From: Pseudanabaena sp.
Lineage (GTDB): Bacteria; Cyanobacteriota; Cyanobacteriia; Pseudanabaenales; Pseudanabaenaceae
Assembly: GCA_003249035.1 (NCBI GenBank)
Contig: QBMK01000008.1
Location: 1 to 64,000, forward strand
Reading direction: 5' to 3'
DNA length: 64,000 nucleotides
In this document: positions 1 to 64,000 of the stretch, one piece after another
How positions within the stretch are numbered: the stretch's first letter is position 1
Layout: each line of letters starts with the position of its first letter
Notes under the pieces: model-generated
Seen by the model: the letters and a program-made list of their open reading frames with translations, nothing else
Database searches by the model: none
What the model was told of the DNA's origin: nothing
Program-made: the position numbers and the translations under genes

Positions 1-1
1 C

Positions 2-1171
2 CTCTTTCTGAGCCTATCTTTACTCTACTCCTTTTTTCTTCTACGTAACATCAGTGATGACAAACAAAGTCCGATCCCTAATGCTGAGATCAAGATTGAA
101 CAAGTTTCCCATGCTTTTCAGTTTGGAACATCATTACGTACAGAGATGTTTAACAATGATGTTCCAACCTTTGAACAAACGAAGTATTTACAGATAGCAA
201 AAGAACTCGCAAATAGCGGTGTGCATGAAGATGCACTCAAGTGGTACTCTACTGAGCGAAATCGCGGACAGATAAATTATGCTGATGCTGATCGCATTTT
301 GGCATGGAGCGAGCGTAACTACTCCCTACCTATGCGCGGACATAATCTGTTTTGGGAAGTTGAAAAGTGGAATCAAGAATGGTTGCAGAAGCTAGAAAAA
401 GATGATTTGAGACAAGCAGTACTTCAGAGAGCAACCGAGGTTTGCACTCGCTATCGGGGAAGAATTACTGAATATGATGTTCTCAATGAAACTCTACATG
501 GAAATTTTTTTCGCGGTCGATTGGGCGATCGCATAATAGATGAAATGTTTGCTCAATGTGCTAAAGCTGATCCTCAAGCTCGTCTTTATCTAAATGAATA
601 TGACATTCTTAGTGGTAAATTGGTTGATACTTATGTGCAAAAAATTCGTGTTCTCTTAGACCGAGGCGTACCTATAGGAGGAATTGGCATACAGGCTCAT
701 ATTCGCGAAAATATCTCCGTTGCTCAAATGCAAGCAAGCATTGATACCCTAGCTCAGTTTGGGTTGCCGATCAAAATCACAGAAGTTAGCGTTATTGCTG
801 ACAATGAGTCCCGTAAAGCCCAAGTGCTCTCAGATCTATATCGGGTTGCATTTTCCCATCCTGCAGTAAAAGGGATTACACTTTGGGGATTGTGGGAGGG
901 CTCGGCATGGGAGCCTAAAACTGCTTTGTATGATCGTCAATTCAATCCACTACCTGCTGCCATTGCCTATCGAAATCTCGTTTTGAAGCAGTGGAGAACA
1001 AATACGATTGGTCAAACTAATCTCTTTGGAATATATTCAACACGGGCATTCTTTGGTACTTATAGAGTGACTGTGAAAAGTGGAGATCAATATATTCAGA
1101 AGAAGATTAATTTTAATGATCAAAATAACTCTCAACATCAGTTTCAAATCTGTCTAAACTCCAAAGTCTAA
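2..1171 (+). CDS. GH10 endo-1,4-beta-xylanase-like protein, 5' end outside window
   Basis: Glycoside hydrolase family 10, which cleaves beta-1,4-xylan with retention. The frame is open from base 2 and already encodes a hydrophobic stretch followed by a typical GH10 entry (HAFQFGTSLR), so the ATG at 146 is internal and the true start lies before the window. Visible motifs are RGHNLFWE, the acid/base region YDVLNE and the nucleophile region ITEVSV, followed by a TLWGLWEGSAW barrel end. About 50 further residues after the barrel (from roughly NLVLKQW) may form a small beta domain. The hydrophobic start suggests export or membrane anchoring. The family assignment is firm; the substrate in a cyanobacterium (own or environmental polysaccharide) is unknown. 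A 124-base gap to the next gene holds nothing I recognise. Confidence 0.85.
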   Translation, partial: LFLSLSLLYSFFLLRNISDDKQSPIPNAEIKIEQVSHAFQFGTSLRTEMFNNDVPTFEQTKYLQIAKELANSGVHEDALKWYSTERNRGQINYADADRILAWSERNYSLPMRGHNLFWEVEKWNQEWLQKLEKDDLRQAVLQRATEVCTRYRGRITEYDVLNETLHGNFFRGRLGDRIIDEMFAQCAKADPQARLYLNEYDILSGKLVDTYVQKIRVLLDRGVPIGGIGIQAHIRENISVAQMQASIDTLAQFGLPIKITEVSVIADNESRKAQVLSDLYRVAFSHPAVKGITLWGLWEGSAWEPKTALYDRQFNPLPAAIAYRNLVLKQWRTNTIGQTNLFGIYSTRAFFGTYRVTVKSGDQYIQKKINFNDQNNSQHQFQICLNSKV

Positions 1172-1295
1172 ACTCCAATGGATTAATATCGCTATCGCTA
1201 AAAATTGAGCTTTCTCACCTTCCTACTCTTTTATTTCTTATCTTGACTCTGAGCCTGCTATGGCTTTCTGTCCAAAATATATCCTTTTTATTCAT

Positions 1296-2759
1296 TTATG
1301 AAAGCCCTTGCCGATTGAAAAATTCTCGAAAGGTTTGGGTAGAATCTCGACGTTGATTTTGATAGGTCTTTAATAATTGTATGATTAGATTGGGAATATC
1401 TTTGGCAGAGTATTCTGAATGTAATTCCCTACCAAAATCAGTATTTCCGACACCAACATAAACCTTATAAACTTCGTGATAATTTGGGTCTTTTGATTGA
1501 ATTCCCACAAAAGCAATATCACTTGGATGGTGCTGAGCGCAAGACTTATCACATCCAGAAAAATGGATATTGATTGGGATATCAAGTTTAATACAGTTTT
1601 CCAGATGAGCAGCAACTTTTTTAGCATCAGCTTGTGTATCTGTAAATGCAGCTTTACATCCCTTATAGCCAGAACAAGCAGCGATCGCAGCATAGGGATG
1701 GTTCGCAGAAATAGATAAGCCCAAGTCATTAATTTCTTGCGACACCTGTTCAATTTGAGCCTCTGCAATATCCGTAATCAGAATATTTTGCCAAGGAGTT
1801 AGCCTCAGCGCTCCACCACCATATTGTCTTGACAAATCGCCTAATCCATGGAACTGAAGTGAAGTCAATCTTCCTAATGGAATGACCACCCCAATATAAG
1901 CAAGTTCCAATTGACGTTGGCTGTGAATACCCAAATGGTGATAAGCAATTCCTATTTTACTCTCCTGTGAGAGAAGCTCAAGGGATGATCGTCTTAAAGC
2001 ATAGCCTAACTTCTGTTCAACAAGTTGTAAATAACTTTCTACACCCCAATTACCAATCATTTCTCTTAATCGAGGAGGTCGGGCACATGAATTAGCTTGA
2101 TTTAATTTCTGTTCTGTATATTCCCGATAAACTTCTGTTAATGCGGCAAGAACTTGTAAGGTCTGTTCAGGATAAATTAATCTGCCTATCGCTGATGGAG
2201 AATCACCTCGATCGCCTAAACCTAGATGCAAACTAAAGTAAATCTCATTGTCAAACTCGACTGCTACAAAACAAATATCATTAGGGCGATCGCTTACGCT
2301 AATCGTCTCACCTCCATCAAAGCAAACACTAAATTTATTTGATAGAATCTCTAACTCTGGATGATTAGCTAGATAGAAATTCCATTGTTTAACAAAAGGA
2401 ACTGTATTGATTAGAGCATGAGGATCAATCCCTGAGGTGGGACTCGCCATAATATTGCGTAACCCGTCAGTGTTTGCCTCACTAGAAGCTAGCCCATAGT
2501 CTTGTAGATCTAGAAGAGTATCAAAACTTAAAGCTTGGCTAGTGCGAATTTGCAAATTACCTCGATTTGTAATTTGAATTTCACCATTACCAAATTGATT
2601 AGTGATATTGGTAACTAACTCACACTGCGTAGACGTAACTAATCCCGCAGGTAATCGCATACGAGAGAGGATGCCATCTTGGGCTGAAGTGGCATTAAAA
2701 AGACTAGGACAAATAGCTGTAGTAGATTGCAATTGAGAAAATTCCAAAAAAATAATCAT
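1296..2759 (-). CDS. cobG: CobG, precorrin-3B synthase
   Basis: Oxygen-dependent precorrin-3B synthase of the aerobic cobalamin pathway, a sirohaem/Fe-S enzyme of the nitrite/sulfite reductase fold. The N-terminal half has the ferredoxin-like entry CPSLFNATSAQDGILSR. The C-terminal half carries the four cluster cysteines in CSGYKGC (Cys362, Cys368) and SGCDKSC (Cys403, Cys407). At 487 residues it is of normal size for the family. I chose the ATG at 2759. A longer frame could start at a TTG at 2774, but that codon sits inside the hairpin that ends cobW. It is the third gene of a minus-strand unit after hupE and cobW, all downstream of a B12 riboswitch, which fits cobalt and corrin supply. Confidence 0.85.
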   Translation of the reverse strand: MIIFLEFSQLQSTTAICPSLFNATSAQDGILSRMRLPAGLVTSTQCELVTNITNQFGNGEIQITNRGNLQIRTSQALSFDTLLDLQDYGLASSEANTDGLRNIMASPTSGIDPHALINTVPFVKQWNFYLANHPELEILSNKFSVCFDGGETISVSDRPNDICFVAVEFDNEIYFSLHLGLGDRGDSPSAIGRLIYPEQTLQVLAALTEVYREYTEQKLNQANSCARPPRLREMIGNWGVESYLQLVEQKLGYALRRSSLELLSQESKIGIAYHHLGIHSQRQLELAYIGVVIPLGRLTSLQFHGLGDLSRQYGGGALRLTPWQNILITDIAEAQIEQVSQEINDLGLSISANHPYAAIAACSGYKGCKAAFTDTQADAKKVAAHLENCIKLDIPINIHFSGCDKSCAQHHPSDIAFVGIQSKDPNYHEVYKVYVGVGNTDFGRELHSEYSAKDIPNLIIQLLKTYQNQRRDSTQTFREFFNRQGLS

Positions 2760-2788
2760 AATAAGAAGGCGCAATGCGCCTTCTTATT
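2760..2788 (-). terminator. Hairpin between cobW and cobG
   Basis: Perfect inverted repeat with 14-base arms (2760-2773 and 2775-2788) around one base, so a small loop in practice. It lies two bases past the cobW stop. On the minus strand it is followed by a T-rich run that already belongs to the cobG start region. It may act as a partial terminator or as a processing site within the operon. Confidence 0.7.
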
Positions 2789-2790
2789 GT

Positions 2791-3831
2791 CTATAAACAT
2801 AGCGCTGATTCAATTTGCGATCGCTCTAAGGCTTGACCGATGAATACCAAACGGGTTTGACGAGGCTCATCACTAGTCCATAAGCGATCGTAGGAAGTCT
2901 CAAGGCGATCGCCTACGCCTTGTAACACCATGCGCATTGGTTTATTCGGCACATTTACAAACCCCTTGATGCGATAAATTTCCTGATCAGCGATCGCTTG
3001 TTTGAGCGAAGCGAGTAATTGAGTTGGCTCAAAAGCTTGATCTGTCACAATATTAATCGAATTAATATCATCATCATGCTCATGCTCTTCTTCAGTATCA
3101 TGATGGCTAGGACGTGCATCGAGATCATCCTCAACTGCCGCATTAAAGCCTAAGAGAATCTCTGAGCTAATCTTGCCATCATCACAAGCAACAACCTTCA
3201 CACCATCGCGCAATTCTTGCTTTAACCAAGACTGCACCTTAGCTTGAGCTTCAGCATCAATCAAATCTGTCTTAGTCAGTACCACCAAATCTGCACAAGC
3301 CAACTGATCTTCAAATAGCTCCTCAATCGGAGTTTCATGATCGAGATTGGGATCTTCCAGACGTTGAGCATTCAAAGCATCAATATCTGTTACTAATCTT
3401 CCACTAGCGACTGCCTCGCAATCTACCACTGCGATCACACCATCAACAGTTGCCCCATTGCGAATTTCTTGCCAACGGAAGGCTTGGATTAAGGGCTTTG
3501 GCAGAGCCAAACCAGATGTTTCAATAAGGATGCAGTCAATGCGATCGCGTATTTTCAGAAGTTCTTGCATGGTTGGCAAAAATTCTTCTTGCACGGTGCA
3601 GCAAAGACAGCCATTCGTCAATTCCACAATGTTTGGAGTGATTTCTTTGCCATCTTCATCACACACACGACAAGAACGTAGCAAATCACCATCAATACCA
3701 ATTTCGCCAAATTCATTTACAAGTACAGCAATTCGCCGACCTTGATTATTTTGTAACTGTTCCCGAATCAGTGTGGTCTTGCCACTGCCTAGGAAGCCAG
3801 TAATCACAGTTACAGGTATTTTCGCTGCCAT
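2791..3831 (-). CDS. cobW: CobW-family GTP-binding metallochaperone
   Basis: G3E-family P-loop GTPase (CobW/COG0523), a metal chaperone; members deliver cobalt for cobalamin or zinc to other enzymes. Visible are the P-loop GFLGSGKT (residues 12-19), the metal-binding CxCC motif in GCLCC (Cys75, Cys77, Cys78), TKTD for guanine recognition, a His/Asp/Glu-rich linker near residue 245 and a C-terminal CobW_C domain. I chose the ATG at 3831, which has GAGAAG before it and starts four residues before the first strand. The frame is open 30 codons further up, but that part crosses the hairpin ending hupE. Its place between hupE and cobG under a B12 riboswitch points to cobalt and the true CobW role rather than zinc. 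The function is inferred from context. Confidence 0.85.
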   Translation of the reverse strand: MAAKIPVTVITGFLGSGKTTLIREQLQNNQGRRIAVLVNEFGEIGIDGDLLRSCRVCDEDGKEITPNIVELTNGCLCCTVQEEFLPTMQELLKIRDRIDCILIETSGLALPKPLIQAFRWQEIRNGATVDGVIAVVDCEAVASGRLVTDIDALNAQRLEDPNLDHETPIEELFEDQLACADLVVLTKTDLIDAEAQAKVQSWLKQELRDGVKVVACDDGKISSEILLGFNAAVEDDLDARPSHHDTEEEHEHDDDINSINIVTDQAFEPTQLLASLKQAIADQEIYRIKGFVNVPNKPMRMVLQGVGDRLETSYDRLWTSDEPRQTRLVFIGQALERSQIESALCL

Positions 3832-3880
3832 AATCTTCTCTAAAAAATTTAAAAGCTCCCACTTTTGCAAGTAGGGAATC

Positions 3881-3916
3881 AAAAGTAGCGGCAATTCATG
3901 AATTGCCGCTACTTTT
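3881..3916 (-). terminator. Hairpin downstream of hupE
   Basis: Perfect palindrome with 18-base arms (3881-3898 and 3899-3916) in the gap between hupE and cobW. In RNA it would form a long stem with a small loop. No strong U run follows on the minus strand, so it could equally be an mRNA stabiliser or processing site in the hupE-cobW-cobG unit. Confidence 0.65.
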
Positions 3917-3933
3917 GTCAAGAAAAAACTTCT

Positions 3934-4608
3934 CTAACCCTTAGGTACTGGAAGAATAAGAGATGAAATATTGGAAGCTAGAAATGCTGCTCCAATTCCA
4001 CAAATCACCAATCCAGCCGATCTTAAGTTAGGAGCAGCCTGAGCAAAATCGCCATTTAGTACTTTCTTGCCAACAAAAAATGCTGCGCTTGAAATCACTA
4101 ACTGAATTACGGTAAATCCACATAAATAAGCAACTAAAGCTGTGGTTTGTGCTCCAAAGATCGCTTCACCGTATGCGTAGCCGTGAAATAATCCTGCGAA
4201 TATGGATAGCCCAACCATCATTAAAACGTTAGGGCTATTCTTGAGTGCCATCAAAATTCCAAACAACAAAATGGATGCTGATACTACTAATTCAACTACA
4301 GGTAAGGTCATACCTAATAAATGAATTCCTGTACCGAGCATCGCTGATAAAACAAAGAAAATTGGAATCAAAATGCCACGGGGCTTAAGGGCAGCAAATA
4401 AACCAACTGCAATAATAAATGCAAGATGATCGACTCCAATCACAGGGTGGGCTAAGCCTGATAAAAAACCTTCAAAAAAAGTGCTGGGCATTTTTCCACC
4501 CATAGCGTGGTGTGCTGAGGCGGGACTAGCTACAACCAAGAGACTAAAACCGATCGCGATCACAAGCGCCTTAGACTGGATTGACGCAAAAAGCTTAGAT
4601 ATATTCAT
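3934..4608 (-). CDS. hupE: HupE/UreJ-family metal transporter, probably cobalt
   Basis: HupE/UreJ family membrane permease for nickel or cobalt. A signal peptide ending in ASPASA precedes the mature start HHAMGG. The family signature HPVIGVDHLAF follows, and the rest is a series of about six hydrophobic segments with conserved HGYAYGEA. I chose the ATG at 4608 (224 residues). The frame continues upstream to 4656, but that stretch lies in the riboswitch B12 box and cannot be coding in the usual sense. A cobalamin riboswitch directly upstream and cobW/cobG downstream make cobalt the likely substrate; comparative genomics has proposed this for B12-controlled HupE proteins in cyanobacteria. Transport itself is not shown by the sequence. 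Confidence 0.85.
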   Translation of the reverse strand: MNISKLFASIQSKALVIAIGFSLLVVASPASAHHAMGGKMPSTFFEGFLSGLAHPVIGVDHLAFIIAVGLFAALKPRGILIPIFFVLSAMLGTGIHLLGMTLPVVELVVSASILLFGILMALKNSPNVLMMVGLSIFAGLFHGYAYGEAIFGAQTTALVAYLCGFTVIQLVISSAAFFVGKKVLNGDFAQAAPNLRSAGLVICGIGAAFLASNISSLILPVPKG

Positions 4609-4639
4609 ATTCTGTAACTCGCAGATATAGACAATGAAA

Positions 4640-4760
4640 CTAGTTCTAGCGGGCATCCTGACTCTAAGCTGATTGTATACATGTCAGCTTTTACAGTTGC
4701 GGTACAGCGTTGGACTTTCACCAAACTTTCCCCATTTTGAAAACTAAGCAAATACAAACA
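4640..4760 (-). promoter_or_regulatory. Cobalamin (B12) riboswitch upstream of hupE
   Basis: Read on the minus strand, the segment has the ordered conserved blocks of the cobalamin aptamer: GGGGAAAG, then GGTGAAAGTCCAAC (4709-4722), CCGCAACTGT (4693-4702), a variable stem AAGCTGA...TCAGCTT, and the B12 box AGTCAGGATGCCCGCTAG (4646-4663). The spacing fits the class. The box ends about 38 nt before the hupE ATG, leaving little room for an intrinsic terminator, so control at the ribosome binding site is likely. A further 9-bp hairpin lies upstream around 4778-4803. Exact boundaries are approximate. Confidence 0.88.
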
Positions 4761-4907
4761 ATCTACTTAATTTCACTTTTTAACGGCTGATCCCCGTTAA
4801 AACTAGAACAGCTTTTTGACTCTACAATAATTCGTAGTTCTTTGTTAAAAAATACTTATAGATTTACAAAATGTAGGCGGCTATCATTTCTGGAATTGTT
4901 TTATCCC

Positions 4908-4960
4908 AAAACCCAAAATTGGTTCGGCGGGCTTCGCCCGCCGAACCAATTTTGGGTTTT
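4908..4960. terminator. Long perfect palindrome after xseB
   Basis: Arms of 25 bases (4908-4932 and 4936-4960) around the loop TTC, with a GC-rich core and AAAACCC/GGGTTTT outer ends. It sits 139 bases past the xseB stop, in the gap before the hupE riboswitch, so it can end xse transcription. The rest of the gap (4761-4907 and 4961-5098) shows no gene. The same outer ends recur at 21945-21999 and 34640-34692 with different cores. Confidence 0.65.
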
Positions 4961-5098
4961 ATTTAATTTTCACTCCTAAATTACTATCTAAAGCTCTTGC
5001 TGTAGAGATTAAATTTCTTTTTGGAGTAGGCGGGTATAAATCTTAATTTAATAGCAATTTCCAGTTTGAAGAGAAAAGATTGCCCTATTTTGACATTC

Positions 5099-5320
5099 TC
5101 AGGAATTTCGGCTTTGAATAAGTGTGACTTTCTGCTCAGCCTTTTCCAGATAATCACGGCAATATTGCGATCGCTTCATACCTTCTTCATAGATAGATAG
5201 CATCTCATCTAGAGCAGTTTCACCATTGTCGAGAATTTCTACAATTTCCTCAAGCCGCTGCATTTGGGCTTCAAAGGGTAAATCTTTTGGTTTCTTTGGT
5301 GATTTATTCTGTTCGGTCAT
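5099..5320 (-). CDS. xseB: Exodeoxyribonuclease VII small subunit
   Basis: XseB, the small subunit of exonuclease VII, which degrades single-stranded DNA from both ends. The 73-residue protein has the standard pattern FEAQMQRLEEIVEILDNGE, followed by LDEMLSIYEEGM and a C-terminal helix, predicted as a short helical hairpin. Its start overlaps the end of xseA by 17 bases in another frame, so the two are translationally coupled and made together. Confidence 0.93.
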   Translation of the reverse strand: MTEQNKSPKKPKDLPFEAQMQRLEEIVEILDNGETALDEMLSIYEEGMKRSQYCRDYLEKAEQKVTLIQSRNS

Positions 5321-6518
5321 ATACTTTATTGATTACTTTCTCTATCTTGGCTTGGGCTACTTCTGAACGCCGCACGATTTCCACTTTATCAAATTCAGTG
5401 AGCGAATCATCATTACTGAGTAAGCGATCGCCTGAACGCAATAAAGCAAAACCCCGTTGTAATGGGGATAGTGGATGTAGCGATCGCAGATGGGCAGTTA
5501 TACCTTCAAGTTTAGTTTTGGATTGATGCAAATGGCGAACGAGCGACTTTTGCATTTCATTTTCGGCTTCGTCTAACTGTTGGGTGCGATCATGAAGGCG
5601 GTCGCTAAAATTCTGCAAAGCATAACTCTTAATAATCATATTCAATCGCTGGTGGTAATTCTGCATTTCTAATTGGACAGAGCTATTTAGGCGATTTTCC
5701 CAAACGATGATCTGTTGCCATAGTGTATCGCGATCATATTGAGATGCCAGTTCCGCCGCAGCCGTCGGCGTAGCAGCTCGTATATCTGCCACAAAATCCG
5801 CGATCGTAAAGTCGGTTTCGTGTCCAACAGCAGAAATAACCGGAATGCGTGAATTATGGATTGCTTCGGCAACTGGCAACGTATTAAAAGCCCAAAGATC
5901 TTCAATAGAGCCGCCACCACGCCCCACGATTAGCACATCCGCATCGGTATTTTGCAAAGCTTTGATTGCCGCCGCAATCTCCTCAGAAGCATTTTCGCCT
6001 TGCACAGTTGCTGGGCATAAATAAATTTCACAATGAGGCGATCTCCTATTTAACGTGCTGAGAATATCCTGAATCACTGCTCCTGTTGGTGAAGTTACCA
6101 CCCCAATTTTGAGAGGGAAAGCAGGAATACCCCGTTTTCGTTCTGGGGCAAAATATCCCCGCGCAGCAAGTTCTTCTTTGAGCGCAGCAAAGGCAAGATA
6201 GAGATCGCCTTGTCCTGCGGCAGTCATGCGATCGCAATCAATCTGATACTTGCCTCGAGTGGCATAAACCGTCAATCGTCCTTCAATGACAACTTGCATT
6301 CCACTTTTTGGACGAAATGCTAAAGTGCGGCTTGCCCACATCACACAATCGATCTGGGCTGACTCATCCTTAAGGGTAAAATAACGATGTCCAGAGGCGG
6401 CTGTAGTAAATCCTGATATTTCTCCTGTCACTCGCACAATGCCAATTTCATCACGCAACAAAAGCGAAATCGCTTGTGTCAAATTAGCAACGGTCATCGC
6501 TTCTTTAGAACTTTTCAT
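5304..6518 (-). CDS. xseA: Exodeoxyribonuclease VII large subunit
   Basis: XseA, the catalytic subunit of exonuclease VII. An N-terminal OB-fold (VRVTGEISGF, HRYFTLKDE) is followed by the nuclease core with GVVTSPTGAVIQDI, the VLIVGRGGGSIEDLWAFN signature and ISAVGHETDFTIADFVADIRAATPTAAAE. A coiled-coil region and a C-terminal LQRGFALL element complete it. I chose the ATG at 6518, preceded by AGGG. The frame is open to an ATG at 6569, but that would overlap the divergent gene; a start at 6497 is also possible. About 404 residues is normal. It forms an operon with xseB. Confidence 0.93.
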   Translation of the reverse strand: MKSSKEAMTVANLTQAISLLLRDEIGIVRVTGEISGFTTAASGHRYFTLKDESAQIDCVMWASRTLAFRPKSGMQVVIEGRLTVYATRGKYQIDCDRMTAAGQGDLYLAFAALKEELAARGYFAPERKRGIPAFPLKIGVVTSPTGAVIQDILSTLNRRSPHCEIYLCPATVQGENASEEIAAAIKALQNTDADVLIVGRGGGSIEDLWAFNTLPVAEAIHNSRIPVISAVGHETDFTIADFVADIRAATPTAAAELASQYDRDTLWQQIIVWENRLNSSVQLEMQNYHQRLNMIIKSYALQNFSDRLHDRTQQLDEAENEMQKSLVRHLHQSKTKLEGITAHLRSLHPLSPLQRGFALLRSGDRLLSNDDSLTEFDKVEIVRRSEVAQAKIEKVINKVYDRTE

Positions 6519-6568
6519 AAACCCTGCTAACTGCACAATCTTCTTATATGAATACTTTTTATGACTCA

Positions 6569-6973
6569 ATGAAACATTCTATGATGCTTTTCGCCGCCTT
6601 ACCCTTGATATTATTACCAGCCTCAGTCAAAGCTGAAGTTGCCGTCCAAGATAGTCAAGGCAACTACTACAGAAATGAAACTAACGTACATGCGACAAGA
6701 TCATCTAGATATGGTACTGGTTCGCTCTGGCGGGTGGTGGTTGGTAAACTCAACTGTCGTCAAGAGCCTAGTATGGATAGTCAGGTAAAACGTACTTATG
6801 TTGCTGGCGATCTTTTAGAAGTACAAATCTATCGGGGGGGATCTGATGAAGTTTTTATAAATCCGAAAGATAAAAATGGTAAGCCTTGGATGCCTGTTCG
6901 TAATGGTAATTCGTCAGAAAAAACATGTTATGTGAGGGCAAATAGTCGATTTATTAGCCCAGTGATTAAGTAA
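6569..6973 (+). CDS. Exported small SH3-like domain protein
   Basis: A 134-residue protein with a signal peptide (MKHSMMLF, hydrophobic core, cleavage near VKAEVA). The mature part resembles a bacterial SH3 (SH3b) domain: GKLNCRQEPSMDSQV, then AGDLLEV and a C-terminal PWMPVR strand with CYVRANSRFI. Such domains bind cell-wall or surface ligands, but the ligand here is unknown. The start at 6569 gives a normal signal peptide; an ATG at 6548 is also possible. The gene is divergent from xseA and converges on psbA. The last 17 coding bases, including the TAA stop, form the outer part of a large palindrome. Confidence 0.7.
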   Translation: MKHSMMLFAALPLILLPASVKAEVAVQDSQGNYYRNETNVHATRSSRYGTGSLWRVVVGKLNCRQEPSMDSQVKRTYVAGDLLEVQIYRGGSDEVFINPKDKNGKPWMPVRNGNSSEKTCYVRANSRFISPVIK

Positions 6974-7031
6974 TACCAAAGCACAAAATGGCTATGCCAT
7001 TTTGTGCTTTGGTATTACTTAATCACTGGGC
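6957..7031. terminator. 75-nt palindrome overlapping the SH3-like gene end
   Basis: Perfect inverted repeat with 36-base arms (6957-6992 and 6996-7031) around TAT. The left outer arm is the 3' end of the SH3-like gene. The inner 43 bases (6973-7015) match the third hairpin and the ATACCAA/TTGGTAT ends of the 103-nt dispersed repeat found at 19493, 28343 and 50354. It lies between convergent genes and could stop transcription on both strands. Confidence 0.75.
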
Positions 7032-7046
7032 CATGGGTTATTTACC

Positions 7047-7102
7047 CTCGTATCCAATAAAAAAGCCTCTCCTTTAGGAGAGGCTTTTTTATTGGATACG
7101 AG
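7047..7102. terminator. psbA terminator, long palindrome
   Basis: Arms of 26 bases around a four-base loop near TTTA. The inner GC-rich stem GCCTCTCC/GGAGAGGC is flanked by A and T runs, giving a classic intrinsic terminator on either strand. It begins 18 bases past the psbA stop and faces the convergent SH3-like gene. Confidence 0.85.
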
Positions 7103-7119
7103 ATGACTAGGTTAAAAGA

Positions 7120-8202
7120 TTAACCGTTGATAGGAGGAGCAGCCATAGCTACTGGAGCTACATCAACAGCAGCCAAATCGAGTGGGAAGTTGTGAGCGTT
7201 CCGCTCGTGCATTACTTCCATACCCAAGTTTGCGCGGTTAATTACGTCTGCCCAGCTAGGTACTACTCGTCCTTGGCTGTCAGAAATCGATTGGTTGAAG
7301 TTGAAACCGTTCAAGTTGAATGCCATGGTGCTTACGCCCAATGCAGTGAACCAAATGCCGACTACTGGCCATAATGCCAAGAAGAAGTGCAGTTGACGGC
7401 TGTTGCTGAATGATGCGTATTGGAAGATCAAGCGACCGAAGTATCCGTGGGCTGCAACGATGTTATATGTTTCTTCTTCTTGTCCGAATTTGTAGCCTGA
7501 GTTTTGACTTTCGTTTTCGGTTGTTTCACGAATCAGGCTGGAGGTTACGAGTGAACCGTGCATTGCACTGAACAATGAACCACCGAACACACCTGCTACT
7601 CCCAACATGTGGAAAGGATGCATCAGGATATTGTGTTCTGCTTGGAATACGATCATGAAGTTGAAAGTACCAGAGATACCCAAAGGCATACCGTCAGAGA
7701 ATGATCCTTGACCGATTGGATAGATCAAGAATACTGCGGTTGCTGCTGCTACTGGTGCAGAGTAAGCTACTGCGATCCAAGGACGCATACCGAGGCGGTA
7801 AGAAAGTTCCCATTCACGTCCCATGTAGCAGAAGATGCCGATGAGGAAGTGGAATACTACTAGTTGGTATGGGCCGCCGTTATATAGCCATTCGTCGAGG
7901 CTGTCTGCTTCCCAAATGGGGTAAAAGTGCAAACCAATCGCGTTCGAAGATGGTACGACTGCACCAGAAATCATGTTGTTGCCGAAGAACAAGCTGCCAG
8001 CTACTGGCTCACGAATTCCGTCGATGTCTACTGGTGGTGCGCCTACGAAGGCGATTACGAAGCAAATTGTGGCTGATAGTAAGCAAGGGATCATGATTAC
8101 GCCGAACCAACCTACATAGAGGCGATTTTCGGTGCTTGTGATCCAGTTGCAAAACTGATCCCACAGTGAAGCGCTTTCGCGTCTTTGTACTGCTGTTGTC
8201 AT
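7120..8202 (-). CDS. psbA: Photosystem II D1 protein, Glu130 form
   Basis: D1 reaction-centre protein of photosystem II in the thylakoid membrane. It binds P680, pheophytin, QB and the Mn4CaO5 cluster. At 360 residues it is full length: N-terminal TTAVQRRES, five membrane helices, Ser264 in the QB/herbicide loop (QYASFSNSR), His332/Glu333 in [10 protein letters not shown], and Asp342 and Ala344 before the C-terminal extension [16 protein letters not shown] that CtpA removes. Residue 130 is Glu (YMGRE), as in the high-light D1 forms; many low-light D1 forms have Gln. AAAGGA lies before the ATG with a spacing of about 12 bases. Cyanobacteria usually carry several psbA copies; only this one is seen here. 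Confidence 0.98.
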
Positions 8203-8356
8203 GATTGCAAATAATCCTTTGGGAATGAATAAGATGAAAAAGTTATATGTAAGCTTTCGCTTGTATAAATAGACTAGTTGAAGTATTGAGTAATGTAAAT
8301 ACTTAAATCTTAAATCTATCTATAGATAAATACGATCGCTGACAAGCCCAAATTGT

Positions 8357-9253
8357 TTAGAAATGACCGATCATCTTGACTTCGGTTTCTAGCACTACAC
8401 CATTGCGATCGCAAATTACAGTTTTAATGTGTTGGATGAGACTGAAAATATCACTAGCTTTTGCATTCCCAAGATTGACGATGAAGTTGGCATGTAATTC
8501 TGAGACTTGTGCATTGCCAATTTGATAGCCCTTCAAGCCAGCATCTTGAATTAGTTTTGCGGCAAATTGAGGCAGAGGATTACGAAAAACACTGCCACAG
8601 TTGGGCAAATGATATGGCTGAGTGGTATGTCTTGCCTTGAGTTTTGCCTCCGTATCTGATGCGATCGCCTTTGGATTGCCACCAACTTGAAATTTAAAGG
8701 TTGCGCCTGTGACGATGTTTGTTGATTCTTGCAAAGCCGAGGTTCGGTAGCTGAAATCCAAATCTTGAGGATAGATGAGGTTAGTCTCACCAGTTAAGCT
8801 TACGGTCAGCGCTGAAACCATACAATCTGCCGCACATCCACCCTGTGCCCCTGCATTCATAACAACCAATCCACCGACAGTTCCCGGAATACCGACAGCC
8901 CATTCAAATCCAGACCAACCATGACTAGCGATTTGCATGGCTAAACGAGGCACAGGCTCACCCGCTGCGGCAGTGACTTGACCATAATGTGCATCAAACT
9001 CAATACCACGTATATGTCGAGTGCAAACAACTAAACCTGATAAGCCTTGATCACTAATCAATAGATTGCTGCCAGCACCAATAATTGTGATTGGTAGATG
9101 GAGATCGCTTGCCCATGACAGACCTTCGGCTAGCTCAGTGGATGAGCGGGGCGAAATAAAGTACTCAGCCAACCCACCAACTCTCATCGAAGTCAGTCCT
9201 GCAAGAGAAACATTCGTGCGAATGGAGTTATGGATTTGAAGATCGAGTGACAT
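8357..9253 (-). CDS. murB: MurB, UDP-N-acetylenolpyruvoylglucosamine reductase
   Basis: FAD-dependent reductase that makes UDP-MurNAc for peptidoglycan, cytoplasmic. The FAD-binding segment TIIGAGSNLLISD and the following WAVGIPGTVGGLVVMNAGAQGG are clear, as is the type-II-like C-terminal pattern with CGSVFRNP (catalytic Ser) and the final Glu in a VLETEVKMIG tail. Length of 298 residues is normal. It follows murC on the same strand with a 106-base gap containing a hairpin, the usual murC-murB order. Confidence 0.96.
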   Translation of the reverse strand: MSLDLQIHNSIRTNVSLAGLTSMRVGGLAEYFISPRSSTELAEGLSWASDLHLPITIIGAGSNLLISDQGLSGLVVCTRHIRGIEFDAHYGQVTAAAGEPVPRLAMQIASHGWSGFEWAVGIPGTVGGLVVMNAGAQGGCAADCMVSALTVSLTGETNLIYPQDLDFSYRTSALQESTNIVTGATFKFQVGGNPKAIASDTEAKLKARHTTQPYHLPNCGSVFRNPLPQFAAKLIQDAGLKGYQIGNAQVSELHANFIVNLGNAKASDIFSLIQHIKTVICDRNGVVLETEVKMIGHF

Positions 9254-9329
9254 TGGCTTAAATCAAAGCTAATTAAGTGACTAAATTGCTTCGTGCGGTC
9301 TCTTTTGTGTGAAGCAATTAAATTTGGCA

Positions 9330-9362
9330 TAAATGTGACGAGGCAAAGCCTTGCCACATTTA
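9330..9362 (-). terminator. Hairpin overlapping the murC stop
   Basis: Fifteen-base arms with two mismatches (9330-9344 and 9348-9362) around AAA. The arm at 9348-9362 contains the murC stop codon. It may reduce read-through from murC into murB. Confidence 0.55.
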
Positions 9363-10730
9363 ATTGGTTAATTCTTGCATGGTTGGTGCGATCGCCTGAT
9401 TGAGATTACCCGCACCAAGAAATACAGCCAGATCTCCCGATTGCAAATTTTTTACTAGGAATGATTGGACGTCTTTGAGGGTTGGCAAGTAATGCACTTG
9501 ATCTTGCACTGAGGCGATCTCATCAGCAACTTGTGCGCCTGTAATCTTGCCATCATTGGGTTCGCTTGCCGCATAAATATCGGTGACAATCACCATGTCA
9601 GCATCAGTGAAGGAATGACTAAATTCGGTCAAGAATCTATGGGTGCGACTATAGCGATGAGGCTGAAAAATTGCAACCACTCTGCTAGTAGTATTTTGTT
9701 GTCTTGCTGAAGCAAGAGTAGCGACAATTTCGCTAGGATGATGGGCATAGTCGTCTACAAATGTAATCCCGTTCTGTACACCTTTAATCTCAAAACGGCG
9801 GCTAGCCCCAACAAAATCAGGCAAGGCACCAGCGATCGCCTTCCACTCAACGCCAACATAGCGTGCTACTGCGATCGCAGCGAGAACATTGCTGAGATTA
9901 TGCTTACCTAGCAGCCCCACTGAAATTTGACCTAAAGCCTTGCCTCGTTCGATCACTAAGGCTTGAGTATCTGACGGGGTGTAATTCACTTCCGACACAA
10001 TATAGTCTGCGGTAAGGTCACTTAAACTATAGGTAATGTCTGAATGAATAAACTCTTTTACTGTTGGGCAATCAATGCAGCCAACTACAACTTCACAACG
10101 TTTTGCAAAAGTCTCAAAGATTTCAACTACCTGTTCAAGGCTGTGATAGTGATCAGGGTGATCTAGCTCAATATTGGTAATAATGCCAATATGCGATAAG
10201 AATTTTACTAAAGTGCCATCTGACTCATCGGCTTCAGCAACTAGATATTTGCCTTGCCCCAAACGTGCATTTCCTTGCCAAGCGCTGACTTCACCGCCAA
10301 TGATAATACTTGGGTCAAGTCCCGCTTTGAGCAACAAAAATCCGACTAAGCTACTAGTTGTTGTTTTGCCATGAGTACCTGCAACAGAGATCGCCTGAAA
10401 TTGTTCGATCAAAGCTGCTAACAAATCTGAACGATGCAAAATTGGCAAGCCGTTTGCTAGAGCTACCTGAAACTCAGGGTTTTGTTGATTGATAGCTGTA
10501 GAACAGACGACCTGAGGTGCATTTGCTATATCGATGTTGTCTGCATGATGCCCCTGAAAAATTTTTATACCCAGAGTCTGTAGTTTTTGAGTGATGCGAT
10601 TGCTACTAAGATCCGAGCCAGATACCGTAAATCCTTGCTTCGCTAAAATATAGGCGATCGCAGACATCCCGATCCCGCCAATACCCACAAAATGAAACGG
10701 TCTACCGCTGAAATCAACTGGATTCAGCAT
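9360..10730 (-). CDS. murC: MurC, UDP-N-acetylmuramate--L-alanine ligase
   Basis: ATP-dependent ligase that adds L-alanine to UDP-MurNAc, the first step of the peptide stem of peptidoglycan. The N-terminal Rossmann motif FVGIGGIGMSAIA, the ATP loop GTHGKTTTSS, a DESDGT segment, the central DHPDHY and the C-terminal FVDDYAHHPSEI with FQPHRYSRT are all present. The length of 456 residues is normal. The start is the ATG at 10728-10730, close to the first strand. Confidence 0.97.
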   Translation of the reverse strand: MLNPVDFSGRPFHFVGIGGIGMSAIAYILAKQGFTVSGSDLSSNRITQKLQTLGIKIFQGHHADNIDIANAPQVVCSTAINQQNPEFQVALANGLPILHRSDLLAALIEQFQAISVAGTHGKTTTSSLVGFLLLKAGLDPSIIIGGEVSAWQGNARLGQGKYLVAEADESDGTLVKFLSHIGIITNIELDHPDHYHSLEQVVEIFETFAKRCEVVVGCIDCPTVKEFIHSDITYSLSDLTADYIVSEVNYTPSDTQALVIERGKALGQISVGLLGKHNLSNVLAAIAVARYVGVEWKAIAGALPDFVGASRRFEIKGVQNGITFVDDYAHHPSEIVATLASARQQNTTSRVVAIFQPHRYSRTHRFLTEFSHSFTDADMVIVTDIYAASEPNDGKITGAQVADEIASVQDQVHYLPTLKDVQSFLVKNLQSGDLAVFLGAGNLNQAIAPTMQELTN

Positions 10731-10772
10731 TTATACTTCTTACCTACCAAATAACGAGCCTAATAATAACAG

Positions 10773-10805
10773 ATCAAAAGGTGTTGCTTAGCGTCACCTT
10801 TTGAT
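10773..10805 (-). terminator. Terminator after the Crp/Fnr gene
   Basis: Eleven-base arms ATCAAAAGGTG/CACCTTTTGAT plus a short inner stem. It begins immediately after the stop of the regulator gene and lies upstream of murC on the same strand. Confidence 0.6.
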
Positions 10806-11498
10806 TTAAACCATCAAAGATTCTAAGCCTGCGGCGTTAAGAATGCATAAAACATCGCGATCGGGGATACGCTGAATCAAATTTTTGCGCTCTAGTTTCC
10901 CAAGTACACGAGTGACTGTCTCTCTGGCTAATCCACTTAGACTACTAAGCTCACGATGAGGTAAGTTGGGGATTTCTAACCCCCCACTGACTTTTGTACC
11001 TTGTCCTTCAGCTAGAAATAGGAGTACATCGGCAACACGAGAAGTACTATCAGCTTCACGTAACCGTAAACGTCGATTAACTTGGCGCAAGCGCTTTGCC
11101 ATTAGCCTTGCTAAATGTATGCCTGCGATTGGCTCTGTTTCAAGCAGATGAACAAAATCTGAGGCTGGGAGACTGCCGATGGTTGTGGGCGTGAGTGTAA
11201 TCACATCGGTCGATCTGGGGACTTGATCGAGTGGAGCCATTTCACCAAACATCTCACCAAAGCCTAAGATATTCAGGGTTATTTCCTTGCCATCAAGGTT
11301 ATAGGTGCGAATTTTTACCCAGCCTTCGAGAATGAAATAGACTGAGTTGCCCCAGTCATTTTCCAGCAAAATCACTTGATCGGCTGGATGGCTACGCGTG
11401 ACCATGTGGGATATTGCTCTAATGACGGCTTCATCAGGTAACCCCACAAAGAATGGGGCAGACTTAATTTTTTGCTGAAGATCTGTTCCATCCCGCAT
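10806..11498 (-). CDS. Crp/Fnr-family transcriptional regulator
   Basis: DNA-binding regulator of 230 residues. An N-terminal cyclic-nucleotide-binding-type beta roll covers residues 15-130 (VILLENDWGNSVYFILEGWVKI, then GEMFGEMAPLDQVPRSTDV). A dimerisation helix and a C-terminal winged helix with HRELSSLSGLARETVTRVLGK follow. The phosphate-binding region has GE..A and RS in the usual places, so cAMP binding is possible but not certain. It is not NtcA, whose helix sequence differs. No Fnr cysteine cluster is present. A class III cyclase lies at 61 kb, but no link can be drawn from position. The target genes are unknown. Confidence 0.85.
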   Translation of the reverse strand: MRDGTDLQQKIKSAPFFVGLPDEAVIRAISHMVTRSHPADQVILLENDWGNSVYFILEGWVKIRTYNLDGKEITLNILGFGEMFGEMAPLDQVPRSTDVITLTPTTIGSLPASDFVHLLETEPIAGIHLARLMAKRLRQVNRRLRLREADSTSRVADVLLFLAEGQGTKVSGGLEIPNLPHRELSSLSGLARETVTRVLGKLERKNLIQRIPDRDVLCILNAAGLESLMV

Positions 11499-11718
11499 AG
11501 TGGCTGCTCGTATTTCTTAAAGATTTGTTATAAGTATTCACTCTATCCGAGTTTGTGGTGATAGGTATTGCCAATAAGCACAATGACTTAGTTGTTTTAG
11601 CACTAAACCCATTGCAATTGGAGATTAAGAAACCCACAAAATTGGTTTTGATGAAAGGCATCCTTAGACTTCCTTTTACCAAAACCAATTTTCATAATCA
11701 GAATTATGTTTGGCTGGC

Positions 11719-12228
11719 TTAGTTTGCATTCCCAAGTAATTTATGTAGCCTTACTGCCAAGGATTTAATAAGCCCGTTGGGTTGAGATTCTTCGGTGGGA
11801 ATGATCGAGGCTTCAATGTCTGCTACAACTTCTGGAGGCAGATCCAGTATTCTAACTAGCCTTTGATAAGCTGCAGCTTCATCAAGGTTGATCATTGGTT
11901 CGTTAGGATTGCGCCGACTAGCTTGGATGACTTGATAGCCAAGTCTGAGAGTCATTTTGCGATCTTCAACACTTTTGATGTTTGGCACAACTTCTTCTAG
12001 AGGAATATTTTGCCCTAAGTAATCTTTAAGACGAGTTTTTAGATCGCTACGTTCTTTTTCAGTTTTGGCAAATAACATTGCAAATTCATCAAGCATCAGC
12101 CGAATTTCATCAGGCTCAAGTTTGCCATCAGCCCAAGCCATTGCCGCTACAGCACGAAGCATATCCATCTGACGAGGACTAATCGGAGGTGGGAGTTCTT
12201 GAGGTGTCATAGATTTACCCTTAGCCAT
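11719..12228 (-). CDS. TerB-like domain protein
   Basis: A 169-residue soluble helical protein matching the TerB-like (tellurite resistance B) fold: QMDMLRAVAAMAWADGKLEPDE is the typical first helix with an acidic metal-binding-like turn, followed by LKDYLGQNIPLEEVV and a second set of helices. Function is unknown in cyanobacteria. The name does not imply tellurite resistance here. The stretch 11499-11718 upstream of the regulator gene contains an imperfect inverted repeat built on AAAATTGGTTTTG (about 11639-11694) that may end this gene's neighbour. Confidence 0.65.
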   Translation of the reverse strand: MAKGKSMTPQELPPPISPRQMDMLRAVAAMAWADGKLEPDEIRLMLDEFAMLFAKTEKERSDLKTRLKDYLGQNIPLEEVVPNIKSVEDRKMTLRLGYQVIQASRRNPNEPMINLDEAAAYQRLVRILDLPPEVVADIEASIIPTEESQPNGLIKSLAVRLHKLLGNAN

Positions 12229-12330
12229 GTTTGTTTGCCAAATATGAACAAATCATAGGCTAGTTTTCATGAAAATACGTCTTAGTTTATTAATGTTTAT
12301 AGCTAAGCTTTAGCAATGTTTTTGTATAGC

Positions 12331-12359
12331 GATGAGGCAAAGCTTTGCTTCGCCTCATC
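12331..12359 (-). terminator. Hairpin after the 174-residue gene
   Basis: Thirteen-base arms with one mismatch (12331-12343 and 12347-12359) around TTT, four bases past the stop of the minus-strand gene at 12364. Probable terminator. Confidence 0.6.
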
Positions 12360-12363
12360 ACTT

Positions 12364-12888
12364 CTAGGGCTTGACTAGCTTTTGTTTAAGTAGTTCAACA
12401 TTTACAGCGCTTAAATCAATTTGAATTTCTAAGCGTTGGGTTTCATCTCGGAATAGTAATACTGCATCACCATTGGTCTGGATAATGCAGCCAAACTGCG
12501 GATCGGTGACTTGAGTCTTTTGGTAGACGATTTTAGGCAGGGTAATGCGGAGTTGGTAGCTCCGGCCTGACGATGGCAGAATGTCTAGCTGCTGACTAAA
12601 CGTATTAAGTTGGAGATATCCGACGCTGATATTGCGTTCGTCGGGGCTATTAGGTTTATACCAATAGAGGGTGATGCCACGTAAGCTCGGTGTTTGAATT
12701 ACAAAGATTTCGTCGAGCGCCTGTTTATTCCAGTCGATCGCATTGCGATCGCTATTCTCAGTCAAAGGGCGTTGTTGCCAGATGATTTCTTGCCCCGCTA
12801 AAGATGTCCACCATTGGGCGATACGGGCAAGATTGGCTTCAGCATCGGGTTCGGTGCTGCCAAGTGTCCAAGTAATGGTTGAGTCCAT
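12364..12888 (-). CDS. Conserved hypothetical protein, 174 residues
   Basis: I do not recognise the family with certainty. It has no signal peptide or membrane segment. It begins with a Trp-rich region (ITWTLGSTEPD, QWWTSLAGQEIIWQQRP), continues with alternating beta strands (GITLYWYKP, GYLQLNTF, YQLRITLPKI) and ends in a short helix. This suggests a small beta-rich cytoplasmic protein. It is divergent from tatA. Codon use resembles its neighbours and gives no sign of transfer. Confidence 0.65.
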   Translation of the reverse strand: MDSTITWTLGSTEPDAEANLARIAQWWTSLAGQEIIWQQRPLTENSDRNAIDWNKQALDEIFVIQTPSLRGITLYWYKPNSPDERNISVGYLQLNTFSQQLDILPSSGRSYQLRITLPKIVYQKTQVTDPQFGCIIQTNGDAVLLFRDETQRLEIQIDLSAVNVELLKQKLVKP

Positions 12889-13028
12889 TATTTTTTAGTA
12901 CTTGTTTAGATTTACTTGTAAATTCTTTATAGCTTACTGCTTTTGAATACACTCAGAAAGTTCAGTTAGCTTATACTTGCTGAGACAATAGAACCATATT
13001 CAGATACGTTTTAGGAGATCGAAGATAA

Positions 13029-13202
13029 ATGTTTGGAATTGGCTGGCCAGAAGTAATCGTAATTTCGCTTGTGGGAGTAGCAATTTTTGGGGCAAAGCGA
13101 ATCCCTGAGATTGGTCGAAGTGTGGGACAAGCACTGCGTGGCTTTCAAGATGAAGTAAAGGGTAATGGTGAACCTGATGACTTAGATCCTAAAGATAGCT
13201 AA
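13029..13202 (+). CDS. tatA: TatA/E-type twin-arginine translocase subunit
   Basis: A 57-residue protein: a short N-terminal stretch with MFGIGWPEVIVI, one membrane helix, the FGAKRIPEIGRSVGQ hinge and amphipathic helix, and a charged tail ending in DPKDS. This is the standard TatA/TatE layout. TatA forms the pore of the Tat pathway that exports folded proteins across the plasma and thylakoid membranes. AGGAG at 13013-13017 precedes the ATG. The gene is isolated from tatB/tatC, as is usual in cyanobacteria. It converges on tsaE. Confidence 0.93.
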   Translation: MFGIGWPEVIVISLVGVAIFGAKRIPEIGRSVGQALRGFQDEVKGNGEPDDLDPKDS

Positions 13203-13253
13203 ATCAAAAAAAGTCTTGGTTCAAATCACTGATTTTGTTTGTCATATAAGTTT

Positions 13254-13290
13254 CTTGTTAAAAGTGCTGCGTGGCATTACTTTTAACAAG
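13254..13290. terminator. Hairpin overlapping the tsaE 3' end
   Basis: Twelve-base arms CTTGTTAAAAGT/ACTTTTAACAAG separated by 13 bases. It covers the last ten tsaE codons and the stop, and lies between the convergent tatA and tsaE genes. Confidence 0.55.
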
Positions 13291-13854
13291 AGTTTTGGTT
13301 TCGTTTTCAGCACAAAGTGCTGTCAGAATATCAACATAGCTTTCACCTTGAGCAATTAGATGGATAAGGCGATCTTCAGACAAGATTTCTAGATCATCAT
13401 CTTCTAAATTTAAGTCGAGATTTTTTGTTTCTTCTTTATTTTGAGATCGTATTGGTTCTGAAAGATTAATCTTGAGATAATATGGCGGAATGGCAAGCAG
13501 TTTACTTGCCCACTCGATCGCTACTACACCGAGTGGAAAATCTTCACCACGCCAATATTCTTCTAAATGCAAGCTGGGGACTTGAGATGGCTCTAGGCGA
13601 TAAAGATCGATGTGATAAAGTGGCAAACGACCTTCAGTGTATTCATCAATTAGCGTAAATGTTGGACTAGCGATCGTGGTGCTAATACCAAGAGCACTGC
13701 CAAAGGCTTGCATAAAAGTAGTTTTGCCACTGCCAAGATTGCCTTCGAGCAGAATAATTGTGCCTGCGGAGACAAGCTGAGCGAGTTGGGTAGCGATCTC
13801 CTGAGTCACACCAAGATTATCGGCATAAATCTCAATCCTTACAGTCTCAGTCAT
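13258..13854 (-). CDS. tsaE: TsaE, tRNA t6A37 modification ATPase
   Basis: P-loop ATPase of the TsaBDE complex, which makes N6-threonylcarbamoyladenosine at position 37 of ANN-decoding tRNAs. Visible are GNLGSGKTT (Walker A), SPTFTLIDEY (switch region) and a Walker B-like YHIDLYRL, with VAIEWASKL after it. At 198 residues it is longer than the usual 150-160 because of an acidic tail (LNLEDDDLEIL) and extra C-terminal helices. Its last ten residues are encoded by a palindrome. Confidence 0.93.
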   Translation of the reverse strand: MTETVRIEIYADNLGVTQEIATQLAQLVSAGTIILLEGNLGSGKTTFMQAFGSALGISTTIASPTFTLIDEYTEGRLPLYHIDLYRLEPSQVPSLHLEEYWRGEDFPLGVVAIEWASKLLAIPPYYLKINLSEPIRSQNKEETKNLDLNLEDDDLEILSEDRLIHLIAQGESYVDILTALCAENETKTLVKSNATQHF

Positions 13855-13987
13855 AATTCGGGTAAACTTTTGTACTAGGTGAAGTGTCTGGTCATGGCTG
13901 AATGGTTAGCAACGACTAACCGTGATTAAATACTTCGTAGCCTTGTTTTGTTTTTATATTATTGAGCTAATTTCGGCAAAGTTTTTT

Positions 13988-14500
13988 ATGGATACGGATA
14001 TTCTTCAGTCACTCGCTCATCTCGATCAAAGTGGTAATGCTCAGATGGTGGATGTGACTCATAAACCGCAAACGGTGAGACGGGCGATCGCTGTTTGCGA
14101 GATATCTATGAAAACAACAACATTAGATGCCATCCAAGCAGGAAATGTGCCAAAGGGAGATGTATTAGGGACGGCAAGACTAGCAGGGATTATGGCAGCG
14201 AAACAAACTGCTAACTTGATCCCCATGTGTCATCCGCTTAATCTAACTAGTGTCGATGTCAAGATTTTTTTAGATGAAAATATCCCTGGCTATCAAATTG
14301 AGGCCGAGGTCAAAACCAAATCTGAAACTGGTGTGGAAATGGAAGCCATGACGGCTGCCACGATAGCGGCTTTAACCCTTTACGATATGGCAAAGTCCCT
14401 CGAAAAGACGATGATCATCTCGAACACAAGGCTGATCCATAAGAGTGGCGGCAAGTCAGGTGATTTTAATGCCCCTAAGGGCGATTATTGCGATATGTAA
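13988..14500 (+). CDS. moaC: MoaC, cyclic pyranopterin monophosphate synthase
   Basis: Second step of molybdenum cofactor synthesis: conversion of the MoaA product to cPMP. Clear motifs are [29 protein letters not shown] (catalytic region), [19 protein letters not shown] and the final [10 protein letters not shown] chose the ATG at 13988 (170 residues). The frame is open to 13922, but the extra 22 hydrophobic residues are not part of the family. No other moa gene is in the window. A small hairpin (TGGTTAG...CTAACC, around 13902-13921) precedes it. Confidence 0.95.
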
Positions 14501-14535
14501 GAAATTAGATGCCGTGAAAATCACTGCACTAATTC

Positions 14536-14730
14536 TTAAGCCGCTTTGTGACCTGCGATCGCAATTAATTCTCGAATTTTGACTTCAGGTAATTGACTCT
14601 CGATATTTAAAGACTTAGTTGCAGCGTCTCCATTAACTTCTGCCGATGCATCGACAGATTGAATCGCTTTGGCGATAGTTTCAATACAACTAGAACAACC
14701 GATGGAAGGAACTGAGATCGTTAAATTCAT
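14536..14730 (-). CDS. Atx1-type copper chaperone (HMA domain)
   Basis: A 64-residue heavy-metal-associated domain with the Cu(I)-binding GCSSC motif (CxxC) near residue 12 and a conserved His in AGHKAA at the end. This matches the cyanobacterial ScAtx1, where that His also contacts copper. The protein hands copper to the P-type ATPases CtaA and PacS for plastocyanin and cytochrome oxidase. No copper ATPase is nearby. It converges on moaC. Confidence 0.9.
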   Translation of the reverse strand: MNLTISVPSIGCSSCIETIAKAIQSVDASAEVNGDAATKSLNIESQLPEVKIRELIAIAGHKAA

Positions 14731-14822
14731 AAATAATTAATGTGAATACATTGCGATCACAATTATAGTTGAGCTATTAAGCCCAATAATAGCTGCGATA
14801 TTTGGTAGAGGATTTGGCGATT

Positions 14823-17630
14823 ATGCAAAACATCCTAGATCATATTCAATGCGGAATCTTTGTTTTGACGGTTGAAGCAAATACGCAAGTATCAGATCTC
14901 AATGATCAGGGATTTATTCTGCGGTTTGCGATCACTAATTCTACATTTGTCCATCTTGTGTTTGGGGAACGTAGTATCGATCAAACTGTAAATCTAGTTG
15001 GGTTACAGCCAAAGGAATGTTTGTCTTTAGGATTTGCGGAATTATTGAACAAATATGCTAGTCAATGTTTGCAAACACGACAAGTTGTTATGTTTGAAGA
15101 ACAACTTGATTTGGTGACAAATCGGATGCTAGCGATTTTGCTATCCTTAGAGATTGATAGTATCAACAATTCAGCGCAGATCGTCGGAACTTGCCAAGAT
15201 ATTACTGACAAATCACTATCAAAATCCCAAGTTCAAGCCCTCAATCAAAAGAAATTCAGCCAGTTAGTGAGTGAAGTTTCTGACGCTTTTGTGGTGGTTG
15301 ATCGTGAAGGTGTGGTGCGTTATGTTAATCAGTCAGCCGAGAGCCTATTTGGGTGCAAATCAGAAGATATAGTCGGTGAGACTTTTGGACTGCCTGTAGT
15401 AGCTGGGGAAAGCACAGATGTCGATATTCTCAACCGAGGTGGTACCACTTCTGCGGAAATGCGTGTATCTGAAGCAATTGATGAAGATCGTAGAGTGTAT
15501 GTGGTTGCTTCATTGCGAGATGTCTCAGAACGTAAGCGGGTAGAAGAGTCGCTGAAATTGCGTGAACGGGCGATCGCCGCAAGTTCTAATGGGATTGTGA
15601 TTACCGATGCCACCCAGCCGAATAATCCGATGATTTATGTTAATCCCAGCTTTGAGAGGATTACTGGCTATAGTGCGGCGGAAGTAATCGGGCATGATTG
15701 TCGTTTTTTGCAAGGCGGCGATCGCAATCAGCTCGGTCTTTTAGAGTTACGCAAAGCTATTGAGGAAAAGCGGGAATGTCACTCTGTCCTGCTCAACTAT
15801 CGCAAAGATGGCACGCCATTTTGGAATGATTTGTATATTGCACCAGTCTTTAGCGATCATGGGGAACTTACTAACTACATCGGTATTCAAACCGACATTA
15901 CTGAACAAGTAAAATCAAACCAAAAATTGCTGGGAAGTGAAGAGCGCTTGCTTACTGTACTGACATCGATCAAAGAAGGCATTACCTTTAGTGATGATTC
16001 TGGCTATTTTTCGATTTTTAATGATGGGATGGAAACTCTTACGGGGTATACACCTATTGAAGCAAATGCTAGCAAAGATTTCACGACTTTTCTTTATCCC
16101 GATCAAGCTGAACATGATAAAGCTTTGCAACGATTACAGCTACTACAGGAAAAGGGGCAACCGATGACTGTCGAGACTCGTATTTGTCATCGTGATGGCA
16201 CATTTAAAGATGTATTAGTCTCCTCCAGACTAATGACATACAAAGATAAAAGGATGTATTTAAGCAGTTATTACGACATTACTGAGCGGAAAAAAGTCGA
16301 GACACAACTGCGTTATCAAAGTGAACGAGAAAGATTACTGAATGCGATTTTACTTAAAATTCAATGCGAACTAAATCTCGATCAAATCCTAGCAATCACT
16401 GTTAGAGAGGCTCAAGAATTACTACGCATCGATCGCGTGGCTATTTATCAGTTCCAAGAAAATTGGAGCGGTAAATTTGTTGTGGAAGCTGTTAATGAAC
16501 CAAGATTTTCTATTATTGGGAAAACAGTTTATGACGAATGTCTTAATCAATATTATGTAGATAAACATAAAAATAGACCTATCTCCAATATAAATGACGT
16601 CGATATTGCAGATATAAGCCCTTGTCATAAAGATCTTTTGAAACGTTTTCAAGTGAAAGCAAATATTGTAGTTTCTATTTCTTTTGGGGATACGCTATGG
16701 GGATTATTAATCGCTCATCAATGTCTTGCACCTCGGCAGTGGGAAGGATTTGAAATCGATCTGCTAAGACAATTGGCTAATCATGTAGCGATCGCGATTC
16801 AACAAGCAAAATTATTTGAAAGGGTCCAAGAATTAAACAAAAGCTTAGAAATCCAAGTAGCCGATCGCACCCAACAACTCAAGCAGAGTCTGAGCCAACT
16901 AGAAAGAGCTTTACTCAAAGAGAAAGAACTCAACGAATTGAAATCGCAATTTATTTCTAGGGCTTCCCACGAATTTCGAACACCACTAGCAACGATCCAG
17001 ACAGCAAGTGATCTGTTGCGAAACTATGGACATAAAATGTCAGACGATAAAAAAATAGAGCGCTTCGACAAAATTCAGCGGGAAGTTAAAAATATGACCA
17101 ATCTTCTGGAAGAAGTATTGATAGTTGGTAAATCTGAATCTGGAAAATTTGATTTGCAGCCAGAAGAAATTAATCTAGAAGACTTTTGTCTAGAAATTAT
17201 CGAACAAACCAAGTTTATAGGAGATGGCAAACATCAAGTTATTTTCAAAAATATTAATGTTCCTATAAAAATATCAATTGACCCCAAACTCTTTAAGCAA
17301 ATTATCTCTAACTTACTATCAAATGCGATTAAATATTCGCCTGATTCTAGAGAAGTTAACTTTACTATTTCGCTAACTAACGATCGTATTTCACAACTTT
17401 TATTAGAGTTTAAAGATCAGGGAATTGGGATTCCTTTAATTGATCAAGAGAAGATTTTTGACCATTTTTATCGCGCCCAAAATGTTGGTATGATCGTAGG
17501 AACTGGATTGGGGATGGCAATTATCAAGAATTCGGTTGATATCCTAGGTGGCATAATTCAACTTACTAGTGTTGAGAATCAAGGCACTACTGTAAAGGTA
17601 AAACTTCCTTACCCCCTTCCCAATGAATAA
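14823..17630 (+). CDS. Hybrid-input sensor histidine kinase: PAS-PAS-LOV-PAS-GAF-HisKA-HATPase
   Basis: A 935-residue soluble kinase. Domains: PAS-like (1-125), PAS (145-240), LOV (245-360), PAS (370-490), GAF (505-665), coiled coil, HisKA (706-775), HATPase (815-928). The LOV domain has GHDCRFLQ with the flavin-reactive Cys293, Asn325 and Asn335 in LNYRKDGTPFWN, and Gln356 in GIQTDIT. The GAF domain resembles cyanobacteriochromes: SPCHKDLL gives the canonical bilin Cys601-His602, a DECL sequence (571-574, Cys573) lies where DXCF types carry the second Cys, and LWGLLIAHQC follows. The phosphorylated His716 is in SHEFRTP; the ATP site has NLLSNAIKYS, DQGIGI and GTGLGMAI. I chose the ATG at 14823, after GAGGA; a TTG at 14802 is possible. 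An inverted repeat (17626-17668) spans the stop. Confidence 0.9.
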   Translation: MQNILDHIQCGIFVLTVEANTQVSDLNDQGFILRFAITNSTFVHLVFGERSIDQTVNLVGLQPKECLSLGFAELLNKYASQCLQTRQVVMFEEQLDLVTNRMLAILLSLEIDSINNSAQIVGTCQDITDKSLSKSQVQALNQKKFSQLVSEVSDAFVVVDREGVVRYVNQSAESLFGCKSEDIVGETFGLPVVAGESTDVDILNRGGTTSAEMRVSEAIDEDRRVYVVASLRDVSERKRVEESLKLRERAIAASSNGIVITDATQPNNPMIYVNPSFERITGYSAAEVIGHDCRFLQGGDRNQLGLLELRKAIEEKRECHSVLLNYRKDGTPFWNDLYIAPVFSDHGELTNYIGIQTDITEQVKSNQKLLGSEERLLTVLTSIKEGITFSDDSGYFSIFNDGMETLTGYTPIEANASKDFTTFLYPDQAEHDKALQRLQLLQEKGQPMTVETRICHRDGTFKDVLVSSRLMTYKDKRMYLSSYYDITERKKVETQLRYQSERERLLNAILLKIQCELNLDQILAITVREAQELLRIDRVAIYQFQENWSGKFVVEAVNEPRFSIIGKTVYDECLNQYYVDKHKNRPISNINDVDIADISPCHKDLLKRFQVKANIVVSISFGDTLWGLLIAHQCLAPRQWEGFEIDLLRQLANHVAIAIQQAKLFERVQELNKSLEIQVADRTQQLKQSLSQLERALLKEKELNELKSQFISRASHEFRTPLATIQTASDLLRNYGHKMSDDKKIERFDKIQREVKNMTNLLEEVLIVGKSESGKFDLQPEEINLEDFCLEIIEQTKFIGDGKHQVIFKNINVPIKISIDPKLFKQIISNLLSNAIKYSPDSREVNFTISLTNDRISQLLLEFKDQGIGIPLIDQEKIFDHFYRAQNVGMIVGTGLGMAIIKNSVDILGGIIQLTSVENQGTTVKVKLPYPLPNE

Positions 17631-17694
17631 TTAGTGGATCACGGAGTAGCCTCGAACTACTAATTATTTAATTTATAACGGAACAAACTAAATT

Positions 17695-19410
17695 ATGACA
17701 ACGATTCTAGTCATTGAAGATGTAGAAGCTTTACGCGAAGAGATCATGGAAACTCTCTCCTATGAGGGATTTGATGTACTGGGAGCAGAAAATGGACTTA
17801 TTGGAGTCCAAATAGCCAAAACCTATTTACCGAATTTAATTATTTGTGACATAGCCATGCCAGAACTGGATGGTTACGGAACTCTAATTGCTCTGCGTCA
17901 AGAACCGAAAACATCAATGATTCCGTTTATATTTTTAACGGCAATGACGGAAAAAGCTGATATGCGTCAAGCCATGCAACTAGGTGCGGATGATTATCTT
18001 ACAAAGCCATTTACCTCTGCAGAATTATTCGGTGCGATCGCTGCACGATTGCAAAAGTTTAACTCAGCGAGAGAGCATTACTATGATGAAATCAAAGCAG
18101 CTGGGGAAAAATATGAATATTTATCTCACCATGATGGTTTAACACAACTGCCAAATCGCGTACTTTTTTATGAGTCCTTAAGCAAAGCCATATTAGAAGC
18201 AAAGGTTAACAACAAATCTTTAGCTTTGCTATTTCTAGATATAGACAATTTCCATATCATTAACAATACCCTTGGCAATGATCTTGGCGATCAATTGTTT
18301 AAGGAGATCGCGGATCGCCTAAAGCTCTACATCGCGCCATTCGATATGGTGGCGCGCATCCAAGGCGATGAATTTGCATTGATCATTTCTGATGCTAAGG
18401 ATACCGCCAGCATCAAACTCGAAGCCCAGAAAATCCTCGACTTACTAAGCCGTCCTTACCATGTATACGGGCATGAGGTTTTCATTACTAGTAGTATTGG
18501 CATCACCATTTTTCCTGAAGATCTTCAAGAAGTTGAAGGATTAATCAAAAATGCTGAATTAGCTATGTATTACGCCAAGAATCATGGCAGAAATAGCTAC
18601 AAGATCTATAGTCCAGAACTAAATGTCCAATCCTCAGAATATATGGCATTAGCCAACAGCCTACATAGAGCTATTGATCGTAAAGAGATTCTGGTTTTTT
18701 ATCAGCCTATAGTCAGTCTTCAATCAGGCCAAATCGTTGGTGCTGAAGCCCTGGCTAGGTGGCAACATCCTGACTTAGGGCTGATTATGCCAAACAAATT
18801 TATCCCTGTTGCTGAGCAAACAGGTCTTATTTTGCGTTTGAGTGAGGTGATTCTATATTCGGTCTGTTCACAAATGCGATCGTGGCGAGAATCTGGCATA
18901 AATTACGGATTTATTGCTGTCAATCTGTCTGGTCAGCATTTTCGCCCAGACACTAATCTGATTGAATTTGTTAGGAAGGTTTTACAAGAAACTAATACAG
19001 AGCCAGATCATTTAGAACTCGAACTTACTGAAGGTATCATTATGCAAAATGCAGAATATACGATTCAGGTGCTATCGCAATTGCGAGAAATAGGTGTAAA
19101 AGTAGCGATCGATGATTTTGGAACAGGTTATTCTTCTCTGAGCTATCTCAAGCATTTTCCAATAAATATACTTAAGATTGATCGCTGTTTTATCCAAGAC
19201 ATTACGACAGATCATCATGATGCAATGATTTCCCTATCAATCATCGATCTTGCACATAGTTTGCCATTAAAAGTTATCGCAGAAGGGGTCGAGACTGTTG
19301 AGCAGATGCAGTTTTTAAAAGATAATGGGTGCGATAAGTTTCAAGGATATCTTTTTAGTCCACCTTTACCTGCGACTGAATTTGAACAAATGCTGATTGA
19401 GGGAAAATAG
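17695..19410 (+). CDS. Response regulator, REC-GGDEF-EAL
   Basis: A 571-residue c-di-GMP regulator, 64 bases after the LOV/GAF kinase and probably its partner. The receiver domain (1-120) has the phosphorylated Asp52 in ICDIAMPELDG and Lys104 in LTKPF. The GGDEF domain (145-305) has QGDEF (223-227) instead of GGDEF, so cyclase activity is doubtful, and it may only bind GTP. The EAL domain (320-565) keeps EAL (351-353), the Asn in VNLSGQ, ELTEG, the DDFGTGYSSLSYL pair, KIDRCFI, EGVET and QGYLFS, so phosphodiesterase activity is likely. The predicted output is lowered c-di-GMP, which in cyanobacteria affects motility and aggregation. Confidence 0.92.
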   Translation: MTTILVIEDVEALREEIMETLSYEGFDVLGAENGLIGVQIAKTYLPNLIICDIAMPELDGYGTLIALRQEPKTSMIPFIFLTAMTEKADMRQAMQLGADDYLTKPFTSAELFGAIAARLQKFNSAREHYYDEIKAAGEKYEYLSHHDGLTQLPNRVLFYESLSKAILEAKVNNKSLALLFLDIDNFHIINNTLGNDLGDQLFKEIADRLKLYIAPFDMVARIQGDEFALIISDAKDTASIKLEAQKILDLLSRPYHVYGHEVFITSSIGITIFPEDLQEVEGLIKNAELAMYYAKNHGRNSYKIYSPELNVQSSEYMALANSLHRAIDRKEILVFYQPIVSLQSGQIVGAEALARWQHPDLGLIMPNKFIPVAEQTGLILRLSEVILYSVCSQMRSWRESGINYGFIAVNLSGQHFRPDTNLIEFVRKVLQETNTEPDHLELELTEGIIMQNAEYTIQVLSQLREIGVKVAIDDFGTGYSSLSYLKHFPINILKIDRCFIQDITTDHHDAMISLSIIDLAHSLPLKVIAEGVETVEQMQFLKDNGCDKFQGYLFSPPLPATEFEQMLIEGK

Positions 19411-19492
19411 CTGTAGTTTCATAACATTTGAAAACAAGTTTTAATTTGAGAATTTCTGCCACAACGATAGCTATATTAAAAAATCATGCTTT

Positions 19493-19595
19493 ATACCAAA
19501 ACACAAAATGGCATAGCCATTTTGTGTTTTTAAAACCTTTACTGGGTTTTGTTTTTAATCCATAAAAGTGTCGTCACACTTTTGTGAATTGGTAT
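19493..19595 (-). repeat. 103-nt three-hairpin dispersed repeat, copy A
   Basis: Non-coding element with terminal repeats ATACCAA/TTGGTAT and three inner hairpins. Relative to the copies at 28343 and 50354 it lies in the opposite orientation; all three copies are exactly 103 nt. It lies between the response regulator and gmd. The rest of this 291-base gap holds nothing else I recognise. Confidence 0.85.
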
Positions 19596-19701
19596 TACAA
19601 TTTATCAGATCACATTTAGCACCCAACAAACTTATCAAGTTTTGGAATTTATGGGTATGCTAGCAAATAAACTTTTGTGTAGTTCTTTCAAACCAGACTA
19701 A

Positions 19702-20772
19702 ATGAGTAACTCTAAACGCGCCTTAATTACAGGTATCACGGGTCAAGACGGATCTTATCTATCAGAACTACTGCTAGAAAAAGGGTATGAAGTGCATGGC
19801 ATTATTCGGCGATCTTCAACGATCAATACCGATCGCCTCGATCATATGTACCAAGATCCACATCTACCTGCAACTAAATTGTTTCTGCACTATGGAGATC
19901 TCACCGACGGGACTACCTTGGGACGAATTTTAGAAGCGGTTCAACCCAATGAAGTGTTTAATCTTGGCGCTCAGTCCCATGTGCGCGTTAGTTTTGATTC
20001 CCCTGAATATACCGTTGACGCAGTGGGGATGGGTACTCTACGTTTGTTAGAAGCATTGCGCGATTATCAACAACGCAACGATCGCGAAATTCGTTTTTAT
20101 CAAGCAGGTTCATCAGAGATGTATGGCTTGGTGCAAGCTGTACCACAGAATGAAGAAACGCCCTTTTATCCGCGCAGTCCCTATGCTTGTGCCAAGGTCT
20201 ATGCCCATTGGCAAACTATTAATTACCGTGAATCCTATGGGCTATTTGCTTGTAATGGGATTTTGTTTAATCATGAATCACCCCGTCGTGGTGAAACCTT
20301 TGTCACAAGGAAAATCACAAGGGCAATCGCCCGCATTGTCGCTAATCAGCAGAAAAAACTGTATTTAGGAAATCTTGATTCTAAGCGAGATTGGGGCTAT
20401 GCCAAAGACTATGTTGAGGCGATGTGGTTGATGTTGCAGCAAGAACAACCCGATGACTATGTGATATCGACAGGTGAAACCCATTCAGTACGAGAATTTC
20501 TGGAAGAATCTTTTGCTTACGTCAATCTCAAATGGGAAGATTATGTTGAGATTGATCCCCGCTATTTCCGCCCTGCCGAGGTTGATTTGTTGTTAGGCGA
20601 CTGTACTAAGGCAAAACAAAAGCTGGGCTGGGAACCTAAGGTTACTTTCAAGGCTCTTGTGGAGCTAATGGTTGATGCCGATTTAGAAGCATTAGGCTTG
20701 CCGAATCCTAAAGGTACATATTCTCAAGATATTGCCACATTGCGAAATGCTGGAAAAGCATCGACTTGGTAA
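19702..20772 (+). CDS. gmd: GDP-mannose 4,6-dehydratase
   Basis: Short-chain dehydrogenase that converts GDP-mannose to GDP-4-keto-6-deoxymannose, the first step to GDP-L-fucose or GDP-rhamnose. The NADP(H) site [32 protein letters not shown], the catalytic SSEMYG and SPYACAK (YxxxK), and [16 protein letters not shown] are all present. 356 residues is normal. It is directly followed by fcl, which takes the product on to GDP-L-fucose for extracellular or surface polysaccharide. Confidence 0.97.
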
Positions 20773-20775
20773 TTT

Positions 20776-20800
20776 AAAAGCCTTGCTTAGCAGGGCTTTT
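20776..20800 (+). terminator. Hairpin between gmd and fcl
   Basis: Eleven-base arms (AAAAGCCTTGC/GCAGGGCTTTT, one G-T pair) around TTA just after the gmd stop. It is probably a weak or partial terminator in the gmd-fcl unit, since fcl starts 33 bases later. Confidence 0.55.
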
Positions 20801-20832
20801 AAGTTATTCGTACTTTTACTGAAGAAATTTTT

Positions 20833-21789
20833 ATGCTAGAGAATCAATCACAATCTGAATTCAAAGATCAAAAAATCCTCGTGACCGGAGGGGCTGGCTT
20901 TTTAGGAAAGCAAGTTATCGCGCAACTAGTTGCCAAAGGAGCCAATCCAGATTTGATAACTGTTCCGCGATCAAAAGATCATGATTTGCGATCGCTAGCT
21001 ATTTGCGAAAAAGTCGTTCAAGAGCAAAACCTAATTATCCATCTTGCGGCCCATGTCGGGGGCATTGGACTAAATCGCGAAAAACCTGCCGAACTTTTTT
21101 ATGACAATCTGATGATGGGTGTGCAGTTAATTCATGCCGCTTATCAAGCTCAGGTTCAAAAATTTGTCTGTGTAGGCACAATCTGTGCATATCCTAACTT
21201 TACACCTGTCCCATTTAAAGAAACCGATCTCTGGAATGGTTATCCAGAAGTTACGAATGCTCCCTATGGTGTAGCCAAAAAAGCTTTACTAGTCCAGTTA
21301 CAGTCCTATCGTCAGCAATATGGATTTAATGGCATTTATCTACTGCCAGTTAATCTATATGGGCCAGAAGATAACTTTGATCCTCGTAGCTCCCATGTAA
21401 TTCCGGCACTGATTCGCAAGGTTTATGAGGCTCAACAACGAGGCGATCGCTCAATTTCGGTATGGGGCGATGGGACTCCAACTAGAGAATTTGTTTATTC
21501 TGAAGATGCTGCTAGAGGTATTGTGATGGCAGCAGCAACCTATAACGAATCGGAGCCTGTCAATATTGGCACTGGCTCGGAAATTGCGATCAAAGACTTG
21601 ATCACTTTGATTAGTGAATTAATGGGATATGACGGCGAAATTGTCTGGGAAACCGACAAGCCTAATGGACAGCCACGACGGTGTCTAGATGTGGAGAGAG
21701 CAAAGCAAGCCTTTGGGTTCGCTGCACAAATAGATTTCCGCGAAGGGTTGAACAAAACGATAGCTTGGTATCGTCAACATGCCGTCTAA
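20833..21789 (+). CDS. fcl: GDP-L-fucose synthase
   Basis: Bifunctional epimerase/reductase that converts GDP-4-keto-6-deoxymannose to GDP-L-fucose with NADPH. It has the Rossmann entry [22 protein letters not shown], the catalytic Ser/Cys region [17 protein letters not shown] (YxxxK), and [11 protein letters not shown] with VIPALIRK. The length of 318 residues is standard. It pairs with gmd immediately upstream, so both probably serve fucose-containing surface or exopolysaccharide. Confidence 0.97.
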
Positions 21790-21829
21790 ATTAATTTAAT
21801 TAGCGTTTCAAGGTTTCAACAGATTTCAT

Positions 21830-21868
21830 AAAATGGAGAAATGTGGCATTGCCGCATTTCTCCATTTT
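21830..21868. terminator. Hairpin after fcl
   Basis: Inverted repeat built on AAAATGGAGAAATG/CATTTCTCCATTTT with a small central loop, about 40 bases past the fcl stop. It is the first of two palindromes in the 477-base gap before the tRNA gene. Confidence 0.65.
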
Positions 21869-21944
21869 GGTTTCATGTCTTCAAAGCTTGTGAATAAATC
21901 TCTAGATTGCTTATATAACAATCTAAAGATAGCTAGGACAAATC

Positions 21945-21999
21945 AAAACCCAAATAAATGAAGGCGGCGCGAAGCACCGCCTTCATTTATTTGGGTTTT
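21945..21999. terminator. Long palindrome in the fcl-tRNA gap
   Basis: Twenty-six-base arms with one mismatch around GAA. Outer ends are AAAACCC/GGGTTTT, as in the palindromes at 4908 and 34640, but the core differs. The remaining sequence to 22266 is AT-rich and shows no gene. Confidence 0.65.
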
Positions 22000-22266
22000 A
22001 TGTCCTAAGCAAAACTTTCATTGCTATATTAGGTTTGAATGAAATAAAAAAGCTTTATCAAGAAAACTGCGGCATTACATTTTAGTAAAGACTTTGTAAA
22101 TATGTGAAATTTTGCTGTTTTAGGGCAAAAGATATTTTGACACGATTTTTCTTAAAAACATGACAGATCAGCAAAAAAATTTGTAGATGTGTCATGTTTT
22201 GTTATGATTAAATACCGCGATAAAAAACATTGATATCTGTAAGGGTTTCTTGTTGTAATTGAGCGA

Positions 22267-22353
22267 GGAGAGATGGCCGAGTGGTTGAAGGCGCAGCACT
22301 GGAAATGCTGTTTAGGGGTAACTTTAACGAGGGTTCGAATCCCTCTCTCTCCG
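22267..22353 (+). tRNA. tRNA-Ser (anticodon GGA)
   Basis: Class II cloverleaf: acceptor GGAGAGA pairs with TCTCTCC and discriminator G; the D arm is GCCGAGTGGTTGAAGGC; the anticodon stem CAGCA/TGCTG encloses CTGGAAA, giving anticodon GGA (UCC/UCU codons). A long variable arm follows, and the T arm is GAGGGTTCGAATCCCTC. The 3' CCA is not encoded, which is common in cyanobacteria. Confidence 0.97.
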
Positions 22354-22448
22354 TTATAAAAATAACCTTCTGCCAAAAGCGGAGGGTTATTTAGTGTTTG
22401 GGAAAGAGCTATAATTAAATGTCAAGAAATGCAAGAAATTACCGTTGT

Positions 22449-23504
22449 ATGCTTTATACCCCACCTTGGCATCTCACTAATGGGCTGCTAATGACTCTTT
22501 ATACAGCTTTGCGGGTGAGTCAGAAATGGGAAAACTTTACGATTGAACCTGAACCTATTTATCAGGATCATATTTTTACTGGAGCAAATGGCGTTCCCAT
22601 TTTTGGTAAATATGCAATTCCTAACTTGACCGCTCAAACAGTTAAGGGAACTATTGTCGGAACCTACGGAATTACGGGGGATTTAGATAATCAGTGGTTT
22701 CTCAAGATTTTGGGTCGTAAGGCGTCTGCTAAAGGCTATGCCGTTGTGATGTTTGATTGGCGAGCACATGGCAAAACTGCTGAGCTTTCACCGACGCTGA
22801 CCTCCGATGGACTGTATGAAGGCGAAGATTTCATTCGTATCGCTAATGCTGCCAAGCAACTAGGGTGTCCTTCCCCATTTTGGCTAACTGGTTATTCCCT
22901 TGGTGGGCAATTGGCTCTGTGGGGAATCAAGGCAGGAGAATCGATCGCTGATTGGGGAAGTGATTTAGAAATTACATCTGCTGATATCGCTGGTGGTGCA
23001 GTAATTTGTCCAAGTGTTGACTCCAATCGATCGCTTACTTATTTAGTAAAAGATGAACTAGGCAGATTTTTAGAAAAGGCGATCGCTCGAGAATTAAAGA
23101 AACTAGGGCGCGGCATGGCAAAAATGCATCCTGAAGCGATTGATCGTGATGCGGTGGAACGAGCTAACAGCATTTGGGGTTTTGACAACGAATTGACGAT
23201 TGCCAAATTGGGCTTTGAGTCAGTAGAGGAATATTACAATGCAAGTTGTCCGCTATATTTCATGCCGCATTTACAAAAGCCAACTTTGATTCTTTATGCA
23301 GTGGATGATCCGATGTTTGATCCATCAATTGTGACTGATTTAGAAAAAATAGCCAAAGATAACCTTGCTATCAATCTAATGCTTACGCAGTATGGTGGTC
23401 ACGTCGGTTATATCAGCAGTAAAAAATGCCAACACCAATATGGCGATCGCGATCGATGGTGGGCTTGGAATCGTATTTTTGAATGGATAGAATCTCTAAC
23501 ATGA
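22449..23504 (+). CDS. Alpha/beta hydrolase, YheT-like
   Basis: A 351-residue alpha/beta hydrolase of the type often annotated YheT/Embryogenesis-associated. It begins with YTPPWHLTNGLLMTLYTAL, a pattern common in cyanobacterial members. The nucleophile elbow is GYSLGGQ, preceded by VVMFDWRAHGKT, with a likely catalytic Asp in YAVDDPMFDP and His in YGGHVGY. The substrate is unknown; relatives are esterase-like. I chose the ATG at 22449; an in-frame ATG at 22419 is also possible. No strong ribosome binding site decides between them. Confidence 0.8.
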   Translation: MLYTPPWHLTNGLLMTLYTALRVSQKWENFTIEPEPIYQDHIFTGANGVPIFGKYAIPNLTAQTVKGTIVGTYGITGDLDNQWFLKILGRKASAKGYAVVMFDWRAHGKTAELSPTLTSDGLYEGEDFIRIANAAKQLGCPSPFWLTGYSLGGQLALWGIKAGESIADWGSDLEITSADIAGGAVICPSVDSNRSLTYLVKDELGRFLEKAIARELKKLGRGMAKMHPEAIDRDAVERANSIWGFDNELTIAKLGFESVEEYYNASCPLYFMPHLQKPTLILYAVDDPMFDPSIVTDLEKIAKDNLAINLMLTQYGGHVGYISSKKCQHQYGDRDRWWAWNRIFEWIESLT

Positions 23505-23521
23505 AATATTTTTTTACTATT

Positions 23522-24889
23522 CTAGAAATTTAGGGTTTTGGTTGTTTCTTCTTGGTTAACTAGTTGCCTATCTATACTTGTAAATCTTTTTAATTGCGAA
23601 AAAACACGATAGTTATCTAGATTTATATCAGCTAGATCATTCTCAATATTTTTCATCTTAATTAAGCTATAACCAGTATCTTCATCAAAAATTGCCAGCG
23701 TGACATTCAACACATCAAGAAAATTAATGAATGCCTGACATTCTGTTTCTTCGTAGGCGCTATAAAACCTGATTAATTCGGCAATATAGCTTTCTAAATA
23801 AAAGCGAACATGAGGCAAAATTAGTACTATTCTAAGTAACAAAATTACAGGGTTGAGGAAGTTATCATATTCTAAAGATAATCGCAAAAACTCAGAAGGA
23901 TTTCGTATTTCACTTAACAATAAATATTGTAGAATACGATTGCAAGTTACATATAATAAGCTAAGAGTCATTGATTCTTCATCACGATGATCTTGAAACT
24001 CTTTCAACTTCTGTACAATCGTTAAACGAAATACCTCAGAAATTTCCAAGTCATCTTGCGGTATTCCTAAATACGTGAGTAAGCTGTCTTTGAATTCTGC
24101 AAAAGACATACTAGCAGCTCTCTCGAAAAAGCTTCTTGCAGCTTTTCGATAGTTATCATTGCCTTGCTTATTCAGTACTCTTTTGATTAGAAGCAGTACA
24201 CCATCACCTAAATTGGTAGGATTTGGACGTTGAGGATTTACGCCTAAATTTGAATCAATACGAGCCGTATACATGGCAAGATCAAACTTAAATTGCTTCT
24301 TGATCTTACGAGATAAATTTGCTGCATATTGGCGTTGTTCTAATGGTTTTCTCGTATCAGCATATTCTGAGATCAATAGATAAGAAGAAAAGCGTTCACT
24401 CCAGTTATGGTAGACCTTGCGAATGCCAGCACGACCTGAAAGCGATCGCAAAGTACTATAGTCTTCAGATTGAACAAAGTTTTGTAGCCACTGCCTTAGT
24501 TTTTTTAATTTGTATATTTGAGTAGGTACGCCAATAGAATCCGCTAAGAAAAGATCAACTAACTTTTGGCAAGCACTAATATTTCCATTAATTGCCCAGT
24601 TGTTGTTAAGAATGTAGCAACAGCGTAAAAGAGCGTATTTAAAATCATTTTCTCTGTTATGAAATATAATCTCACCTAGAGCATAATAAGCATTAACATT
24701 ATCAATCTCTTCATATCTTATAAAGAGTTGGTTAAATTGGTTTAAGATTACTTCGGAATCGTAACGATTAATGATTTCTAAAAAGAAGTTGTAAATATTT
24801 TGCTGAGCTTTCTCAATGCTACCCGAAGTTACATCGGTAGTTTGTTTAGCTATATAATTAAATTGATTTTGATGATAGAACTGTGCCAT
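23522..24889 (-). CDS. Unknown helical protein, 455 residues
   Basis: I do not recognise this protein. It is predicted almost entirely alpha-helical, has no signal peptide and no clear catalytic motif. Residues 1-150 are rich in Asn, Tyr and Phe (YNFFLEIINRYDSE, ALLRCCYILNNNW). The middle has basic stretches (RKIKKQFKFDLAMYTARID, then PNPTNLGDGVLLLIKRVL). The C-terminal part has leucine-rich helices (RLSLEYDNFLNPVILLLRI). The pattern suggests a repeat-type scaffold. Base composition is more AT-rich than in the flanking genes. AAGGA lies about 12 bases before the ATG, inside the small frame upstream. Confidence 0.7.
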   Translation of the reverse strand: MAQFYHQNQFNYIAKQTTDVTSGSIEKAQQNIYNFFLEIINRYDSEVILNQFNQLFIRYEEIDNVNAYYALGEIIFHNRENDFKYALLRCCYILNNNWAINGNISACQKLVDLFLADSIGVPTQIYKLKKLRQWLQNFVQSEDYSTLRSLSGRAGIRKVYHNWSERFSSYLLISEYADTRKPLEQRQYAANLSRKIKKQFKFDLAMYTARIDSNLGVNPQRPNPTNLGDGVLLLIKRVLNKQGNDNYRKAARSFFERAASMSFAEFKDSLLTYLGIPQDDLEISEVFRLTIVQKLKEFQDHRDEESMTLSLLYVTCNRILQYLLLSEIRNPSEFLRLSLEYDNFLNPVILLLRIVLILPHVRFYLESYIAELIRFYSAYEETECQAFINFLDVLNVTLAIFDEDTGYSLIKMKNIENDLADINLDNYRVFSQLKRFTSIDRQLVNQEETTKTLNF

Positions 24890-24890
24890 A

Positions 24891-25148
24891 TCAATATTTC
24901 CTTGAACAACAGAAATAAATATTTGATTTCAGATTTGATTGAATTATACTAATTAACAAAAAAATGATTTCAGTCATAAATCCTTTAAACGAATCATCAT
25001 CGCAGAAAAGTTTTTTTAATAAATAAGCCTTTAAGCTTAGCAAAAAATTGATTGCGAAATATTGTTGATTTTCTGGATAGGTAATTAATTTAATATTTTT
25101 TAAAGTTTGAAAAGAGTATTTTATAAACTCACTAACTATAAGGTCCAT
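24891..25148 (-). CDS. Possible small AT-rich gene upstream of the 455-residue gene
   Basis: An 85-residue frame whose TGA stop is one base from the next ATG on the same strand, as in a coupled operon. The product would be hydrophobic and Ile/Leu/Lys/Phe-rich (IIFLLISIIQSNLKSN), with no motif I know. In such AT-rich DNA a chance frame of this size is quite possible. Confidence 0.25.
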   Translation of the reverse strand: MDLIVSEFIKYSFQTLKNIKLITYPENQQYFAINFLLSLKAYLLKKLFCDDDSFKGFMTEIIFLLISIIQSNLKSNIYFCCSRKY

Positions 25149-25995
25149 TCTAAACTTTTTAAATATTCCTTAACCTAAATTATAGTTTTCAACAATATCT
25201 TGAAAGTTATAAAAAGTTATGAAGAGGTTATAAATTCACTTTGTGTGACGAGCCATTGTTATTATGGGAGCCTGAGACATGATACCAAAACTTATTTTAA
25301 GAATTGCCCAATTTTTTTTGCAGGAATGACATAAAAGTTAAGGGAGTTGAGAAGATTGTTTATTCTTGCTGTACAGTTACAATTTGTCAACTCTTTAATA
25401 ACGTACTTAACAAGTTCTCAATCTTATTTGATCACCTAAAGTAAACGAGTTGTTTTGACTTTTGGCGTACTTAAAATAGCTGATTTATTGATACTGAGAG
25501 TCAAGATTCCTTTTTGGCGCATCTTTCAAAGGGTATAATAGAAGACTATTTCAGCCAAATACTTAGGGAGGGTTTTATGTATAAAAGATCAAGCAAAAGC
25601 TGCCAAGAATAAAGATTAACTAGTTGGACAAGGGTTTTGCAAGTTGTGAATTGTTGAGATGACAGATTAAGCAACCGAGCATGAAAAATCAATTAGAAAC
25701 TAATTCAAGGATTTGGGCACTGCAAAATTAAATTGTGATCGACTGCATCTTTTTCACCGTTATTAAATGGACTTTTCAGCACTTATCCCTCATTGGGTTA
25801 TCAGTAAGGGGGGTAAAACTTACTAAGAGATCTTCATAGAATGATTGAGCACCAAATATGTGTGACTGGCTTAAACCGCCATACATATTTGGTTTTTCAT
25901 TTGGATCATTTAATATTTAGATATCTATAAAAATCATCTGATAGATTTTGCTTTGAGGTTTTTTCAAAAACTGTGGGGATTTATGATCGATTAAT
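25149..25995. other. 847-base AT-rich stretch without a clear gene
   Basis: No convincing frame on either strand. It contains a good -10 box TATAAT (25534-25539) with only a weak -35 region, and a hairpin at 25851-25893 (ACCAAATATGT arms) followed by TTTTT, which is a good terminator on the plus strand. Together they could bound an RNA of roughly 350 nt. A tiny frame (11 codons) with GGGAGG before it starts at 25577. I see no match to RNase P RNA, tmRNA or 6S RNA. Confidence 0.5.
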
Positions 25996-27291
25996 TTAGA
26001 TACCCTTATTTTCTTTGAGCATTTTGGCATATTCTTGATCCGCCAAATCTTGCTCGGTGGTGTAGGCAAGATTTTTTTGGTCTATTACCTCTTGTTTGGT
26101 GGCAAAGGTAGTTGCAAAGTCTAGCTTTTCTCGCAAAGCTGTCGATGGCTTTTGTAATTGCTCGGCACGGGCGGCACGTTGTTGATTGCGATCGCTGATA
26201 CCTTTATTCAGGAATTGCAAAACAAAATATCGCACAGCAGGCGTGGATAAGAATAGCACTGCATAGCCCAGCAAGAAGCCATAAGCCGCATTGATAAAGC
26301 CTAAAAATCCAACAAGGGACTTGGCGAGGCGTGGATCGCCTAACAAACTGCCCAGGTACAGCGAGGCAACTAAATAAAATACTCCTAACCCGATCGCTAA
26401 AGCAATTTTTCCTTGGGAGGCTTGGCTAAATTTCCAAAGTTTTTCTTGCAAATAAGAACTGCTAGTCTTTGCTTTGCGCTCAGAGGCTACCTTTTGCAAT
26501 TCAGGAAATTTATAGGCAAGCGTTCCAGCGTCGCTGACTTCAGGAAAACCATTGAACTTTGACAATACTGGGATCACGAAATATTCGTCACCCTCTAATC
26601 GGCTAGTTTCATCGAGGTAGGGCGCTATTTGCTCCGCAATTACTACGCCGTTATTACTACGGATCATTGTTGCAATATCGCGCCAACGACGTTCATTAAG
26701 ATCGGTGTTGGGGTTGCCATCACCAAATAAAAATGAAAATACGCTGTCTAAAAAGCCCATGTCATCGGGATCTCGTTTCCGGACTTGCTCTGGTTCGTAG
26801 TAGTAAGGATCGAACATGATAAATGGATTGCCGAAAGGGTTGCCCCAGCCACCTAACCAGATAAATCCACCGCCGCCACCACGATTATCGCTACGGCGAT
26901 CATTGCGATCATTGTCGCTGCGTCCTTGGCTTTGGATCGCGATCGTTGCTGCAATAATGCCCAGCACCACGATCAAAATTGAAACAATCAACAAAATGCC
27001 AAAGGAGATACGGATCGCGTAAAACACCCATTTCCATACGCCCTTTAGCCATTCCTTAACCTGTAGCCAGAACGAACGACTGACAAGGACTTGGCGAAAA
27101 TTGGGCGCGAATTTATAGGCAATCTCGCCCGACTCGGCAACTTGGATATTGCCACCAGTCTCCGAGGCAAGCGCCAGCACTTCGCGTTGCGCTGTATTTA
27201 GATCAAGTCCAGACTGTGCCGCCACATCACCTATCGTGACCCGATAATTGAGCTTTTCGACGGCTTCCATCACTGCTGTACGCGGAGCCAT
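25996..27291 (-). CDS. Conserved cyanobacterial membrane protein, 431 residues
   Basis: N-terminal winged-helix-like region (residues 5-65, TIGDVAAQSGLDLNTAQREV, then a beta pair), followed by a strong membrane helix (95-115), a Gly/Asn/Arg linker (120-150), an aromatic stretch (FIMFDPYYYEPEQ), a second globular part resembling the N-terminal one (SNNGVVIAEQIAPYLDE, GFPEVSDAGTLAYKFPELQ) and two to three C-terminal membrane helices (300-375). Similar proteins occur in plant chloroplasts (often labelled Fe-S-cluster-related), but the function is not established. The duplicated winged-helix-like units suggest internal duplication. It is divergent from the DUF1997 gene. Confidence 0.75.
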   Translation of the reverse strand: MAPRTAVMEAVEKLNYRVTIGDVAAQSGLDLNTAQREVLALASETGGNIQVAESGEIAYKFAPNFRQVLVSRSFWLQVKEWLKGVWKWVFYAIRISFGILLIVSILIVVLGIIAATIAIQSQGRSDNDRNDRRSDNRGGGGGFIWLGGWGNPFGNPFIMFDPYYYEPEQVRKRDPDDMGFLDSVFSFLFGDGNPNTDLNERRWRDIATMIRSNNGVVIAEQIAPYLDETSRLEGDEYFVIPVLSKFNGFPEVSDAGTLAYKFPELQKVASERKAKTSSSYLQEKLWKFSQASQGKIALAIGLGVFYLVASLYLGSLLGDPRLAKSLVGFLGFINAAYGFLLGYAVLFLSTPAVRYFVLQFLNKGISDRNQQRAARAEQLQKPSTALREKLDFATTFATKQEVIDQKNLAYTTEQDLADQEYAKMLKENKGI

Positions 27292-27374
27292 ATGCTTTCC
27301 CTAATCGAACTTCTAAGACTATTATGATGGAAATAGTTAACAACTAGCGAATAAGCAGCTTTAGGATATCCGTC

Positions 27375-28187
27375 ATGCAGCAAGAACCAATGCGATCGCC
27401 TGCAAATCAAGAAATGCTGGGGGAAGATGACTCTGATTTTTTGTTGACTCCTGCTCAAGAGGCGGCAATGCTAGCTGACTATGGCACAGGAAATGATGAT
27501 TTTCAATTCGATCTCAAAGATCCAGATGCTGAAGAAAAGTACATAAATGGCGAACAAAACAATGGGCAAACCCAAAAGTTTAAGCAGTCTCTAAAGGGTG
27601 ACAAAACCTCATTTCATAATCACTATGTTGGCTACATGGACTTGTTTGCTGATAAGCTTACGGTAATGAAATATCTTAATGCTCATCAGGGTTGGTTCAA
27701 GCGTTGCGCTCATCCGTTTAAGGCTGACCCGATTGGGGAAATGGGCTATGCAATGGGTGTGGGGCAAGTGGGGGCTATGGGTTTTAAGGTTGATGCGCGG
27801 GTTGGGCTAAATTTGTTACCTCCCGATGAAAATTCGGTATACCGAATTACCACAATTCCGATCCCAAATCAGCCTCCACAAGGTTATGAGGTAGATTTCC
27901 AAGCGGAGATGCGCTTACAGGAGAAGCCTTTAGAATTACGATCAGGTCAAACGTTAGACCAGAAGGCGGTGATGACCAGCATTGAGTGGGATTTAAATCT
28001 TACGGTGACGCTACAGTTTCCCCAATTTGTTCAGCGCTTATCTCAGGATATGCTCCAAAAAACTGGAGATGGAGTTCTTGGTTTTGTGGTGAAGCGTGTG
28101 TCCAAAAGTCTTACTGCTAAGGTTCAGGATGATTTTCATAAGACCCATGAAATTAAGATTCCTAAGCAGATTAAGCTGAGAAGATAA
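27375..28187 (+). CDS. DUF1997-family protein
   Basis: A 270-residue protein of the DUF1997 family found in cyanobacteria and plastids. After an acidic, low-complexity N-terminus (residues 1-70), the domain starts at SFHNHYVGYMDLFADKLTVMKYL, followed by WFKRCAHPFKADPIG, MGYAMGVGQVGAMGFKVD and a C-terminal segment with FVVKRVSKSLTAKVQDDFH. It has no signal peptide. The beta-rich core resembles lipid/START-like folds by description only. Function unknown. Confidence 0.75.
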   Translation: MQQEPMRSPANQEMLGEDDSDFLLTPAQEAAMLADYGTGNDDFQFDLKDPDAEEKYINGEQNNGQTQKFKQSLKGDKTSFHNHYVGYMDLFADKLTVMKYLNAHQGWFKRCAHPFKADPIGEMGYAMGVGQVGAMGFKVDARVGLNLLPPDENSVYRITTIPIPNQPPQGYEVDFQAEMRLQEKPLELRSGQTLDQKAVMTSIEWDLNLTVTLQFPQFVQRLSQDMLQKTGDGVLGFVVKRVSKSLTAKVQDDFHKTHEIKIPKQIKLRR

Positions 28188-28342
28188 ACCTTGGAAAAGG
28201 AAAGAAATACTTCGTTTTTCCGAAATTTTACTTGCGCCTACTCAAGTTATCATTTCTATCTCGAATTGCTATGCTTTGATTTATAGATTCGAGCGATAGG
28301 GTTGTCTCGAATGACGGGATTGATGAGACTTACAATTTTTTT

Positions 28343-28445
28343 ATACCAATTCACAAAAGTGTCGTCACACTTTTGTGAATTAAAAACCAAACCCAGTAAG
28401 GGTTTTTAAAACACAAAATGGCGTAGCCATTTTGTGTTTTGGTAT
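28343..28445 (+). repeat. 103-nt three-hairpin dispersed repeat, copy B
   Basis: Terminal repeats ATACCAA/TTGGTAT enclose three hairpins: TTCACAAAAGTGT... with its complement, AAACCC...GGGTTT, and CACAAAATGGC... with its complement. It is non-coding. It lies in the 375-base gap upstream of ahcY. The remaining gap has a TATAAT near 28524 that could belong to the ahcY promoter. Confidence 0.87.
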
Positions 28446-28532
28446 TAGTAGTTCGCACAAGGAGAATTTTTGAAGTTCGATTAGGTGAAATAAGAAATTA
28501 GGGAAAAATTATGAAGCTTGGCATATAATTAA

Positions 28533-29852
<1,320 letters not shown>

Positions 29853-29860
29853 GCTTTCTT

Positions 29861-29895
29861 AAAAAAGAGGGAGCGCATTGCGCTCCCTCTTTTTT
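29861..29895 (+). terminator. ahcY terminator
   Basis: Sixteen-base arms (29861-29876 and 29880-29895), A-run, GAGGGAGCGC stem, ATT loop and a T-run: a typical intrinsic terminator starting eight bases after the ahcY stop. Confidence 0.9.
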
Positions 29896-29957
29896 TTGTA
29901 AAAAAGAAATTCCTGCCTCAAGAGCGGAGAACAAGAAATTAAATTGTTAGACAAATT

Positions 29958-30347
29958 ATGCCTCAAACCAAAATCTACGGGAACGCTGATTTTATTCAGC
30001 AAAATCGAGAAGCTCTATCGACTACAATTCATTTCTGTGTAGTTGATGCGCTCGACTATCCTCCAGAAAAGAAGTTTCAGAGATTCTTTCCCTTGCAAGC
30101 TGAAGACTTTGAGTATCCCAACGATCGCACAGAAAAATATATCATCATCGAAATCCTAATGTTTGCAGGACGGACTGTAGAAGCCAAGAAAAATCTCTAT
30201 CGCTTATTATTTGAGCGTCTAAAAGAAAAATTGGATATTGCTCCATTAGATATTGAAATAATTTTAATCGAGACGCCAAGCTATAATTGGGGCATCCGAG
30301 GAATGTCTGGTGATGAGTTGAACTTGAACTACAAGGTAAATGTCTAG
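29958..30347 (+). CDS. Tautomerase-superfamily protein
   Basis: A 129-residue member of the 4-oxalocrotonate tautomerase/MIF superfamily (Tautomerase_2 type). Proline follows the initiator Met, so after Met removal Pro1 would be the catalytic base. The two beta-alpha-beta units (QQNREALSTTIHFCVVDAL and GRTVEAKKNLYRLLFERLKEKL) and the IETPSYNWGIRGMSGDEL end are typical of the subfamily. The substrate is unknown. It runs into the acetyltransferase gene three bases later, so the two are co-translated. Confidence 0.85.
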   Translation: MPQTKIYGNADFIQQNREALSTTIHFCVVDALDYPPEKKFQRFFPLQAEDFEYPNDRTEKYIIIEILMFAGRTVEAKKNLYRLLFERLKEKLDIAPLDIEIILIETPSYNWGIRGMSGDELNLNYKVNV

Positions 30348-30350
30348 TCC

Positions 30351-30815
30351 ATGAGTGAATTTGATCTTAATTTTCGCTTAGCACAATTTATTGATATTGA
30401 CCCACTGATGGAACTTGTGCGGGAGTTCTATAAATTTGATCGTATAGATTTTGATGAAGGCGTAGTCAAAGCATTTATTGCTTTGCTCAGTAATGAACAA
30501 TTTGGGGTAATTTGGCTAATTTGCGATCGCGATCGCCCAATTGGATATGTGGCACTGACCTTCTTTTTTAGTATGGAATATCATGGACGCTGTGGACTTG
30601 TTGATGAGTTGTATATTCGGGAAGACTATCGCGGTCGCGGTATTGGGAAAAAAGTATTTAAGCTAATCGAGGAATATCTCCAAAGTCAAAAGATGAGTTC
30701 GGTATCTTTAGTTGTAGACTTCTGGAATGAGCCAGCAGAAGCTCTCTATACCAAACTAGGATTTCGTCGCGAACAACGGCACTTAATGGTTAAGCCTATA
30801 AGCAACGACGATTAA
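30351..30815 (+). CDS. GNAT-family N-acetyltransferase
   Basis: A 154-residue acetyl-CoA-dependent transferase. The acetyl-CoA loop is YIREDYRGRGIGKK, preceded by the beta strand GLVDELYI and followed by SLVVDFWNEPAEALYTKLGFRREQRHLMVKP, the typical C-terminal half. The acceptor cannot be told from the sequence. It follows the tautomerase gene by three bases in one operon. Confidence 0.88.
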   Translation: MSEFDLNFRLAQFIDIDPLMELVREFYKFDRIDFDEGVVKAFIALLSNEQFGVIWLICDRDRPIGYVALTFFFSMEYHGRCGLVDELYIREDYRGRGIGKKVFKLIEEYLQSQKMSSVSLVVDFWNEPAEALYTKLGFRREQRHLMVKPISNDD

Positions 30816-30884
30816 GTGTTCTAAATTATTTAAGCCTATCGCAGTTAAGGTATATAGCAAAGCAAGTTTTGCTTAGGATATAAC

Positions 30885-30931
30885 CCAAGAAGACGAGTTG
30901 CGGCGCTTCGCGCCGCAACTCGTCTTCTTGG
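30885..30931. terminator. Bidirectional palindrome between convergent genes
   Basis: Perfect inverted repeat with 22-base arms around TTC and a GC-rich core. It lies between the acetyltransferase and the convergent PAS kinase and can end transcription on both strands. Confidence 0.75.
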
Positions 30932-30971
30932 AGCTTACTGTCTATTTTTAGACTGGGAAGGAAGTACTATT

Positions 30972-33137
30972 TTAAGTTGGGAGTTGTTTTAAGGGAATCT
31001 CAATCTTGAATTCGGTGCCTTGCCCAACTTCTGAGCTAAAGGACAACTTCCCACCATGATTTTCAGTAATAATCTGATAGGCGATCGATAATCCTAAACC
31101 TGTACCTTTGCCTACAGGCTTCGTTGTGAAAAACAAATCAAACAAGCGATTGCGTAACTCGTCAGGAATTCCATTAGCATTATCAGAAATTTTGATAACT
31201 AAGCGATCTCTATTTTGAGGATCTGCAAGAATTTCAGTTTGGATTAAGATTTTGGAGACTTTTCCATCTTGTCTAGTCCATTGTGGTTTATCACTCACAA
31301 CCTGCCAAGTTCCATTTGCCTGAGCATCTTCTTCGAGAGCATCGATCGCATTTGTTAGCAAATTCATAAATACCTGATTTAGCTGTCCAGCGTAGCATTC
31401 TACATCAGGTAGATTGGCATAATTTTTCTCAACTAGAATCTCAGGATGATGATGAGTTGCCTTTAGTCGGCTTTGTAAAATCATTAAAGTACTATCAATT
31501 CCCTCATGGATATCGACAGGTTTACATCCTTCTTCATCACTACGAGAAAATTTATTTAGTGACTGAACAATCTTTTGAATTCTTTCTGCCCCAATCCGAA
31601 TTGACCCAACTAACTTTACAAAGTCGTCAGCCAGAAAATCAATATCGATTTCTTCAAGCTTTGCTTGCACTGCTTCGATAGGATCAGGATAATGATTACG
31701 GTATGTTTCGACAAGACTTAATAGTTCAGATGTATAGGTGTCCGCATAAGAAAGATTTCCATAAATAAAATTCACGGGATTATTAATTTCATGGGCTATT
31801 CCCGCTACAAGTTGTCCTAGCCCAGACATTTTCTCTGCTTGAATCAATTGAGATTGAGTACTTTTTAACTCTTGCAAAGCATGTTCTAGTTTTTCAGCCT
31901 GTAAGCGATATTTTTCTTCGGAGGCGCGGACTAGAGCCTCGGCAGCAAGACGTTCAGTAATGTCGCGTAAACTCCAAACTCTACCAACGCAACTTTCCAA
32001 AACGTTTTGTGGTTGTGAATAGCATTCTAGGGTTCTGCCATCATCTACCTCGACAATCTCAAAGCTATTCTGGTCAATACCAAGTCCTTTGCCAAATTGA
32101 TGTAAGAATTGAGACGAGTTAATCCGCTTAGCAACATACTTGAGAATACTTGAGTCGTCATTTGATCGAAGAATGCGATCGGGAATCTGCCAAAGATCAA
32201 CAAACTTTTGATTGCAAATAATAATATTGCCGATCGCATCTAGCACCAAAATACCATCAGCTGTTGCCTCAAGTGTCGCACTGAGTGCCACAAAGCTTTT
32301 GTTGATTTCTGCTTCAGCAGCTTTGCGATCGCGAATATTTGTACAAATATAAGTTAGCCCAATTACCTCACCAGATGGGCTTTTGACAGAATTTACTTTT
32401 AAGGAAATAGGAATAGGCTGCTGATTGCGATCAATTAGTTCTAGTTCACTATTCCAAGTACTACCATGCATAACCGCTGAGTGGACAACTTGAGCAGTTT
32501 GTGCATCAGGAAAGAGAGGGCGTAGATTGGTGGACTTCTGTAATGCAGGTAAACTATATGTAAATAAATCGCTGAAGGCAAGATTGATATAAATTGGTTT
32601 TCCATGCTCATCAGTAATGCAGATGGCATCATTGGCACTTTCCAGGGCAGTCCCAATTTTAGTAAAAGCATCTTCAAGGTATTGTCGTTCAACAATTTCT
32701 TCATTTAGCTGGTGCTTAAGAAGTTCAGTCTGCGATTCAGCCAAAGCATGGCTAGAGACAATAATTCCGCCTGCTGATCCATCATCGGTATACCAAGGCT
32801 GAACATCCCATTGAAAATTATTTGCTGACTCTCCGCGACTTGCAATTTTAATGTTCGTCGTAAAATGGATCTGCATACCGCTCAAGCATCGCTCTAATCC
32901 TTGCCTATGGGCGATCGCCATCGGTAATGAATCGTACAGACTTGTACCAATTAACTTAAGTCGAGGAATGCCTAGCATTTTGACCCAAGGCTGACTAACT
33001 AAGATGTAACGTAGATTGCTATCAAACATAGCGATCGGAACGGGGCAAAACTCAACAAACCACCGCAGATACTTTTCTGAGTGGTTAGAGCGGTTTAAAA
33101 CTGCTCCCCAATGGGTTTGTGAGTTGGCTTTTGCCAT
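30972..33137 (-). CDS. Multi-PAS sensor histidine kinase
   Basis: A 721-residue soluble kinase. Three PAS domains (about 20-130, 155-275, 280-400; FCPVPIAMFDSNLRYI, ESANDAICITDEHGKPIYIN, ATADGILVLDAIGNIIICN) precede a coiled coil and HisKA with His449 in GIAHEINNP, a type common in cyanobacteria. The HATPase domain has NLLTNAIDAL, DNANGIPDE, GKGTGLGLSIAYQI. No LOV cysteine or bilin cysteine is seen, so the signal is unknown. No partner regulator is adjacent, so it is an orphan kinase. Confidence 0.9.
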   Translation of the reverse strand: MAKANSQTHWGAVLNRSNHSEKYLRWFVEFCPVPIAMFDSNLRYILVSQPWVKMLGIPRLKLIGTSLYDSLPMAIAHRQGLERCLSGMQIHFTTNIKIASRGESANNFQWDVQPWYTDDGSAGGIIVSSHALAESQTELLKHQLNEEIVERQYLEDAFTKIGTALESANDAICITDEHGKPIYINLAFSDLFTYSLPALQKSTNLRPLFPDAQTAQVVHSAVMHGSTWNSELELIDRNQQPIPISLKVNSVKSPSGEVIGLTYICTNIRDRKAAEAEINKSFVALSATLEATADGILVLDAIGNIIICNQKFVDLWQIPDRILRSNDDSSILKYVAKRINSSQFLHQFGKGLGIDQNSFEIVEVDDGRTLECYSQPQNVLESCVGRVWSLRDITERLAAEALVRASEEKYRLQAEKLEHALQELKSTQSQLIQAEKMSGLGQLVAGIAHEINNPVNFIYGNLSYADTYTSELLSLVETYRNHYPDPIEAVQAKLEEIDIDFLADDFVKLVGSIRIGAERIQKIVQSLNKFSRSDEEGCKPVDIHEGIDSTLMILQSRLKATHHHPEILVEKNYANLPDVECYAGQLNQVFMNLLTNAIDALEEDAQANGTWQVVSDKPQWTRQDGKVSKILIQTEILADPQNRDRLVIKISDNANGIPDELRNRLFDLFFTTKPVGKGTGLGLSIAYQIITENHGGKLSFSSEVGQGTEFKIEIPLKQLPT

Positions 33138-33254
33138 CTTAACCTGATTTGTTTTTGGCGAGTATTAGTACTTGATCTAAAAATTGTAGAGGGTTGCAGA
33201 TATATAGAGTGTATTACCTGAACCATAAAAGGTTTTCGCCTGATTTAGTAAGCC

Positions 33255-34493
33255 CTAATTGTCGTCATTTTGCGCAAGTCCTAATATTTTCTCGGCAATA
33301 TATTTAGCGATTCGTGCAGATGCTCCTGCTTTTCCCATGCGTTCCTCACCATTGCGGCTTACTTCTTGGAAGTAATCAGGGTCTTGCAAAATCTTATTGA
33401 GCACATCTGCAACCTGAGCTGGTTTTTCGATCAAATTAATTGAACAGCCTAACAAATCCGCTTGTTCTTCAGCAAACTTGCGCGTGAATTGGGGCCCATT
33501 TCCAGCGATCGTAATTACGGGTTTACCTAAACCCACCATTTGTTCTGTTGCAGTGCCTGCCATCGCCAAGCCTAAATGACATTGATGCAGACAATCATTA
33601 AAGCCATCTTGCAATAAAATTAGTCGAGCATTCTGCACCTTAAAAGTCTTTTCATCAATACGTTGCCAACCCTTTTGGATAATGCTCTGTCCGATAATTT
33701 CCAGATCTAAATCAGGCGCGATCGCAACTAAGAAATGGACATTATGGGGAATTGCACGGGAGACAACTTGGGCGCAGAGCATCAAAGCCATCCAGTTTTC
33801 ATAGGCTTCAGGAGATCGCGAACCTGGAAGAATTGCTACAGCCCACTCATCTTCGCCAACACCAAAATTAATGCCTTTGGGTTCAAGCCCATCCATCATC
33901 GAGTTACCCAAATAAATCGCAGGCAGTTTAAAATCTCGATTCAAGCTCTCGGCGGTCAAAAGATCGCGAACAAATATCGCCTTGCAGCGATTGCTATTCA
34001 TCAAAGCGCGTTCCCAAGGAAAAAAGTAGGAACCGCCAAAAGGTTTTTTGACATGGGGTAAATTGCTTTTGCGATCGCGCCAAAAATATTCTGACTTAGC
34101 CGTGGCAACAAACGCGAAATTACAACCACCAAATTTTGACGGTAACCACGCAAACAGCAATGGCACAATATCACCCACCGCTAAAATCAGCCGATTGTTT
34201 CTACGATTTTCGCGTGACCACTTCCATGCAAAGCCCAATTGCTTTCGAGTCAGTCCCACCAATCCGCTTTTGACATCACGCGCTAGCTGTCGGCTATCCA
34301 TACGGACAAATCCCCCCGATGGCATCGCTTGCGTGTACTTTTCGACGATCGGTATATTTGCTTTAGTGTATGCATGTCCCACACCCACAAGCGGCAAGGC
34401 GATCGCAGAAAACCCTAGCTTCTCTAATTCAATGCAGATACGGGCAGCAATGATATCTTCACCATGTCCGTTGCTGATACATAAAATTTCCAC
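33255..34493 (-). CDS. Lipid-A-disaccharide synthase-related protein
   Basis: A 412-residue glycosyltransferase-B-fold protein of the group annotated as lipid-A-disaccharide synthase-related. It starts ISNGHGEDIIAARI, and contains GYSYFFPWERAL-like segments, LPGSRSPEAYENW and the donor-site GLAMAGTATEQMVGLGKPVI. It is not true LpxB, whose motifs differ. Cyanobacteria carry it in addition to LpxB. Translation starts at a GTG (34493). No ATG lies close enough to replace it. The acceptor and product are unknown. Confidence 0.82.
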   Translation of the reverse strand: MEILCISNGHGEDIIAARICIELEKLGFSAIALPLVGVGHAYTKANIPIVEKYTQAMPSGGFVRMDSRQLARDVKSGLVGLTRKQLGFAWKWSRENRRNNRLILAVGDIVPLLFAWLPSKFGGCNFAFVATAKSEYFWRDRKSNLPHVKKPFGGSYFFPWERALMNSNRCKAIFVRDLLTAESLNRDFKLPAIYLGNSMMDGLEPKGINFGVGEDEWAVAILPGSRSPEAYENWMALMLCAQVVSRAIPHNVHFLVAIAPDLDLEIIGQSIIQKGWQRIDEKTFKVQNARLILLQDGFNDCLHQCHLGLAMAGTATEQMVGLGKPVITIAGNGPQFTRKFAEEQADLLGCSINLIEKPAQVADVLNKILQDPDYFQEVSRNGEERMGKAGASARIAKYIAEKILGLAQNDDN

Positions 34494-34639
34494 GTTTTAC
34501 CAAAAAATCTCATTTGCAATTCTAAATTATTGATTCGCTATGCCAAAAGTACAGCAAATCAATATTGTTAGCTAATGTAACTTTAGTAGAAACTGCGACA
34601 TTATGCTCAATACGCGGCGTTGAGAATCGCAAATAAAAT

Positions 34640-34692
34640 AAAACCCAAAACTGTTGTCTTGAGCAAAGCCCAAGACAACAGTTTTGGGTTTT
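34640..34692 (-). terminator. speA terminator palindrome
   Basis: Arms of 22 bases (34640-34661 and 34671-34692) around a nine-base loop, two bases past the speA stop. Outer ends AAAACCC/GGGTTTT match those at 4908 and 21945, with a different core. Confidence 0.75.
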
Positions 34693-34694
34693 GA

Positions 34695-36620
34695 TTAGCT
34701 TAAATATGTATAACCATTTAAGCAATGTTCATATTTTTGTAAAAACAACCTAGCTTCACCAAGAGTAATTTGCTTTTCTTGGAGAGCGCGTTCTGTCTCT
34801 TGACGAATATTTTCCAGCATCGCTTCGCGATTGTACTGCACATATTCCAGAACCTCGGTCATTGAGTCACCCTTGATCACATGCTCAACCTTATATCCAT
34901 GAGGGGTTGCATGAATATGAACTGCATCAGTGTCACCAAATAAGTTATGCAAATCGCCAAGAATCTCTTGATAGGCTCCACCGAGAAACAAAGCTAGAAA
35001 GTAAGGCTCTTCAGAAATAAAAGGATGTAACTCAAGCACAGACTTAACATCACGTAAATCGATGAAGCGATCGATTTTGCCATCGCTATCACAGGTGAGA
35101 TCGGCAATTGTGCCGCGACAATTTGGCTCTTCATTCAGTCGATGGATTGGCATAATTGGGAACAATTGGTCGATCGCCCAACTATCGGGAGCAGACTGAA
35201 ATACTGAGAAATTACAGTAATAAGTTAGCGCCATAGCCCGTTCAAGATCTTCAAGATCGTCAGGCACGTAATTCAGTTTGCGGGTTACTTTGAGAATGCG
35301 ATCGCAACATTCCCAAAACAGACGTTCAACTCTGGCGCGTTGCTTGAGACTTAGATAGCCAAAAGTGAACAAGCTAACTGCTTCTTGATTGAACTGGACA
35401 GCATCGTGATAAATCTCTTGGTAATTATTTTCATTGATGTTTTCCAATGCTTCAAAAAGATTGCGGACGATTAGATGCTCATCCTCTTTTAGAGGTGCGA
35501 TCGGCTGGTTAGGAATACCGCTAATGCCAACTACATCAAAGACTAAAACCGATTGATGGGATGCGATCGCGCGACCGCTTTCACTGGTCAAAGTTGGTAC
35601 AGGTACGCCTTTTTCCGCGCAGGCATCCTTGATTGCCGCCACAATATCGTAGGCATAGTTCTGCATACTATAGTTTTTGGAAGCATAGAAATTAGTTTTG
35701 GAACCATCATAGTCAACTCCTAAACCGCCACCAACATCGAGATGTCCCATAGGTGCTCCCATTTCCACAAGCTGCACATAGATTTGACCTGCTTCGCGTA
35801 AGGCATCTTTGATCGTGCTGATGTTACTGATTTGGGAACCGATGTGGAAATGTAACAATTTCAATGAATCCAGCATATTTGCTGCTTCCAATTGTTCAAA
35901 GGTTTCTAGGATTTCCCACATGCTCAAACCAAACTTAGCGCGATCGCCTGTGGAATCTTCCCAATGCCCCAAACCTTTGGCACTCAGTTTTGCTCTTACA
36001 CCAACCACAGGCGCAATTCCCAACTTAGTCGCAGCGCGGATGATCATTTCCACTTCTTCTAGTTGCTCGATCACAATGATCGTATTTTGTCCGAGCTTTC
36101 GCGCTAGTAGAGCCGTTTCAATATATTCAGCATCTTTGTAGCCATTGCAGATTAGTAACGAACCTGGGGTGCGCAAAGTGGCGAGAGCAATCAATAGTTC
36201 TGGTTTAGAACCTGCTTCTAATCCAAATTGAAAGGGTTTTCCATATTTTGCAATTTCTTCAACCAATTGGCGTTGTTGATTGACTTTGACAGGAAAAACG
36301 CCACGATAAACGCCATTGTAGTTATAGCGAGCGATCGCCTTGGCAAAGGTAGAATTAATGCGCTCAATGCGATCGGCCAAGATATCTGAAAATCTCACTA
36401 AGATAGGCAGACGCAATCCTCTCTGCTTCAGGTCGTTAACCAAATCAAAGAGGTCAATGCAACCTCCGCGATCGCCCTTCGGTGAGACGGTCACATTACC
36501 AGCTTCGTTAATACTAAAATAAGGTTCCCCCCAACCATCAATGCGGTAGAGCATCTCACTATCTTGAATTGTCCACTTTTTCGCATCAGCAACAATAGGT
36601 AATTGAATCTCTTGCAACAT
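34695..36620 (-). CDS. speA: Biosynthetic arginine decarboxylase
   Basis: PLP-dependent decarboxylase that makes agmatine from arginine, the start of polyamine synthesis. The 641-residue length is standard for SpeA. The PLP lysine is Lys112 in FPVKVNQ. Other motifs are HFHIGSQISN, LDVGGGLGVDYDGS, TSESGRAIASHQSV, and QFNQEAVSLFTFGYLSLKQRA. The C-terminal region has HATPHGYKVEHVIKGDSMTEVL. The gene is alone on its strand with its own terminator and a 619-base gap upstream. Confidence 0.96.
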   Translation of the reverse strand: MLQEIQLPIVADAKKWTIQDSEMLYRIDGWGEPYFSINEAGNVTVSPKGDRGGCIDLFDLVNDLKQRGLRLPILVRFSDILADRIERINSTFAKAIARYNYNGVYRGVFPVKVNQQRQLVEEIAKYGKPFQFGLEAGSKPELLIALATLRTPGSLLICNGYKDAEYIETALLARKLGQNTIIVIEQLEEVEMIIRAATKLGIAPVVGVRAKLSAKGLGHWEDSTGDRAKFGLSMWEILETFEQLEAANMLDSLKLLHFHIGSQISNISTIKDALREAGQIYVQLVEMGAPMGHLDVGGGLGVDYDGSKTNFYASKNYSMQNYAYDIVAAIKDACAEKGVPVPTLTSESGRAIASHQSVLVFDVVGISGIPNQPIAPLKEDEHLIVRNLFEALENINENNYQEIYHDAVQFNQEAVSLFTFGYLSLKQRARVERLFWECCDRILKVTRKLNYVPDDLEDLERAMALTYYCNFSVFQSAPDSWAIDQLFPIMPIHRLNEEPNCRGTIADLTCDSDGKIDRFIDLRDVKSVLELHPFISEEPYFLALFLGGAYQEILGDLHNLFGDTDAVHIHATPHGYKVEHVIKGDSMTEVLEYVQYNREAMLENIRQETERALQEKQITLGEARLFLQKYEHCLNGYTYLS

Positions 36621-36871
36621 TGTTAATAAACCTTGATAAATCCTACAAACCCAAATCTAGATAGTGAAAAATTTATGGCGCTTTAGACTCACCACATCAA
36701 CTTTAACACTCTCACCAAATCTATTGGCTAAACGAGAAAATAGTCTAGATCTTTTTGAACAAATTATGAACAATTTATTTTTGAATTGTTTTCCAAAAAT
36801 TTGTCTAATAATTTCCAGACAGAATTTAGAGATGACTGATATAGGCAGCAATTATCGATCAAATGAACCAC

Positions 36872-36920
36872 AAGAATTTTATAAAAGTGTTGCAAAAAAA
36901 AACACTTTTTTAAAATTCTT
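36872..36920. terminator. Hairpin in the gap upstream of speA
   Basis: Twenty-base arms with one mismatch (36872-36891 and 36901-36920) around GCAAAAAAA. The gap 36621-37239 also holds weak overlapping frames on both strands, none convincing, and a second structured block at 37104-37202. Confidence 0.55.
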
Positions 36921-37103
36921 AGTTTGGGTTTGAGAGCAAAGCGCTGTATATAGAGACGTCCCTTGTTTTTGCCCCAATGTTAATCTAAACCTAATTTTTT
37001 GCACATAATTACGCCTTTACCTACAAAAAAGCTGTTGCGGTTTTTCAATGAGTGGTCTATGAGAATAAGTGTTAAGGAAATCCTCTACTCATCTCTTTCT
37101 TCT

Positions 37104-37202
37104 AAAGAATTAGATGATGCAATCGAAGACACCATCATCTAATTCTTTTCTAGTTCTAAGACTGACTTTAAACAAGCAAGTCTTAGAACTAGAAAAGAAT
37201 TA
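37104..37202. repeat. Overlapping alternative hairpins downstream of the surface operon
   Basis: Two inverted repeats share one arm. A (37104-37119) pairs with A' (37133-37148); a longer stem pairs 37140-37163 with 37179-37202 (24 bases, perfect). The 37140-37148 bases belong to both, so the stems exclude one another. It lies 38 bases past the stop of the glycine-rich gene, on its minus-strand transcript. Confidence 0.7.
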
Positions 37203-37239
37203 TCAATAGCATTTAAATTATGCAGAACATTTAGTCTTT

Positions 37240-39546
37240 CTATTTGACTCTTACTTGGAAGCGAACAAACCCATAGGAAGCAGGGGGAATGCCAGATGCG
37301 GTTGCAAATGGCAAACTTGCTGGTGAAGCAACCAAATTTACGACCACTACTCCATCGGTATTGTCAACAGCACTTAAATTGCCACCATCACTCCTCCTAC
37401 AAGTATTTGGCGGTAAAGAGTTGGGAGGAGAAAAATTACCTCGATCTGCATCAATAATATTAGTCAGAAAGCTAGTTGGTGCAGTCGGCAAAGAAGTTGT
37501 ACTATTTGCAAAAGCAATGCCTAAGTCAGTGCCTCCACCAACAGTATCGAAAGCATTACTTACGAATACTGTTGGTGAGGGAATTAAGTCGCAAATGGTG
37601 GCATTAGTAACGGGGATATTGCCAGATGAGAGAAAATAGATTGTGTACTCAATTACATCGCCAGACTCAGAAGAACTAACATTGACAGCGCCTCTCAGAT
37701 AGGTATTGCGATCGGGCCACAATGGATCGTTATCTCCATTATTGGCTATTCCGTCTTCATTAAATACATTGAAGTCTTGACTGCCACTTGGAGTAATTGT
37801 AACTCCGCCTCTTGTCATATTCGTAATTCGTTTTGACAACACTAGTCTTGGTGCAGAACAGCTCGCACCAGAACCTACTCCAGGTATAGCAGTGGGAGCA
37901 ATTGGAATTGCAAAACCACTTCCAGCCAAAGCTCCATTATTTAGATTTGGAGGAATTCCTGTGAAACCTGCCGCTCCTCCTGAACTGTTAATTGTTACAC
38001 CAGGACTAGCAACTACGACCCCACCGCCGCCGCCGCCACCTGGACCGTGAGGCTGAGCAAATATAGCGTCACCTCCATTACCGCCATTAACATTAACAGT
38101 GAGTCCAGTCAGATTATTACTCAGCGCAGAGACTAATACGCTACCTCCAGCACCGCCACCGCCGCCGCCATCTTGGGTTACGCTTCGAGCACTTGTACCA
38201 TTAGCGCTGATCGTTCCCACGCCACTCACTGTATTAGTGCGTAACATTACTAATCCTCCGCCCGAAGCACCGCTACTAAATATGCCAGCACCATTCGGAA
38301 CAACACCAGCACCAGAACCATCGTTCGTTGTTCCTGCGCCACCGCCACCGCCAAGTACTAGAATATTTGTAGCAGCAGGAACAGGCGCACCACCAAAACC
38401 ACCTGTTGGTAAGTCCGAGAACCAAGCTCTCCCACCAATTCCTCCAAATCCCCCATTACTGCCACCACCACCGCCAGTATTTTGATCGTTACTATTGGTA
38501 TTACCATCAGTACTTCCACCACCAGCATTACCAGGAGCACCTCGACCATAGCTTCCATTGGGATAGCCTTCAATTGTATTGTCAAACAACGCCAAGGTAG
38601 TTGGATTGATTACAAACCTCGGCGTTCCTGCTATTCCTTCTCCCTTTGAGCCATTTTTAGCCAATGTTGAAAGAGTCCTATAATCAGTATTTGGGCTAAC
38701 AGCACCACCAAGTTGACGCCCGCCACCGCCACGAAATCCTCTACCACTAACATCTATTGCACCACCATTGAGATTTAGATTGCCAGCCACATCGTAGACA
38801 ACGATTCCGCCTGTACTGCCGTTCCAAAATGGTGATGTAGCGGAACCTAGTGTGGAAGTTGAATATTGTGGAACACGGACAACTTGATAAGTCTGTTGCC
38901 CTTGGGTTGCTGTCGCTGCGGCACTGAAATATGTATTAATCAGTCCCGATCCATTTGCACCTCTAATGGGCACTGCCCCTGCACTTATTGGACCAGTTGC
39001 AACAATATATTCATATCTGCCAGCGGTACTGCTAATAAAACCACTAGCACCATTAGTAGGAGGCTGTGGGGCTGGTGGAGCTAATAATGGTGGCACATCT
39101 CCGCCAACACCATTACCATAAGCATCAGTATTTGTAGAGTTGATGACAGCATCCTGCATTTGTATGATCAATAACAGATCGCCTGCAGCGATATTAGTGG
39201 GAGCGCCAACGCTAGCGCCAACAGGGATTGAGGTAGCGCCTGCTGCTACTGTTGCGGTGCCAGGGTAATAGGTGTTAATAACTCCAGCGGGAGTACCAAC
39301 ACCATCTCTCCCGGGGGTAGCACATAAAGCGGGTGTTGCTTGAGCATTGACTGGCTCAATAAATGATGGCGACAAGACTTTATTAGAAGTAGCCGAAAAA
39401 AATACTTGAGGAAATGGAATGGGGAAAAAGGAAAAAAGTACAAATAGGCAAGCTAGTAATACAGGCAACCATTTGCGGCGATAAGTGTAGACTAGGCTTC
39501 TTAGAGATTTTTTTATCTGTGCAGGGATCTTAAATGGAGAACTCAT
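37240..39546 (-). CDS. Exported glycine-rich surface protein with DUF11-like C-terminus
   Basis: A 768-residue protein. A basic N-terminus and a long hydrophobic segment (30-50) suggest export, perhaps with a cleavage near PVNAQA. Residues 75-560 are low in complexity with many Gly, Ser, Asn and Thr (GGGGGSNGGFGGIGGR, GGGGAGGSVLV), as in adhesins and secreted matrix proteins. The C-terminal 200 residues have the DUF11 pattern (GDVIEYTIYFLSSGNIPVTNATICDLIP, and NTDGVVVVNL). It is the last gene of the four-gene surface operon, 75 bases after the beta-helix gene. Probable role: displayed or secreted structural protein; inferred from composition. Confidence 0.7.
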   Translation of the reverse strand: MSSPFKIPAQIKKSLRSLVYTYRRKWLPVLLACLFVLFSFFPIPFPQVFFSATSNKVLSPSFIEPVNAQATPALCATPGRDGVGTPAGVINTYYPGTATVAAGATSIPVGASVGAPTNIAAGDLLLIIQMQDAVINSTNTDAYGNGVGGDVPPLLAPPAPQPPTNGASGFISSTAGRYEYIVATGPISAGAVPIRGANGSGLINTYFSAAATATQGQQTYQVVRVPQYSTSTLGSATSPFWNGSTGGIVVYDVAGNLNLNGGAIDVSGRGFRGGGGRQLGGAVSPNTDYRTLSTLAKNGSKGEGIAGTPRFVINPTTLALFDNTIEGYPNGSYGRGAPGNAGGGSTDGNTNSNDQNTGGGGGSNGGFGGIGGRAWFSDLPTGGFGGAPVPAATNILVLGGGGGAGTTNDGSGAGVVPNGAGIFSSGASGGGLVMLRTNTVSGVGTISANGTSARSVTQDGGGGGGAGGSVLVSALSNNLTGLTVNVNGGNGGDAIFAQPHGPGGGGGGGVVVASPGVTINSSGGAAGFTGIPPNLNNGALAGSGFAIPIAPTAIPGVGSGASCSAPRLVLSKRITNMTRGGVTITPSGSQDFNVFNEDGIANNGDNDPLWPDRNTYLRGAVNVSSSESGDVIEYTIYFLSSGNIPVTNATICDLIPSPTVFVSNAFDTVGGGTDLGIAFANSTTSLPTAPTSFLTNIIDADRGNFSPPNSLPPNTCRRSDGGNLSAVDNTDGVVVVNLVASPASLPFATASGIPPASYGFVRFQVRVK

Positions 39547-39621
39547 ATTTGTATTTTCTATGCTTAATGGGATGAAATATGTTGATAAATTGCATCAGAG
39601 CGTTATAGTAACGTTTTGATA

Positions 39622-41835
39622 TTATTTTGGCTCAGCAGAGGTTTGTTTTTTAATGGGAATATTAAGTGGAAGTTGGGATTGATTTGATGGAGTAGATTGT
39701 TTTTCCAACTGCAAATCTTCTTCTTGCTCCTCAAAGATGATTTCGATAGCTCTATAATCCTTGAAATATATCTCGACACGCCGATCGCGAGCATAGTCGA
39801 TAACTTGATTGTTTTGTGAAGTGCGTTGAGTTTCACCTAGCGATCGCACAGTCATCCTTTCCGAGGCTATACCCTGTCGCATTAGGTAATTGCGAACGGC
39901 ACGCGATCGCCTAAAGCCCAATTCACGGTTATAGGCATCACTGGCTCTAGGGTCAGTATGTCCTTCGAGGGTAATCATAATTGTGGGATATTGCTTTAAT
40001 ACTTCAGCAATCCGATTCAAGATTTTAGCGCTGATGGGACTGATATCGGCACGATCAAGGGCGAAGTGAATCTGGCGCGGCACAGATAGAACAATTGGCT
40101 CTGGCGGTGGTGGTGGAGTCTGCACAATCTCAGGAGGTGTCGTGCATGCTGGGATAGCTGTTGGCACATTTGCAGGGGCAGGAACCGACAGATCGGGGTT
40201 GACGATCCGTGCATTTAAGGCTGGCTCGGAAGTGCCGTATTGCGGTTCGGTGGCGATCGCGCTAATCGTATCACCAACTTGGAGATTACTAAGAGAAGCT
40301 CCAAATTTACCATTAGCATCGGTTTTAACCGTGGTCAGATATTCCCCAAGGGAACCATAGGGAAGAGTTGGATCGATTGAGCCAGTAACACGATAGAGAT
40401 CGATTTCCGTGTCGGGGTCAGCATTGCCATCAATATTGACTGGGGTAGAGCCAAACTTCGGGAAAGCCTTAGCCAGAAATGTTGGTGCATTAATTGCGCC
40501 ATTAGCTGTATCCACTCGCCGAAAATGAGAATCACGGGGAAGGTTAATGCCATCGCCTGTCATAAAATCGCGATCGCCAACGTGACGCTTGGCGATCAGG
40601 TCAATGCTCAATCCATTAAGCGCCGCAAAAGTATTTTTGCGAATCAAATTGCGATCGCTTTTTGGAAACGCCGCGATCGCCACACCTGCTCCACGTTGAT
40701 TGCGAATTTGATTATTAGTAACTTGATGATCGTTGCCCATCAGATAAATGGCGGCATAGTTGGTACTGCGATCGTTAAATAAAATGCGGTTATCTTCAAT
40801 CGCGATCGCGCCATTCGGCTTAAACAGATAAACACCACTGCCATCATTGGCGCAAAGGATATTACCCTTGATACGTAAATTGGCAATTTCACCTTCGAGA
40901 TAAATTCCGTGAGGCATTCCATCGAAGCCATTGCTAGTAATCGCATTTTCGATAATCTGCGCTCCTGTTGCTCTCACCGATGTGACGATGCCACTGCCCT
41001 TGTGGAAGGCAATGCGATTGCGACGGATCAACGTATCGCTACTATTAAACAGATAAACTCCAAAACTAGAAGGTTGTTTGGGCATTTTGCCTGTGGGCAT
41101 GATACCAAGCCAGTTAGCTTCGAGAATTATTCCTTGAGGAGGGAGATTGCTATCATAGAAAGGCGAAAACTTTGCGGGTTGCTGCTGCTGCGTGGTGTCG
41201 GGTGGCGGTGCTTGGTGGGAAATGAAAATATCAGCTGATGGGGTTGCGGTGGGGACACTTTCGATCGCATTAAAGCCATAGATACTTAAGCCCTTGATCG
41301 TCACGCCATCAGCAACAATCGTCAAACCTCGTAAAATCTCCACGCCATCGGTGGGGGATATCGCTACAATTGGCTGCGGAATTGCTAGTTCTTGGGCAAA
41401 GGATTTTTGAGAGTCATAGCCTGTTTGCGTTGTCCCATCAATAACTAGGTTTTGACTACTGATGTCGGGTAAAGCTCTGCTTAATTGGATTGTGGTGCGA
41501 TCGCTAGGCAAATTAAAGCCAATCTGCGAACCTTTTTGATTAACCAATGGCTTAACCTGAGCGCGTTCTGGTTCACTAAGACGATCGAGGGTGAGACTTC
41601 CATTGGCGATCTCAATTGCTTCTCGTAAGGTTAATTCGCGATCGGGCTGAATGTTCCCATCTTGATTGCTATTGACAGTGATCTGATATTTGGGAATGTT
41701 TTGGGAGGTGTTTTGGGCGATCGCTAGATGGTCATTAAATCTATATGTTGCGTCGATAGCTATACCAAAGATACCGATCAACCCGATAGAACTAATCAAT
41801 GTCGTTGTTAATTGTTTGTTGGATACTTTTCGCAT
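39622..41835 (-). CDS. Beta-helix protein with C-terminal OmpA domain
   Basis: A 737-residue exported protein: signal peptide (hydrophobic part at 12-30), a CSLREA-like start (LTLREAIEIANGSL), a right-handed parallel beta-helix region (about 100-400, repeated IRRNRIAFHKGSG, IKGNILCANDGSG, IEDNRILFNDRS), an IgG-like part (PVNIDGNADPDTEIDLYRV), a Pro-rich linker, and an OmpA C-terminal domain (610-720; FALDRADISPISAKILN, EGHTDPRASDAYN, RSRAVRNYLMRQGI) that binds peptidoglycan. The start is five bases after the barrel gene's stop. The design suggests a cell-wall-anchored surface protein; the ligand is unknown. Confidence 0.8.
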   Translation of the reverse strand: MRKVSNKQLTTTLISSIGLIGIFGIAIDATYRFNDHLAIAQNTSQNIPKYQITVNSNQDGNIQPDRELTLREAIEIANGSLTLDRLSEPERAQVKPLVNQKGSQIGFNLPSDRTTIQLSRALPDISSQNLVIDGTTQTGYDSQKSFAQELAIPQPIVAISPTDGVEILRGLTIVADGVTIKGLSIYGFNAIESVPTATPSADIFISHQAPPPDTTQQQQPAKFSPFYDSNLPPQGIILEANWLGIMPTGKMPKQPSSFGVYLFNSSDTLIRRNRIAFHKGSGIVTSVRATGAQIIENAITSNGFDGMPHGIYLEGEIANLRIKGNILCANDGSGVYLFKPNGAIAIEDNRILFNDRSTNYAAIYLMGNDHQVTNNQIRNQRGAGVAIAAFPKSDRNLIRKNTFAALNGLSIDLIAKRHVGDRDFMTGDGINLPRDSHFRRVDTANGAINAPTFLAKAFPKFGSTPVNIDGNADPDTEIDLYRVTGSIDPTLPYGSLGEYLTTVKTDANGKFGASLSNLQVGDTISAIATEPQYGTSEPALNARIVNPDLSVPAPANVPTAIPACTTPPEIVQTPPPPPEPIVLSVPRQIHFALDRADISPISAKILNRIAEVLKQYPTIMITLEGHTDPRASDAYNRELGFRRSRAVRNYLMRQGIASERMTVRSLGETQRTSQNNQVIDYARDRRVEIYFKDYRAIEIIFEEQEEDLQLEKQSTPSNQSQLPLNIPIKKQTSAEPK

Positions 41836-41840
41836 AGTCT

Positions 41841-44800
41841 CTAGTTCTTTAGATTTGAGAGTTGATCGGGATCGATCACAAAGCCGCTTTTCTCGTTAGT
41901 GATAATTACCATCGAGCGCAGAAGTGCGGCCACAGTGTCAACATCATTAGCCAATATAAAGTTAAAGGCTGAAGCTATCCGTTTGTTAGCAGCTTCAGAT
42001 GATTTTTCAACAGGATTAGTTTGCAATCGAGTGGCTATCTCATTAAGAATATCGGCTTTACCTTTGAGCACAAATTTAATTGAAGAAGAGGAATTTGGCA
42101 CAGAACCAATTTGAACAGGGCTGTTGACAATATCTTTTTTTTGTTCACCTAAAGAGCGTAAAGTCATTTGACTGCTTGCAACTCCACGATCAAGTAGGTA
42201 CTGTCTGACTGCCATCATGCGATTAGCCACAAGATTATTACCTGAACTTATATCAGTAAGTGAGCTAAAGTATCCCTGGATATCAATGGAGAGACTGATG
42301 TATTCCTTCAAGACTTCGGCTAAGTTTTCCAAAATCACAATATCTGATGTCTCTAGCTGTGTGTTGCTTCCTAGCCTGGGATCTTCTCTAAAAGTCAGCG
42401 ATTTCGCCACATTCAGACTTATGGTTTGAGGGTTAGAGGGAATCGTTGTTACCAACTTTTGATCTGGCTGTGGTGTCTGAGCGACAGGAGCCACAGGTTC
42501 AATTGGCTCTTGTTGCTGACGCGGAGGTGTTCTTTGTAGTCCAAAGCCATCGAACAATTCATTTAGCTTGACCGTAATTCCTGCATATACTCCTCCCGTT
42601 GAGCGCGAACCACTAAAATCGCGATCGACATTAACAGAACCACTGCTATACCCTGCGGCTAAACGTAAATTTGGAGTTATATAGTATCCAACCTCCCCAA
42701 CCAATCCGAGTTCGCTATAACCTGCGGTTGGTTGATTGAGAAATCTCGTTTCGCCTACTAGTTCGACGTTATAGCCAAGACGATAGGTAACTCGAAATTG
42801 AGACAAATTGGTATTTGAGACACCTGTAAAATCCCTAGCGATCGTAGTCGTACTATTTCTCAAGGCAAGCTTGCCGTAAAATTCCCATTGCCAGTTGGGA
42901 GCATAGATTCCTTCTAGAGCGAGGGTGTGATCGGCATAGCCAGAGCCACTACCAAGCAGCAAAGAATCGGGAATAATACTAGGATTTTGGCGGTATTCAT
43001 AACGAAAAAGAACGTTAAACTTGTCATCTTCAGGATCTCGATAGGCAATTCCAACTTTGAGATTGGAGATTGTGCCTAATCCAGTAATTAATTGGTTAGC
43101 AGCACTAGAGTGCTGATAATTAAATAGCATGGTAAAGGCTGACGAAAGTTTCCCCAAAGCAGAAGCCGTAAATACTGTATTGCTACTGATATTGTTATTG
43201 CGCTGCTCAAATTTGGCACTTGCCTTGAAGTCAGGATTATCAGTATATTCCAAACCAACATTATAATTATCACCATTTTGGATGGTTAGAGAGCTAGATG
43301 TTTGACCTACAGCAAAGGGTTGTAGGAAAGATCTCCCTGTACCCGTGTTTATCGAAAAGCTGCCAAATACCCTCTCGTAGCCAAGGTTTATTCGTAGCCC
43401 TGGCAGCACTTGCCAACGTTGGTTGAGTCTTAATGAGCCTTGAGCAGAAACATCATAATTCGCCCCCCCCACAACAGTGTAACGTCCCGTAAAGGTAGTA
43501 TCACTTCCAAGTTGATACTCACCAAGCAAATCAGCACTGGTAATTGAATTGCCTGCTAGTGGACCTGATTGGAACCACTGCTGCCCCAATCGTGCAGTCA
43601 AGCCTTCAATAATTGCCCAATCTAGCGCTAAAATAGTCCGATTGGGAATTACCGCATCGGCGGTTGAGGAAAGGCTGAATTCATTTTGGGCTGTAAGTTT
43701 TAAATTGTCCGCAATTGGCACACTTAGACGCGATCGCAATTGCGTAGAGTTGCTTGATAGGGTATTCGGGGATGTGCGATCTACGCGATCGAGATTTAAC
43801 ACATCAAGATTTAATAGCGACGCACCAATGTTCTGCTGTAACCCTAAGCTAATAGTGCGAAGAGAGTTGTCAACTGCTGACCCAGGAATCGCCTCTTGAC
43901 GGACATTGAGCAGATCGCTAAGTCTATCCAGTGGGCGTGGAGCAACACCAAGGTTATCTTCTTGGATATAGCGAAGTTGCAAGTTTGTTGTAGGGCTAAC
44001 CTTAGCGTTTAGCTCTGCTCCATATAAGGTCTGTCCGGGCACAAAACTAACAGTGGCATTATTGGAAAATCCCGTTTCGGCTTTGCTGTAATAGAGCCGA
44101 CCAAGGATACCGGAGGCGATCTCACTGTTTAAATCAAACCGCATCGCTGAACCGCTAACATATCCTAAAATTTCTGAATCATTTTGCGATCGCGCATATT
44201 CGGCAATCAGTTGCGTTCTTTCGCCAAAGGAGATTAGTGCATTAGCTCCATAGAGAACAAAATTACGAATTCCAAGACTTTCTTGAAAATAATTTACGCC
44301 AATCCAACTGGGCTGGCTCAGACTGCGGTTGAAATAGTAACGCAGTTGACCACCATATATATTACTGTCACCACCGGTTTGCTCATTTTGATAGGTAATG
44401 ACAATTTGACGGCGCAAGAGTTGTCCAACAGCTCCTAAATCTGTCTGCATTAATGGCTGTCGAAATAGAATAGAGCCATTGTCATAGTTGATATCGTAGT
44501 CAATACCACGGATTAACTCTTTGCGCGAAACTATAGTCCCTGAACTAAAGAAATCGACTAACTCAATAACGACATTCTCACTTCCATCGATTACCAAGCG
44601 CTTCGATAGAAAGTAAGTTCCACTCGTGCCATTGGGCGTGATCGTGTCTCGCTGGAATGATTTACCGACGTTGCTATAAAAACCCGTAATTTGCAGATCG
44701 CCGAAATTAAAGTTTCCTTTAAAACCTTGCAGTTGTCGCGAAATCGCACTAAATTTCTGCGATCGCGAAGCGAACTCCTCCGTGCTGTAATTTCCCCACA

Positions 44801-46094
44801 TGAAGTAATCCGTACTCGCACCAGGTACAGACGAGTTCCGCTCAAGGCGGAGATAAAGGCTGTCATAGGATGGAGTCGTCAACGTCGCGGTAGAACTATC
44901 TCCATAAACAGGGTATTGTGGGTTGCAATATCTTTCAGAACCTGCTCCAGCTAAACTACTGTTGCCAGCACAGTCTTGAGTCAGGGTTCGACTGTTATTA
45001 AAAGCACCTGTAAATAGCCATTCACCAACACGCCCAGTCCCAAACACTGCACCATATAGGTTAACTTGAGTGCTATTGTCGCTATCGGCAGGCAAAAAGT
45101 CTCGCAAGCTCCGATAAAAATCAGTGCCTCTAGCCCCAACACGCAGATCGATTACCCCAGTCACAAGGGAAGGACGCAAATCAGTCTCAAACTGAACTTG
45201 CGTGAAAGCTTCCATTTGAGCATTGAGCGCACGAATTGTCACCGTTCCTGTTTTTAGTCCCGATTTTAACTGTGCCGTAAACTTGCCTTGCTTGGCTTGG
45301 ACTTGAAAGCCTGGCTGTTCTGGCGAAGCATCAATGCCAATAAATTCACCGTCACTAGCCTGTAAGGTGACCAATGCATCCCAGTTAGAGCGATTGCCAT
45401 CTACATCAACTAATTGTCCCTCGACCGTAGCATAGGAGCGTCCATCCGCAGGAATGCGTGACTCCAAGGTGCTAACGACTAACTTGGTAGGAGTACCGCG
45501 AACTTTGAGGTTTATCGAACTAGATGCTGAGTCCGAGCCGATCGCTCTTGCCGTGATCTGGTTATCGCCTGCTTGCAAAGATACGCCATACCAAGTTTGG
45601 GTAATGGTTTTATTAGTTTCATCTAGTTCCGATCGCCCGATCGAATTAGGATCGACAGCCTTTCCATTAACCAAAAGTTCGATCTTGGTATTGCTTGGCA
45701 TTTGGATTACCACTGTCGCTGCAGGAGCATCTAAAACAGTTCCAACAGTAGGCGAAAGAATAACGATGCGTGATACGTTCTCATTGGTATTGACGGTATT
45801 AGCAGTTTTAGGAATATCAATACCAGACTTAGGCATATCAGTAACAAACTCAGGGATCTTTTCAGTAATAGAAACCTTCTCAGTATTTGAGAATTGAGCT
45901 AACAGTTGATGACTGATAGTCTTATTAGAATTGGTCTCAGGCTGATTAGCCAATGCTTCTTTCTGCTTGATTTTTAGATTGGTATTTACGTCTTCAATTA
46001 ACTCTGCTTTAACAGTTGATGTCATGAGCAAAAGGAATGCTTGAGGGAATACCAAAATCCCTAACTTCAGAAGAGTTGCAGAAGCGTTTTTCAT
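41841..46094 (-). CDS. Very large outer-membrane protein: Ig-like, beta-barrel, OmpA C-terminus
   Basis: A 1417-residue exported protein. Signal peptide (residues 1-30), unstructured N-part (30-100), an Ig-like domain (RIVILSPTVGTVLDAPAA), a Big-type domain (SRIPADGRSYATVEGQLVD), then a long run of alternating beta strands with aromatic ends (about 300-1180), as in a large outer-membrane barrel. A linker (QRTPPRQQQEPIEPVAPVAQTP) leads to an OmpA-like domain (1220-1370; FREDPRLGSNTQLE, RMMAVRQYLLDRGVASSQMTLRSLGE) in which the usual GHTD is missing. AAGGAG lies before the ATG, which overlaps the upstream stop in TAATG. No TonB box is seen. It may be an assembly or anchoring platform for the other operon products. 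Confidence 0.75.
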   Translation of the reverse strand: MKNASATLLKLGILVFPQAFLLLMTSTVKAELIEDVNTNLKIKQKEALANQPETNSNKTISHQLLAQFSNTEKVSITEKIPEFVTDMPKSGIDIPKTANTVNTNENVSRIVILSPTVGTVLDAPAATVVIQMPSNTKIELLVNGKAVDPNSIGRSELDETNKTITQTWYGVSLQAGDNQITARAIGSDSASSSINLKVRGTPTKLVVSTLESRIPADGRSYATVEGQLVDVDGNRSNWDALVTLQASDGEFIGIDASPEQPGFQVQAKQGKFTAQLKSGLKTGTVTIRALNAQMEAFTQVQFETDLRPSLVTGVIDLRVGARGTDFYRSLRDFLPADSDNSTQVNLYGAVFGTGRVGEWLFTGAFNNSRTLTQDCAGNSSLAGAGSERYCNPQYPVYGDSSTATLTTPSYDSLYLRLERNSSVPGASTDYFMWGNYSTEEFASRSQKFSAISRQLQGFKGNFNFGDLQITGFYSNVGKSFQRDTITPNGTSGTYFLSKRLVIDGSENVVIELVDFFSSGTIVSRKELIRGIDYDINYDNGSILFRQPLMQTDLGAVGQLLRRQIVITYQNEQTGGDSNIYGGQLRYYFNRSLSQPSWIGVNYFQESLGIRNFVLYGANALISFGERTQLIAEYARSQNDSEILGYVSGSAMRFDLNSEIASGILGRLYYSKAETGFSNNATVSFVPGQTLYGAELNAKVSPTTNLQLRYIQEDNLGVAPRPLDRLSDLLNVRQEAIPGSAVDNSLRTISLGLQQNIGASLLNLDVLNLDRVDRTSPNTLSSNSTQLRSRLSVPIADNLKLTAQNEFSLSSTADAVIPNRTILALDWAIIEGLTARLGQQWFQSGPLAGNSITSADLLGEYQLGSDTTFTGRYTVVGGANYDVSAQGSLRLNQRWQVLPGLRINLGYERVFGSFSINTGTGRSFLQPFAVGQTSSSLTIQNGDNYNVGLEYTDNPDFKASAKFEQRNNNISSNTVFTASALGKLSSAFTMLFNYQHSSAANQLITGLGTISNLKVGIAYRDPEDDKFNVLFRYEYRQNPSIIPDSLLLGSGSGYADHTLALEGIYAPNWQWEFYGKLALRNSTTTIARDFTGVSNTNLSQFRVTYRLGYNVELVGETRFLNQPTAGYSELGLVGEVGYYITPNLRLAAGYSSGSVNVDRDFSGSRSTGGVYAGITVKLNELFDGFGLQRTPPRQQQEPIEPVAPVAQTPQPDQKLVTTIPSNPQTISLNVAKSLTFREDPRLGSNTQLETSDIVILENLAEVLKEYISLSIDIQGYFSSLTDISSGNNLVANRMMAVRQYLLDRGVASSQMTLRSLGEQKKDIVNSPVQIGSVPNSSSSIKFVLKGKADILNEIATRLQTNPVEKSSEAANKRIASAFNFILANDVDTVAALLRSMVIITNEKSGFVIDPDQLSNLKN

Positions 46095-47602
46095 TACTTT
46101 GTATCTCCTTGTTTTACGTCGCTAAGACCACGAACTGCAGGAGTTACTGCGAAGTTTACTCGGCCTAGCCCTCCAGGAGCAAGGCGCAACAGCCGAGATT
46201 GGCTATTACGCTCGATAAAATATAAATTTGGCGCAAGTGTATATCCGGGGATAGAGGTTAGGTCGATCGCTAAAGTGCGGCTTCCAGATAGAACATTACT
46301 AAGCGAATAGAGTCCATTCGCATCAGTGACAATTCGATTGCCATCATCCATATAAATCACTGCATTTGGAACTCCCGGCTCACCGGGTTGTTGTTCTCCA
46401 TCAAAATTTTTATCGACAAATACTCGTCCGATTATGGTTCCGCAATCGGATAAGATGCCTAGACGAATTCGCAGCAAATGAAATACAGGGCCATCGCGGA
46501 CAATCTGCTGATTGTCCGCGCGAATACCTGATATAGATGCTCTGTTGAGACCAGTTCCACGAATCGCATCATTGGTAACCTGTGCCGCATAGACAATATT
46601 GAGGGTGAGGTTGCTGTCTACTCTGGGGAGCGATACATTGGGGCGGAAAATTAAGTTTCGACCGTTTCGCTCTACTGTGACTGCTACCGCGTTTCCACCA
46701 AGCTCCGAACGAGCCGAACCGTCAACATATTGGAATCCAAGTGGTAGATCATCACGAATTTCAGGGTTATTAATCGCAATGGTTGAAAGATTACGAGCTG
46801 CTAAACGATAAACTACAATATCACCTGGTTCAGCAGCTGCGCGATCGCCTGTTTTCAAAAGTTGAATTGCTTGAGATACGCATACTCCAATATTGAAATT
46901 TACTGCCGAAACTAAATTGCGACCTGCAATCGCATTAGAGATATCAATAACTCCATTCAGGGAAGTGGCTCCACTTGAAGCTGAGATCGGATTCCCGTCT
47001 AAGGAAGTGGCTGTGTAGTTGACTATATTGCCATTGCGTGAGTTGAGCGTAATTCTGATTCTTCGACCTCCTAATGGTGAACTAGTTGGCGGTTTCACAA
47101 CCAGAATATATTCTCTGCCAACATCAACCTGTCCACGATTTACATCAAACAAGAAGTTGTATTTACCCTGATCGCTATTGACCAAGAAAAAAGGATTGGC
47201 GTTGTAAAAATTAGGTGCTAAACCAACTTGTATATTTGCTGATGCTTGGTTTGGAGGGACGGTAGCAGTTAGCGAAACGGGCTGCCCAATTTCGCCAGTT
47301 GAATTCAGTGATTCATACAAGCCTATACTGAAGCCCGTGTAGTCTGCTAGTAGACTCCCATCGCAGGAAGTGATGCCAGAAATCCCCGACACAGTTGTTG
47401 CGTTAGAGGTGGTGCTAATAGATGTCCCAAGAGCGTTAGGGTTCTCGTAGGTGGCAGTTGCAGTATTGTTAATTGGTGGACGAGAAGAGGTCTGAGCTGA
47501 TGCAAAAAGTGGTAATAATGACATACCACCAACTATCAATGTCGCTGCTATTAGCCGACAAAATGATGACTTTGAGTTAGTTTTATTTCTGTGACTAGAC
47601 AT
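46094..47602 (-). CDS. Exported DUF11/SdrD-B-like surface protein
   Basis: A 502-residue protein with a signal peptide ending near ASAQ. The N-terminal segment PINNTATATYENP is the usual DUF11 lead-in. Two beta-rich parts follow; the DUF11 domain is at about 240-370 (KTGDRAAAEPGDIVVYRLAARN, DDLPLGFQYVDG). A carboxypeptidase-regulatory/SdrD-B-like domain comes next (GRVFVDKNFDGEQQPGEPGVPNAVIYMDD... GLYSLSNV). First gene of the operon, with GAGGA before the ATG. Likely secreted and displayed with the barrel protein that overlaps its stop codon. Confidence 0.78.
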   Translation of the reverse strand: MSSHRNKTNSKSSFCRLIAATLIVGGMSLLPLFASAQTSSRPPINNTATATYENPNALGTSISTTSNATTVSGISGITSCDGSLLADYTGFSIGLYESLNSTGEIGQPVSLTATVPPNQASANIQVGLAPNFYNANPFFLVNSDQGKYNFLFDVNRGQVDVGREYILVVKPPTSSPLGGRRIRITLNSRNGNIVNYTATSLDGNPISASSGATSLNGVIDISNAIAGRNLVSAVNFNIGVCVSQAIQLLKTGDRAAAEPGDIVVYRLAARNLSTIAINNPEIRDDLPLGFQYVDGSARSELGGNAVAVTVERNGRNLIFRPNVSLPRVDSNLTLNIVYAAQVTNDAIRGTGLNRASISGIRADNQQIVRDGPVFHLLRIRLGILSDCGTIIGRVFVDKNFDGEQQPGEPGVPNAVIYMDDGNRIVTDANGLYSLSNVLSGSRTLAIDLTSIPGYTLAPNLYFIERNSQSRLLRLAPGGLGRVNFAVTPAVRGLSDVKQGDTK

Positions 47603-47859
47603 TTTTACTGATTTTCCTCACTAAAAGCTGTGACATGCTTTTTTGGTGTGAGGACATGTTGAACTTTTCTCATGTTTTGGATGTCATTGAACTTATGCCA
47701 ATCAGTAACTAGGGCTACACCATATTGTTCCGTAAGTCTATCTAGGGGAGATATGACTCTTTTTGGTCTTGAGACAAAAAATACACTTACTAATTAATCT
47801 CATGTATCATATATCACTTTAGTCGGTCTATAGCAATAGTTAGCGTGTTAATTTTCCGT

Positions 47860-47912
47860 AAAAGCCAGACAGAGCCTGTCACGCGAGGCGTGACAGGCTC
47901 TGTCTGGCTTTT
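47860..47912. repeat. Perfect palindrome in a divergent promoter region
   Basis: Twenty-five-base arms (47860-47884 and 47888-47912) around GAG. It ends 19 bases before the ATG of the PAP/fibrillin gene, in the 329-base gap between that gene and the surface operon. It cannot end either neighbouring transcript, so a role in translation, as an operator, or as a mobile-element remnant is more likely. Confidence 0.75.
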
Positions 47913-47931
47913 ATCGCGATAGAATAAAGTC

Positions 47932-48525
47932 ATGACAAGTAATACTCGCAAAGCAAATCTCCTTAATGCGATCGCCCCTGTGAATCGCGGCTTACAAATG
48001 TCTGAAAATCAGCGCAAGGCAATTTTTTCAGCAGTTGCTTATCTCGAAGAATTAAATCCCACACCTTATCCAAATCAAACACCTGAGTTATTAGATGGCA
48101 ATTGGTTGTTGTTATTTACTACGAGTCAAGAGCTTTTAGGAATCGATCGCTTTCCACTTTATAAACTAGGTAATATCTATCAATGTTTACGAGTCGCCGA
48201 AGGCAAAATTTTTAACGTTGCCGAGATTAAAGGCTTGCCATTGCTAAGCGGGTTGGTGAGTGTTTGCGCAAACTTCACTGTAGTCTCCGAGAAACGAGTC
48301 AAGGTGAATTTTGAGCGATTAGTAGCTGGCTCGCAAACTTTGATCCGCTATCGGGATGTGAATAGTTTTATCGATACTTTGCGATCGCCCAAAAAATTAT
48401 TTGCGATCGATTTCCAGATTAAGCGGGAAGATCAAAAGGGTTGGCTAGAGACAACTTATCTCGATCAAGATTTGCGAATTGGGAGAGGCAATGAGGGAAA
48501 TTTATTTGTGTTGAGAAGGATTTAA
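47932..48525 (+). CDS. PAP/fibrillin-family protein
   Basis: A 197-residue protein of the plastid lipid-associated protein/fibrillin family, typical of cyanobacteria and plastids. Motifs: LLDGNWLLLFTTSQELLGIDRFPLYKLG, IYQCLRV and the C-terminal LETTYLDQDLRIGRGNEGNLFVLRR with the family Asp. Such lipocalin-like proteins associate with thylakoids or lipid globules and protect against photo-oxidative stress; the exact ligand is unknown. A 53-base palindrome sits in front of the gene. Confidence 0.88.
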   Translation: MTSNTRKANLLNAIAPVNRGLQMSENQRKAIFSAVAYLEELNPTPYPNQTPELLDGNWLLLFTTSQELLGIDRFPLYKLGNIYQCLRVAEGKIFNVAEIKGLPLLSGLVSVCANFTVVSEKRVKVNFERLVAGSQTLIRYRDVNSFIDTLRSPKKLFAIDFQIKREDQKGWLETTYLDQDLRIGRGNEGNLFVLRRI

Positions 48526-48642
48526 TCAGGAAGCTGCAAGCATTAGTGCTTTTCTAAGAAAAGCACTAATTGAGGTTGATTAATTGCTTTCGAATCAGCA
48601 ATTAATCATTTGAAAATCACTATATATTTATCCATTACAAAG

Positions 48643-50394
48643 ATGCTGAGAAAACTAAAATTATTCGATTCATCTATGTTCAACCGTTCGACTCAATCCA
48701 CAAGTTGCTTTTCCCCAAAGTGGTTTCGTTCTGCTACTTTATTTGTTGCCGCGATCGCGCTAACAATTATTTTTTCTTCTGGACAAAGTGCTTGGGCACA
48801 AGCTGAATTTTTTAAACTAAATTGGTTAATGGGACAAAGTCCCTCCAATGTGGCAAGCATTGATAATGCCGTGGTTAGGCTGGATGGCTATCAACTGTTT
48901 GTGGTGGCGGCTCCAGCCCTCAATCAACGCTTTCCTTTAGAGCAACGCGCAAGGGGGATTGAAGATGAGCTCAATCTCATTGCTAATAGCAACTTTGATC
49001 TAGATAGCTTGCAGGTGAAGGCAACCCTTGATCAAGAGAGCGCTCAACCAGTCATTTCTATCAACGAGCGATATCTAATGACAGTGACGACAATTGATGC
49101 TCAACTGCAAGGGCGCGATCCTCAGGGCTGGGCAAATCAAATTACCCAAATTTTGCGCGAAGCTCTAACGCGCTCAAAACTAGAACGTCAACCGGAATTT
49201 TTACTCAATCGGGGATTAATTGCGGCTGGAATCATTTTGGTGATGATAGTGGTAATTCGGTTGATTACATACTGGCTAGGGCGCTTAAAGTTACAGAAGG
49301 ATACAATTGAGGCACATATCGAACATGAAGCACCTCCTTACCTTGATGCAGTTGCCGTTATCGACTTACAGCAACAACTGGAACAACAGCAAAAAGCTAA
49401 TCTCAGCGATCTTAAACGGCGTGCTTTGGAAGTCGCCTATGTGGGGACTTTGGGAAGTGGTATCTTCGTCATTTTGGGGATGTTTCCCTATAGTCGTTGG
49501 TTGCAATCTTTCCTACTATCGACTCCTCTACAAATTGTGGCGATCGCCTTTGGCACTTACTTGTTAGTTCGAGTCAGCAACCTACTAATTGCATACTTTT
49601 TAGGGCTTTTAAAGGCTAGAGATTTTGCCAGCCTAAAGCCATATCAACGATTGGATTTGCGAGTATCGACTGTTTCCCAAGTTCTCAGAAATGTTGCCGC
49701 GATTATTTTAGTTGGTTTAGGAATTTTAGCTATCCTCTCTGCGATCGGATTTGACTTAATTCCACTTTTAGCAGGTGCTGGGATTGTGGGAATTGCGATT
49801 TCCTTTGCAGCTCAGGGGCTGATTAAAGATGTAATTAATGGATTCCTAATTATTTTAGAGGATCAGTATGCGGTTGGTGATGTAATTGTCGTGGGCGAAT
49901 TGGGCGGATTAGTTGAAAATATGAACCTAAGAATCACCCAAATTCGTAACAACGAAGGTCAACTCATTACAATTCCAAATAGCTCAATTGCGATCGTCCA
50001 GAACCTATCAAAAGATTGGGCGAGGGTGGATCTGACGATTCGAGTTGCCTATGACACAAATCCCGCTCTCGCTTTAAACATCTTACGAAAACTAGCTCAA
50101 GAGATTTATCAAGAGCATATTTGGCGCGCCAAAATCATCGAGCCACCTGAAGTTCTGGGTATTGATGATTTGCAGCATTCAGGAATGTTAATTCGTACAT
50201 GGATTAAAACCCAGCCGCTTCAGCAATGGTCTGTAGCGCGGGAATTCCGTCGTCGGCTCAAGTTGATTATGGAGCAAGAGGGGATTGAGATCGGAATTCC
50301 GCAACAGTTTGAATTGGGCAAGAATTCTCTGCCACAAGTCATCCGCGAATCTAATACCAATTCGCAAAAGTGTGACGACACTTCTGTGAATTGA
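48643..50394 (+). CDS. MscS-family mechanosensitive channel, 3' end from a repeat
   Basis: A 583-residue membrane protein: signal-like first helix ending in SGQSAWAQ, a periplasmic-type domain, two further helices (200-220 and around 285-320), then the MscS pore helix with LLAGAGIVGIAISFAAQGLIKDVINGF and the beta domain with DQYAVGDVIVVGELGG and IPNSSIAIVQN. Opens under membrane tension to release solutes. I chose the ATG at 48643; TTG at 48610 and ATG at 48676 are also open. The last 12 residues and the stop come from the 103-nt repeat at 50354, so the original end of the gene was probably different. Confidence 0.88.
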   Translation: MLRKLKLFDSSMFNRSTQSTSCFSPKWFRSATLFVAAIALTIIFSSGQSAWAQAEFFKLNWLMGQSPSNVASIDNAVVRLDGYQLFVVAAPALNQRFPLEQRARGIEDELNLIANSNFDLDSLQVKATLDQESAQPVISINERYLMTVTTIDAQLQGRDPQGWANQITQILREALTRSKLERQPEFLLNRGLIAAGIILVMIVVIRLITYWLGRLKLQKDTIEAHIEHEAPPYLDAVAVIDLQQQLEQQQKANLSDLKRRALEVAYVGTLGSGIFVILGMFPYSRWLQSFLLSTPLQIVAIAFGTYLLVRVSNLLIAYFLGLLKARDFASLKPYQRLDLRVSTVSQVLRNVAAIILVGLGILAILSAIGFDLIPLLAGAGIVGIAISFAAQGLIKDVINGFLIILEDQYAVGDVIVVGELGGLVENMNLRITQIRNNEGQLITIPNSSIAIVQNLSKDWARVDLTIRVAYDTNPALALNILRKLAQEIYQEHIWRAKIIEPPEVLGIDDLQHSGMLIRTWIKTQPLQQWSVAREFRRRLKLIMEQEGIEIGIPQQFELGKNSLPQVIRESNTNSQKCDDTSVN

Positions 50395-50456
50395 AAACCA
50401 AATCCAGTAAGGGTTTAAAAAACACAAAATGTCTAAGCCATTTTGTGTCTTGGTAT
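50354..50456 (+). repeat. 103-nt three-hairpin dispersed repeat, copy C
   Basis: Same orientation and length as copy B, with a few differences and the loop sequence GACG of copy A rather than CGTC. It overlaps the end of the MscS gene, contributing the last coding bases and the TGA stop. Confidence 0.87.
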
Positions 50457-50538
50457 AAGTAAACTTCAAGATTGATTAGTCGAGTTTTGCTCGATTCATC
50501 AATCTTGGGATCAATTGTCCGCCACTGTATACTTATTG

Positions 50539-52485
50539 CTAAATTCGCTCCGCTAACTCTAGCCAACGTTCAGTTGATTTCTCGATATCCTGATTTAGTT
50601 CTGCCAAGCGATCCGATAGCTTCTTCACTTCTGTATGGCCTTTTGGAGGATTGTGATAAATCTTTTTCTCGATTTGGACTTTTTCTGCTTCCAGCTTCGG
50701 GATTTTTGCTTCTAGTTCCTCATACTCACGTTTCTCTTTGTAAGAGAGTTGCGAAGGTTTTTTGGTTTCAGCTTTGGGTTTAGCTGTCTCAGCAACAGTT
50801 GGAGCAACATTACTTGACTTTTGGTCTTTAGCAACTTTATTTGATTGCCATTTTGCATTACTAGATTCTTTCTCAGCTTCGTCTTTTTTATATTCCAAAT
50901 AGATAGAATAATTCCCAGGGTACAAGCGAACTTCTCCTTCTGGCTCAAAGGAAAACACCATTTCGACCGTGCGATCGAGAAAATAGCGATCGTGGGATAC
51001 GACAATTACACAACCATTAAAGTCTTCGAGATATTCTTCTAGTACAGCGAGAGTCTGCACATCGAGATCGTTAGTCGGCTCATCTAGGATCAAGACATTT
51101 GGAGCCGCCATCAAGACCTTGAGGAGAAATAAGCGCCGCTTTTCGCCACCAGAAAGCTTATTGATAGGAGCATATTGCGTATTACCGGGGAAGAGAAATC
51201 GCTCTAACATTTGCGAAGCGGTAATGATGCTCCCATCCGAGGTCTTGACTAGTTCGGAGACATCTTTGAGATAGTCAATCACTCGCTGATTGCCATGTTC
51301 AGCAAGATCGTCAGAATGCTGATCGAAATAGCCGAAATGGATCGTCGTGCCAATTTCTACAGTGCCTGCATCGGGCTGTAACTGACCAATGATCATATTC
51401 ATCAGCGTGGATTTGCCAGCACCATTGCTGCCAATAATGCCGATGCGATCTTCGGGCGTGAAGTTATAAGAAAAATCTTTGATCAATGTGCGATCGCCAA
51501 AGGATTTACAAATGCGATCGAGTTCGACAACCTTCTTGCCGATGCGTCGCCCTGCGGTGGTGATATCAACCTTGGCATTGGCTTGTTTAAATTCCATCGC
51601 TTGCAAATTATGGGCGCGATCGATACGCGCTTTTTGTTTGGTACTGCGAGCCTTTGGTCCCTTTTTTAGCCATTCCAATTCTCGTCGCAGTAGTCCAGCA
51701 TGTTTGCGTTGTGTACTCGCCACAGAGTCTTCAGCTTCGGCTTTTTTCTCTAAATAGTAGGAATAATTGCCCGAATAAGAATACAAATCGCCGCGATCAA
51801 TTTCGATGATGCGATTGGTAACTCGATCCAGAAAATAGCGATCGTGAGTAATCAGCAATAAAGCACCACGATAACGATTTAGATAGCTTTGCAACCATTC
51901 TACAGAGAGCGCATCAAGATGGTTGGTCGGCTCATCCATCAGCAGCACATCAGGGGCAGAGAGTAATGCTGAGGCGATCGCAATTCTTTTGCGATATCCA
52001 CCCGAAAGACTGCCGATTTTCGCTTCGAGATCGTCAATTCCTAATTTAGTCAAGACAATTTTGGCATTGGTCTCCAAATCCCAAGCACCCGTCTGATCCA
52101 TTCGTTCGGATACTCGCGATAACTGCTCTAGTAAGCGATCTTGATCCCCATGTCCGTGGGTTAACTTATCAGAGATTTCTTCATATTCCTTGACTAGCGA
52201 CATCTGTTCGCCACTATCGGCAAATACTTGTTCTAAGACTGTATTTTCTTCGTTCAATTCAGGTTGCTGTGGTAAATAGATAATTTTGGCACTGGAATTT
52301 ACCCAAAGTTCGCCGCCATCGCTATGTTCTAGCCCTGCGATCATTTTGAGTAATGTGGATTTCCCCGACCCATTTGTGCCGATTAACCCCACTTTGTCGC
52401 CTTCATCAAGGCTAAAGCTAGCATCCTTGAGGATTTCCTTGATGCCAAAATCTTTGCGGAGCGATCGCAGTGTAAAAAGTGCCAT
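50539..52485 (-). CDS. uup: ABC-F ATPase, Uup type
   Basis: A 648-residue soluble protein with two ABC ATPase domains and no membrane part. Walker A motifs GTNGSGKST and GSNGAGKST, signatures LSGGYRKR and LSGGEKRR, Walker B LLMDEPTNHLD and LILDEPTNDLD. The C-terminal coiled coil (SQLSYKEKREYEELEAKIPKLEAE) is typical of Uup rather than EttA. ABC-F proteins act on ribosomes; Uup also affects precise transposon excision. The upstream gap carries a 103-base palindromic element. Confidence 0.92.
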   Translation of the reverse strand: MALFTLRSLRKDFGIKEILKDASFSLDEGDKVGLIGTNGSGKSTLLKMIAGLEHSDGGELWVNSSAKIIYLPQQPELNEENTVLEQVFADSGEQMSLVKEYEEISDKLTHGHGDQDRLLEQLSRVSERMDQTGAWDLETNAKIVLTKLGIDDLEAKIGSLSGGYRKRIAIASALLSAPDVLLMDEPTNHLDALSVEWLQSYLNRYRGALLLITHDRYFLDRVTNRIIEIDRGDLYSYSGNYSYYLEKKAEAEDSVASTQRKHAGLLRRELEWLKKGPKARSTKQKARIDRAHNLQAMEFKQANAKVDITTAGRRIGKKVVELDRICKSFGDRTLIKDFSYNFTPEDRIGIIGSNGAGKSTLMNMIIGQLQPDAGTVEIGTTIHFGYFDQHSDDLAEHGNQRVIDYLKDVSELVKTSDGSIITASQMLERFLFPGNTQYAPINKLSGGEKRRLFLLKVLMAAPNVLILDEPTNDLDVQTLAVLEEYLEDFNGCVIVVSHDRYFLDRTVEMVFSFEPEGEVRLYPGNYSIYLEYKKDEAEKESSNAKWQSNKVAKDQKSSNVAPTVAETAKPKAETKKPSQLSYKEKREYEELEAKIPKLEAEKVQIEKKIYHNPPKGHTEVKKLSDRLAELNQDIEKSTERWLELAERI

Positions 52486-52519
52486 GCCTGATCTATTTTA
52501 TGAGCTGAGAATTGAACAT

Positions 52520-52622
52520 AAGTACATTAGAAAAATTAAACATAAAATCCCAAAATATGTAACGCCCGCTGAGCGGGCGTTACATATTTTGTTTTTGGAT
52601 TTTAAATTTTTCTGATGTACTT
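52520..52622. repeat. 103-base palindromic element with imperfect outer arms
   Basis: An inner perfect stem around CGCCCGCTGAGCGGGCG, with AAAATATGTAA/TTACATATTTT arms, lies inside an imperfect outer repeat of about 26 bases (AAGTACATTAG.../...CTGATGTACTT). It lies between two minus-strand genes and could also act as terminator for the membrane-protein gene. Confidence 0.6.
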
Positions 52623-52638
52623 ACAGTCTAGTTTAGCT

Positions 52639-53217
52639 TTATTTCCTGCGACACCAGAAAAACACCAGTAAAATGCACCCTGTCAGCAATCCGTAAATCG
52701 CACCAACGACAAGCGTTAAAAAATTTCCCAGTTTTGGGATCAACAGACTGCCCACCATAACACCCACATACCAACTTGCCGTAGTCCCAACAATCCACCA
52801 GCCTGATTGCTTAAAATACTGTTTAATTAGTATCCATTGCATAAATCCAGTCGAAAATCCCCGCAAACAGGCATATATCACTAATAAATCAACGGCATCT
52901 CCATAGGTGACAGCCAACTGAAAACTTGCCCAAGAACTTAGCGAACCGCCCACAGCGCCACCCACTAAAGTAGTCCATAGCCATCCGATCCCCCGAATGT
53001 ATCGTCTAATTACTAGCCACTGAGATACTGCGATCGCGAAGCTCATCACTGCAAAACTTAAAAACACCCCAAAATCACCAGTTATGAAGTCTGTGACAGA
53101 GGCGCTAATTTTGCCACCCCCCGCGTAACTCAGTGATGTGGCTGTAATCCACAAGGGCAGAAAGCTCCAGTAAAGTTTTTTGATGGTTATCTCTTTTAAC
53201 CTAAACTTGTTTAACAA
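52639..53217 (-). CDS. Small multi-span membrane protein with internal duplication
   Basis: A 192-residue protein with about five or six hydrophobic segments. Two copies of a similar unit are visible: SQWLVIRRYIRGIGWLWTT and MQWILIKQYFKQSGWWIVGT. The family occurs in cyanobacteria without known function. The start is a TTG at 53217; no ATG lies near the frame's beginning, so translation may start differently. It is divergent from the glycosyltransferase gene. Confidence 0.65.
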   Translation of the reverse strand: MLNKFRLKEITIKKLYWSFLPLWITATSLSYAGGGKISASVTDFITGDFGVFLSFAVMSFAIAVSQWLVIRRYIRGIGWLWTTLVGGAVGGSLSSWASFQLAVTYGDAVDLLVIYACLRGFSTGFMQWILIKQYFKQSGWWIVGTTASWYVGVMVGSLLIPKLGNFLTLVVGAIYGLLTGCILLVFFWCRRK

Positions 53218-53247
53218 GGATTTGAGCCTGATATCTGAGCTTGATAA

Positions 53248-54267
53248 ATGAGAAGACTATACTTTTTGCTGCCAGGAACTACAAATAAATTTGCTTGCGG
53301 CGGATTGTGGGCCGAGCTAAAAACTTTGGAATTAGTCAAAAAAGTTTGTCCTGCGGAAGTCGTCACCTATCGTCAACGAGAAAAAGAGCATCTCTGGCTA
53401 GATGATTTATTGGACTCAGATGATACGTTCCGAGCCTTAGATGATGCAATTTTTGTGATGAGTTGGGGATTTGATGTTGTTAAACTTGCGCCAAAGTTAA
53501 AGCGTTTGAATGCGATTTATCACGCCCATAGCGCAGGTTATGGCTTTAATCTACCCGCGAGCGTGCCAATTATTACGGTTAGTCGTAACACTCTGGGCTA
53601 TTGGGGACAGCGATCGCCACATTCATTAATTTATTATTTGCCAAACGAGATCTCCAGTAAATTTCAAAGTCAAGAAAATAGTCATTGGAGCGATCGCGAT
53701 ATTGATGTGCTGGTGCAGGCGCGAAAATCTTCAAGTTATTTGATGAACCAATTAATTCCTGCTTTGCAAAAGCAATGTCGAGTAGAAGTAATCGATCATT
53801 ATGTTGAAGATCTGGAAGGATTATTTAATCGTGCTAAGGTCTATCTCTACGACTCAGCAGAATATTGGGCTGTACAGAATGTAACCGAAGGATTTGGCTT
53901 GCAGCCAATGGAAGCTCTGGCTTGTGGCTGTCAAGTTTTTTCTAGTGTCAATCATGGCTTATCTGATTATTTAGATCCTGCTTTTAACTGTTATAAGATT
54001 GCAGGATACTCACTAGAGTTTGATATGTATCGCATTCTTAGAGTGATTCAGACCAATCAAAAATTGTCTTTATCGCCAACAGTATTAGATGAATATCGTG
54101 CTGAAAATATCATTAAGCGCTTAGAAGTTATTTTGATCGAGCTAAATGAATTTTTTGATCACAAGCATTTATATCAAAGTAATATTCCCAATTTAGATTA
54201 TTGGCAAGTGCTGAAACTGCGATCGCTAAGAATATGGAAAAAGCTGCTCAAGCGTTTGCATCCATAA
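53248..54267 (+). CDS. Glycosyltransferase, GT4-like
   Basis: A 339-residue cytoplasmic protein of the GT-B fold. N-terminal LLPGTTNKFACGGLWAELK resembles the glycogen-synthase-like start, and the C-terminal donor site has NVTEGFGLQPMEALACGCQVFSS with the E-x7-E-like pattern. Middle motifs (HAHSAGYGFNLP, VLVQARKSSSYL) fit GT4/GT1 relatives. Acceptor and sugar are unknown. It ends in a hairpin shared with thiG. Confidence 0.78.
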   Translation: MRRLYFLLPGTTNKFACGGLWAELKTLELVKKVCPAEVVTYRQREKEHLWLDDLLDSDDTFRALDDAIFVMSWGFDVVKLAPKLKRLNAIYHAHSAGYGFNLPASVPIITVSRNTLGYWGQRSPHSLIYYLPNEISSKFQSQENSHWSDRDIDVLVQARKSSSYLMNQLIPALQKQCRVEVIDHYVEDLEGLFNRAKVYLYDSAEYWAVQNVTEGFGLQPMEALACGCQVFSSVNHGLSDYLDPAFNCYKIAGYSLEFDMYRILRVIQTNQKLSLSPTVLDEYRAENIIKRLEVILIELNEFFDHKHLYQSNIPNLDYWQVLKLRSLRIWKKLLKRLHP

Positions 54268-54300
54268 AAAATAGGGTTGCTATGCAACCCTATTTTTTAT
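54264..54300. terminator. Bidirectional terminator between convergent genes
   Basis: Perfect inverted repeat with 17-base arms (54264-54280 and 54284-54300) around TAT; the GC-rich inner stem GGGTTGC/GCAACCC is flanked by A and T runs. It overlaps the stop codons of the glycosyltransferase gene and thiG. Confidence 0.85.
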
Positions 54301-55160
54301 GAAACTAGTCCTGTCATTGGTGAACTGGCACTCGCATATGCTTTTATAGGAATCCGTCCTGATAGATAGGCGGCGCGACCTGCTTCAGTTGCCATGCCCA
54401 TCGCTCGTCCCATTGCGACAGGATTATTCGCACAGGCGATCGCAGTATTCACTAATAAGGCTGATGCACCCATTTCCATCGCCGCTGATGCTTCGCTAGG
54501 AACTCCGATGCCTGCATCTACAACTACTGGAATCTTGGATTCTTCGATAATGATCGCGATATTTGCGGCATTGTTAATACCTTGCCCTGAACCAATTGGC
54601 GATCCGAGAGGCATTACTGTGACACAACCAATTTCTTCGAGGGTTTTCGCCAAGCGGGGATCGGCGTTGATATAGGGTAAAACCGCAAAGCCTTCTTTAA
54701 CTAACTGTTCAGCAGCTTTACAAGTACCAAGGGGATCGGGGAGTAAATACTTGAGATCGGGGATTACTTCCAGCTTGACAAAATTATTATCTTCCTGACC
54801 CAAAATCTTTGCCATCTCACGCCCCAGTCGTGCCACGCGTACAGCTTCCTCAGCAGTCTGACAGCCAGCAGTGTTTGGCAATAGCCAATATTTGCTCCAG
54901 TCGATCGCTTCAGCAAGCCCTTCGTGTCCTGCCGCATTAGTTTGCACACGGCGCACCGCCACGGTCACAATCTCGCAGCCACTTGCCATGATCGCTTGAC
55001 GCATTACCTCGAAGTTGGCATATTTTCCTGAGCCAGTCATTAAACGCGATCGGAACTTACGCCCCGCAATTTCGAGCAGATCACCTGATGGTTCATTAAT
55101 ATCAGGGATTTGGCTATTTATCGTAAAAATTGGGTTAAAAGAAGGTGAAGAGGCAATCAT
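54297..55160 (-). CDS. thiG: ThiG, thiazole synthase
   Basis: Forms the thiazole ring of thiamine from deoxyxylulose phosphate, dehydroglycine and ThiS-thiocarboxylate. A TIM-barrel protein: [18 protein letters not shown], a Schiff-base Lys in [43 protein letters not shown] and [31 protein letters not shown]. The length of 287 residues is slightly longer than most because of about 25 extra N-terminal residues. No other thi gene is adjacent. Confidence 0.96.
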
Positions 55161-55192
55161 ATCGAGGGATTAACGAAAAAATATAAGGTTCA

Positions 55193-55266
55193 GATCCCCC
55201 TCAATCCCCCTTAAAAAGAGGGAAGAATTGATTCTCCCCCCTTTTTAAGGGGGGCTGGGGGGGATC
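55193..55266. repeat. C-rich/G-rich inverted repeat upstream of the ATP synthase gene
   Basis: Imperfect inverted repeat with runs of C then G (GATCCCCCTCAATCCCCC... /...GGGGGGCTGGGGGGGATC) around AAAAAGAGGG/CCCCCCTTTTT. Similar elements are dispersed in many cyanobacterial genomes. It lies in the 237-base gap between thiG and the divergent gamma-subunit gene. Confidence 0.65.
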
Positions 55267-55397
55267 AATTTCAAGGATATACATTAGTTTGCGGTTTGAA
55301 GGCGCAATTTTTTATTAAGATACTTAGGATACTTAAGTGTCTTCTGTGATATTCCAAATTTTCCATAGTATTCAATAGCAAGTAGCAATTTAGTTTC

Positions 55398-56345
55398 ATG
55401 GCTAACCTCAAATCCATCCGCGATCGCATCGGCACTGTTAAGAATACTCGCAAGATAACTGAAGCAATGCGTCTCGTCGCAGCCGCAAAAGTCAGACGCG
55501 CTCAGCAGCAAGTTTTGTCAACGCGTCCCTTTGCCGATCGCCTCGCTCAAGTCCTATATCGTCTCCAGCAGCGCATCTCCTTTGAGGATGTCAGTTTGCC
55601 TTTACTCGAAAAACGTCCTGTCAAAACCGTTGGTCTTCTGGTAATTTCAGGCGATCGTGGTCTTTGTGGTGGCTATAACTCAACCATTATCCGCCGCGCC
55701 GAAGCCCGTGCTAAGGAACTAAAAGAACAAGGTATTAATTACACCTTTATCTTGGTCGGTCGTAAGGCGGCGCAATACTTTGCCCGTCGTGAGGAACCGA
55801 TCGCTGCTAAGTTCGTTAGCTTAAACCAAATCCCTAATGCTGCCGAAGCAAATGCGATCGGCGATGAAATTACCTCAGCATTTTTGGGCGGTGTGATCGA
55901 TCGCTTAGAGTTGATCTATACCCGCTTTGTATCTCTGATTAGCTCTCGTCCTGTCCTCCAAACTCTCTTGCCCCTTGAGCCTCAAGGACTAGAGCCTCAA
56001 GATGATGAAATTTTTCGCCTGATTACTCGTGGTGGTAAATTTCAAGTCGAGCGCGAAAAAAGGGAAATCACTGTCAAGGAATTGCCTAAAGAATTGCTCT
56101 TTGAACAAAATCCTGAACAAATCCTTGATGCTTTGTTGCCTTTGTATCTGAGCAATCAAATCCTCCGTGCTTTGCAAGAATCCGTAGCTAGCGAACTTGC
56201 CGCTCGGATGACAGCGATGAACAACGCTACTGAAAATGCAGGCGACCTGATTAAGTCCCTGACTTTGCAGTACAACAAAGCCCGTCAAGCCGCGATTACT
56301 CAAGAAATTCTAGAAGTAGTTGGTGGCGCAGCCGCTCTAACTTAA
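55398..56345 (+). CDS. atpG: ATP synthase F1 gamma subunit
   Basis: The rotor shaft of F1, which transmits rotation from the membrane ring to the catalytic alpha/beta subunits. N-terminal [21 protein letters not shown] and the [17 protein letters not shown] and C-terminal [34 protein letters not shown] segments are diagnostic. 315 residues includes the cyanobacterial insertion seen near residues 195-225, without the redox cysteines of the plant protein. In cyanobacterial nomenclature the gene is also called atpC. It stands apart from the other atp genes. Confidence 0.96.
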
Positions 56346-56347
56346 AC

Positions 56348-56378
56348 AAAAAAGGCGGCGCTGTGCGCCGCCTTTTTT
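56348..56378. terminator. Bidirectional terminator between atpG and pyrD
   Basis: Fourteen-base GC-rich arms (AAAAAAGGCGGCGC/GCGCCGCCTTTTTT) around TGT, flanked by A and T runs; it reaches into the last base pairs of pyrD. It serves both convergent genes. Confidence 0.9.
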
Positions 56379-57504
56379 ATTTATGAGCCAGCCCGATCGC
56401 TTGTTGAATATTATCTAAGCCATTCGCTTCTAATTTGGCAACCAATCCTTTCAATATATTTTTGACGATCATTGGACCCTCATAAATTAAGCCCGTATAA
56501 ACCTGCACGATCGCTGCCCCAGCCGTAATCTTTTGCCAAGCATCTTCCGCCGTAAAAATGCCGCCCACACCGATGATCGGTAAACTTCCCTGAGTAGTTT
56601 GCCAGATGAGGTTGATCACTTCCAGAGAGCGATCGCATACAGGTTGACCGCTGATTCCACCTGCTTCCTCGGTGACAGGTTTACCCGTAATGGCCAAATG
56701 CGTAGTTGTTAAATTTTGCCGTGAAATCGTCGTGTTTGTGGCGATAATTCCTGCCACGTCATAGGCTTGACTCGCTTTGACGACTTCCACAATGTCTGCA
56801 TCATTTAAGTCTGGCGCAATTTTTACCAAAATCGGTTTGTTAGCTGTATTAATCGGATTTAGGTCCGAGAGGATCGCGCATATCTGATCGGTGGCTTGCA
56901 GATCGCGCAAATTGGGCGTATTCGGTGAGCTGACATTAACCACGAAATAGTCCCCAAACTCATAGAGCGATCGCAAACTCTCGGCATAGTCTAGTTTTGC
57001 GTCTGCGATCTCCGTAATTTTGGATTTGCCAAGATTAATGCCAAGGGGAATAGTCAGCTTATGAGCTTGCAAGTAATTTTTAAGATCAGTCGCTGTTGCC
57101 GCTGCACCGCGATTATTAAAACCCATCCGATTTAAAACTGCGCGATCGCTGGGCAAGCGAAACAAACGCGGTTGTGGATTGCCAGACTGAGCATGTGCAG
57201 TAATTGTCCCTACTTCTGCAAATCCAAATCCCAGATGTTCCCATGCACCGATCGCTTCCGCATTTTTATCAAAACCTGCCGCTAAGCCGACGGGATTCTC
57301 AAATTTGAGGTTCCAAAGGGTTTGGGATAGACGCGAATCGCTATAGTAAAAGGTGGACTTAGAGATCGCTTGTAGTGTTGGTGACTCACTAATGCGACGA
57401 CAAGTGGCAATCGCGAAATGATGAGCTGCTTCAGGATCGATTGCAAATAGCAGGGGACGCATCCCATATTGATAGGCAGCACTTAACATAGATGTGATAG
57501 GCAT
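56377..57504 (-). CDS. pyrD: Dihydroorotate dehydrogenase (quinone), class 2
   Basis: Membrane-associated flavoenzyme of pyrimidine synthesis that oxidises dihydroorotate and passes electrons to quinone. The N-terminal helix pair (AAYQYGMRPLLFAIDPEAAHHFA) marks class 2, followed by NPVGLAAGFDKNAEA, FNNRGAAA, the catalytic NVSSPNTPNLRDLQ (Ser base) and IIGVGGIFTAEDAW. I chose the ATG at 57504 (375 residues). The frame can be extended to a GTG at 57600, but that region is not part of the family and faces the divergent pentapeptide gene. Confidence 0.94.
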   Translation of the reverse strand: MPITSMLSAAYQYGMRPLLFAIDPEAAHHFAIATCRRISESPTLQAISKSTFYYSDSRLSQTLWNLKFENPVGLAAGFDKNAEAIGAWEHLGFGFAEVGTITAHAQSGNPQPRLFRLPSDRAVLNRMGFNNRGAAATATDLKNYLQAHKLTIPLGINLGKSKITEIADAKLDYAESLRSLYEFGDYFVVNVSSPNTPNLRDLQATDQICAILSDLNPINTANKPILVKIAPDLNDADIVEVVKASQAYDVAGIIATNTTISRQNLTTTHLAITGKPVTEEAGGISGQPVCDRSLEVINLIWQTTQGSLPIIGVGGIFTAEDAWQKITAGAAIVQVYTGLIYEGPMIVKNILKGLVAKLEANGLDNIQQAIGLAHK

Positions 57505-57625
57505 AGTTTTTATTGCTTGCCGGGTAAATTTCGGCAGGCTGAGCGGCAAGCAGGAATTAAGGAGTACACTTCCCAATGATATGGCAACTAATGGCTGCAC
57601 CCATTGATAAAAAAGGTAAAAACTA

Positions 57626-58357
57626 ATGGAAATCAGTGAGCTAATCGAAAGCTACCATGCAGGACGCCGTAACTATACGGGAGTCAATCTCAGCAAAACT
57701 GATATGAATGGTATTGACTTGAGTAATGCCGATCTCAGTGGTGCAAATCTGAGTGAATCTAGTCTCTATGGTGCAAACCTAAGCAGCGCCAAACTGAATG
57801 GTGCAGATCTTAACGGTGCAAAACTATATCGAGCCAACCTCGTAAGTACTAACTTTAGCGGAGCAGATTTGGGGGAAGCAGACCTTAGCGAAGCAAATCT
57901 CAGTGATGCCAAGCTCTACGGAGTAAATTTATATGGAGCAATTTTGAATAAAGCCAAGTTACCTCGTGCCAAGCTTACGGGAGCAAACATGGGGAAAGCG
58001 AAGCTAAATCGTGCTGATCTAAGCGAGGCAATTCTCAGAGATGCAAGGCTGTTTGGGGCAAGTCTCAATGAGGCAATGCTGCAACGTGCCGATCTGAGTC
58101 GGGCAAGTCTCAATGGAGCTAATCTGAATAAAGCGATGCTCTCTGAGGTAGATCTGACCTTTGCCAGTTTGTATGGTGCGAGTCTCTGTGATGCGGATCT
58201 TAGCGAAGCCGATCTAACCAGTGCTAATCTCCAAGGCTCTGATCTCAGTCGCGTAAATTTCTATAAGGCTAACTTAAGTAAATCGAAAATGTCTGATGCT
58301 TTCACAGAGGGGATGCTCACACAAGAAGCAAATTTATCAGGCATTATCTGGTCATAA
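57626..58357 (+). CDS. Pentapeptide-repeat protein
   Basis: A 243-residue protein made almost wholly of A(D/N)LxX repeats (about 38 of them, e.g. ADLSGANLSES, ADLSEADLTSAN), forming a right-handed quadrilateral beta helix. Cyanobacteria have many such proteins, with unknown roles; some relatives mimic DNA. There is no signal peptide. It is divergent from pyrD and followed by cobH in the opposite direction. Confidence 0.92.
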   Translation: MEISELIESYHAGRRNYTGVNLSKTDMNGIDLSNADLSGANLSESSLYGANLSSAKLNGADLNGAKLYRANLVSTNFSGADLGEADLSEANLSDAKLYGVNLYGAILNKAKLPRAKLTGANMGKAKLNRADLSEAILRDARLFGASLNEAMLQRADLSRASLNGANLNKAMLSEVDLTFASLYGASLCDADLSEADLTSANLQGSDLSRVNFYKANLSKSKMSDAFTEGMLTQEANLSGIIWS

Positions 58358-58390
58358 AATCGGAACCAACACCGAAGGTATTTGTCTCGA

Positions 58391-59005
58391 TTATTTATTG
58401 CCGTAGGCTTGCCAAGCCAAGCTGACCAATGAGTTGAATATGGCGGCAGCAGCGATCGCATTGCCTTTACGGCCTTCAATCCGAATGTGAGGGATCAACG
58501 AATTATTTAAGCGTGATTTAATTGCATCAGCATCAATGAAGCCAGCAGGAGTACCAATCACCAACGCAGGCTTGACATCCTCTATTTCAATCAAGTCCAC
58601 TAGAGTTGCCAAAGCCGTTTGGGACTCACCAATAACAAAAATAGCTTCGGGGTAGCGTTTTGCTAATGTTTCGATTCCCCAAGCCTCTTGAGTTTTCCCT
58701 TTCTGGGGACGGGTAATCGCTTCAACGCCACAATAAATTGGATTAGCAAAAGTATCACAGACTTTTGGGAAGATTGCCGCCTTTACTGTTGGTACATCCA
58801 CAATAATAGTGGTGCGTGTAGAGAGGGCAGTAGCTCCAGCCTGTAATGAATGTTCAGAAAACCTGACAAGGTCTTTATACTCAAAATCTGCAGTTGCATA
58901 TATTACTTGGCGCACAATTTCATATTCGGCTGGTGAAAGTGAGTGTTCACCAATTTCTTGATCGATTATTGCTAAGCTTTGTGCGTCCGTAATATGCCAT
59001 TCCAT
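58391..59005 (-). CDS. cobH: CobH/CbiC, precorrin-8X methylmutase
   Basis: Moves the C-11 methyl group to C-12 to give hydrogenobyrinic acid (or its cobalt form) in cobalamin synthesis. The 204-residue protein has RPQKGKTQEAWGIE, VIGESQTALATLVDLIE, PALVIGTPAGFIDADAIKSRL and the EGRKGNAIAAAAI end. The family's catalytic His (in a VHxxxD-like stretch) is replaced by Tyr in VIYATADFEY. It lies far from the riboswitch-controlled cobW/cobG unit and shows no riboswitch of its own. A weak promoter region precedes it. Confidence 0.9.
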   Translation of the reverse strand: MEWHITDAQSLAIIDQEIGEHSLSPAEYEIVRQVIYATADFEYKDLVRFSEHSLQAGATALSTRTTIIVDVPTVKAAIFPKVCDTFANPIYCGVEAITRPQKGKTQEAWGIETLAKRYPEAIFVIGESQTALATLVDLIEIEDVKPALVIGTPAGFIDADAIKSRLNNSLIPHIRIEGRKGNAIAAAAIFNSLVSLAWQAYGNK

Positions 59006-59142
59006 AAGATTTATGCGATTTACCGTAGTTAGTCATATAGCATTCAGGTATGACCGTACCATATTTTAGAGAACGTCGCGATTTTTGGTGTATCCAAACC
59101 TAATAGAGTGTGAATACTTATCTCTTAGTTTTTATTGCTGTT

Positions 59143-60222
59143 CTACTCAAGAACGTAATTACCTTGTCTGACGCAATTTCGACCTTCAGCTTTAGCGAGG
59201 TATAGGGCGAGATCAGCTGATTTGAGCAAGTGCAGCACATCAAAATCTTGAGATGGCAAAAGTGTTGCAACACCACAGCTAATCGTTACATGATTGGCAA
59301 CTTTAGAATAATCGTGAGTTAATTGTAAGGATCGCACAACTTCTGTAGCCCGAATTGCCACATTCAAAGCTCCTTCGGCACCAGTATTTGGCAAAATAAT
59401 TGCAAATTCTTCCCCCCCATAGCGAGCAACCAAATCCGCAGGACGATTGGTGGATTTACTGATTGCTTGGGCAATTTCCTGTAAGCATCGATCGCCTTCT
59501 TGATGTCCGTAATTATCGTTATAGCTTTTAAAAAAGTCGATGTCACATAGCACCAATGAAAGCGGAATTTTTTCTCTTTGTGCTCGTTTGCATTCTTGTT
59601 CTAAATATTCATCTAGACAGCGCCGATTAGCGACTTGGGTTAGACCATCAATGGAGACCAATCGCCTTAATTCTTGGACGACAACCGACAATTGCTGGTT
59701 GGCAGCTTCAAGCTGTTGCCGAAGATTCGCTTGATCGAGCAAATGGCTTACCCTTTGTCTTAGAACAGCCCAGTGTATTGGCTTAGTTACATAATCCGAA
59801 GCTCCAACCTCATAGGCTCGGTCCACAGACTCACGATCTTCAAGAGCGGTAATCATTAAAACAGGTGTGCGATTACCGTAAGGAAGTTGTTGTAGCCTTA
59901 AACAACACTCAAAGCCATCCAAGACTGGCATCATCGCATCCAGTAAAATTACATTTGGGTAGCATTTTTGATAAATTTCCAAGGCTTCCATGCCATCAGC
60001 CGCCTCAATAACACGATAATTTTCGCGTTCTAAATAACGCACCAAAATTTTTCGTATAAGCAAATCATCATCCACAATTAAAATTAAAGGGGGCTTAGAT
60101 GATAATGTCTCGGAAATATTAGTTTCTTGGATTATTTTTGGACTTATGTCTTGGCTTAAATACTTATTGCGATCGCTGATATCATCGATTGTCATTACTT
60201 CGTCAGACGGTAAAAGTGACAT
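59143..60222 (-). CDS. Response regulator with GGDEF domain (diguanylate cyclase)
   Basis: A 359-residue PleD-like regulator. An acidic leader (1-45) precedes the receiver domain (47-165; phosphorylated Asp in LLDAMMPVLDG, Lys in VTKPIHW), and a coiled coil leads to the GGDEF domain (190-355) with the intact active site RYGGEEF. The RPAD sequence five residues before it is an RxxD inhibition site. It should therefore make c-di-GMP. The Hpt gene is 17 bases upstream, so phosphotransfer from an unlinked hybrid kinase is likely. Confidence 0.92.
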   Translation of the reverse strand: MSLLPSDEVMTIDDISDRNKYLSQDISPKIIQETNISETLSSKPPLILIVDDDLLIRKILVRYLERENYRVIEAADGMEALEIYQKCYPNVILLDAMMPVLDGFECCLRLQQLPYGNRTPVLMITALEDRESVDRAYEVGASDYVTKPIHWAVLRQRVSHLLDQANLRQQLEAANQQLSVVVQELRRLVSIDGLTQVANRRCLDEYLEQECKRAQREKIPLSLVLCDIDFFKSYNDNYGHQEGDRCLQEIAQAISKSTNRPADLVARYGGEEFAIILPNTGAEGALNVAIRATEVVRSLQLTHDYSKVANHVTISCGVATLLPSQDFDVLHLLKSADLALYLAKAEGRNCVRQGNYVLE

Positions 60223-60239
60223 GCGCCTAGCAGAAAAGG

Positions 60240-60614
60240 TTAGTGATATTTCGCGTTTTCTAACTCAGCTTTAACATTAGTATATTCATCAGCAATTCTA
60301 TTGATTTTGATATCTACAGCTTCATATTTTTGATTGCGTAGATTTATTTCCAATTCACGACAGAGCGCTGCTAGATCGTCGGCACCGATTAAACTGCTGC
60401 TAGATCTTAGAGTGTGAACAGCCCTTTCCATCACCATAAAATTCTGTGGTATGAGGCTAGTATATAACTCTTGGAGTAGTGATTGTGAACTATCCAGATA
60501 ACTGTCGATCAGTTCAATCAGAAATTCTGGATCTTCTCCGCCAATGTTACTTACTACCTTATGAAGAGCAGAAATGTTGATTGAAGATAATTCCATATGA
60601 GAATTGGGCTGCAT
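60240..60614 (-). CDS. Hpt-domain phosphotransfer protein
   Basis: A 124-residue single-domain Hpt protein: helices with ISALHKVVSNIGGEDPEFLIELIDSYLDSS, the phosphorylated His in AVHTLRSSSSLIG, and a closing helix KINRIADEYTNVK. It passes phosphate from a hybrid kinase to a receiver, here most likely the adjacent REC-GGDEF protein. A start at 60596 (MELSS) is also possible. Confidence 0.88.
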   Translation of the reverse strand: MQPNSHMELSSINISALHKVVSNIGGEDPEFLIELIDSYLDSSQSLLQELYTSLIPQNFMVMERAVHTLRSSSSLIGADDLAALCRELEINLRNQKYEAVDIKINRIADEYTNVKAELENAKYH

Positions 60615-60682
60615 AAAATATAGCTAAAATATCTTTTCCTGAAACTGTGTCTAAAAGATAAGTAGAGCATAATTAATTACAA

Positions 60683-60735
60683 ACCCAAACCCGTAAAGTT
60701 GCGCCCCGCAGGGGCGCAACTTTACGGGTTTGGGT
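60683..60735. repeat. Palindrome in a divergent region
   Basis: Twenty-four-base perfect arms (60683-60706 and 60712-60735) around CGCAG, with a GC-rich core. It lies 69 bases upstream of the Hpt gene and well before the divergent cyclase gene, so it is not an obvious terminator for either. The rest of the gap to 61217 holds the hairpins at 60987-61066 and no clear gene. Confidence 0.65.
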
Positions 60736-60986
60736 AATTTATTCGCACTAGTACTTATTGTAAGTTTCATTGCAGATAACTTTAGATCGATTTGATATAA
60801 ACTTGTCCACATTCTGATAACTTCTTTAGGATTTTGGCTTTACTGAATGGTTAGCTAAGACAGTCAACCATTCCTCCAGCTAAACAAATACCGAGATTCC
60901 CTAAACTTGCGTTCGCCCTCATTGCCATAATTCGATGCTTTATCTTCAGCTCTTCGACAAATATTGAAACCAATATTGAATGAATC

Positions 60987-61066
60987 ACCCCGCCGCAAGC
61001 GGACGGGGTATCAAATTCTTTTTTATTTGAATATACTCACACCGCAGAGCGGTGGGGTATTTACCC
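60987..61066. mobile_element. Possible IS200/IS605-like end remnant
   Basis: Two nearby hairpins, ACCCCG.../...CGGGGT (60987-61009) and CACCGCAGAGCGGTG (61040-61054), are each followed by GGGGTAT, and the second leads into GGGTATTTACCC. This layout resembles subterminal hairpins of IS200/IS605-type elements. No transposase or TnpB frame is present, so it would be a decayed or short derivative. Confidence 0.35.
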
Positions 61067-61217
61067 TCTTAGTTCAAATAAACTGAATGGTCGCTTCAAG
61101 CTCATCCATCTTATTTGTTCAGTAAAATGTCTGATGCTATGAATTGATAATGCGGGTTAGGCTTGAGCAAGTTTTTAGGCTCTGACTTGCCCTCAAAATT
61201 CAGTGATAAAAAAATTG

Positions 61218-62822
61218 ATGAGCGCAACAAACAATGCCAATCAGTCACACGTTAATCTTGATGCCGTATTTCACGCAGCACAAGATATCTCGCGAGAATT
61301 AAATGCTGACAAGCTAATTAATCTCAGCCTCTCAGCATTACTAGAGATATCGCAAGCGCATTTGGGCGCTGTGATTTTAGCGGATGGTGAAAATTTTGTG
61401 ATCGCTGCCATGATTTCTGAGCGATCGCAAAATATAGAAATGGATGAGAGAGTACCTCTTGCCTCTGCTAATGCTGACAGTTTGCCGATGTTGATGGTTC
61501 GTCATTCCATAAATGAGCGCATAGAAACTAGCTGGGATCAAGACAATCCGAATCCGAATTTTTTAGAAGATCCCTATTGGTTGGTTAATTGTCCTCAAGC
61601 TTGTCTATGCATAACGCTATGCGAGGCAGGAGAATTTTTGGGAGCAATTTATTTGGAGGATAGCCATGGCAAAAAACTACTTCAATCTGAGTATTTACAA
61701 GTTTTGAGAGCGCTATGTCAACAAGTGGCAATTTCCTTGGTAAGGTCGCGTGAATCAGAATATATAAATAAGCGCAAAGACGTGGAAGAAGCTTTGCAAC
61801 GCAGTAACTCTCTTTTAAAATCTCAGCGGGAAGCCTCAGTCGACGGTATTTTGGCAGTGGATGAGCAGGGGAGGATCGTTAGTTATAACAGTCGGTTTTG
61901 CAAGTTATGGCAAATTCCTGAATCAGTGCTGCAAGCTGTGGAATATGGAGGATTACTTAGTCTGTTGCAACATCACCTCCAACTGCCAGAGGGACTGGTC
62001 GAGGCGCTGGAAAATGCCTATGATTCTCCTGAAATGTTTACGCAACAAGAACTTTATCTTGCCGATAATCGTGTAATTGATTGCTATTCAGGACAAGTAC
62101 ATTCCCCAGAGGGTAAGTTTTATGGGATGGTATGGTACTTTCGCGATGTAACAGATCGCTTTCGGATACTTCAAGAACTTCACTTAGAGAAAGAACGTTC
62201 TGAGAGTTTATTACTGAATATGTTGCCTGAGCCGATCGCCAAAAAACTTAAGTATAGCCGTGCATCAATGGCAGATGGCTTTGAAGAAGTATCAGTTTTG
62301 TTTGCCGATATTGTTGGCTTTACCGAACTTTCCAGTAACATGTCACCATTAGAGCTAGTCGGTTTACTCAATCGTATTTTTTCTATGTTTGATAATTTGT
62401 GCGATCATTACAAACTTGAAAAAATCAAAACCATTGGTGATGCCTATATGGTGGTGAGTGGATTGCCAGAGCCAAGAGCCGATCATGCAGCTGCGATCGC
62501 AAGTATGGCGCTCGATATGCAAAAAGCGATCTCTCAAGTTAAGTCACGCGAGGGTATCCAAATTTCGATGCGAATAGGCATTAATTCGGGGCCTGTTATT
62601 GCTGGTGTGATTGGAACCAAAAAATTTATTTACGATCTCTGGGGTGATACGGTCAATGTCGCCAGTAGGATGGAGTCATTGGGGCTAGCGAAGGCAATTC
62701 AGGTTACCGAAGAGACATACTTACGTTTACGCGATCAATTTAATTTTGAAAAACGTGGTTTGATTCCTGTGAAAGGAAAAGGCGAAATGTTGACCTATTG
62801 GCTAGTTGGCAAGGTTAATTAA
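61218..62822 (+). CDS. GAF-PAS class III nucleotide cyclase
   Basis: A 534-residue cytoplasmic cyclase. GAF domain (20-185), PAS domain (about 200-320; VDGILAVDEQGRIVSYN), then a class III catalytic domain (345-530) with the metal-binding FADIVGFT, the substrate Lys in KIKTIGDAYM, YDLWGDTVNVASRM and the SGPVIAGVIG segment. The Lys and Asp specificity residues point to adenylate rather than guanylate cyclase. Product cAMP could feed a Crp-type regulator. I chose the ATG at 61218; a GTG at 61203 is also open. The GAF domain lacks a bilin Cys-His motif. Confidence 0.9.
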   Translation: MSATNNANQSHVNLDAVFHAAQDISRELNADKLINLSLSALLEISQAHLGAVILADGENFVIAAMISERSQNIEMDERVPLASANADSLPMLMVRHSINERIETSWDQDNPNPNFLEDPYWLVNCPQACLCITLCEAGEFLGAIYLEDSHGKKLLQSEYLQVLRALCQQVAISLVRSRESEYINKRKDVEEALQRSNSLLKSQREASVDGILAVDEQGRIVSYNSRFCKLWQIPESVLQAVEYGGLLSLLQHHLQLPEGLVEALENAYDSPEMFTQQELYLADNRVIDCYSGQVHSPEGKFYGMVWYFRDVTDRFRILQELHLEKERSESLLLNMLPEPIAKKLKYSRASMADGFEEVSVLFADIVGFTELSSNMSPLELVGLLNRIFSMFDNLCDHYKLEKIKTIGDAYMVVSGLPEPRADHAAAIASMALDMQKAISQVKSREGIQISMRIGINSGPVIAGVIGTKKFIYDLWGDTVNVASRMESLGLAKAIQVTEETYLRLRDQFNFEKRGLIPVKGKGEMLTYWLVGKVN

Positions 62823-62853
62823 AAAATTGCGGGAAATACCCACCATTTTTAGT

Positions 62854-64000
62854 CTATGGATGTACTAGCCAAGCTCGCTGAATAGGTTGAACGATCGCCT
62901 GTACCAGTGGGGACATCCTTGCAATATCTTGTAAACCTTGCTCGGTCTGCACATTAATACCCTGCTTATAGATGCTATAGCCCTTAGTCCGTGAAACCCT
63001 TATACCGCAATAGTATTTCGGCTCCATCCCTTGAGAAATTAATTTCTCGCGCCAATTGTCGAGACTCTCTTGTTGCTGAATATCATCTAAATGCGAAATA
63101 TCAGTAGCGCGGAATAAATCGCGATCTAAAAAGCGGCGGCATAAATCCGCAAGTGTTCGATCGCTACTATCGCGCCATCGATGGATGTGATAGGTAAAGA
63201 CTATGTCATCTGAAGCAAAATATTCTTCACAGGTAATAGATTGTGGCTCTTGGGTTAGCCAAGCCGTCATCGTGCGATCGCTAAATAATTGATCTTGGTC
63301 ACTCGTAGCAATTAAAAACTTTGCTCTGCGAAAAATTCTTTCTAATAAAAATCTTGCCGCTAAGTTTTTGGGATGGTTATAGATCTGCAAATACATAAAG
63401 TAGCGCACTGTCAAATAATGCTCGATCGCTACCATTCCTTTTCGACCGATTACTAAGTTTTGAGAAATTGGATCAAAACGCAGAGCTAGTAAAATCCGAT
63501 CAAGATCCAACTGCCCATACTTAGCGCCAGTGAAATAACTATCTCGTTCTAAGTAATCAAGGCGATCGCAATCGATTTGACTTGAAATTAGCTGATAGAT
63601 GAATGGCACAGAATATTTTTTAGTAAATACTCTTTCTAAGTCCTCTATTAAATCGGTCGAGAAGCTATTTAGAACCTCAGCAATTTTGCTGAATTTCAGT
63701 AATCGCAAAGTCCATATTTCATGATTACTCCCAAAAACTTCTTCCGATGCATGGCTATAAGGACCATGGCCAAGATCGTGGAGTAGTGCTGCTACTAACA
63801 CCACAGTCCGATGGATTGCGAGGTAAGGATATTTGGTGGTAATTGCATCAAAAGCCCTACGAGTCAGAGCCATCACACCTAGAGAATGTGTGAATCGAGA
63901 TCCCTCAGCTCCATGAAAAGTAAAATAAGCAATATCCAGTTGCCGAATTCGTCTCAACCGCTGGAATTCAGGTGTATCGATCAATTGAATTAGTAAAGCT
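62854..64000 (-). CDS. HD-superfamily phosphohydrolase, 5' end outside window
   Basis: A dGTPase/SAMHD1-like HD-domain protein of the deoxyguanosinetriphosphate-triphosphohydrolase-related type. Motifs: LIDTPEFQRLRRIRQL, SRFTHSLGVM, ALLHDLGHGPYSHASEE (the HD pair), and QIDCDRLDYLERDS. The frame runs open to the window edge; codons before the TTG at 63984 read ALLIQ and continue the family pattern, so the start lies beyond the window. The activity is metal-dependent nucleotide or phosphate-ester hydrolysis; the exact substrate is unknown. Confidence 0.88.
   Translation of the reverse strand, partial: ALLIQLIDTPEFQRLRRIRQLDIAYFTFHGAEGSRFTHSLGVMALTRRAFDAITTKYPYLAIHRTVVLVAALLHDLGHGPYSHASEEVFGSNHEIWTLRLLKFSKIAEVLNSFSTDLIEDLERVFTKKYSVPFIYQLISSQIDCDRLDYLERDSYFTGAKYGQLDLDRILLALRFDPISQNLVIGRKGMVAIEHYLTVRYFMYLQIYNHPKNLAARFLLERIFRRAKFLIATSDQDQLFSDRTMTAWLTQEPQSITCEEYFASDDIVFTYHIHRWRDSSDRTLADLCRRFLDRDLFRATDISHLDDIQQQESLDNWREKLISQGMEPKYYCGIRVSRTKGYSIYKQGINVQTEQGLQDIARMSPLVQAIVQPIQRAWLVHP

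Follow-up and report, generated by a model that had tools for sequence, protein, structure and literature searches.

Whether a single cyanobacterial histidine kinase can sense light through a flavin and through a bilin in the same chain, and where such a kinase would send its signal, is the question raised by a gene in a 64,000-nucleotide stretch of Pseudanabaena sp. DNA (hereafter the window). The original prediction, made from the letters of the DNA, had described the product as a kinase with both a LOV domain and a DXCF-like cyanobacteriochrome (CBCR) GAF domain. The kinase and its sensory parts are located as follows.

14823..17630, + strand: open reading frame of a sensor histidine kinase, 935 aa, ATG start (open reading frame and translation, Pfam, full-length model)
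Modules of the kinase, in residues: PAS1 (1–130), PAS2 (140–245), LOV (250–362), PAS3 (375–490), GAF (505–670), HisKA/HATPase (700–932)
15570..15908, + strand: LOV domain with photo-adduct Cys293 (15699–15701), Asn325, Asn335 and Gln356, and the FMN-phosphate arginines R294, R301 and R310
16335..16832, + strand: CBCR-type GAF domain with the second-Cys motif DECL (Cys573, 16539–16541) and the canonical Cys601-His602 (16623–16628)
16746..17036, + strand: predicted continuous helix (residues 642–738) from the GAF domain into the DHp helix, a signalling coiled coil (AF2 full-length model)

Pfam matches far over their cut-offs were obtained for PAS/LOV (residues 247–361), GAF (518–659), HisKA (707–774) and HATPase (820–930); the PAS-type domains matched lie N-terminally, at the LOV position and C-terminal to it. 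The HisKA domain carries the acceptor His716 and, together with the HATPase domain, marks the protein as a sensor histidine kinase; no membrane domain is among its Pfam matches. The long helix that leads from the GAF domain to the DHp helix is predicted in a full-length AF2 model of a single chain, with a pTM of only 0.36. An in-frame TTG is located at 14802, seven codons 5' of the kinase ATG.

The LOV domain has a PAS core, and its photo-adduct cysteine (Cys293) and flavin-contacting residues (Asn325, Asn335 and Gln356) are all found where the original prediction had placed a complete LOV set. Its motif, GHDCRFLQG, has DCRFLQG instead of NCRFLQG and fits the pattern Gx[ND]CRFLQ. The best matches among solved structures are LOV proteins, and the top one (7r5n, a ‘Sensory box protein’, E = 3e-41) also reads DCRFLQ. 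No ortholog from the genus deviates at the Cys, at either Asn or at the Gln (26/26), and dN/dS in the domain is mostly 0.03–0.08, which indicates strong purifying selection. In the slow-cycling PpSB1-LOV, the FMN phosphate is held by four arginines, R54, R61, R66 and R70 (PMC13322254). Counted from the Cys, three of the four are present here (R294, R301 and R310), and the equivalent of R66 is Leu306. Since the R66I variant of PpSB1-LOV recovers in about 23 min versus 2471 min for the wild type (PMC6047819), the adduct of the kinase LOV domain can reasonably be guessed to last between minutes and tens of minutes.

The GAF domain is of the CBCR type, without a PHY domain, and matches CBCR structures in the PDB with E-values of 3e-37 to 1e-20 (phmmer). 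The closest solved GAF is that of PPHK (40% identity). Cys573, Cys601 and His602 are all at the positions originally given for them, and the two checks proposed for this domain, alignment with DXCF cyanobacteriochromes and modelling, both came out in favour of the assignment. The alignment with TePixJ is ungapped across 146 residues (34% identity) and places DECL over DPCF and CH over CH, so that Asp571 and Cys573 fall on the Asp and Cys of the DXCF motif; Cys601-His602 also aligns with the bilin Cys-His of Slr1393g3. The AF2 model of the domain (pLDDT 87.9) superposes on TePixJ (4glq, rmsd 1.5, Foldseek) and on PPHK. By homology with these structures, Cys573 and Cys601 would both face the bilin pocket. 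The second Cys and its preceding Asp, which characterize the DXCF subfamily, are present and the literal D-X-C-F is absent, so ‘DXCF-like’ is an apt label where a strict ‘DXCF’ would not be.

Residues linked to isomerization of phycocyanobilin to phycoviolobilin have been described as a non-Trp residue at the WXDXXL position, the Ile of GLLI and a Val after the Asp (PMC11284453), positions that were defined in GAF domains of the red/green lineage. Two of them fit in the kinase (Val569, which is non-Trp, and Ile630), and the residue after Asp571 is an unusual Glu572, not Val; the two fitting positions mildly favour a blue/green photocycle. An extended red/green CBCR identity was ruled out, as there is no Trp at position 569. 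The CcaS/RcaE-like type was likewise ruled out: the genome encodes two such GAF domains (L168 and L169), which read EEVF with Cys-Leu.

Sequence, fold and conservation thus support the co-occurrence, in one kinase, of the complete LOV set with a CBCR-type GAF domain that has its two cysteines, and chance motif matches were ruled out by the profile scores, the gapless alignment and the conservation of the residues. An ortholog of the kinase was found in all 26 Pseudanabaena genomes examined and in 34 of the 38 genomes of the family (E = 1e-130). The LOV Cys is kept in 26/26 genus orthologs and both GAF cysteines in 23/26, nearly all Cys-bearing orthologs reading DXCF at the second-Cys motif, unlike the DECL of the window. 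In the three exceptions the LOV domain is intact (L022 and L024 are without both GAF cysteines, and L016 is without the canonical one), which indicates that bilin sensing is dispensable. Outside Pseudanabaena but inside the family, L158 is without the second GAF Cys, the LOV position of L165 is without the key residues, and L162–L164 keep both GAF cysteines and have no LOV domain; the LOV domain of L162–L165 was either lost or never gained. The absences are scattered on the tree, on which long branches leave the deep order unsure, and this pattern means that either input can be missing from a kinase that persists with the other. The LOV and GAF modules therefore look separately useful, as judged from these sequences.

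The GAF pocket of the window kinase is itself divergent. Region 545–605 has 66% identity to the closest ortholog (versus 96% for the LOV domain and 89% for the kinase core), where comparable ortholog pairs have 85–95%, and its dN/dS is 0.22–0.30, versus about 0.04–0.10 in the LOV and kinase parts. All four key residues (Asp571, Cys573, Cys601 and His602) are retained. Along the gene (14823–17630), dS against the nearest ortholog is 0.15 in PAS1 and climbs to about 0.8 across the GAF and kinase parts. This gradient suggests recombination inside the gene, which, given such uneven dS, may contribute to the divergence of the pocket. The fast change of the pocket might reflect retuning to another colour, the import of a segment that had already diverged, or the onset of decay.

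The original prediction had also called the combination uncommon, and this holds across cyanobacteria but not within Pseudanabaena, where it is fixed; it is also present independently elsewhere. A search with a strict LOV motif, which overlooks LOV variants and whose counts are a sample, found matches in 107 of the 291 genomes of the class. Among the 99 LOV reading frames listed, 89 are from outside the family, and five of these carry a CBCR-type GAF domain. In four of them (L055–L058) the LOV domain lies directly 5' of the GAF domain, and in L073 the GAF domain is ahead of the LOV domain. The DXCL motif also occurs in these independent CBCR-type GAF domains (L055, L056 and L057). The remaining GAF domains of LOV frames (scores 20–51) were rejected as CBCRs, as they are without the CBCR Cys motifs. 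A LOV and a CBCR domain in one protein is uncommon, not unique; our literature search, with incomplete survey coverage, found no paper describing a LOV-CBCR fusion. The L055 protein (3807–6791, +) is a LOV kinase with two tandem CBCR-type GAF domains (DTCL with CY, and DTCF with CH). L073 encodes a kinase of a separate family (3282–5885, −; CBS-GAF-PAS-LOV-HisKA_2), adjoined by a REC-GGDEF-EAL gene (1526–3292, −) whose EAL residues look degenerate.

The original prediction was silent on the gene that adjoins the kinase in the window, whose product is the likely output of the kinase.

17695..19410, + strand: response regulator REC-GGDEF-EAL, 571 aa, with phospho-acceptor Asp52, QGDEF as the GGDEF motif and intact EAL catalytic residues (Pfam)
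19498..19531, + strand: putative terminator-like palindrome and T run after the regulator gene (read in the sequence)

The regulator gene starts 64 bases 3' of the kinase gene, and the two are adjacent on the same strand in 14/14 family loci read (the window, nine further named loci and one more genome of the genus, and three from other genera). Flanking genes differ between genera while the pair stays together. The regulator has a REC domain with Asp52 and the EAL, N, E, DD, K, E and Q motifs of a c-di-GMP phosphodiesterase, and its GGDEF motif is altered (QGDEF in the window, RGDVF or QGDQF in other genera). The intact EAL domain and altered GGDEF motif make phosphodiesterase the likelier activity, and c-di-GMP breakdown is a likely output. 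There is precedent in the CBCRs SesA/B/C, which steer phototaxis via c-di-GMP (PMC9090330). An inverted repeat, AATAATTAGT...ACTAATTATT (17626–17668), is located in the gap between the genes and could form an RNA hairpin.

The sequences themselves show the domains, the key residues and their conservation, the pairing of the two genes and the genes for bilin synthesis; from these features we infer chromophore binding, its colours, the partnership of kinase and regulator, phosphodiesterase activity, the sign of the effect and the physiology. In the LOV domain, blue light would join FMN to Cys293 in an adduct. Independently, Cys601 would hold a phycocyanobilin-derived chromophore, to which Cys573 would make a second, reversible bond. 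This chromophore would toggle the GAF domain between two states of different colour, for which the analogy with DXCF CBCRs makes blue and green absorption the most likely pair. Helical linkers would carry both inputs to a shared DHp helix (His716), where they would shift one kinase/phosphatase balance. Phosphate would then pass to Asp52 of the adjoining regulator and alter c-di-GMP breakdown and, through it, pilus motility or biofilm formation. The kinase thus probably blends two colours into one motility/biofilm signal, and a soluble two-input photoreceptor kinase with a partner c-di-GMP regulator is, as a whole explanation, the account that we consider rather probable. For the logic of the two colours we offer a tentative proposal that we rate somewhat below even: the LOV and CBCR domains would both answer to blue light and green light would reset the CBCR only, so that c-di-GMP would be set by the kinase according to both the intensity of blue light and the blue/green ratio.

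The main competing explanation is that in the window strain the kinase is a blue-light-only LOV kinase in which bilin sensing by the GAF domain is gone or fading, with the domain left as a structural relay. The DECL in place of DXCF, the accelerated change in the pocket and the genus orthologs that have an intact LOV domain and are without both GAF cysteines (L022 and L024) or the canonical one (L016) point in this direction; but Asp571, Cys573, Cys601 and His602 are all kept, DXCL is shared with the independent CBCR-type domains of L055, L056 and L057, and the pocket dN/dS of 0.22–0.30 is well under 1, so we regard it as unlikely. The opposite arrangement, a kinase driven by the CBCR, its flavin domain sensing redox or oxygen and not light, would be in line with the relatives that keep the GAF without a LOV domain (L162–L165) and with the ability of flavin PAS domains to sense redox (RmcA is discussed in the review PMC8846402). 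A flavin domain that sensed redox only would have no need of the adduct Cys, yet in the genus orthologs neither this Cys nor the two Asn and the Gln ever vary, and we consider this arrangement highly improbable. It is also conceivable that both domains bind their chromophores and the kinase does not signal to the adjoining regulator, because many histidine kinases are encoded in the genome and adjacency alone is not proof of phosphotransfer. The constancy of the pair in all 14 loci, on one strand and amid flanking genes that vary between genera, renders this improbable.

Several known systems resemble parts of the proposed two-input kinase and its regulator. TePixJ-type DXCF CBCRs (3vv4, 4fof, 4glq) share with the kinase GAF the gapless alignment, the Cys-His, the Asp-preceded second Cys and the Ile in GLLIAHQ; they differ in the motif (DPCF in TePixJ, DECL here) and in the output, which is a chemotaxis transducer in TePixJ and a histidine kinase here, with a LOV domain in the same chain. 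LOV histidine kinases and the short LOV proteins of Pseudomonas putida (PpSB1-type) have the DCRFLQ core, the three shared arginines and a helical link toward the kinase in common with the window protein, but they are without a bilin domain, the window LOV is flanked by further PAS domains, and Leu306 takes the place of R66. The Thermosynechococcus Ses proteins (PMC9090330) likewise place c-di-GMP under light control by CBCR GAF domains, but they make or break c-di-GMP themselves and are without LOV domains, whereas the window kinase is proposed to act through a second protein, the regulator. SL2 of Synechococcus elongatus (LOV-GGDEF-EAL; PMC8846402) also couples a LOV input to c-di-GMP breakdown, in one chain that has no other light input. 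Plants and algae have single-protein fusions of bilin and flavin photoreceptors too (neochrome and dualchrome), but these join a eukaryotic phytochrome with phototropin or cryptochrome, and their outputs are unrelated to the window kinase.

In the dual-sensor histidine kinase PPHK, too, a CBCR GAF domain is coupled to the kinase, and a second input, phosphorylation, is received. The PDB titles of its structures (6oap, 6oaq, 6ob8) mention a BeF3- state; in contrast to the window kinase, the second input is not a LOV domain, and the GAF domain reads DQYF and so has no second Cys. Integration of two signals by a single coiled coil has been studied mainly in PPHK and in engineered chimeras, such as YHF (LOV and heme PAS; PMC6798134). 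The family described here comprises natural dual-input kinases together with relatives that miss one input, so the share of each input could be measured directly, and it suggests that c-di-GMP is switched by two colours of light in a common filamentous cyanobacterium.

For chromophore supply, the genome encodes a heme oxygenase and two full-length genes of the bilin-reductase family. With the strict LOV motif, no match beyond the kinase was found in this genome, which also encodes further CBCR-type GAF domains. In other Pseudanabaena (L136, L137, L139 and L140) there is an additional LOV protein, about 1200 aa long, followed by a GAF domain without a bilin Cys. A kinase with a CcaS/RcaE-like GAF domain (L169 and L052; G000 contig C15, 22925–27601) lies within a few kb of a bilin-reductase-family gene, a neighbourhood that is perhaps a chromatic acclimation cluster.
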